Source: Draconibacterium orientale
GTDB lineage: Bacteria; Bacteroidota; Bacteroidia; Bacteroidales; JAADGE01
Reading direction: 5' to 3'
Assembly: GCA_020721645.1 (NCBI GenBank)
Contig: DYMH01000018.1
Location: forward strand, 8,370-41,805
Length of the DNA: 33,436 nt
Below are positions 1 to 33,436 of this stretch, one piece after another (the stretch's first letter is position 1; each line of letters begins with the position of its first letter). The notes beneath the pieces are model-generated. The model saw only the letters and a program-made list of their open reading frames with translations. It had not been told where the DNA came from and searched no databases. The position numbers were made by a program, and so were the translations under genes.

Positions 1-1086
1 CCACGAATTTTTTACGATATAAAACTTTGCACCGGTTTGGTCCACGGCTTTGCCGATAATGTGCATTCCGTGGTCGTCGGTGGTTGTGAAATTATCGAAA
101 TTCTTTTGTCGCAATTCTTGTGTTATCTCTTTTTCTTTCATCGGTTTATCCGATTCGCCGATTTGTTTTATGCGTTCGCGTTGCGACATTTTGTCCCATT
201 TTGCTTGTTCCAAACCGGCAGTATTTTCGATAGAAATTTCGGGAATCACAGCCACGCCTCTGTCGTAAGAAAACCCGGGATCGCTCACATCGGCACCCCA
301 AGCAACGGTGTATCCGTTGTCGAGAGCGTTGTCGATAATTTCTTCCATTTCGTTAATCGGTACATTGTAAACGATGTCCCACAGCCAATTATCGGGAATT
401 TCGATGATAAATTTCGAATAAAACGGGTGGTGCGTAAATGAGCTGATTTCGATATAATCTTCGGCATTTAAGCCTGTATAGTCTTTTGCAAAACTTTTCG
501 GAGTATATTCTTTGCCTTTGTATGTGAATTTTTCGAGAGTTTTGCCTAAATACGAATCAACAACGGCATCGAATCCGCGTTTCCATGCAGTCGAAATTTC
601 TTTATTGTCGTCGCGAATGATTGATTTTACATAAGATTTCAATACATCATCAAATTCGCCGTGAACGTGCTTGTCGGTTCCATAATTTAGTCCTGTATAA
701 GTTTCTTCGGGAACCAATCCATAATTCATCATCACATACGTTAAGTCGTGAAATGCGCCGCCGCCGCTGAAATTCAAAGATCCGTGCAAACGAACGTATT
801 TTTCGGCTTTGTCTTTATAACATAAATTAACCGCATACATTTCCGATAAATCGACAGTTTCTTTGCCAATTCGCAGCATTTCGGATTCCAGAAACGATGC
901 TGCCGAAAAACTCCAACACGTTCCCGAACGATATTGATCTTTTACGGACGTAGCCGCCAGTCTTACTTTATCGGTAAATTGATATGCAGAAGACTTTTTG
1001 TTGTCGTTGCTTTTTTGTGCAAATGTATTTTGCGTAAAAATTGCAAGGATTGTGAATAACAAAATCAGAACAGAATTTTTTTTCAT
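1..1086 (-). CDS. C1-family aminopeptidase C / bleomycin-hydrolase-like peptidase, exported; partial (C-terminus beyond the left edge)
   Basis: Open minus frame from ATG at 1086 to the window edge (362 codons). N-terminal signal peptide MKKNSVLILLFTILAIFTQNTFAQ, catalytic Cys motif RSGTCWSFSAASFLES, catalytic His region DDHGMHIIGKAVDQTGAKFYIVKNSW at the edge. Missing from the ORF track because it is open-ended. Confidence 0.9.
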   Translation of the reverse strand, partial: MKKNSVLILLFTILAIFTQNTFAQKSNDNKKSSAYQFTDKVRLAATSVKDQYRSGTCWSFSAASFLESEMLRIGKETVDLSEMYAVNLCYKDKAEKYVRLHGSLNFSGGGAFHDLTYVMMNYGLVPEETYTGLNYGTDKHVHGEFDDVLKSYVKSIIRDDNKEISTAWKRGFDAVVDSYLGKTLEKFTYKGKEYTPKSFAKDYTGLNAEDYIEISSFTHHPFYSKFIIEIPDNWLWDIVYNVPINEMEEIIDNALDNGYTVAWGADVSDPGFSYDRGVAVIPEISIENTAGLEQAKWDKMSQRERIKQIGESDKPMKEKEITQELRQKNFDNFTTTDDHGMHIIGKAVDQTGAKFYIVKNSW

Positions 1087-1145
1087 ATAATTTGATATCA
1101 AAGTGAAAAATTAGAAATAATTGAATTTTACAGTATTATTTTAAT

Positions 1146-1173
1146 AATCTGTTTATTATTTTTTAAACAGATT
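1146..1173 (-). other. Hairpin in leader of aminopeptidase gene (possible terminator/attenuator)
   Basis: AATCTGTTTA (1146-1155) and TAAACAGATT (1164-1173) form a 10-bp stem with an 8-nt loop. Confidence 0.5.
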
Positions 1174-1222
1174 TCCCAAGTTCGGTACGCTCTTGCATTT
1201 GGGTGAGGAGATTATCGAACAT
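1163..1222 (-). other. Putative 19-aa leader sORF (MFDNLLTQMQERTELGKSV*)
   Basis: ATG at 1222, TAA at 1163-1165, located between a TATCTTTG box (1242-1249, minus) and the aminopeptidase gene; ends in a hairpin. Confidence 0.3.
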
Positions 1223-1241
1223 GCTTATCTTTATTTTTTTA

Positions 1242-1249
1242 CAAAGATA
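1242..1249 (-). promoter_or_regulatory. Candidate Bacteroidetes -7 box TATCTTTG
   Basis: Minus-strand TATCTTTG matches TAnnTTTG, about 155 nt upstream of the ATG at 1086. Confidence 0.4.
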
Positions 1250-1303
1250 AACGAAAGAACGAAAAAATTCCGGATTTAAAAAGAAAAATCTGTAGAAATA
1301 GAC

Positions 1304-2752
1304 TTAATTTTGATTTTTTGAACGTTCCAAAGCCGTTTCAACCGGAATCCGTTTTCCGTTTTCAAAGGCAACGATAAAAGCATCGGTAAAACCCTTTTTG
1401 CGGGCTTCTTGTTTTATTTGCAAACAGTTTTCGTATTGAATTTCGTTACCAACGGTTAGTTTTAACATTCCATTATCGGTATAGATTTCTGCATCCGGGA
1501 AAACTTTTAAATATTTTTCTTTATTTCGGCGATTTTCTATTGTTCCGATTTGAACTTTGAACCGAACAGAGTTTGCATGTTTTGTGTTAATAGTTTTTGT
1601 TTTATTAGAAACAACTTTGTTTTTCTCAGAATCCGTTTCTTTTTTTACTGTTGCCGACATCAAAATGCTTTCGTTGTGCCATTTGTTGTAACCGAGTAAA
1701 AAAGGAAGATTTTGCCCCAACGAATCGCAATCTTTTTTTAAATCGGGCTGAAATCGTTCCGAAAATTGCTTGATTGTGCGGCTGTATTTTCCGTACAATT
1801 TTACGTCAAAATTGGTTTTTAGTTCGGAATATTTTACACCCGAATCATCTTGTAAAATCACTTCCGAATGTTTTAAAATATAATTTTTCAAAATTGAAAA
1901 TTCAGGATATTGCAAAAGATAAGATGCAGATTTTAAATATGTTGAAATATTATTTTGTTGATTTAAAAATGATATAAATTCAGGGTGAAGATTTAATTGA
2001 AAGTCCGACACATCGACTTTAAAATAATATAAAGTTTTTAATTGCTTGTCGCCGGGTTTAAAAAATTGAATTTCAACACCTTTCGTTTGTTTTGATTGGT
2101 CGGAAAATCCGTAATCGGTCGAAATATTTCCGTTGAAATCAACGACAACGAATCGCGAACTGCTTATTGTGTGTGAAGTTTGTGCTAAATAGCTGTAAAG
2201 CAGATGAATTGTTCCGTCGAGATTTTCGTTTGTGAAAAATTCATTCATTTGTCGTGTAACAAAATATCCGTTGTTATTTGCGTATTGCAGAGAATTTCTT
2301 AGGTTTTCCAAATATCCGAATAACAATGTATCCGAAAAATTTTTAAAATCAGGTAATTTACCTATTTTTTCGAGTCCGAACAAAATGTATTTTTCTTTAT
2401 CGGGAAAAAAAACATCGGCGTACAAAAAATCCGGACCCGAAAACGGATAAAACAAGCAATGCAACTCACTGTCTTTCAAATCATTTTTATCGGAAAGCCA
2501 TGTTTTAATTTTTTTCAAGCCGGGTTTGGCAATATTCAAGCCGGCTTTCATTATTTTTTTGTGTTCAAGGTATTTCGGTAATTTCTGTCGTTCGGCAAAT
2601 AATCTTGTTTCCGAGCCTAATAAAAATTTTGCCGTTTCATTTGCTAATGTATCAACAGGAAATTGTTTTTCCTGAAGGCTTGCCGTGCATGACTCTGTCA
2701 GTAAACCAAAGATAATTGTTGTTGTACATATCAGTTGTATAATAAATTTCAT
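1304..2752 (-). CDS. Exported protein with C-terminal SPOR-like domain
   Basis: 482 aa; hydrophobic N-terminus; C-terminal VRFKVQIGTIENRRNKEKYLKVF...KKGFTDAFIVAFENGKRIPVETAL resembles Bacteroidetes SPOR domains. Confidence 0.7.
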   Translation of the reverse strand: MKFIIQLICTTTIIFGLLTESCTASLQEKQFPVDTLANETAKFLLGSETRLFAERQKLPKYLEHKKIMKAGLNIAKPGLKKIKTWLSDKNDLKDSELHCLFYPFSGPDFLYADVFFPDKEKYILFGLEKIGKLPDFKNFSDTLLFGYLENLRNSLQYANNNGYFVTRQMNEFFTNENLDGTIHLLYSYLAQTSHTISSSRFVVVDFNGNISTDYGFSDQSKQTKGVEIQFFKPGDKQLKTLYYFKVDVSDFQLNLHPEFISFLNQQNNISTYLKSASYLLQYPEFSILKNYILKHSEVILQDDSGVKYSELKTNFDVKLYGKYSRTIKQFSERFQPDLKKDCDSLGQNLPFLLGYNKWHNESILMSATVKKETDSEKNKVVSNKTKTINTKHANSVRFKVQIGTIENRRNKEKYLKVFPDAEIYTDNGMLKLTVGNEIQYENCLQIKQEARKKGFTDAFIVAFENGKRIPVETALERSKNQN

Positions 2753-2803
2753 AGATTGCGATATGTTTAGTAATCGGGAAATGTTTTTCTATTTTTGAGT
2801 GTT

Positions 2804-4717
2804 TTAATTTTGCTCAAAATATTTGGCGATAATATCGAGCAAATGTCTTTGTTTTATAGGCTTTTCGAGATATTCATTGCAGCCGCATTCAAATCCTTTT
2901 TTCTTTTCGGAAGGCATGGCGTAAGCTGTTTGAATAATAATCGGAACTTCATTGTTGAATGCTCTGATTTTTTCGGTCGCTTCGTAACCATCCATTTGAG
3001 GCATTTTAATGTCCATTAATATTAAATCAATTTTTGGATTGGTTTGTGTTTCGCTGAGTGCCTCTTTCCCGTTTGGTTTCCAAATAATTTTGGTTTTTGT
3101 TTCGCGTAATACTTCTTGAAGATAGAGATAATTCATTTCTTCATCTTCTGCGATAAGTATTGTTTTATCAGCCCAAAAATACATTTTTTGTATTACTTTG
3201 CTTTTATTTTGATTGTTTTGCAATTGCGATATTTCTTTGTTTTCGGTGATGTAAGGAATTGTAAAATAAAATACGGAACCAATATTTTCTTGGGAGTGTA
3301 GAGAAATTGTTCCTCCGAGCATTTCAGTTAAACTTTTTGAGATTGACAAACCGAGACCTGTTCCGCCATAGAGTTTAGTTTTGCTTGCCGGAATTTTCGA
3401 GAATCGGTCGAAAACGTATTCCATTTTTGCTTTATTGATTCCCAAACCTGTATCTTTAACATAAAATTTAAGATATTTTTGGGTATTTTCTTCTATAAAA
3501 TTATAACCAAATTCCACCGAACCTTCTTCGGTAAATTTCACGGCATTTCCCAGCAAATTTGTTAATATTTGATTTAAGCGATTGCCATCGGTCATGATAT
3601 TAAACATTGGGTCGGGATTGGCTTTTTTCAATATTAATTCGATATGTGTTTTTCCCTGTCGTGCTTTGTGTGTTTCAAAAGAAATTTGCAGTTCATCGAG
3701 TATTTGATTGATAAAACATGTTGAATTTCTAATCTGTACTCTTCCGGCTTCAAGTTTTGCCACTTCAATAATGTCTTCTATGAGTTTGAGTAGAATTTCA
3801 GCATTCAAATTTACCTGTTCAATATAAATTTGTTTCTTTTCATCGTTCAAACCGGGAGATGCTAAAAGTTGGGAAAAACCAACAATGGCGTTCATCGGAG
3901 TGCGAATTTCGTGCGACATGTTCGAGAGAAACGATGTTTTCAATTTATCGGATTCTTCAACTTTTTTCATTGCCGATTTCAACTTCTTTTCTCGTTGTTT
4001 CCGTTCGCTGATATCTGTTATTACACCTAATACTCCGTAAATTTCATTGTTGTAGTCGTGTAAAGGTGATTTTTGTATCATGATACTCGAAACCGAATCC
4101 CCGGCATAGCTCACCATGCCTTCGTAGCTGCGTTTTTTGCCCGATTCGGTTACCAAACGGTCCACTTCTTCGTAGATTTGTGCTTTTCTTTTGGGCGAGA
4201 AATGTTCCGAAGTTTTACCGAAAATTTCATCGCGCGAAAATCCTAAATATTTGCAAAAGGCATCGTTACATGCTTTAAAAACACTGTTTTTATCTTTGAT
4301 AAATATCGGAACCGAAACCTGATTAAGTAAACCGTTTTCGGTAGAGGTTTCGTAAACAATTTGCTCTTCAAATGACTTGAAAATGCCAAATCCTTTTAAA
4401 AACAAGATTAATTCGTGTTCATCGGCATCGCTGCGAACAAAAAGTGTAAAACCCTGTGCAATTGCAGTTTTTTTTGTCTGAGAATCGGTTGAAGAATCGA
4501 TGATACCGATTTTTTTTGCGATGCAATTCGGATTGAATGTCAGATGTAAATTTTCGGTTAAATCTACAAATAGTGCCCTTTTCGAATTGCAATGTTTTTC
4601 AAGATGTAAAATGTCTGAAACCGCAGATATTTTGTGTCCCGATTTTTCGAAAATTTTCAGTATCGGATGATTTCTATTTTGTGTTAATATCAACATTGAA
4701 ATTATATTTTGGTGCAA
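2804..4717 (-). CDS. PAS-containing hybrid sensor histidine kinase / response regulator
   Basis: 637 aa; PAS segment (VPIFIKDKNSVFKACNDAFCKYLGFSRDE), HisKA H-box SFLSNMSHEIRTPMNAIVGFSQLL, HATPase motifs GNAVKFTEEG / DTGLGI / GGTGLGLSISK, C-terminal receiver ILIAEDEEMNYLYLQ...LILMDIKMPQMDG...EKPI. Confidence 0.95.
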   Translation of the reverse strand: MHQNIISMLILTQNRNHPILKIFEKSGHKISAVSDILHLEKHCNSKRALFVDLTENLHLTFNPNCIAKKIGIIDSSTDSQTKKTAIAQGFTLFVRSDADEHELILFLKGFGIFKSFEEQIVYETSTENGLLNQVSVPIFIKDKNSVFKACNDAFCKYLGFSRDEIFGKTSEHFSPKRKAQIYEEVDRLVTESGKKRSYEGMVSYAGDSVSSIMIQKSPLHDYNNEIYGVLGVITDISERKQREKKLKSAMKKVEESDKLKTSFLSNMSHEIRTPMNAIVGFSQLLASPGLNDEKKQIYIEQVNLNAEILLKLIEDIIEVAKLEAGRVQIRNSTCFINQILDELQISFETHKARQGKTHIELILKKANPDPMFNIMTDGNRLNQILTNLLGNAVKFTEEGSVEFGYNFIEENTQKYLKFYVKDTGLGINKAKMEYVFDRFSKIPASKTKLYGGTGLGLSISKSLTEMLGGTISLHSQENIGSVFYFTIPYITENKEISQLQNNQNKSKVIQKMYFWADKTILIAEDEEMNYLYLQEVLRETKTKIIWKPNGKEALSETQTNPKIDLILMDIKMPQMDGYEATEKIRAFNNEVPIIIQTAYAMPSEKKKGFECGCNEYLEKPIKQRHLLDIIAKYFEQN

Positions 4718-4886
4718 TAATAAAAATAATGATGAATCGAAAATTACATTTATTTTTTTGAATATAAATGGTATTTTGATGAAACGATGATTTTCTGTTA
4801 TAAGTGAAAAAATTGTAAGTTGTAAAAGTTAATCTATTGATAAGCAATAAAGTATTTTTTTTTTACGAATCTTATTATTTTTTTCC

Positions 4887-5438
4887 TTAGCCCGATTTTT
4901 CGGTTTTTAAAACGCGTCGAATACCGCGAAAACGTTCAAAAAAATATTTCGATTTTTTGTAATCATCAATAATAATGCCTTTCCGAGTTGTGGCGTGTAT
5001 AAATTGAAACGAATTTTCATCTTTCCCAATCACAATTCCAACATGACCTGTCAATGTTTTATTACTCAGTGTGCGGCTGAATAATACAATATCTCCGGGC
5101 AAACAGCTGTCTGCAGAAATTTCAATACCGATTTTATCAAAATCTTTCGATGAACGCGGCAAGCTGATATTATATTTCCGAAAAACAAAATTCACAAATC
5201 CCGAACAGTCGAAACCTGTCTTGGGCGAATTGCCGGCATATTTATATGGTGTGCCCAAAAAAACTTGTGCATAAAATGATATAGAATCGCTGTTTTCGAG
5301 TTTGATTTTCGAAGCAATTTTTACACTGTCAGCCTTTATTTTCAAACTATCAACACCCGTATTTTGTTCTTGTGAAAAGCACGGTTGAAAAATATATAAA
5401 AGCAAAAAACTCAAAATGAATTTATGAAATCGTGTCAT
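4887..5438 (-). CDS. NlpC/P60 (C40) family cell-wall peptidase, exported
   Basis: 183 aa; signal peptide; FLGTPYKYAGNSPKTGFDCSGFVNFVF catalytic Cys; GHVGIVIG and FIHATTRKGI. Confidence 0.9.
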   Translation of the reverse strand: MTRFHKFILSFLLLYIFQPCFSQEQNTGVDSLKIKADSVKIASKIKLENSDSISFYAQVFLGTPYKYAGNSPKTGFDCSGFVNFVFRKYNISLPRSSKDFDKIGIEISADSCLPGDIVLFSRTLSNKTLTGHVGIVIGKDENSFQFIHATTRKGIIIDDYKKSKYFFERFRGIRRVLKTEKSG

Positions 5439-5483
5439 AAAATAGGGTTTAAATTTATGATTAAATAGCTAATATTCAAGATT

Positions 5484-6731
5484 TTACTCGAATCGTAAGG
5501 CTTCAATCGGGTCCGATTTTGAGGCTTTTATCGCAGGCAGTAAGCCTGATAATATTCCAACGATAAAACAAATTAAAACACCGAACAAAATCCATAACCA
5601 AGGAATGAAAAAATGATTTCCAACCGCAGCCGAAACCATATTCCCAACCAAAATGCCCAAAATAATGCCAAGGATTCCTCCCAATTGACCAATCAGAACG
5701 GACTCAAACAGAAACTGCTGTCGTATAATTTTTGAAGTTGCTCCAATTGCCTTTCGTGTGCCGATTTCGCGAATACGCTCCGAAACAGATACCAACATAA
5801 TATTCATTAAACCCACGGCGGCTCCGAATAATGTGATAATTCCTATAATTGTTGCGGCAAGGGTTACATATTGAATATTTTCGATGAGCATATTTGCCAG
5901 ATTGTCACTTTTACTGATATCAAAATCCGACTCATCGGCATATCCCAGTTTGCGAACGATTCTGAACGTGTTTTCGGCTTCGCCCACTGCAAAATCCGTT
6001 GAACTTCCCGGCGAGGGCATCACACTGATAGTGTATGAAGCATCGTTGCCCGTGTAGTTTTGCCGGGCGTTTGTTAATGGGATTATTACGACTTTGTCGT
6101 CCGAAAAGCCCATGCTCGACCCCTTACTCTTCAAAACACCGATAATCTTATAATGAGATGCTCCTACTGAGAAAATTTTCCCTTCGGCTTTCTGTTTTTT
6201 AAACAAAGTTTCGGCTAATTCGCTTCCTATTATCGTTACATTTTTACCGGTCTGAACCTCCTGCTCCGAAAAATTTCGCCCCAATTCAACATCATAACCC
6301 GAAGTGTTCAGATAATTTTCATCGCCGCCCACAACCGGAATGTTAGGATTGGTTTTTACTTTCTGATATTTAACCGTTGCATTGCCGCTTGCTCGTATGG
6401 ATATCGAAACAAGTGACGGAAATTGATATTTGTCCTGAAATTCTTTGGCTTGGCGATACGTAATTGCAGTATAATTTTTTCGTCGCTCGCGTCGCTTTCC
6501 GATATGTACTTTCATTTCTTGGTTGCGAATGGTAAAGGAATTTGCCCCCATTCGGGTAAATTCGCTGTTGATAGTGTTTTTTATGGCATCGACCGAGGTT
6601 AAAATACCTATCAGAGCCATGATGCCTACGGCAATTATCATTACGGTCAATATTGTTCGCAGCAAGTTGGAACGAATAGAGTTTAAGGCAATTCGAAGAT
6701 TTTCTTTGACTAAATTCGGGTTGAAATTCAT
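5484..6731 (-). CDS. ABC transporter permease, MacB/FtsX family
   Basis: 415 aa; N-terminal ALNSIRSNLLRTILTVMIIAVGIMALIGI; SVSERIREIGTRKAIGATSKIIRQQFLFESVLIGQLGGILGI; C-terminal GLLPAIKASKSDPIEALRFE. Confidence 0.93.
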   Translation of the reverse strand: MNFNPNLVKENLRIALNSIRSNLLRTILTVMIIAVGIMALIGILTSVDAIKNTINSEFTRMGANSFTIRNQEMKVHIGKRRERRKNYTAITYRQAKEFQDKYQFPSLVSISIRASGNATVKYQKVKTNPNIPVVGGDENYLNTSGYDVELGRNFSEQEVQTGKNVTIIGSELAETLFKKQKAEGKIFSVGASHYKIIGVLKSKGSSMGFSDDKVVIIPLTNARQNYTGNDASYTISVMPSPGSSTDFAVGEAENTFRIVRKLGYADESDFDISKSDNLANMLIENIQYVTLAATIIGIITLFGAAVGLMNIMLVSVSERIREIGTRKAIGATSKIIRQQFLFESVLIGQLGGILGIILGILVGNMVSAAVGNHFFIPWLWILFGVLICFIVGILSGLLPAIKASKSDPIEALRFE

Positions 6732-6798
6732 CGTAATATTTTGAATCCGAAAATTACTTGTTTTTATTCAGATTTTCAAATCATTTAACAAGTAAAAA

Positions 6799-6824
6799 AA
6801 AACGCAGTAACTTGACTGCGTTTT
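6799..6824 (-). terminator. Intrinsic terminator-like hairpin downstream of the Bax-inhibitor family gene
   Basis: AAAACGCAGT (6799-6808) / ACTGCGTTTT (6815-6824), 10-bp stem, 6-nt loop, T-run on the minus strand. Confidence 0.75.
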
Positions 6825-6891
6825 ATAAAATTATTTGAGAAATATTTTTTTTTCGGTTCGATTTTTTCAAACCAATTTCGAGACAGTAAAA

Positions 6892-7632
6892 TTATCTGTT
6901 ACTCAGCAATGATAAGAGTCTGAGTATTTCCAAATAAAGCCAAACCAATGTTACCATCAATCCAAAACCTGCAAACCATTCGGTGTATTTGGGCATTCCG
7001 TTTTTTGCTCCGTTTTCGATAAAATCGAAATCTAAAATCAAATTCAATGAAGCAACTCCCACAATAACAAGTTGAATACCAATGCCAAGTAAGCCAAAAT
7101 TAGCCAATGATACTCCGCCTCCGAAGAGACTGAAAACAAAATTTAAAATATAGAAGAAAAACACGCCGCCTGTGGCAATGATAATTCCGCGTTTGAATTT
7201 TGGCGTTGCTTTGATTAAGCCGCTTCTGTATGCCAGTAAAAGTACAAAGAGTATCGAAAATGTCAGTCCTACGGCTTGAAATACGATACCCGAGTACGCA
7301 GCTGCATATAGTGCCGAAATGCCTCCCACAAATAAACCTTCAAAAAACGCATAAGCCGGTGCTGTGTAGGGCGACCATTGTGGTTTAAAAATAGTTGCAA
7401 TTGCAATAATCAACCCGAATATTCCGCCGGCTGCTATAAATCCCATGCCCGAACCGCCTTTGGCTACGGAGCTCCACGAAACTGCTGCCGAAATTAATAA
7501 AATTCCGAACAGCAACAGCGTTTTGTTTACTGTTCCGTTGACTGTCATAACTCCTTCGGAAGTAGTGGTTTGAGCCATTTGGTCGAAACGATTTTGCGAA
7601 AAAACGGGATTCGATGATTTTGTGAATTTCAT
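6892..7632 (-). CDS. Bax inhibitor-1/YccA family membrane protein
   Basis: 246 aa, multi-TM; YTAPAYAFFEGLFVGGISALY, NLILDFDFIENGAKNGMPKYTEWFAGFGLMVTLVWLYLEILRLLSLL. Confidence 0.9.
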   Translation of the reverse strand: MKFTKSSNPVFSQNRFDQMAQTTTSEGVMTVNGTVNKTLLLFGILLISAAVSWSSVAKGGSGMGFIAAGGIFGLIIAIATIFKPQWSPYTAPAYAFFEGLFVGGISALYAAAYSGIVFQAVGLTFSILFVLLLAYRSGLIKATPKFKRGIIIATGGVFFFYILNFVFSLFGGGVSLANFGLLGIGIQLVIVGVASLNLILDFDFIENGAKNGMPKYTEWFAGFGLMVTLVWLYLEILRLLSLLSNR

Positions 7633-7667
7633 ATTTTTAATTTTTAAATTGTTTGCATATATTGAGC

Positions 7668-7675
7668 AAAACTAC
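7668..7675 (-). promoter_or_regulatory. Candidate -7 box TAGTTTTG for the Bax-inhibitor family gene
   Basis: CAAAACTA on plus equals TAGTTTTG on minus, about 36 nt upstream of the ATG at 7632. Confidence 0.35.
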
Positions 7676-7792
7676 TAAAAATTATACCAAATTACAAATT
7701 GTGTCATTTTGGCAGTTTTTGAAATAAATTGAAAAATTGAACGAGTTTAATGATATGTTGAAAAATATTTACCGGTTTTGCAGATAACTTTT

Positions 7793-7800
7793 TAACTTTG
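7793..7800 (+). promoter_or_regulatory. Candidate -7 box TAACTTTG for the LTA-synthase-like gene
   Basis: TAACTTTG matches TAnnTTTG, about 69 nt upstream of the GTG start at 7869. Confidence 0.4.
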
Positions 7801-7868
7801 CAAAACCAACAAAAATCAATTTTTTTTCTACCTCCGTATAAAAATAAATACTGTAAAATAAAAAGTTA

Positions 7869-9809
7869 GTGGATTCTGTTATAAAAAATCTAAAATTTTT
7901 TGCGATTCAAATAGTTGTTTTGTTAGCACTTTTTGAAGTAACGCGTCTTTTTTTTCTGCTCAATAATTTTACCCAATTTGAGGCGTTAAATTTTACGCAG
8001 ATATCCACCATTTTTCTTGCAGGTTTACGTTTTGATTTATCGGTAATCGGTTACATCGACGGTCTTTTAATACTTTTGTTTTTTCTTCCAGGAAATTTCA
8101 AATTTTCAAAAATATTTCGCATTACAATCGGATTTTTATTTTTATTTGTTAATTCAATTTTGATATTGGCAAATTTGGCAGATTCGGAATATTTCAAGTT
8201 TACCAAAAAAAGAGCGAGCATCTTTATTTTCGATTTATTAGGTTTTGGTTCTACAAAAGCCGATGCAAGTGACCAAATACTGCAATTTGCTGCCGAATTT
8301 TGGTACATTACATTAATTTGGTTGATATTTTCAATTATATTGTTTTTTACCATACGGCAACGCAAAAAAATAAGCAAAATTCTAAATTATAATGTCAAAT
8401 TGTTTTTTATTGAAACAGCAATATTCTTATTTATTGCAGCCTTTACCGTTTTGGCAGCCCGCGGCGGCATTCAACTGAAACCAATTTCAGTTCTCAAAGC
8501 CTCTGAATATGCCGGACCCGAAAATTCTGTGCTGGTACTCAACACACCTTTTACAATTATCAAATCTTTGGGAAAAACACGTTTTGAAGAAAAAAAATAT
8601 TTTTCCGACAAGGAATTAAGTCAAATTTATTCGCCACTGCACACATATAAATCGGACAAAGAATTTCGGAAAATGAACGTAGTGATTCTTATACTCGAAA
8701 GTTTTTCCGCCGAATATATCGGCACATTAAATCATACTAAAACCTACACACCTTTTTTAGATTCATTAATAACCCAAAGTTTGATTTTCAGCAATGCGTA
8801 TGCTTCCGGAACCCAATCCATAGAAGCCGTTCCCTCAATCATAGCTTCGATTCCCTCTCTTTCGGAAACACCGTTTATCACATCACCGTACAGCACCAAT
8901 CACTACCAAAGTTTGACCGAATTACTGCAAAACGAAGGTTGGTTTACATCATTTTTTCACGGCGGCAATCGCGGAACGATGGGGTTTGATACCTACGCAC
9001 TATCCACCCGAACCCACAGCATCTACGAACGCCCCGAATACGGAAACGATAATGATTACGATGGACGTTGGGGCATTTACGATGAAGAATTTTTGCAATT
9101 CGCAGCACAGAAATTTAACACATTTTCGCAACCATTTTTCAGTTATATTTTCACACTTTCTTCACATCACCCATACACTGTTCCGGAAAAATACAAAAAT
9201 CGCTTTGTTCAAGGCGAATTGCCGATAGAAAAATCTGTGCTTTATGCCGATTTTTCGCTCCGTCGATTTTTTGAGACAGCATCGAAAATGCCATGGTATC
9301 AAAATACATTATTTGTTCTCACTGCCGACCATACAGGACCTGCAAACGGCGAATATTACAAAAATCCGATAGGGCGATTTAAAATTCCGATTATCTTTTT
9401 TTCGCCCTCAGATACCTTACTAAAAGGCAGTATCGATTCTCTTACAACATCACAAATTGATATTTTCCCTTCAATTTTAGATTATCTTCAATATCCCAAA
9501 GAAATATTTACCTTTGGAAAAAGTGTTTTTCAAACCCAAAAAGTTAATTTTGCAATCAATAATCTCTCGGGAATGTATCAAATTATCGAAAATAATCACA
9601 TTCTGTTTTTTGACGGCAACCAAACAGTTGGCTATTTTAATATAAAATCTGACAGTCTGTTAAAAAATAATCTGAAAGATGTTGAAAGTCTGCAAAAAAA
9701 TAATTCCGAAAAACACATAAAAGCCTTTATTCAAACATACAATCATCGAATGATTTATGATGAAATGAACATCGATAAAACAAAAAAAATAAAACAGAAT
9801 GAAAACTAA
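7869..9809 (+). CDS. LTA-synthase-like, sulfatase/alkaline-phosphatase-fold membrane enzyme (probable phosphoglycerol or phosphoethanolamine transferase type)
   Basis: 646 aa, GTG start; N-terminal TM helices; MNVVILILESFSAEYIGTLNHTKTYTPFLDSL (Thr nucleophile context), FFHGGNRGTMGFD, TLSSHHPY, FVLTADHTGP, GRFKIPIIFFSP. Confidence 0.9.
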   Translation: MDSVIKNLKFFAIQIVVLLALFEVTRLFFLLNNFTQFEALNFTQISTIFLAGLRFDLSVIGYIDGLLILLFFLPGNFKFSKIFRITIGFLFLFVNSILILANLADSEYFKFTKKRASIFIFDLLGFGSTKADASDQILQFAAEFWYITLIWLIFSIILFFTIRQRKKISKILNYNVKLFFIETAIFLFIAAFTVLAARGGIQLKPISVLKASEYAGPENSVLVLNTPFTIIKSLGKTRFEEKKYFSDKELSQIYSPLHTYKSDKEFRKMNVVILILESFSAEYIGTLNHTKTYTPFLDSLITQSLIFSNAYASGTQSIEAVPSIIASIPSLSETPFITSPYSTNHYQSLTELLQNEGWFTSFFHGGNRGTMGFDTYALSTRTHSIYERPEYGNDNDYDGRWGIYDEEFLQFAAQKFNTFSQPFFSYIFTLSSHHPYTVPEKYKNRFVQGELPIEKSVLYADFSLRRFFETASKMPWYQNTLFVLTADHTGPANGEYYKNPIGRFKIPIIFFSPSDTLLKGSIDSLTTSQIDIFPSILDYLQYPKEIFTFGKSVFQTQKVNFAINNLSGMYQIIENNHILFFDGNQTVGYFNIKSDSLLKNNLKDVESLQKNNSEKHIKAFIQTYNHRMIYDEMNIDKTKKIKQNEN

Positions 9810-9874
9810 TTCGGGCATTAAATTTGATTAAAGATATAATACAAATACGTTTTAAGCATAATTGCACGTTAAAA

Positions 9875-9916
9875 AAATAAAAGATTTATTAAAAGTTTCA
9901 AATAAATCTTTTATTT
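9875..9916 (+). other. Perfect 16-bp inverted repeat (terminator-like or operator-like)
   Basis: AAATAAAAGATTTATT (9875-9890) / AATAAATCTTTTATTT (9901-9916), 10-nt loop, between the LTA-synthase-like and SUMF1 genes. Confidence 0.6.
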
Positions 9917-9966
9917 CGATTAAAAATTTGTATTTTCACACGTTCAAAATATCAAAAAGTAACACG

Positions 9967-10851
9967 ATGAAAAATGTCAATTTAAGATTTGGACTGCTTA
10001 TACTACCGCTGTTTTTTGCGACTTCCTTTATAAAATCACAAACAAAACCCGACATGATACTCGTTGACGGAGGCTCATTTGTGATGGGAAGCGACAAGGG
10101 AGACCCCGACGAATTTCCGATTCATAAAGTTACTCTAAGTTCTTATTATATTGGAATTCATGAAGTAACAGTCAGTGAATATCAATCATTTATCAACTCC
10201 ACAGGTGGTAAAATGCCCAATCCGCCCGATGAAGAGTGGTTTGAAACCCATAAAGACACCAAAAAATTCTATCCATCACCGGCAAAAACATGGTGGGGCT
10301 GGAAAGATGATTTCCCGATGCACAATGTAACATGGCTTGATGCCGTAAAATACTGTAATTGGCTGAGTGAAAAATTAGGACTTCAGTCGTGTTATACCAA
10401 AAATGCTGATGGGGGTTGGGATACCGATTTATCAAAAAATGGCTATCGATTGCCCACCGAGGCTGAGTGGGAATTTGCCGCACGAGGCGGAACCAAAAGC
10501 AAAGGTACTCGTTACAGCGGAAGTGCTAACATCGCAGAAGTTGCTTGGTACGATGAAACCACAGCACTCGCCGGACCGCAAGCAATTAAAACCAAGAAGC
10601 CCAATGAGTTAGGAATATATGACATGAGTGGAAATGTTTGGGAATGGTGCAGCGATTATTATTCAAAGGCATTTTACAAAAATAGTCAAAACACTAACCC
10701 AATAAATACAACATCTCAACCGTACCGTGTTTTAAGAGGCGGAGGTTGGCATTATCAAGGCTCGTTTGCAACAGTTACAAGTCGCGATGGTCCTGAACCT
10801 TTTTATACAAACTATAACTACGGCTTTAGAATAGTTCAGACAAAAAAATAA
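9967..10851 (+). CDS. SUMF1/formylglycine-generating-enzyme-like secreted protein (paralog 1)
   Basis: The track start at 9862 is TTG and overlaps the hairpin; ATG at 9967 gives signal peptide MKNVNLRFGLLILPLFFATSFIKSQ. Motifs: MILVDGGSFVMGSDKGDPDEFPIHKVTLSSYYIGIHEVT, YRLPTEAEWEFAARGG, NELGIYDMSGNVWEWCSDYY, RVLRGGGW, NYGFRIV. Confidence 0.92.
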   Translation: MKNVNLRFGLLILPLFFATSFIKSQTKPDMILVDGGSFVMGSDKGDPDEFPIHKVTLSSYYIGIHEVTVSEYQSFINSTGGKMPNPPDEEWFETHKDTKKFYPSPAKTWWGWKDDFPMHNVTWLDAVKYCNWLSEKLGLQSCYTKNADGGWDTDLSKNGYRLPTEAEWEFAARGGTKSKGTRYSGSANIAEVAWYDETTALAGPQAIKTKKPNELGIYDMSGNVWEWCSDYYSKAFYKNSQNTNPINTTSQPYRVLRGGGWHYQGSFATVTSRDGPEPFYTNYNYGFRIVQTKK

Positions 10852-10872
10852 GAATTTTATCAATTACCTTTG

Positions 10873-11661
10873 ATGAAGAGCGTATTAATATATATCCCAA
10901 TAATCCTTGCATTCATATTCCAATTGCCGATTTTGAATGCTCAAACAGAGCCCGATATGGTTTTTGTTAAAGGCGGTTCGTATAGAATGGGGGCTGAAAA
11001 CGGCGATGCCGATGAAAAACCTGTTCATACAGTAATTGTCAGTAATTTTTATATCGGAAAATACGAAATTACAGTTAAACAATATCGAAAATTTTGTGAA
11101 GCAAGCGGGCATAAAATGCCTGCCGACCCAGGTTCGGAGTGGTATGAGGAGTATGACCAAGCCAAAAAATGGACATGGAAAGATGCCAATCCAATAACAA
11201 ATGTTACTTGGAACGATGCGCGTGATTTCTGCGAATGGCTCAAAAAAGAAACAGGTAAAAATTATGATTTACCAACCGAAGCTCAATGGGAATTTGCTGC
11301 AAGAGGGGGCAAATTATCGAAAAATTTCAAGTACAGCGGCAGTGATAATATCAACGAAGTTGCTTGGTACGATGAAACCACCTACGAACGCGGACCAATG
11401 GCTGTCGGAAAACTTAAACCCAATGAATTGGGAATTTACGATATGAGTGGAGGTGCTTGGGAATGGTGCAAAGACCGTTATTCTAAGTATAAAACTACTA
11501 TGATGAAAGACCCACAGGGTCCCGAAAAAGGAAGCTATCGTGTGACTCGCGGGGGATCTTGGTACTATGTTGAAGATATGTGTCGGGTTACTTCCCGCGA
11601 TGGACCGTATCCATATTATTCTAACTACAATTACGGTTTTCGTGTTGTGATAAACCCATAA
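10873..11661 (+). CDS. SUMF1/formylglycine-generating-enzyme-like secreted protein (paralog 2)
   Basis: The track start at 10870 is TTG; ATG at 10873. MVFVKGGSYRMGAENGDADEKPVHTVIVSNFYIGKYEIT, DLPTEAQWEFAARGG, NELGIYDMSGGAWEWCKDRY, RVTRGGSWYYVEDMCRVTSRDG, NYGFRVV. Confidence 0.92.
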   Translation: MKSVLIYIPIILAFIFQLPILNAQTEPDMVFVKGGSYRMGAENGDADEKPVHTVIVSNFYIGKYEITVKQYRKFCEASGHKMPADPGSEWYEEYDQAKKWTWKDANPITNVTWNDARDFCEWLKKETGKNYDLPTEAQWEFAARGGKLSKNFKYSGSDNINEVAWYDETTYERGPMAVGKLKPNELGIYDMSGGAWEWCKDRYSKYKTTMMKDPQGPEKGSYRVTRGGSWYYVEDMCRVTSRDGPYPYYSNYNYGFRVVINP

Positions 11662-11669
11662 TAAATTAC

Positions 11670-11697
11670 GAACTTTTCATATCAAAATGAAAAGTTC
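11670..11697 (+). terminator. Intrinsic terminator after the SUMF1 paralog pair
   Basis: GAACTTTTCAT (11670-11680) / ATGAAAAGTTC (11687-11697), 11-bp stem, 6-nt loop, followed by TTTTTCTTTTG. Confidence 0.85.
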
Positions 11698-11752
11698 TTT
11701 TTCTTTTGACAAAAAATATTCGCAAATCATAAAAGAGATTATTTACCCAATT

Positions 11753-12238
11753 ATGAAAAAAATTCTTTACCTCTCGTTTTCAATTCTTATTTTCCTTTCG
11801 TGCAAAAATTCACGAAAAGAAACAGAAATGGAAATATTAACAAAATATATCGAATATTATAACGGTTTAGTCGATACCTCTTTTGTTAAGTCGGACGGAA
11901 TTTATTTTATCGACACACTTCCGCATATTTTCGAACCTGTAAAACCGCAAACCGGAGATTCTGTGATACTTGCCTATACCGGTTATATCCTCAATGCAGG
12001 CAATTCGCTTCAACAATTTATTACGGTCGATACACTGAATCCGGATACGTATATTTATAAAAATGAATCGGTTATAGAAGGCTGGGAACGTGGCGTGGGC
12101 ATGATGTCTGCTAATCGAAAAATTGTGTTGATTATACCTTCCGACTTGGCGTATGGTAAACACAGTGCAGGGTTGATACCGCCTTATTCGACCTTGGTTT
12201 TTGAAATTGAAATAAGAAAGTTGATTAAAAATCGGTAA
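11753..12238 (+). CDS. FKBP-type peptidyl-prolyl isomerase, lipoprotein
   Basis: The track ORF starts at 11687 inside the terminator hairpin; ATG at 11753 gives lipoprotein signal MKKILYLSFSILIFLSCKNSRKE. FKBP motifs GDSVILAYTGYIL, VIEGWERGVGMMSANRKIVLIIPSDLAYG, IPPYSTLVFEIEI. Confidence 0.88.
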   Translation: MKKILYLSFSILIFLSCKNSRKETEMEILTKYIEYYNGLVDTSFVKSDGIYFIDTLPHIFEPVKPQTGDSVILAYTGYILNAGNSLQQFITVDTLNPDTYIYKNESVIEGWERGVGMMSANRKIVLIIPSDLAYGKHSAGLIPPYSTLVFEIEIRKLIKNR

Positions 12239-12396
12239 AGTCGCTGATTAGTCTAAATTTTTAACGACAAAACTAATTTTTCTTCTCTTGAAAATACTTT
12301 TCAATATGTTGAAATTCAAATATATAAGCAAAGTTGAGTCGATTTTTTACACTAATTTAATTCATAAAAAATCCTAATAATCTGCGTTCCGTTTCC

Positions 12397-14868
12397 ATGA
12401 TATATCCCGAAAATTTTGAAGAAAAAACAGGCTTTCTGAAAATAAGAAATCAGTTAAAGAATAAATGTTTGAGTGATTTAGGTCGCTCGAAAGTCGATGA
12501 AATGTGTTTTAAAACCGATTTTGATTCCATTCAATCCGAATTGAACAAAACCGATGAAATGAAAAATATCGTGGTTTTTGGAAACGATTTTCCGACAAAT
12601 TTTTATTTTGATATCAGAGAATCGCTCGAAAAATGCCAAGTTGTTGGTGCATTTATGGTTGCCGAAGAACTTTTTGAATTGAAACGCTCGCTGGAAACCA
12701 TTCGTTCGGTACAAAATTTTTTCAGAAACGATAAAGACCAAAAATTTCCGGAATGGCAAAAATCATCAGCCGAAATACCCTATTTTCCTTATGTTATCGA
12801 TAGAATTTCGCTTGTTTTAGATAAACAGGGAGCGATTCGCGATAATGCTTCGCCGGATTTGAAAAATATCAGACAAAAATTGCACGAAAAGATTTCCGGC
12901 ATTTCCAAAACTATGAGCAAACTTCTCGCACGCTCGAAAAGTGAAGGTTGGGTTGATACCGATGCCGTATTAACGGTTCGCGACGGAAAAATTCTGATTC
13001 CCGTTGCCTCTTCGTACAAACGTAAAATTGCCGGTTTTGTTCACGATGAATCCGATACGGGAAAAACTTCGTTTATTGAACCAATTGAAGTTGTGGAAAT
13101 TAACAACGAAATTCGGGAATTGGAATTTGCCGAAAGACGAGAGATTTTGAAAATTTTGGTTCAGTTAACCCAAGATATTTTACCTTATTTCGACCGACTT
13201 CTTCCGGCGTATGATTTTTTGGCAGATATTGATTTTACTCGCTCAAAAGCTCTTTTTTCCTTGGAAATTTCTGCCGAAAAACCGATTTTATCGACTGAAC
13301 CGATTGTTGATTTTCGCATTGCCAAACATCCTTTACTTTTGCTGACATCAAAAAATACCCAAAAAAAAGTAATTCCTTCGGATATTGAATTGAATGAAAA
13401 TCAACGAATTATATTAATTTCAGGACCAAATGCAGGTGGAAAATCCGTAAGTTTGAAAACTGTAGGAATGCTGCAATACATGGCACAATGCGGCATGTTG
13501 ATTTCGGCAAACCGAACATCGCAGGTCGGAATTTTTGAGGATATTTTTATCGACATCGGCGATGAGCAATCTATTGAAAATGATTTAAGTACGTACAGCT
13601 CGCATTTGGTGAACATGAAATATTTTGTAGAAAATGCCGGCGAAAATTCTTTGATATTAATAGACGAGTTCGGAACCGGAACCGAGCCGATTTTGGGCGG
13701 TGCAATTGCCGAAGCTGTTTTGGAAGAATTGAATGTGTTGAGAGTGAAAGCTGTAATTACAACACACTACGCAAATTTAAAACATTTGGCAGCGGCAAGC
13801 GAAGGCATGGTAAATGCCGCAATGCTCTACGATACCGAAAATATGATGCCTTTATACAGACTCGAAATCGGAAATCCGGGAAGTTCGTTTGCTTTTGAAA
13901 TAGCCGAAAAAACAGGGCTTTCAAAAAAAATATTACAACGTGCAGCCGACAAAATAAATAAAGAACATCTTGATTTGGAGAAATTAATCGGTGAAACTCA
14001 ATCCGAAAAACGAAAAATCGAAAAAAATAACCGAGAACTCGAAAATCTGCAAAAAAAATTAGAGGAAACAATCGAAAATTATAATAAAGAGCTCGATTTT
14101 ACACTTCAACAGCGGAAAAATATCCTGAAAATAACTCAGGAGCAGGCAAAAAATATTCTCGAATCGGCAAATAAAACCATAGAAAATACAGTTTTTGAAA
14201 TCAAAAAAACAAATGCCGAAAAAGAAAAAACAAAAGAATTGCGCAAAACTCTCGAAGTTTTTAAAGAAAATCTCGAAAAACAACGCTTAGAAGAAGAACA
14301 AAAAATCAACGAAAAAATTGAAAAAATAAAGATTCGAGAGCTTAACAAAAAGGAGCGAGTTCCGCTTGCAAAGCCAAAACCGGAAAAGAAAGAAAAACCA
14401 TTGTCTGTGGGCGATGTTGTTCGCGGAAAAGGTCAAAAAACCATTGGAGAAATCATCGAAATAAAAGGAAGAAAGATTCTCGCTGCTTTCGGAAATATGC
14501 AAATGGAAACAACAGCCGAACAATTGGAAAAACTCTCGGAAAATGAAGCGAAAACCTATCAAAAGGCGAAAAATATCGGCATTAAAATTATCCGAAACGA
14601 AGAAAATACCACGAAAGCCGATTTTATGTTTGGGCTCGATGTTCGTGGTAAACGAGCCGATGAAGCTCTTCAAATTGTCAGTCGCTACATTGATGATGCA
14701 GTGGTTGCCGATGCTTCGGAACTAAAAATATTACACGGAACCGGAAACGGTATTTTACGTCAAGTGATTCGAGAATTTTTGAACGCACATCCCCTGGTAA
14801 AATCCGTAAAAGACGAGCGAATTGAAGCGGGCGGGGCGGGAATTTCGATTGTGATTTTGGATTTTTGA
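12397..14868 (+). CDS. mutS2: Endonuclease MutS2 (ATPase + Smr domain)
   Basis: 823 aa; Walker A LISGPNAGGKSVSLKTVG; IDIGDEQSIENDLSTYSSHL; LILIDEFGTGTEP; TTHYANLK; coiled coil; C-terminal Smr domain GLDVRGKRADEAL...LKILHGTGNGILRQVIREFL. Confidence 0.97.
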   Translation: MIYPENFEEKTGFLKIRNQLKNKCLSDLGRSKVDEMCFKTDFDSIQSELNKTDEMKNIVVFGNDFPTNFYFDIRESLEKCQVVGAFMVAEELFELKRSLETIRSVQNFFRNDKDQKFPEWQKSSAEIPYFPYVIDRISLVLDKQGAIRDNASPDLKNIRQKLHEKISGISKTMSKLLARSKSEGWVDTDAVLTVRDGKILIPVASSYKRKIAGFVHDESDTGKTSFIEPIEVVEINNEIRELEFAERREILKILVQLTQDILPYFDRLLPAYDFLADIDFTRSKALFSLEISAEKPILSTEPIVDFRIAKHPLLLLTSKNTQKKVIPSDIELNENQRIILISGPNAGGKSVSLKTVGMLQYMAQCGMLISANRTSQVGIFEDIFIDIGDEQSIENDLSTYSSHLVNMKYFVENAGENSLILIDEFGTGTEPILGGAIAEAVLEELNVLRVKAVITTHYANLKHLAAASEGMVNAAMLYDTENMMPLYRLEIGNPGSSFAFEIAEKTGLSKKILQRAADKINKEHLDLEKLIGETQSEKRKIEKNNRELENLQKKLEETIENYNKELDFTLQQRKNILKITQEQAKNILESANKTIENTVFEIKKTNAEKEKTKELRKTLEVFKENLEKQRLEEEQKINEKIEKIKIRELNKKERVPLAKPKPEKKEKPLSVGDVVRGKGQKTIGEIIEIKGRKILAAFGNMQMETTAEQLEKLSENEAKTYQKAKNIGIKIIRNEENTTKADFMFGLDVRGKRADEALQIVSRYIDDAVVADASELKILHGTGNGILRQVIREFLNAHPLVKSVKDERIEAGGAGISIVILDF

Positions 14869-14893
14869 AATAATTGCAATAAAAGAGTAATTG

Positions 14894-14938
14894 GGCAAAA
14901 CCGATGGTTACAAGTTAAAAATAACCAACTGTTTTGCC
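14894..14938 (+). terminator. Terminator-like hairpin after mutS2
   Basis: GGCAAAAC (14894-14901) pairs with GTTTTGCC (14931-14938), with an inner TGGTTA/TAACCA stem, followed by GGTATTTTTTTAT. Confidence 0.75.
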
Positions 14939-14976
14939 GGTATTTTTTTATAAAAAAAGTAAAATCGAGTTCCGAA

Positions 14977-15438
14977 TTATTCTACATCTTCAATCGGATT
15001 GGTGGTTTCATTGCTTTGGTCATCTACCTTTTTCTCTTTATTGGTTTTCTTGTTCTTTTTGGCTTTTTTTGCCGTAGCTTTCAATTTTTCGAGTTGTTCG
15101 GGAGTTAAAATCGTTTTCAATTCGGTTCTGAATGTCTGACGAATTTCTTTGATTTTCGTTTTTTTCACCGATTGTTCCATGTCATTTTGTGCAACTGTTT
15201 GCCGAATATCGGTAACTTCTTTGAGTTTTAAATCGTAAATTTTCGTTTTTTGCTCATCTGAAATTCCTGTCAGTTGAACCAGTTTATCGGTGTAATCCGT
15301 GGCAACTTCCGTTGGTGTGCGTTTGTAAACATGTTCTTTGGTCTTTTTGTTGTCGGTCTGTTTTTGGTCGTTGGTTTTTTGGGCAAAAAGACTCGTTGCA
15401 GCAAAAAGAAACATAAAAATCATCGCAATTTTTTTCAT
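14977..15438 (-). CDS. Exported Lys-rich protein, Spy/LTXXQ-like helical repeat
   Basis: Likely start ATG at 15438 giving signal peptide MKKIAMIFMFLFAATSLFAQ; LTGISDEQKTKIYDLKLKE...FRTELKTILTPEQLEKLKATAKKAKK. The track start at 15495 would add an unusual N-terminal extension. Confidence 0.6.
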   Translation of the reverse strand: MKKIAMIFMFLFAATSLFAQKTNDQKQTDNKKTKEHVYKRTPTEVATDYTDKLVQLTGISDEQKTKIYDLKLKEVTDIRQTVAQNDMEQSVKKTKIKEIRQTFRTELKTILTPEQLEKLKATAKKAKKNKKTNKEKKVDDQSNETTNPIEDVE

Positions 15439-15605
15439 AATGTTAAAAATTAATGGTTTATGTGAAAACGAAGCCGGTTCGTTATTATTGTTCATACAAT
15501 TTACGATTATTTTTTAAAAAGTGAGCGAAAAATACAAATTCGCAACCGTTTTTCGATAAGGATAAATTGTTATAATTCTGTTACCGTTTTGTAATTATTT
15601 GGAAG

Positions 15606-15613
15606 TAATTTTG
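15606..15613 (+). promoter_or_regulatory. Candidate -7 box TAATTTTG
   Basis: TAATTTTG with upstream TTTG (15585-15588), 55 nt before the ATG at 15668. Confidence 0.4.
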
Positions 15614-15667
15614 CGTAAAATCAAACTGTTTAATATATATGAAATACATTTTTTTTAACATAAGGAA

Positions 15668-17626
15668 ATGCCAAAATCAATAAAAAACAGGGTATTGTTG
15701 TTTTTTTCTTTTTTTTCGTTTTTAACGTTTCTTGTAATTTTTTTGAATATTTCGCAAAACGAGCAAAACAGAAAAATGATTGGAACAATAAAACAAATGG
15801 ACAGTATTCATATTTTATTTTTAGATGAATTTAGCCAAGCAAACGGTTTTTTTTCGGCAGAATTGATAAATCCGAAATTTTACGCTACCGAAAAAAGTGA
15901 ATATTTGAATAAAAAATCCAAAATCGACAAGCAACTTAGAAAAATACTGAATCGTAGGAACAATTTAGAGTTCAACGATTTTGAAATCAACAGGGAAACC
16001 GTTTTGTTATCGAAAAAAATGGATTCCCTGAATATTTTGTTTGTCCACATCACAAAAAATGTACTCGAAAGAGGTTTTGTCGATTACGGAATTGAAGGCG
16101 AAATGCGTAACGCCATTCATTCGGCAGAACATAATCCGGAGGCGGAACTTGTTGCAATATTAACAATGCGACGGCACGAAAAAGACTATTTTCTCAGATT
16201 CGATTCAAAATATGCCGGGTTGCTCAACAAAACGGTTGACGATTACGTTGAAAAATTATCATCGAAGCATAAAACAAACCAACAAAAACATCAACTTCTA
16301 AACGATTTAAAGGTTTATAAAACGTGTTTTAACCAAATTGTGGAACTCGATTTAAAATCAGGAGTAAAAAATTTCAGCGGCTTGAGGCTGCAATACGACA
16401 ACGAACAACGGAAAATACTCAATGATTTTTTGACATTCAAAACTCTAATCAACGAAAAAACGACACAACGCTTAAATACTTTTTTTTACATTTATATCCT
16501 CCTTTCGGCAGCAATACTGCTTTTTTCGTTCATCATGAGTTTCGTAGTTTCTCGATATTTAACCGGCGGTATTTCCAAACTTTCTATTAACATCAACGAA
16601 TTTGTAAAAGAAATTATCGGTATCGACAATAAAAATATTGAGAAAAAAGCCCGCAACGAATTATCCGTTCTCATTTCGGATTTTAAGACCATGAAACAAC
16701 ATTTGTCGCGGCATATCAACAATCTTGAAATATTGGTCGATGAGCGAACCCGAAAAATAAAAAAACAAAGCAACGACATCATTGGCGGTATGACGTATGC
16801 AAAATTTATTCAAGACGCTCTTTTGCCGGATATACAAATCATTGAAAAATATTTTCCCGAAAGTTTTGTGTTCAACAAACCGAAAGATATCGTGAGCGGC
16901 GATTTTTTTTGGTTCAAACATTTCAGCGATAAAAATATTACGGTACTCGCCGTTGCCGATTGCACCGGACACGGAGTGCCGGGTGCAATGATGAGTATGT
17001 TGGGTATCGCTTTTTTGAACGAAATCGTGATTCGCGAAAATATCAAAAGTGCTTCCGAAATTATTGAAGCATTGAAAGTTTCGATATATAACCACTTGAT
17101 TAAAGATAAACAAAAAGCTCTGAACGACGGAATGGATATTGCCGTTTTAATATTTTTTCATGATAAAAACAAAGTACAATTTTCGGCTTCAAATCGAGAT
17201 TTAGTCTTTTATCGAAACGGATTGAGAACCATTTTGAAAGGTGATAAAAAATCGCTCGGACGCGGAGAAAATGAAATCCCGAACTTCACGAACACCGAAT
17301 TCGACTTATTCGACAATGATTTCTTTTATCTCACAACCGACGGTTTTCAAGACCAATATGGCGGGTTTTCGCTCCGTAGATTGATGAAAAAAGGCTTATA
17401 TGCAATTTTCGATAAAATCCATACCGTACCTTCAATGCAACAGAAACAGTATCTCGATAATTTTTTAACAAACTGGCAATTAAATGAAGTTCAAACAGAT
17501 GACATATTAATTCTTGGCATTCGGTATGATAAATCGATATTTATCAATAAAAAAAGCCAATTACTGAAAAAGGATGATTTCGACAATAATAAATCTTCAT
17601 TTGCGAACAATGTTATCGGAAAATAA
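15668..17626 (+). CDS. Membrane sensor with HAMP-like linker and C-terminal SpoIIE/PP2C serine phosphatase
   Basis: 652 aa; two TM segments (VLLFFSFFSFLTFLVIFLNI; FFYIYILLSAAILLFSFIMSFVVSRYL); SpoIIE motifs KDIVSGDFFWFKHF, LAVADCTGHGVPGAMMSMLGIAFLNEIV, LNDGMDIAVLIFF, TTDGFQDQYGG. Confidence 0.93.
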   Translation: MPKSIKNRVLLFFSFFSFLTFLVIFLNISQNEQNRKMIGTIKQMDSIHILFLDEFSQANGFFSAELINPKFYATEKSEYLNKKSKIDKQLRKILNRRNNLEFNDFEINRETVLLSKKMDSLNILFVHITKNVLERGFVDYGIEGEMRNAIHSAEHNPEAELVAILTMRRHEKDYFLRFDSKYAGLLNKTVDDYVEKLSSKHKTNQQKHQLLNDLKVYKTCFNQIVELDLKSGVKNFSGLRLQYDNEQRKILNDFLTFKTLINEKTTQRLNTFFYIYILLSAAILLFSFIMSFVVSRYLTGGISKLSININEFVKEIIGIDNKNIEKKARNELSVLISDFKTMKQHLSRHINNLEILVDERTRKIKKQSNDIIGGMTYAKFIQDALLPDIQIIEKYFPESFVFNKPKDIVSGDFFWFKHFSDKNITVLAVADCTGHGVPGAMMSMLGIAFLNEIVIRENIKSASEIIEALKVSIYNHLIKDKQKALNDGMDIAVLIFFHDKNKVQFSASNRDLVFYRNGLRTILKGDKKSLGRGENEIPNFTNTEFDLFDNDFFYLTTDGFQDQYGGFSLRRLMKKGLYAIFDKIHTVPSMQQKQYLDNFLTNWQLNEVQTDDILILGIRYDKSIFINKKSQLLKKDDFDNNKSSFANNVIGK

Positions 17627-17708
17627 TATGTTCGAGAACTATCTTTTTTTATCTTTACGAAAGTTTCGATAAGTTATTATTCATCAACTCAACATTCGTT
17701 TTTGTGTT

Positions 17709-17894
17709 ATGAAAGAAATAGAAATATTAAAAATCGTAAAACAAGCTCATCAAGCCATATCACCCATCACCGAAGAAGATTGGATGATTTTGGAACCGAA
17801 ATTGACAATCAAACATTATTCAAAAAATGCAGTCAGATTACCAAAGCGGAATTTATCCGATGTTTTTGTACAGAATCCGATTTTAAAGAATTAG
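17709..17894 (+). pseudogene. Short ORF resembling the N-terminus of a Crp/Fnr-type regulator, apparently truncated
   Basis: 61 aa MKEIEILKIVKQAHQAISPITEEDWMILEPKLTIKHYSKNA...; resembles the first ~40 residues of Bacteroidetes cyclic-nucleotide-binding regulators, but no cNMP fold or HTH follows in any frame. Confidence 0.3.
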
Positions 17895-17950
17895 AAAACG
17901 AATCGGCTGTTGATTCTTGGCAGTTTCAGAAGCCCAATTTTTTATTTGCT

Positions 17951-18967
17951 TCAACGAAAAAGTTTTAATTGATGTCCGCAATGGGTACATAAATTTTGAT
18001 TATCGATATTTCGATACCAAATTTGATACCCCTTGCGTTCAATTAATATACTGCCGCATGCCGAGCAGTATGTGTTTTGTCCCGAGTTCGATGTTGAATT
18101 TCCCAAATACACGAAATCTAAATATTTTTTGGCAATATCCCGTAAACGAAGTAATTTGAGTTCGGAAGTCGGTGGTTTTGTAAGTTTGTAGTTGGGGAAA
18201 TATTTTGAGATATGAAACGGTGTTTCTTTTCCGGTATTTTCGGCTATCCAACGTGTCATCTCTTCAAATTTCATTTCTTCATCGTTCAAATCCGGAATCA
18301 CAAGATTCGTAATCTCGATGTGCTTTTTATTTTCGGCTAAATAGTTTAGATTTTTAAGAACCGGATTGATAACCGAAGACGTATTTGTTCGATAAAATTC
18401 GGCATCGAACGATTTTAAATCGACATTAAAGGCATCAATCACCGGGATAAGCTGTTCGAGAGGTTTTCGATTAATAAATCCGTTGGTAATCATTGCTGTA
18501 AACAAGCCTTTCTCTTTGGCTAAGGTGGCTGTTTTCAACATAAATTCAAACCAAACCGTGGGTTCGTTGTAGGTAAACGCAATACCGATTGATTCTTCCT
18601 CCGAAAAACACAATGCAACAGCCTGTTCGGGTGTAAAAGTTTCAAAATTTTTGATTTTTGAACCTGCGATTTGAGATATTGAGCTGTTCTGACAAAAGAT
18701 ACAAGCCAAATTGCAACCGAAACTGCCGAATGAAAGAATTTTAGAGCCCGGAAAGAAATGATACAAAGGTTTTTTCTCAACCGGGTCGAGGCGGACGGCG
18801 GAAATTTTTCCGAATACATTGCTCAACAATACGCCGCTACGATTTTGTCGTACACCGCAAATGCCCCATTGCGTATCCGATATCACGCAATAATGAGGGC
18901 ATAAAAGACATCTTACTTCTTGTCCGCTAAGTGTCTCAAAAAAAAGAGCTTCGGTTTGTGTGTTCAC
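17951..18967 (-). CDS. amrS: AmmeMemoRadiSam system radical SAM enzyme
   Basis: 338 aa; N-terminal Cys cluster RCLLCPHYCVISDTQWGICGVRQN, radical SAM motif GCNLACIFCQN, FTYNEPTVWFEF, C-terminal CSACG...CTHCG. Confidence 0.93.
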   Translation of the reverse strand: MNTQTEALFFETLSGQEVRCLLCPHYCVISDTQWGICGVRQNRSGVLLSNVFGKISAVRLDPVEKKPLYHFFPGSKILSFGSFGCNLACIFCQNSSISQIAGSKIKNFETFTPEQAVALCFSEEESIGIAFTYNEPTVWFEFMLKTATLAKEKGLFTAMITNGFINRKPLEQLIPVIDAFNVDLKSFDAEFYRTNTSSVINPVLKNLNYLAENKKHIEITNLVIPDLNDEEMKFEEMTRWIAENTGKETPFHISKYFPNYKLTKPPTSELKLLRLRDIAKKYLDFVYLGNSTSNSGQNTYCSACGSILIERKGYQIWYRNIDNQNLCTHCGHQLKLFR

Positions 18968-18969
18968 AA

Positions 18970-19488
18970 TTATCGGAATTTTGTAGTTGTAAATCGTTGA
19001 AATATTAAATTTTCATCATTATTGATTCCGGCTTTACGTTTCACAATACGAATTTGTTCGGCAACGGTATCCACACCTTCAATACCGGGAAGCAGTACGC
19101 CGTGTCGCCCAAACCGGTCTTCGATAATTAAACCGTATTTTCGGGGATTCAAAAACTCAGCAGATTCAATCAATTCGGGCACGTTGAGAACTTCAACCGA
19201 GAGCGAAAGTGTTTCAACTTCCGACTTCGATAAGGGCACGAAACGAGAATCGTGCATGGCAGCCGAAACTGCATTGCGTATGATTTCTTCCTGCAAATTC
19301 TCCCGAACCGGAGACAAGGTGCCGATACAGCCTCGTAAATTTTTATCGGCATTGCGAAGCGTTACGAAACAGGCTGCCGGTTTGCTTAATAGGTCTTTAA
19401 TTTCGACTTTTAAATATTTTTTTGTTTCCAGATAATATATAATTGCTTTCAACGCAATTTCTACTTGAATACTTTGAGGTTGATACAT
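18970..19488 (-). CDS. amrA: AMMECR1-domain protein (AmmeMemoRadiSam system protein A)
   Basis: 172 aa; PAACFVTLRNADKNLRGCIGTLSPVRENLQEEIIRNAVSAAMHDSRFVPLSKSEVETLSLSVEVL; YGLIIEDRFGRHGVLLPGIEGVDTVAEQIRIVKRKAGI. 2 bp from amrS. Confidence 0.93.
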   Translation of the reverse strand: MYQPQSIQVEIALKAIIYYLETKKYLKVEIKDLLSKPAACFVTLRNADKNLRGCIGTLSPVRENLQEEIIRNAVSAAMHDSRFVPLSKSEVETLSLSVEVLNVPELIESAEFLNPRKYGLIIEDRFGRHGVLLPGIEGVDTVAEQIRIVKRKAGINNDENLIFQRFTTTKFR

Positions 19489-19699
19489 TTTGTAATGTTG
19501 ATTTAATTCTTAATCAAAAATTAATTCTGTTTCTTGAATGAAATTACGATATTTATACCAAAAATAAAAATGCGGAAGTGTGAAGATGAATGTAATGAAA
19601 AGCTGAATTTAATGAAAGCAATTCAAGTATTTTCTGTTATTTTGTGTCTTTTGTATTGAAACTTGCTCCTTTTGTCTAATTAATTCCAATTTCAATATC

Positions 19700-21340
19700 A
19701 TGCGTTTGAAAAGAAGTATCGAAGACGATTTATTTACCGATTTAGATGCCATCGTTATCGGCGGCGGAATAACCGGTGCAGCAGTGGCATACACAGCTGC
19801 CGGAAGAGGTTTAAAAATAGCTCTTTTCGAGAAAAAAGATTACGGCGGTGCAACATCAGCCGCAACCTCAAAATTGATACACGGCGGTTTGCGTTATTTG
19901 GCTAATATGGAATTTAAACTTGTACGTGAATCGTTGCAGGAACGGCGAATTTTGGGAAATATCGCCCCAAATTTTGTGTATCCCCTGCCATTTATATTTC
20001 CTAACTACAAACGTTGGAAAGGAAATATGTGGAAATTGGCGGCAGGAATGTTTTTGTATGATATTTTATCGTTTGATAAACAAAAAACTTGGGACAAATC
20101 CAAACGTTTACCCAATCATAAAACCATCAGCTATTCGGAAGCAGTGAAATTTGAGCCCAATTTGATTGCCGATAATCTTCGCAATGCAGTTGTTTTCTAC
20201 GATTATCAAAGCATCTTTCCCGAACGATTGACTTTGGCATTCATCAAATCTGCGGCAGAATATGGTGCAAAAGTTTCCAATTATTCCGAAGTTGTTGATT
20301 TTATTTATCAAGATAAAAATACAGTATCCGGTGTTCTGGTAAAAGATATTTTGAGCGGAACTCAAAAAGAAGTTAAAGCTCCGTTAATTATCAATTGCGG
20401 AGGCACTTGGGCAGATATTATTTTGTCAATAGCAAGTAAAAATAAGCAATCGACTCATAAAGTGAAACGGTCGGAAGGCATTCATATTATCACACCAAAA
20501 ATTGCCGGAAACCATGTGGTTTCGATACAAAAAAATGAAGGCGGACACATCATGATAATGCCATGGCGGGGACATTCGCTTATTGGCACCACAGACCGCG
20601 AATACGAGGGAAATCCTGATGATTATCAAGTATCTCGACAAAGTATCGAAGAAATATTAGCAGCAGTGAATGCGAATTTTGGGTCTAAAATTTCGTTTGC
20701 CGATATCAAACATGTTTACGGCGGGCTTCGACCGCTTATCGACAATAAAACCGAAGGAACTTACAGCACATCGCGTAAATATGAAGTTTACGACAATGCT
20801 TCCGACGGAATCAATGGTCTGATAACCGTGGAAGGCGGAAAATACACAACCAGTCGGAATTTGGCTAAGCATGTGATGGAACTGGCAGAAAAAAAAACCG
20901 GAATTAAACCGAGAGATGTTTACACTCACAAAAATTTTTTGTCGGGTTGTGATATTAAAGATATGGACGAATATCTGTTTAAACAACATAAATTTTATAG
21001 CGATTTTGATTATCAAACCGTTGAATTTCTCAGCAGAAATTATGGCAAAGAAAGTGAACGTATTTTCGAGTTGGCAGACGCAAACCCACGCTATCGCGAT
21101 ATTGTGAGCCACGATGGTGAAATATTGGCAGAAGTTGCTTATGCTGTTCAATTTGAGTCGGCAAAAACATTGAAAGACATTATGTTACGGAGAACCGGTA
21201 TCGGAACCCTCGGAAAACCGCGTGAAGAGGTGTTGCAAAAAGTGTTAAATCTTGCATCGGAATTATTGTTTTGGGACGAGAATCGCCGGCAAACGGAATT
21301 GGAAGCATTGATGAAAGTGTATGAATTGCCGATGGAATAA
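19700..21340 (+). CDS. glpD: FAD-dependent glycerol-3-phosphate dehydrogenase family
   Basis: 546 aa; DAIVIGGGITGAAVAYTAAGRGLKIALFEKKDYGGATSAATSKLIHGGLRYLANMEFKLVRESLQER; GHSLIGTTDREYEGNPDDYQVS; TVEGGKYTTSRNLAKHV. Confidence 0.93.
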   Translation: MRLKRSIEDDLFTDLDAIVIGGGITGAAVAYTAAGRGLKIALFEKKDYGGATSAATSKLIHGGLRYLANMEFKLVRESLQERRILGNIAPNFVYPLPFIFPNYKRWKGNMWKLAAGMFLYDILSFDKQKTWDKSKRLPNHKTISYSEAVKFEPNLIADNLRNAVVFYDYQSIFPERLTLAFIKSAAEYGAKVSNYSEVVDFIYQDKNTVSGVLVKDILSGTQKEVKAPLIINCGGTWADIILSIASKNKQSTHKVKRSEGIHIITPKIAGNHVVSIQKNEGGHIMIMPWRGHSLIGTTDREYEGNPDDYQVSRQSIEEILAAVNANFGSKISFADIKHVYGGLRPLIDNKTEGTYSTSRKYEVYDNASDGINGLITVEGGKYTTSRNLAKHVMELAEKKTGIKPRDVYTHKNFLSGCDIKDMDEYLFKQHKFYSDFDYQTVEFLSRNYGKESERIFELADANPRYRDIVSHDGEILAEVAYAVQFESAKTLKDIMLRRTGIGTLGKPREEVLQKVLNLASELLFWDENRRQTELEALMKVYELPME

Positions 21341-21353
21341 AATGAATGCTTAA

Positions 21354-24086
21354 TTAGCTGATTTTCATTCCAATAATCAAAACATCGTCCATTTGTTTGA
21401 GAGAACCGCGCCACGCATCGAAGTTATTATTGAGTAATTCGGCTTGTTTTGAAGCTGATTCTTTGCTGTTGTTTTTTAAAAAGTCTTTCAAGCGTTTCGA
21501 GAAAAATTTCTTGCGGTCGGCTTGGCTGAATTGGTCGGCATAACCGTCGGAAAACATATACAGCCAATCTCCTTTTTGAATGGGAATAATTTCTTTTCTG
21601 AACGGTTTTTCTTCGTAGGAAATACCGATTGGCATAAAATCGGGTTTGATGTCGATAATTTGGTTGTTACGAACGATTACAAGCGGATTTTCGGCTCCCG
21701 AAAACTCGACAATCCCTTTTGTTTTATCAATGATACACAAAGCCATGTCCATACCATCTTTCGCTTCTCCTTCTTTACCTGTTTGACGGAGCGAAATTTT
21801 TACTTTGTTCCGTAATTCATTGAGTATCAAATCGGAAGTAATCTCTTCGTCGCTGAAATTTGCCATTATTTCGTTCAAATACGAGATGCCGAGCATGCTC
21901 ATAAAGGCTCCCGGAACGCCGTGCCCCGTACAATCTGCTGCTGTAACAATGAGCCGATTGCCTTTTTGTGCAGCCCAATAAAAATCGCCGGAAACAATAT
22001 CGCGAGGGCGAAAGAGAATGAAATTTTCGGGCAAATAGTCCGATATAATTTCTTGCGGCGGCAAAATAGCACTTTGTATTCGTTGTGCGTAGAGGATACT
22101 GTCGGTTATTTTTTTATTTTGAAGGGCGATTTGTTCTTCTGCCAATTTGATTTGTGTAACATCTGCATCGATGGCAATGATTTTACGCAAATTTCCTTCG
22201 GTTGTTAAAATAGGAGTCAGAGTGGTTTGTATCCAAATGATTCGATTTTCGGAAGTTTTGGTTTTTGCCGAATATATGATAGATTTTTTTTCGGTAACAG
22301 CTTGTTCAACGCGTTCTTTTAAATCATCAATCAGGCTGGATTTGAACATATTGCTCGAATATTTTTTCTTAAATTCATCGAATGTTAAACCCAATAATCG
22401 TGTAAAACCGTCGTTTACCCATTCAATTTCTCCGTCCGGCTGAGCAATGACAACAGAATTTTCGGTTTTGCTGGCAACGATTGATAATTTTTCGAGTTCA
22501 AAATTATTCAATTCCAATTCATGTGCCTGAGCCAAAATCATTTCGTTTTGTTTAAGAATTTCGTTTTCGGCTTCTTTTATTTTTGTGATGTCAGAATCGA
22601 TGAGTACCAATTGATTTACTTCACCCAAAGCATTAATTGTCGGAGAAAGAGTGGTTTGCGACCATTTTTTCTCTCCGGAGCGTGCCGTTACGTAGGTTTC
22701 GTAAATTACGGGAGTTTTCTTATCGATGCAGGTACGAATAAATTCCTGAATTTGAGGGTGATTGCTTGCTCCAACAATATGTTCGCTCACTTCGTTGCGA
22801 AGCAATTGCAGCGTGTAGCCGTACATTCGTGTAAATCCGGCATTCACCCATTCAAAATTCCCATCGATGTCCAAAATGGCAACTGCACTCGATGTTTCGC
22901 TGGCTACGATTGATAATTTTTCAAGTTCTTTGTTGATAATTTCCAACTGTCCGGCTTGTTGTTGAATTTCCTGTTTTTGCAAGCCCAGTTGTTTATTTTG
23001 CCTTCGTGTAATGCGATATCCGCGTAAAATAAAGAATACCAAGATGCCTATGATAACAAAGAATCCGATGAAGATTGTTAAAGCATTTTTTTGAAATTTT
23101 ATTGTTGCTGATTGTTTTAACAGCGTAAACCCCTGTTCGTTAATTCGGGCTTGGTTTTCTTTTACTGCTTTGTTTAGATTCCCCAACTTTAAGGTTTGTT
23201 CTTTAACCTGTAATTGTTGCTTTGTTAATTTTTGGTTTTGAATTTCAATATCTTTTTCCTTCAATAACAAAACGGTATTTTTTGCATTTAATTCTTTTCT
23301 TTGAGTATTTGCTTGCTCAATCAATGTACTCATGAGTTTTTTTTGGTCGCCGATTTTCCTTTCCGAAGCATCGATTTCTGCTTTTTGACGGTCAAGTTTT
23401 TTTTGCTTGTATTCCAAATCTTTTTCAATCAAATCAAGTTTATCTTGTTGTTCTTTAACTTTTTGGCGTTCTTTTCTCAGATTTTCTTCCGATTCGTTTA
23501 ATAAATATCTGTCATCGATAATTTCTACATTTTCTTTTTTGATATTCGATAATATTTGTGCCCCGGTTTCGGCGATATTCCGGGCGTTGATTTGTTCGAT
23601 AAACTCATCTTCATTTTCAACAAAATTAACCATCACCGATTTTTTAACACCCCACGCTTCGGTAATTAAAATCGTATGATTTGGTCTTATTTTTTTTGAT
23701 ATTTCCTCGTAATTGGCGGCATATTCTTTCGAAACATAGAGAATCTGAACGTTAAATTCGGCTACAATATCCGGATTCAAAATATATACAATTTTGAACG
23801 ATTTTCCGTGGGGATAATGTTTTTTTTCTAAACGTTTGAGTTCTTTCATCAATAATTTTGAACCGCCCAAAATCCCAACTTCAACATCTCCGTTCCCGCT
23901 GCTCCATTTCAAATATTTTGGTAATTCCCAAATTATTTCGGCTTTTTGTTTTTCGTGGTCTTTGTCTTGTGAAAAGGCAATTTGTTCTACAAAAATTGTA
24001 AAAATAAGGACTGACAAGATTTTATATGATATGTTCCGTATCAAAATATCTTTTTTAAACGTGGTTTTAAAAACTCCTAAATGCAA
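21354..24086 (-). CDS. YfiR-like (DUF4154) - coiled coil - TM - PAS - PAS - SpoIIE phosphatase sensor protein
   Basis: 910 aa; signal peptide then KAEIIWELPKYLKWSSGNGDVEVGILGGSKLLMKELKRLE...VQILYVSKEYAANYEEISKKIRPNHTILITEAWG (YfiR-like); heptad-rich helix; TM ALTIFIGFFVIIGILVFFIL; two PAS domains (NFEWVNAGFTRMYGY; EIEWVNDGFTRLLGL); SpoIIE RDIVSGDFYWAAQ, AADCTGHGVPGAFMSMLGISYLNEIM, MFSDGYADQF. Confidence 0.9.
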   Translation of the reverse strand: MHLGVFKTTFKKDILIRNISYKILSVLIFTIFVEQIAFSQDKDHEKQKAEIIWELPKYLKWSSGNGDVEVGILGGSKLLMKELKRLEKKHYPHGKSFKIVYILNPDIVAEFNVQILYVSKEYAANYEEISKKIRPNHTILITEAWGVKKSVMVNFVENEDEFIEQINARNIAETGAQILSNIKKENVEIIDDRYLLNESEENLRKERQKVKEQQDKLDLIEKDLEYKQKKLDRQKAEIDASERKIGDQKKLMSTLIEQANTQRKELNAKNTVLLLKEKDIEIQNQKLTKQQLQVKEQTLKLGNLNKAVKENQARINEQGFTLLKQSATIKFQKNALTIFIGFFVIIGILVFFILRGYRITRRQNKQLGLQKQEIQQQAGQLEIINKELEKLSIVASETSSAVAILDIDGNFEWVNAGFTRMYGYTLQLLRNEVSEHIVGASNHPQIQEFIRTCIDKKTPVIYETYVTARSGEKKWSQTTLSPTINALGEVNQLVLIDSDITKIKEAENEILKQNEMILAQAHELELNNFELEKLSIVASKTENSVVIAQPDGEIEWVNDGFTRLLGLTFDEFKKKYSSNMFKSSLIDDLKERVEQAVTEKKSIIYSAKTKTSENRIIWIQTTLTPILTTEGNLRKIIAIDADVTQIKLAEEQIALQNKKITDSILYAQRIQSAILPPQEIISDYLPENFILFRPRDIVSGDFYWAAQKGNRLIVTAADCTGHGVPGAFMSMLGISYLNEIMANFSDEEITSDLILNELRNKVKISLRQTGKEGEAKDGMDMALCIIDKTKGIVEFSGAENPLVIVRNNQIIDIKPDFMPIGISYEEKPFRKEIIPIQKGDWLYMFSDGYADQFSQADRKKFFSKRLKDFLKNNSKESASKQAELLNNNFDAWRGSLKQMDDVLIIGMKIS

Positions 24087-24202
24087 AGTTATAATTTTAT
24101 GATATTTTTCAAAAGATATTCTAATTATTTTTTACAAAAAAAGTATCGTTTTTTACATTTCATATGTTTCAATTTTAATGCTTTTCCGTAATTTATATAA
24201 CG

Positions 24203-24210
24203 TAACTTTG
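24203..24210 (+). promoter_or_regulatory. Candidate -7 box TAACTTTG for the M14 peptidase gene
   Basis: TAACTTTG matches TAnnTTTG, about 66 nt upstream of the ATG at 24276. Confidence 0.4.
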
Positions 24211-24275
24211 GATAAATCATTTTACTCTTTTATCTTTATCAACTTTAATAATAAAACGAATAAAAACTTCTATTT

Positions 24276-26612
24276 ATGAAAAAACTCAGATACACATTCT
24301 TTTTGGTCGTTATCATCGGATTTTCGTTTTCTGTACATGCACAACAGACCAAATATTCTAAAATTAAAATCTATGCACAATCCGGGGATTTAAAAAAAAT
24401 TGCCGGCTTGGGATTGCCCTTAGATTTTGGAGTCACATATCGAAATAACGAATTAACCGGCGAGTTTTCGCAAAATGACATCAATAAATTGATAAAAGCC
24501 GGAATCAAGTACGAAATACTGACCAATGATATGTCGAAATTTTATTCTCAACGCAATAAAAAATCTACACAATTAAACAAAACCGCAAAGACTCCGGTAA
24601 ATTTTCATTTAGGTTCTTTTTTAGGAAATCTCTCTTTATCGGAAATGATAACAGAGCTCGAAACTATGAAAACTTTGTATCCTAATTTAATTTCCGCCCA
24701 AATGTCTATCGACCAAACAATTACAACACACGAAGGCGAGCAGGTTTTTTACGTAAAATTATCCGACAATCCGGAAACCGATGAAGAGGAGCCCGAAGTT
24801 CTCTACACCGCATTAACACACGCACGCGAGCCTGTGGGCATGATGCAACTGATTTATTATATGTGGTATTTGCTCGAAAATTATGACACCGACCCCGAAA
24901 TAAAATATTTGATGGACAATACCGAAATGTACTTCGTACCCTGTGTTAATCCTGATGGCTACGAATACAATCATGCCGAATATTTGGCAGACCGCGATTA
25001 TATGTGGCGAAAAAATCGTCGCAATAACGGTGACGGCACTTTTGGGGTGGATATCAACCGAAATTATGGTTTTCAATGGCATTTTGACGATTCAGGTTCG
25101 TCTTCCTATCCGAGCGATGAAACCTATCGCGGACCAAGTGCTTTTTCGGAACCCGAAACCCAAATGATGCGAAATTTTACCGTTGGTCGGAATTTTTTAG
25201 CTGCCAACAATCATCACACTTACAGCAACTTACTTTTATATCCCTTCGGATACGATGAAATTCAGGCACCCGACAGTCTGATTTTTAAAACCTATGCAGC
25301 ACTCATGGCGAGACATAACGGTTTTTCGACCGGAACTGCATGGGAACTGCTTTATTCCACAAACGGCGATGCCAACGATTGGATGTACGGCGAGCAAACA
25401 ACAAAAAATAAAATTTATTCCTTTACCGCAGAAACAGGCAACAGCACTCAGGGTTTTTGGCCCGATTCCGAAGATATTTTGCCCTTGTGCGAAAATAATT
25501 TGGAGATGAATCTGTATCTGACACGTTTTGTTTCGGTTTTTGCTCAAATAACAGATAAATCGGAAACAATAATTCCAAATTCAGGGCAAATTTCTTTCGA
25601 TTTGCAACGGCTCGGGCTTTCGGGAAACGGAACGTATTCGGTTTCTTTATCCTCGAACGATGATATTTTTGAAACAATAGGTGCAAATGTCGAAATTGAA
25701 TTACCAAATGTTTTGGATTCTCAAACCGGCACAATTGATTATCTGCTCAAAAGTTCGGTCGCAAACGGCAGTACGGTTAATATGATTTTAACAGTAACCA
25801 ATGGCGAATATTCGGTTTCCGAATCTCTTTCGAAAATAATCGGAGTAGCTGAAATTATTGTTTCCGAAGACGGAAATTCGATGACCGATTGGACTACATC
25901 GCATTGGAACACCACCTCAAGCTCTTATGTCAGTCCGGGGTTTTCGATTACCGATTCGCCTGCCGGAAATTATTATGACAACACCAACAATCCGATAACA
26001 TTGACTTCGCCTGTCGATTTATCCGGAGTAACTTATGCAGCTCTTTCATTTCAAGCACATTGGGATATAGAAAATGATTGGGACTGTGTCCGTCTGCTTG
26101 TTTCAGAAAACAATGGTTCTACATGGAGTCCGATTCAGGGAAAATATACCAATCCGGGAGCTGACCAAGGTGAGCAAATTGCAGGCGAACCACTTTACGA
26201 CGGAACAATGACAAATTGGGTTTTGGAAGACATCAACCTACAAAATTTCCTGAACAAAACACTAAAATTCCGCTTCGAATTGAAAAGCGATGGATATGTT
26301 ACAAAAGACGGATTTTATTTCGATGATTTTAAAATCGTAACACTTGCCCCAACGGTTTCGACAGAGGAAATTGAAAACAGCGAAGTAAAAATTTATCCAA
26401 ATCCCAATCGAGGTTTATTTAACATTTCAATCAAAAACAATTCAAATTTCAACAGATTGGAAATCACGGATATTTCCGGGAAATTGATATTGAAACAAAA
26501 AATACTAAATATCAATGAGATAAAAGATATTAAAATAGAAAAAGGTATTTATTTTGTTTCCTTAATCAAAGAAAATAATAAGAAATTCACACAAAAATTA
26601 GTGATTTACTAA
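24276..26612 (+). CDS. M14-family zinc carboxypeptidase, secreted, with C-terminal T9SS type A sorting domain
   Basis: 778 aa; signal peptide; LYTALTHAREPVGMMQL (HxxE), MYFVPCVNPDGYEYN, WRKNRRNNGDGTFGVDINRNYGFQW, SFTAETG; C-terminal VKIYPNPNRGLFNISI...GKLILKQKI...GIYFVSLIKENNKKFTQKLVIY. Confidence 0.95.
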   Translation: MKKLRYTFFLVVIIGFSFSVHAQQTKYSKIKIYAQSGDLKKIAGLGLPLDFGVTYRNNELTGEFSQNDINKLIKAGIKYEILTNDMSKFYSQRNKKSTQLNKTAKTPVNFHLGSFLGNLSLSEMITELETMKTLYPNLISAQMSIDQTITTHEGEQVFYVKLSDNPETDEEEPEVLYTALTHAREPVGMMQLIYYMWYLLENYDTDPEIKYLMDNTEMYFVPCVNPDGYEYNHAEYLADRDYMWRKNRRNNGDGTFGVDINRNYGFQWHFDDSGSSSYPSDETYRGPSAFSEPETQMMRNFTVGRNFLAANNHHTYSNLLLYPFGYDEIQAPDSLIFKTYAALMARHNGFSTGTAWELLYSTNGDANDWMYGEQTTKNKIYSFTAETGNSTQGFWPDSEDILPLCENNLEMNLYLTRFVSVFAQITDKSETIIPNSGQISFDLQRLGLSGNGTYSVSLSSNDDIFETIGANVEIELPNVLDSQTGTIDYLLKSSVANGSTVNMILTVTNGEYSVSESLSKIIGVAEIIVSEDGNSMTDWTTSHWNTTSSSYVSPGFSITDSPAGNYYDNTNNPITLTSPVDLSGVTYAALSFQAHWDIENDWDCVRLLVSENNGSTWSPIQGKYTNPGADQGEQIAGEPLYDGTMTNWVLEDINLQNFLNKTLKFRFELKSDGYVTKDGFYFDDFKIVTLAPTVSTEEIENSEVKIYPNPNRGLFNISIKNNSNFNRLEITDISGKLILKQKILNINEIKDIKIEKGIYFVSLIKENNKKFTQKLVIY

Positions 26613-26645
26613 ACTTGCTACAATGTTGTTTATTTAAGCAAATTA

Positions 26646-26857
26646 TTGTATATCAAGCCTGAAAGGCTTAAATATGAATAACCGCCGGTGTAAACCGGCG
26701 GAAATAAAAACTCACAAGTTGCAACCCTGATAAGGGTTGAACAAGAGGATTTGTTTAAGATTCAACCCTTATCAGGGTTGTTGTTTAACGCATTTTTTTC
26801 CGTAGGTTTCACCTACGGTTATTCATATTCAAGGCTTTCAGCCTTAACTATACGATA
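26646..26857. repeat. REP/BIME-like foldback element of six small hairpins in two inverted arms
   Basis: Hairpins: AAGCCT-GAA-AGGCTT (26655-26669), CCGCCGGT-GTAA-ACCGGCGG (26682-26701), CAACCCT-GATA-AGGGTTG (26722-26739), CAACCCT-TATC-AGGGTTG (26763-26780), CCGTAGGT-TTC-ACCTACGG (26800-26818), AAGGCT-TTC-AGCCTT (26831-26845). The left arm is the diverged reverse complement of the right arm. Confidence 0.9.
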
Positions 26858-26894
26858 TTGAAGCATGCTACCGAATTAAACAATTTTCTAAAAT

Positions 26895-26931
26895 AAAAAA
26901 CCTCGAAATGCAAGCGATTTCGAGGTTTTTT
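26895..26931. terminator. Bidirectional intrinsic terminator between convergent genes
   Basis: AAAAAACCTCGAAAT (26895-26909) / ATTTCGAGGTTTTTT (26917-26931), 15-bp perfect stem, 7-nt loop. Confidence 0.92.
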
Positions 26932-26945
26932 TGTTGATATGGATA

Positions 26946-28292
26946 TTAAAAAATAAAATTCAAACCGATATACAAGCCCGAATCTCCGTCCTGAGCAACG
27001 GCTGCTCGCCCGTAATCAACGGCAATAATGAAATTTTCGTTGATAGCGAAATGCAAACCTGCACCGTAGCTGAGATGCAAGCCTTCATCGGCTTTGTGAA
27101 ACATTTCTAAGTTTTGCTCTTGTGTGTTTCCGTAGCCGGCAGTTACGCCATTTGTATTGATTTTGTAGGGATTTGTTATTATTCCGCCGTCTAAAAATGT
27201 GCTGAGAGCGATGTAGAAATTTTGTTTAAAAATGGTTGTTTTCAGAAATTTCCAACGTAATTCAAGATTTCCCATACCAAAACCATCGCCCACTACACGG
27301 TTTCTCATAATTCCGCGAAGGTTTTTAGAGCCGCCAAGTCCGTCCTGCGAAATTTTGGAGTCGTTAAAATACGGCAACATATAAAAAGGCATCTCTCCCG
27401 ATAATTTTGCTTGGTAGCTGAGTCGGTAAGCGAAAGTCAGCCTATTTTTTACGATAGTAAAATATTGTCGATGAGTGAGCATCAAACGGCTGTATCCAAA
27501 ACCATCGCTGATGCCGCTCGGCGAGCCAAGCAGTATGATTTCAGACCAAATTCCTCGATTCGGATTTGCTTCGTTGTCGCGTGTGTCGTACACCAAACCT
27601 ATTTTCCCAAAAGCTGTGCGTCCGCCGTCTTTTTGTTCTTGGTCAATAACGCCCCATTCTACGTATTTGTCGTACAAACTTGCGGTATCCGGAAGCAAAT
27701 CGTTGCCCGATTTTCCTTTGTTCAATTTATCTACATCGACCGACGAAATTTTTGTGTCGTAATACGAAAATCCGGCAAGCCAACGCAATTTTTTGCCCAC
27801 GAGTTCGCCCTGAAAATCGGCATTAAAACGTAATAATTTTCGTTGTTGGCGATAGTACATGCGAGAAATATAGCCGGCACCGATTTGGGTATCGTCTTCG
27901 AAAGATGAATTAAAATCGGCTTCGTACCCGTTGAAACCATAAAAATCGAGAGCTTGTTCGGTTAGGTAGCTGCCTTCGAGCGTCATACGGGTTTTAGGAA
28001 TCAGAGTGCGTGTGTCGTAAATCAATTGCGTACGCATACTGCCTTTGGTGGTGTTAGACCATTCCATGTAAAGTGAGTGGTTGTAATTCGGATAGTTGGT
28101 TCCATCGCCGTAGTGGAAAAAATTCATCACCAAGCCGTATTTGAACCCAATGTCGGAGTCGTAAGCAACAACAGGAACACCGTTGATACTGAGACCTTTC
28201 TTTACTTTTTCGGTTTTCGCACTGTCTTGCTGTGCCGAAATCGAAAGTGTCAAACCAATTGACAAAAAGACAATTAAGGAGATTTTTTTCAT
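26946..28292 (-). CDS. Omp85/BamA-like outer-membrane barrel protein, no obvious POTRA region
   Basis: 448 aa; signal peptide; amphipathic beta strands; GLVYDTRDNEANPNRGIWSEIILLGSP; GGSKNLRGIMRNRVVGDGFGMGNLELRWKF; NENFIIAVDYGRA...GLYIGLNFIF terminal aromatic. Confidence 0.85.
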   Translation of the reverse strand: MKKISLIVFLSIGLTLSISAQQDSAKTEKVKKGLSINGVPVVAYDSDIGFKYGLVMNFFHYGDGTNYPNYNHSLYMEWSNTTKGSMRTQLIYDTRTLIPKTRMTLEGSYLTEQALDFYGFNGYEADFNSSFEDDTQIGAGYISRMYYRQQRKLLRFNADFQGELVGKKLRWLAGFSYYDTKISSVDVDKLNKGKSGNDLLPDTASLYDKYVEWGVIDQEQKDGGRTAFGKIGLVYDTRDNEANPNRGIWSEIILLGSPSGISDGFGYSRLMLTHRQYFTIVKNRLTFAYRLSYQAKLSGEMPFYMLPYFNDSKISQDGLGGSKNLRGIMRNRVVGDGFGMGNLELRWKFLKTTIFKQNFYIALSTFLDGGIITNPYKINTNGVTAGYGNTQEQNLEMFHKADEGLHLSYGAGLHFAINENFIIAVDYGRAAVAQDGDSGLYIGLNFIF

Positions 28293-28429
28293 GAAATGTG
28301 ATTTAGTTGAGCAAATATTGAGTGTTTTGGAAATACGAAAATTGATACGTTTTCGATTTGGTATTTACAAATCTATATAAATAAATTGATTATTGAAATA
28401 GTTTTTTTTATTTTGAATTTCGATATTTA

Positions 28430-29008
28430 TTATTTTCGATTTGCTGCATAAGCGAACAAATTTTTCAGATTTGGATATGTTTTTTCCATCAAAAACGAGG
28501 CTTCGGAAATCGAAATAAATTCAACTTTTGTGATTTGTTCTTCGGTTTGCGGAACAGGCAGTTTATTGTTTTCGTACACCATTTCAAACCAATATGTTTT
28601 TTTTAAAATCCATTTTTTTTCAAAGTAGATATGGAACGAAGGTTCCAAAGTTTTAATGATTTTTAATTCTGAAATTCCGCATTCTTCCGTAACCTCCCGT
28701 AATGCTGTCATTTCGGGCGTTTCGCCTTTTTCTTTTTTGCCCTTGGGCAAATCCGGAATTCCGAGCCGCTGAATGTAGAGAAATTGATTTTTTGTATTGA
28801 AAACCAGTCCGCCGGCTGCTTCGATAAAGTGAAATTGTTTTTGAACTAATGAAAAAGTGTAGTTCGCATTCAGGCTGTTGATTGTAATATATTGATTTTT
28901 ATTTTCGATAAATTGATGAATTCTTTCATCAATTTCGGCATCTGAAATTTGATTTTCGCTTTGTTCTATGATTTTAAGTACGCTGTCGTTATAAAAAATT
29001 TTATACAT
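28430..29008 (-). CDS. NUDIX hydrolase
   Basis: 192 aa; Nudix box PKGKKEKGETPEMTALREVTEECGI. Confidence 0.93.
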   Translation of the reverse strand: MYKIFYNDSVLKIIEQSENQISDAEIDERIHQFIENKNQYITINSLNANYTFSLVQKQFHFIEAAGGLVFNTKNQFLYIQRLGIPDLPKGKKEKGETPEMTALREVTEECGISELKIIKTLEPSFHIYFEKKWILKKTYWFEMVYENNKLPVPQTEEQITKVEFISISEASFLMEKTYPNLKNLFAYAANRK

Positions 29009-29133
29009 TTGTTGTTTATTTTACTTTTTAGATAATTATTTTTGAAAATCATTTTTTTGTACAAAAAATCCTTGTTTTTTTAATATCACAGGACGAATAT
29101 TGATAACACAAATATATAAAAATCTTAGAATTT

Positions 29134-29763
29134 ATGTTACAAATTGAATTAAATACCGCGAAAGGCATCGCATTGGAATTGCTCAAAACAAATGCCGTTC
29201 AACTGAGTCCGGACAAATTATTTACATGGGCATCGGGGATTAAATCGCCGATTTATTGCGACAATCGCCGATTACTTTCCTATCCCGAAAGTCGGTCGAT
29301 TATAAAAGACGCTTTTGTTAGAATATTAACAGAAAAATATTCTCAGGCTGACATTATTGTCGGCGTTGCCACGGGTGGCATTGCAATAGGAGCATTGGCG
29401 GCAGATGTTCTGCAAAAACCATTTGCCTATGTGCGTTCGGAATCAAAAAATCACGGCATGGGGAATCGTATCGAAGGCATCGTTCGACAAGGGCAAAAAG
29501 TTGTTGTAATAGAAGATTTAGTTTCGACCGGAGGCAGCAGTATTGCAGCAGTTGAAGCTCTTCGCGAAGCCGGTTGCGAAGTTTTAGGTATGGTCGCAAT
29601 TTTCACGTATGGTTTGCCGATTGCTCTTGAAAATTTTGAAAAAAACAATTGCAAGCTAACGACTCTCAGCAATTACGAAATCTTAATCGAAGAAGCACAT
29701 TCTTTCAAGTACGTTAATCCTGAGGATATGGAAATTCTAAGACAATGGAAATCACAATTTTAA
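29134..29763 (+). CDS. pyrE: Orotate phosphoribosyltransferase
   Basis: 209 aa; FTWASGIKSPIYCDNR, ADIIVGVATGGIAIGALAADVL, PRPP motif KVVVIEDLVSTGGSSIAAVEALREAG. Confidence 0.96.
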   Translation: MLQIELNTAKGIALELLKTNAVQLSPDKLFTWASGIKSPIYCDNRRLLSYPESRSIIKDAFVRILTEKYSQADIIVGVATGGIAIGALAADVLQKPFAYVRSESKNHGMGNRIEGIVRQGQKVVVIEDLVSTGGSSIAAVEALREAGCEVLGMVAIFTYGLPIALENFEKNNCKLTTLSNYEILIEEAHSFKYVNPEDMEILRQWKSQF

Positions 29764-29784
29764 ATATATAAGGAATTGCAATTT

Positions 29785-30255
29785 TTACAAATCTTTGTAT
29801 CCGTCGATACCCTGTGGAATAAATTTAGAAACATCGCCGCCGTAGCGTAATATTTCGCGAACAATTGTTGAGCTGACCATTGAATATTGCGGCGATGTTA
29901 ATAAAAATACTGTTTCAATTTCATCGTATATCTCTCGATTCATCTGCCCCACAGCTCTTTCATATTCAAAATCGGCAGCGGTTCGTAAACCGCGTAAAAT
30001 ATATTTTGCATTTTTTTCTTTGCAAAAATCTACAGTCAAGCCGGTGTAACTTGCAGTTTCAATTTTTGGCTCGTTTTTAAAAACTTCTGCAATCCAATTT
30101 ATCCTCTGTTCGGGCGTAAAAAAGCCGTGTTTTACCGAATTGTAACCAACGGCAATTATTATTTTATCGAATAAAGGTAAGGCTCGTTTTACAATTTCTT
30201 CATGCCCAACCGTAAATGGGTCGAACGAACCCGGAAATATGGCAATTCTTTTCAT
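29785..30255 (-). CDS. coaD: Phosphopantetheine adenylyltransferase
   Basis: 156 aa; RIAIFPGSFDPFTVGHEEIVKRALPLFDKIIIAVGYN; ILRGLRTAADFEYERAVGQMNREI; YSMVSSTIVREILRYGGDVSKFIP. Confidence 0.97.
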   Translation of the reverse strand: MKRIAIFPGSFDPFTVGHEEIVKRALPLFDKIIIAVGYNSVKHGFFTPEQRINWIAEVFKNEPKIETASYTGLTVDFCKEKNAKYILRGLRTAADFEYERAVGQMNREIYDEIETVFLLTSPQYSMVSSTIVREILRYGGDVSKFIPQGIDGYKDL

Positions 30256-30417
30256 TATATTTTTGTATTAACAGTACATTTTCAAATGTGAAATTACATG
30301 AAAATTATTAAGAAAAAAATATTTTTTCAGACTAATTGGCTAAAATAGTACAGTATTTATTGAATAACAACATGTTAAATTTTCGCCACGGCTTCGATAA
30401 GCGAATCGAAAGACCTG

Positions 30418-30852
30418 TTACTTTTCAAGTATTTTTTCCATTTCATAATGCGGCAAACCAACTTCTAAAAATTCTTTGCTTATAAGAGTATAGTTCATGT
30501 TTAAATAGAAACCAACTGCAGATTTTCGAGCATGAAGTACGATTTTTTTATAATTTTTTTCGCCGGCGAATTGTTCCGCCAACTTTGTCAATTTTTGCCC
30601 AATTCCTTGATGTTGATATTTAGAATCAACTGCAAATTGCCTCATTTTAACTATGTTATCCTCCATAGGTTTTAATAAAACAACTGCTCGGATTTCATTG
30701 TCTTCGATGGCAGCCAGATGGAAATTATTCATTTCGTCCGACAAAAATTCTTTTGTAAACCTTAGTCCCAAAGGTTTGCGAAGAATTTTGTATCGCAATT
30801 CGAGACTTTTTGTGTATAATTCTGATTGATATTCTATTTCGGTGTAAATCAT
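30418..30852 (-). CDS. GNAT-family N-acetyltransferase
   Basis: 144 aa; MRQFAVDSKYQHQGIGQKLTKLAEQFAGEKNYKKIVLHARKSAVGFYLNMNYTLISKEFLEVGLPHYEMEKIL. Confidence 0.92.
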   Translation of the reverse strand: MIYTEIEYQSELYTKSLELRYKILRKPLGLRFTKEFLSDEMNNFHLAAIEDNEIRAVVLLKPMEDNIVKMRQFAVDSKYQHQGIGQKLTKLAEQFAGEKNYKKIVLHARKSAVGFYLNMNYTLISKEFLEVGLPHYEMEKILEK

Positions 30853-30871
30853 ACGAAAATGTCATAATTAA

Positions 30872-32392
30872 TTATAACTTATTAGATTCAATTTTCCGGA
30901 ACGCATCGGCAATACACGAAACAATGTCGCCTGAGGTCATGGGAGTTTGCCCAAATTTTTCGGCTGCAATATCGCCCGCCAAACCATGGAGATAAACAGC
31001 CATAATTACAGCATCTTCAATCGGGTAACCTTGTGCCGACAGAGCTAATAAAATGCCTGTCAGCACATCACCGCTGCCGCCTTTTGCCATGCCGGGATTA
31101 CCTGTGGAATTGAAAAAACACTTGCCGTCGGGTGTTGTAATTGCAGTGTATGCACCTTTTAAAACAACAAAACATTTATATTTTACAGAAAATTTGATTT
31201 GTCGTTCATTTCTTCGGAAATTATTTTCGGAAGGTCCCGCCAATCGTTCAAATTCTTTAATATGTGGCGTAAAAACAGAATTTTCGGAAATCAAGTCGAG
31301 CCAATTTTTATTTTTTCCGAGGATTGTAATGGCATCTGCATCGAAAATAATTGGTTTTTTAAAATGTGTTATAAGTGTTTTTACTGCAATCTCTGTTTTT
31401 TCATCAAATCCAATTCCCGGACCGATGGCTGCGATATTGAATTTTGCAAATTCAGGTAAATTGCTGATAACGAATTGCTCATCATCAACGGAAAGCAAGG
31501 CTTCGGGCACAGACATTTGAAGAATTTGTACATTACATTTGGGAACATGACAGGTTAATAGTCCGATTCCGCTTCGTAAACAGCCGCGTGCAGCCAATAT
31601 ATTTGCTCCCGCTGTTCCGTAGTTTCCTGCAAGCAGCAAAGCGTGTCCGAATTGTCCTTTATGCGAAAAAATTTTACGAACTTTATAATATTTTATAATA
31701 TCCTCTTGCTGTATAAAAAATCGATTACATTGCGTATTATTCACATAATCAGGGTGAATGCCGATAGGAAGTACTTTAAAAGTTCCGACATATTCTTCAT
31801 TTTCCGGGAAAAAAAATGAAAGAAACGGAAATTCAAAAGTCAGTGTATATTTGGCTTTGACGATTGCATTTTGTTGAGATGAATTTTCTTCACCAAACAG
31901 TCCCGAAGGAATATCAATTGAAATAATATCACAATGTAAATTGTTTAAATAATTTACGATTTCTGCCGAAAAACCTGTAAGCGGTCTTGTTAATCCCGAA
32001 CCGAATAGTGCATCAATCAGCACCGTATTTTTGTTGAATGCCGGGAGTTGTACTTTATCAGATATTTCTGATATGTTGAGTGTTTTAATTTGTTTTAATC
32101 GATCCAAATTTATTGAAAAATCGTCCGAAAATCTGTTGGATATTTTGGCAAAATACACTTCGACTTTATAATCTTTCAGGCTCAACAAGCGTGCTACTGC
32201 TAAGCCATCGCCGCCGTTATTTCCGCTTCCGCAAAAAATGGCGAAAGGAACTTTTTCCTTATATAAATTTATCAGTTCTTCGACAATTTTTTCGGCGGCA
32301 CGTTCCATCAAATCGATTGAATGAATCGGTTCGTGCGATATTGTGTAGGAGTCGGCATCTCGAATTTGCGAAGCATTGAAAATTTTTATCAT
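30872..32392 (-). CDS. nnrD: Bifunctional NAD(P)H-hydrate epimerase / ADP-dependent dehydratase
   Basis: 506 aa; epimerase half AIFCGSGNNGGDGLAVARLL, VLIDALFGSGLTRPLTG; dehydratase half GHALLLAGNYGTAGANILAARGCLRSGIGLLT, AIGPGIG, FFNSTGNPGMAKGGSGDVLTGILLALSAQG. Confidence 0.96.
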   Translation of the reverse strand: MIKIFNASQIRDADSYTISHEPIHSIDLMERAAEKIVEELINLYKEKVPFAIFCGSGNNGGDGLAVARLLSLKDYKVEVYFAKISNRFSDDFSINLDRLKQIKTLNISEISDKVQLPAFNKNTVLIDALFGSGLTRPLTGFSAEIVNYLNNLHCDIISIDIPSGLFGEENSSQQNAIVKAKYTLTFEFPFLSFFFPENEEYVGTFKVLPIGIHPDYVNNTQCNRFFIQQEDIIKYYKVRKIFSHKGQFGHALLLAGNYGTAGANILAARGCLRSGIGLLTCHVPKCNVQILQMSVPEALLSVDDEQFVISNLPEFAKFNIAAIGPGIGFDEKTEIAVKTLITHFKKPIIFDADAITILGKNKNWLDLISENSVFTPHIKEFERLAGPSENNFRRNERQIKFSVKYKCFVVLKGAYTAITTPDGKCFFNSTGNPGMAKGGSGDVLTGILLALSAQGYPIEDAVIMAVYLHGLAGDIAAEKFGQTPMTSGDIVSCIADAFRKIESNKL

Positions 32393-32400
32393 CTTATTCT

Positions 32401-33081
32401 TTATGAGTAAGTTTGGTATTCGAGCAATGAAATTGTTTCATCGGCAAGTGATTTTGAATTTTTTGTCTCCATTTGCTTTATTCGGTTGAGGCTTTCGATA
32501 GTCGTGTTGTTTAATGTTTTGTTTGCACTGCCGATTTGAAATAAAACACGAAAAGCAATTGTGCCGTGTTTAAATTTAGGATTTGATATTAATTTTTCGA
32601 TTTCGGAAACAAAAAACTGAAAATCATCATTTTTGAAATCGCTGTTTTTTGAAAATGCGGCACGTCCTATTGTTAATAAAACAGCACGTTGCACGTTCTG
32701 ATTGTCGGATAAAATATTCTGTCGGCATAAATCGGTTGCAAAGGGTAATTTTGATAAAATATTAAATGCTGCTTGTTCCGCTAATTCAATAGTTTCGGCA
32801 TTTTGGAGAATTTCTGCGGCTGTTTCGGGCGATACTTCTTCCGGATTGTCAATCATATCAGCCAAAATTTTCAGTTCTCGGATTTCAGAATCTCTTAAAT
32901 GCAAAGCAAATGAATGATTGGGACGAAAATCATCGGCAATTTTTCTTAATTCATAAATCGAAACACCGTAATTTTTGGAATATTTTAAGCCCAGATTATT
33001 CATAAATTCCAAGGTTTCACCGTTTTCTCTCAAACGAAGTCGTTTTATAAGTGTCGAATATAGATTTTGTATGTTATCCAT
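32401..33081 (-). CDS. HEAT-repeat / AlkD-like DNA alkylation repair family protein
   Basis: 226 aa, helical; LGLKYSKNYGVSIYELRKIADDFRPNHSFALHLRDSEIRELKILADMIDNPEEVSPE resembles AlkD-like proteins. By-eye call. Confidence 0.6.
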   Translation of the reverse strand: MDNIQNLYSTLIKRLRLRENGETLEFMNNLGLKYSKNYGVSIYELRKIADDFRPNHSFALHLRDSEIRELKILADMIDNPEEVSPETAAEILQNAETIELAEQAAFNILSKLPFATDLCRQNILSDNQNVQRAVLLTIGRAAFSKNSDFKNDDFQFFVSEIEKLISNPKFKHGTIAFRVLFQIGSANKTLNNTTIESLNRIKQMETKNSKSLADETISLLEYQTYS

Positions 33082-33271
33082 TGATTAAATATTAATTGGT
33101 TGTGTTTTGTATGTCAGTTCATTCGCTATCAAAATTACAAATTTTTCTTTGTTTTTTCCATTTTAAAAATATTAATTTCAATCCTAAATTCCGTAATTCT
33201 TTTTTTATTTATACTAAGCACGGTCATAAATTGCGTTTTACAAATTGTTTATCTATTTGATATTAAAAGCA

Positions 33272-33311
33272 ATCAGCATATCAGCACATCAAAAAATCAA
33301 CCAATCAAAGT
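33272..33311. repeat. Degenerate tandem repeat, 5 x 8 bp (ATCAgcac-like)
   Basis: ATCAGCAT|ATCAGCAC|ATCAAAAA|ATCAACCA|ATCAAAGT. Confidence 0.7.
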
Positions 33312-33338
33312 ATAACTTCGTTGAGGGCTACTCCGTTC

Positions 33339-33362
33339 ACGCAAAGACGCTAAGTCGCAAAG
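33339..33362. repeat. Degenerate tandem repeat, 3 x 8 bp (ACGCAAAG-like)
   Basis: ACGCAAAG|ACGCTAAG|TCGCAAAG. Confidence 0.75.
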
Positions 33363-33436
33363 AAACCTATTCACCTGATTTATTTTTTAGACTTATTTAC
33401 TTAATCAATACAATTTGCGACCAATTCAAATTTATG

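Follow-up and report, generated by a model that had tools for sequence, protein, structure and literature searches.

A probable IS4-family MITE with a gene-less pair of Y1 element ends as its core in a Draconibacterium orientale genome

The six-hairpin foldback element in the analysed window, which is the whole stretch of 33,436 nucleotides from one contig of Draconibacterium orientale, is most probably (probability of about 0.88) a non-autonomous MITE of the IS4 family, the core of which is the pair of ends of a Y1 element without its gene. It is regarded as an IS4-type MITE, rather than as an element for which mobilisation by a RAYT has been demonstrated, because the same terminal inverted repeats (TIRs), the 10-bp target duplications and IS4-family parents were all found. 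The full mobile unit spans 26621–26860, and its ends are imperfect 18-bp TIRs with the consensus CAATGTCGTTTAGTTAAG. The limits of 26646–26857 in the preliminary description were too short, as the TIRs and the duplications lie at the positions listed in Table 1. The unit is 240 bp long, contains no transposase gene and is multicopy, as is characteristic of a MITE.

Table 1. Coordinates of the element, its parts and its neighbours in the window
Feature	Position	Strand	Remark or evidence
Upstream neighbour: M14 carboxypeptidase with type-IX secretion tail	24276–26612	+	
Target site duplication, left copy, 10 bp, AAACTTGCTA	26611–26620	.	8/10 identical to right copy
Left TIR, CAATGTTGTTTATTTAAG (consensus CAATGTCGTTTAGTTAAG)	26621–26638	+	same TIR bounds IS4-family insertion sequences
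Hairpin 1, left arm, AAGCCT-GAA-AGGCTT	26655–26669	+	stem identical at left end of Y1 gene, host contig C30
Linker between hairpins 1 and 2, AAATATGAATAA, conserved	26670–26681	+	AATA[AG]C core in nearly all aligned arms
Hairpin 2, left arm, CCGCCGGT-GTAA-ACCGGCGG	26682–26701	+	sequence, arm alignment, covariation
Hairpin 3, left arm, CAACCCT-GATA-AGGGTTG	26722–26739	+	sequence, arm alignment, covariation
23-nt centre	26740–26762	.	five copies and C30 compared
Hairpin 3, right arm, inverted	26763–26780	-	sequence
Hairpin 2, right arm, CCGTAGGT-TTC-ACCTACGG	26800–26818	-	sequence, covariation
Hairpin 1, right arm, AAGGCT-TTC-AGCCTT	26831–26845	-	three bases common with right TIR
Right TIR (CAATATCGTATAGTTAAG on - strand)	26843–26860	-	sequence, TIR scan
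Target site duplication, right copy, 10 bp, AAGCATGCTA	26861–26870	.	flank comparison
Terminator-like hairpin belonging to the Omp85-superfamily gene	26895–26931		
Downstream convergent neighbour: Omp85-superfamily outer-membrane protein	26946–28292	-	

The element begins just past the stop codon of the M14 carboxypeptidase gene, and the left target duplication shares the last two bases of this codon. The location between convergent genes was described correctly, with the Omp85-type gene on the other side, and all six hairpins, three per inverted arm, are at the positions first reported. The DNA MFE of the foldback is −62.3, compared with −21.2 ± 3.6 for shuffled sequences (z = −11.4), which places the fold far beyond chance. 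The short AACAA/TTGTT stem described in the centre is present in the window copy but is not kept in all of the other copies.

The host genome, a 3.83-Mb draft in 285 contigs that was scanned by search only, contains five near-full-length copies of the element with 92–100% identity, in agreement with the earlier suggestion of a dispersed multicopy repeat, and all five terminate at the same IS4-type inverted repeats. The copies occupy gaps between reading frames, some of them between co-oriented genes, and no plasmid relatives were found. The TIR pattern scan of the host genome detected many further elements of 77–245 bp with differing interiors, and about 30 elements with this TIR are present there. 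Hairpins of the GGCTCTGCC type occur in about 16 or more of them, cores of the CGTTGGGG or CTTCGACAAGCTCAG type in a few, and one element is a 77-bp near-perfect palindrome. In the host genome and its order together, the same TIRs bound at least 51 elements and enclose many unrelated hairpin cores. Within the order, 37 of 247 genomes contain the TIR pattern at one mismatch or fewer, and the reversed control gave almost no matches. Among the elements long enough for the core to be tested (n = 47, selected by their ends only, with several from one core family and hence not 47 independent cases), the folding of the core has a median z of −5.5, and 79% lie below −3.

Several variants of such elements were observed. 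A 45-bp element, in which two TIRs are fused around one hairpin, occupies the same place in two species (L164 on G014 contig C97 and L166 on G017 contig C37) and is taken to be a minimal or relic MITE. On host contig C110 (about 19768–21635), an IS110-family-like element lies inside the terminal repeat of a GGCAGAGCC-hairpin MITE, the own target duplication of which is intact outside. Two host contigs, C103 and C236, carry GGCAGAGCC-type MITEs that are split by another repeated element, which begins with GAGGCTGTCTCAAAAGCC.

Target duplications were tested for 51 non-redundant elements from the host genome and its relatives, where the TIR was taken to begin at CAATG. Exact 10-bp direct repeats flush with the ends were found for 24 of the 51 elements (47%), and another 11 showed 9/10 matches. 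Exact repeats at lengths of 6–9 and 11–14 were found for 0% of the 51 elements, and randomly paired flanks gave an exact 10-bp match in 0.2% of cases. The alternative of a TIR starting at TCAATG and a duplication of 8 bp was rejected in favour of the 10-bp assignment on the basis of this length test. The consensus of the duplicated target is close to AWTTWTAAWT; some sites in other genomes are A/T-rich tandem runs, where single cases are weaker. The duplications of the five copies with the window core match at 10/10, 10/10, 10/10 and 9/10 positions, and at only 8/10 for the window copy, which indicates that the insertion in the window is probably old. An empty site was also found: a TIR-family element of genome G245, with a core different from that of the window element and located in low-complexity DNA, is missing in the sister genome G147, where the flanks are contiguous.

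Autonomous elements whose ends are identical or nearly identical to those of the MITE are IS4-family insertion sequences of related genomes, and the two intact ones lie outside the host genome. In genome G044, a 1.48-kb insertion sequence on contig C24 has perfect CAATGTCGTTTAGTTAAG ends and an intact transposase of 447 aa with the IS4 YREK motif YHYRWSEEEAYKLLK. In genome G187, a 1.45-kb insertion sequence has the near-identical ends CAATGTCGTTTCCTTAAG, a perfect target duplication and an intact transposase. The scores of the two proteins against the IS4-family profile NF033592 are 174.6 and 158.2 bits, respectively (cut-off 115). Decayed IS4-family transposases lie between such repeats in genome G027, and related remnants were found in G190. 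In the host draft genome, the search revealed no IS4 transposase with such ends; the enzyme may have been lost from the host or left unassembled. The DDE_Tnp_1 genes found in the host were considered as the parent and rejected, as none of them bears these TIRs.

The TIR of the element matches the published end consensus of the IS4 subgroup, -AATR--------WTW----, for which direct repeats of 10–13 bp are described (De Palmenaer 2008, PMC2266710). The 5'-CA ends, the 10-bp repeats and the YREK parents of 1.4–1.5 kb agree with that subgroup, and MITEs are not mentioned in the text of that paper. In contrast to MITEs derived from IS4 elements, the core of the window element is foreign Y1 hairpin DNA and not the product of an internal deletion of an insertion sequence.

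A search of the host genome for a Y1 (IS200-like) transposase had been suggested, and one was found on contig C30, its ends marked by the same hairpins. This gene encodes 148 aa (PF01797, 84 bits; NF033573, 70.9 bits) and has the same three-hairpin arms on both flanks in inverted orientation, and each arm of the window element is homologous to its ends. The 23-nt centre of the window element occupies the position of the transposase gene in the Y1 element, and no coding remnant was seen in it on comparison of the five copies and C30. The arm consists of a hairpin, a linker ending in AATAACC or AATAGCC, a second hairpin, a spacer of about 20 nt and a third hairpin. Many Y1 homologues in many genera, with identities from 69% down to 42%, have the same layout, but not every homologue does. 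Single and tandem arms also occur near Y1 genes in relatives. Because some of the arms that adjoin Y1 genes lie outside shells, action of Y1 on arms elsewhere is possible.

The C30 protein fits TnpA-Y1 subclass 1.2 (Quentin 2018, PMC6006769) by its motifs (DHIH, WQ and YVKNQEEHH, the last corresponding to Y---Q--HH) and its length of 148 aa (about 148 aa in the subclass), as well as by low copy number and occurrence in Bacteroidetes. According to the same paper, typical terminal IS200 structures are generally absent from this subclass, whereas both flanks of the C30 gene bear a conserved three-hairpin arm.

The stem differences between the two arms of the window element were checked base by base: CCGCCGGT/ACCGGCGG and CCGTAGGT/ACCTACGG differ by two compensated pairs, and AAGCCT/AGGCTT and AAGGCT/AGCCTT by one, as reported earlier. 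Covariation extends to the homologues. In an alignment of 29 arms, which were chosen partly for hairpin-forming ability (raising the paired percentage) and a few of which are misaligned by an extra loop base (lowering it), 91.6% of the cells pair, and 16 of 21 pairs are changed on both sides. The number of doubly changed cells is 134, compared with 39.8 ± 6.7 in shuffled and 9–19 in slid controls. The two ends of the C30 element, left and right, already differ in hairpin 1 in the same way (AAGCCT and AAGGCT); therefore, this compensation is old and was inherited from that Y1 element. The statement that no uncompensated change occurs holds for the window copy but not among the five MITE copies, where four stem substitutions produced three broken pairs and one G-T wobble, with no compensation. 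The changes are few, but the stems of the MITE look to be decaying rather than maintained. The preliminary description was right in that the hairpins covary across homologues.

On the preferred reading, an IS4-family DDE transposase, which would once have been present in the host genome, would recognise the 18-bp TIRs in trans, excise the element and paste it into A/T-rich intergenic sites with duplication of 10 bp. The core corresponds to the two ends of a Y1 element of the IS200/IS605 superfamily (subclass 1.2), with three hairpins each in a fixed order, and the covariation would have arisen while the hairpins served as these ends, where they presumably act as single-strand recognition structures. 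In the MITE, the hairpins would be mainly passengers, acting at most as weak two-way terminators between genes.

The preliminary description favoured an element of the REP/BIME type mobilised in trans by a RAYT-like Y1 enzyme through its hairpins, in which case the TIRs and duplications would be secondary. The host Y1 gene with the same hairpins, the covariation of these hairpins and the arms near Y1 genes in relatives agree with this idea, and C30 provides repeats of the type that flanks a Y1 gene in this genome. However, the outer boundaries lie at IS4-type TIRs rather than at the hairpins in all five full copies, where the 10-bp duplications match at 8 to 10 positions, and many unrelated cores are found within these TIRs. 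No HUH/Y1 transposase is known to produce target duplications. Moreover, no shell-free gene-less arm pair was seen in the host genome. Mobilisation by Y1 is therefore judged very improbable; the REP/RAYT idea accounts for the cargo, not the vehicle. A structured RNA or a bidirectional terminator under selection between the convergent genes, the other proposal made, is regarded as having hardly any likelihood. The hairpins are stable, terminator-like sites occur on both strands (3 versus 0.5 expected), and the copies are placed in gaps between reading frames. Against this, the stem changes among the copies are uncompensated, some copies are located between co-oriented genes, a separate terminator-like hairpin belongs to the downstream gene, and no Rfam match came near the gathering score.

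A further possibility, compatible with the IS4-type MITE, is that IS4 spreads the shell while the Y1 enzyme remains active on the core, for example by inserting, exchanging or nicking arms, and thereby swaps cores within a constant shell. That the shell stays constant while its hairpin cores vary, both within a genome and between genera, would fit this extension, as would several recurrences of the arrangement. A second, different Y1 gene of the NHIH/YIHNNP type lies on host contig C179, and the commonest MITEs of the host have a core of hairpins resembling those at its flanks within the same shell, which thus holds hairpins of two Y1 systems. In genome G008, from another genus of the family, a two-arm core of three-hairpin arms with different stems lies inside different IS4-like ends with the exact 10-bp duplication CCTTAAAAAG, and ends resembling this second shell bound an insertion sequence on host contig C127. 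The TIR is recurrently fused to a hairpin at TTAAG in several genera, and this fusion may be the join used when cores are captured. On the other hand, no intermediate with a Y1 insertion inside a shell was found, and short-homology recombination would suffice too. We consider this extension unlikely.

The kind of element is known, and the combination of an IS4-type shell with a Y1 hairpin core is apparently undescribed; nothing comparable to REPs inside MITEs was found in the open-access text of the literature searched. REP/BIME, REPIN/RAYT and TIRtron systems (PMC3116915, PMC2817692, PMC3733652) likewise have palindromes flanking a Y1 gene, intergenic dispersal and inverted pairs. They differ from the present case, in which each end has three hairpins, the dispersed unit is bounded by DDE-type ends with target duplications, and no constant GTAG/CGTC tag was seen beside the hairpin in the arm alignment. 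BrickBuilt elements of Porphyromonas gingivalis (PMC4596501) are also Bacteroidales MITEs with an unrelated repetitive core; that core is reported to be a minisatellite, which sets them apart.

How REP-like hairpins become dispersed while the Y1/RAYT genes themselves show little mobility is a standing question. In the present case, Y1 hairpin ends ride in cut-and-paste ends; at least two different IS4-like shells are involved, and one genome contains at least two of the Y1 systems. It is tentatively proposed, with some doubt, that the IS4-type TIRs are an order-wide carrier that has repeatedly captured hairpins of unrelated Y1/REP systems, so that DDE transposons rather than Y1 would spread many REP-like hairpins, while Y1 may still exchange cores. 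The subclass 1.2 Y1 proteins also gain a defined candidate substrate of three covarying hairpins.

Two minor observations are added. A related three-hairpin core occurs at the end of host contig C26 (21065–21110) and at the start of C262 (1–180), flanked by a different long inverted repeat of about 60–75 bp (TGCGAATCACGGGTCAAAATTTATTTTAAGT...); the two parts are probably one element split by the assembly, and the inverted repeat is possibly a third kind of shell. Elsewhere in the window, at 10450–11490, two adjacent genes share several stretches of 41–72 bp with 79–88% identity, 819 bp apart, which is a tandem gene duplication.
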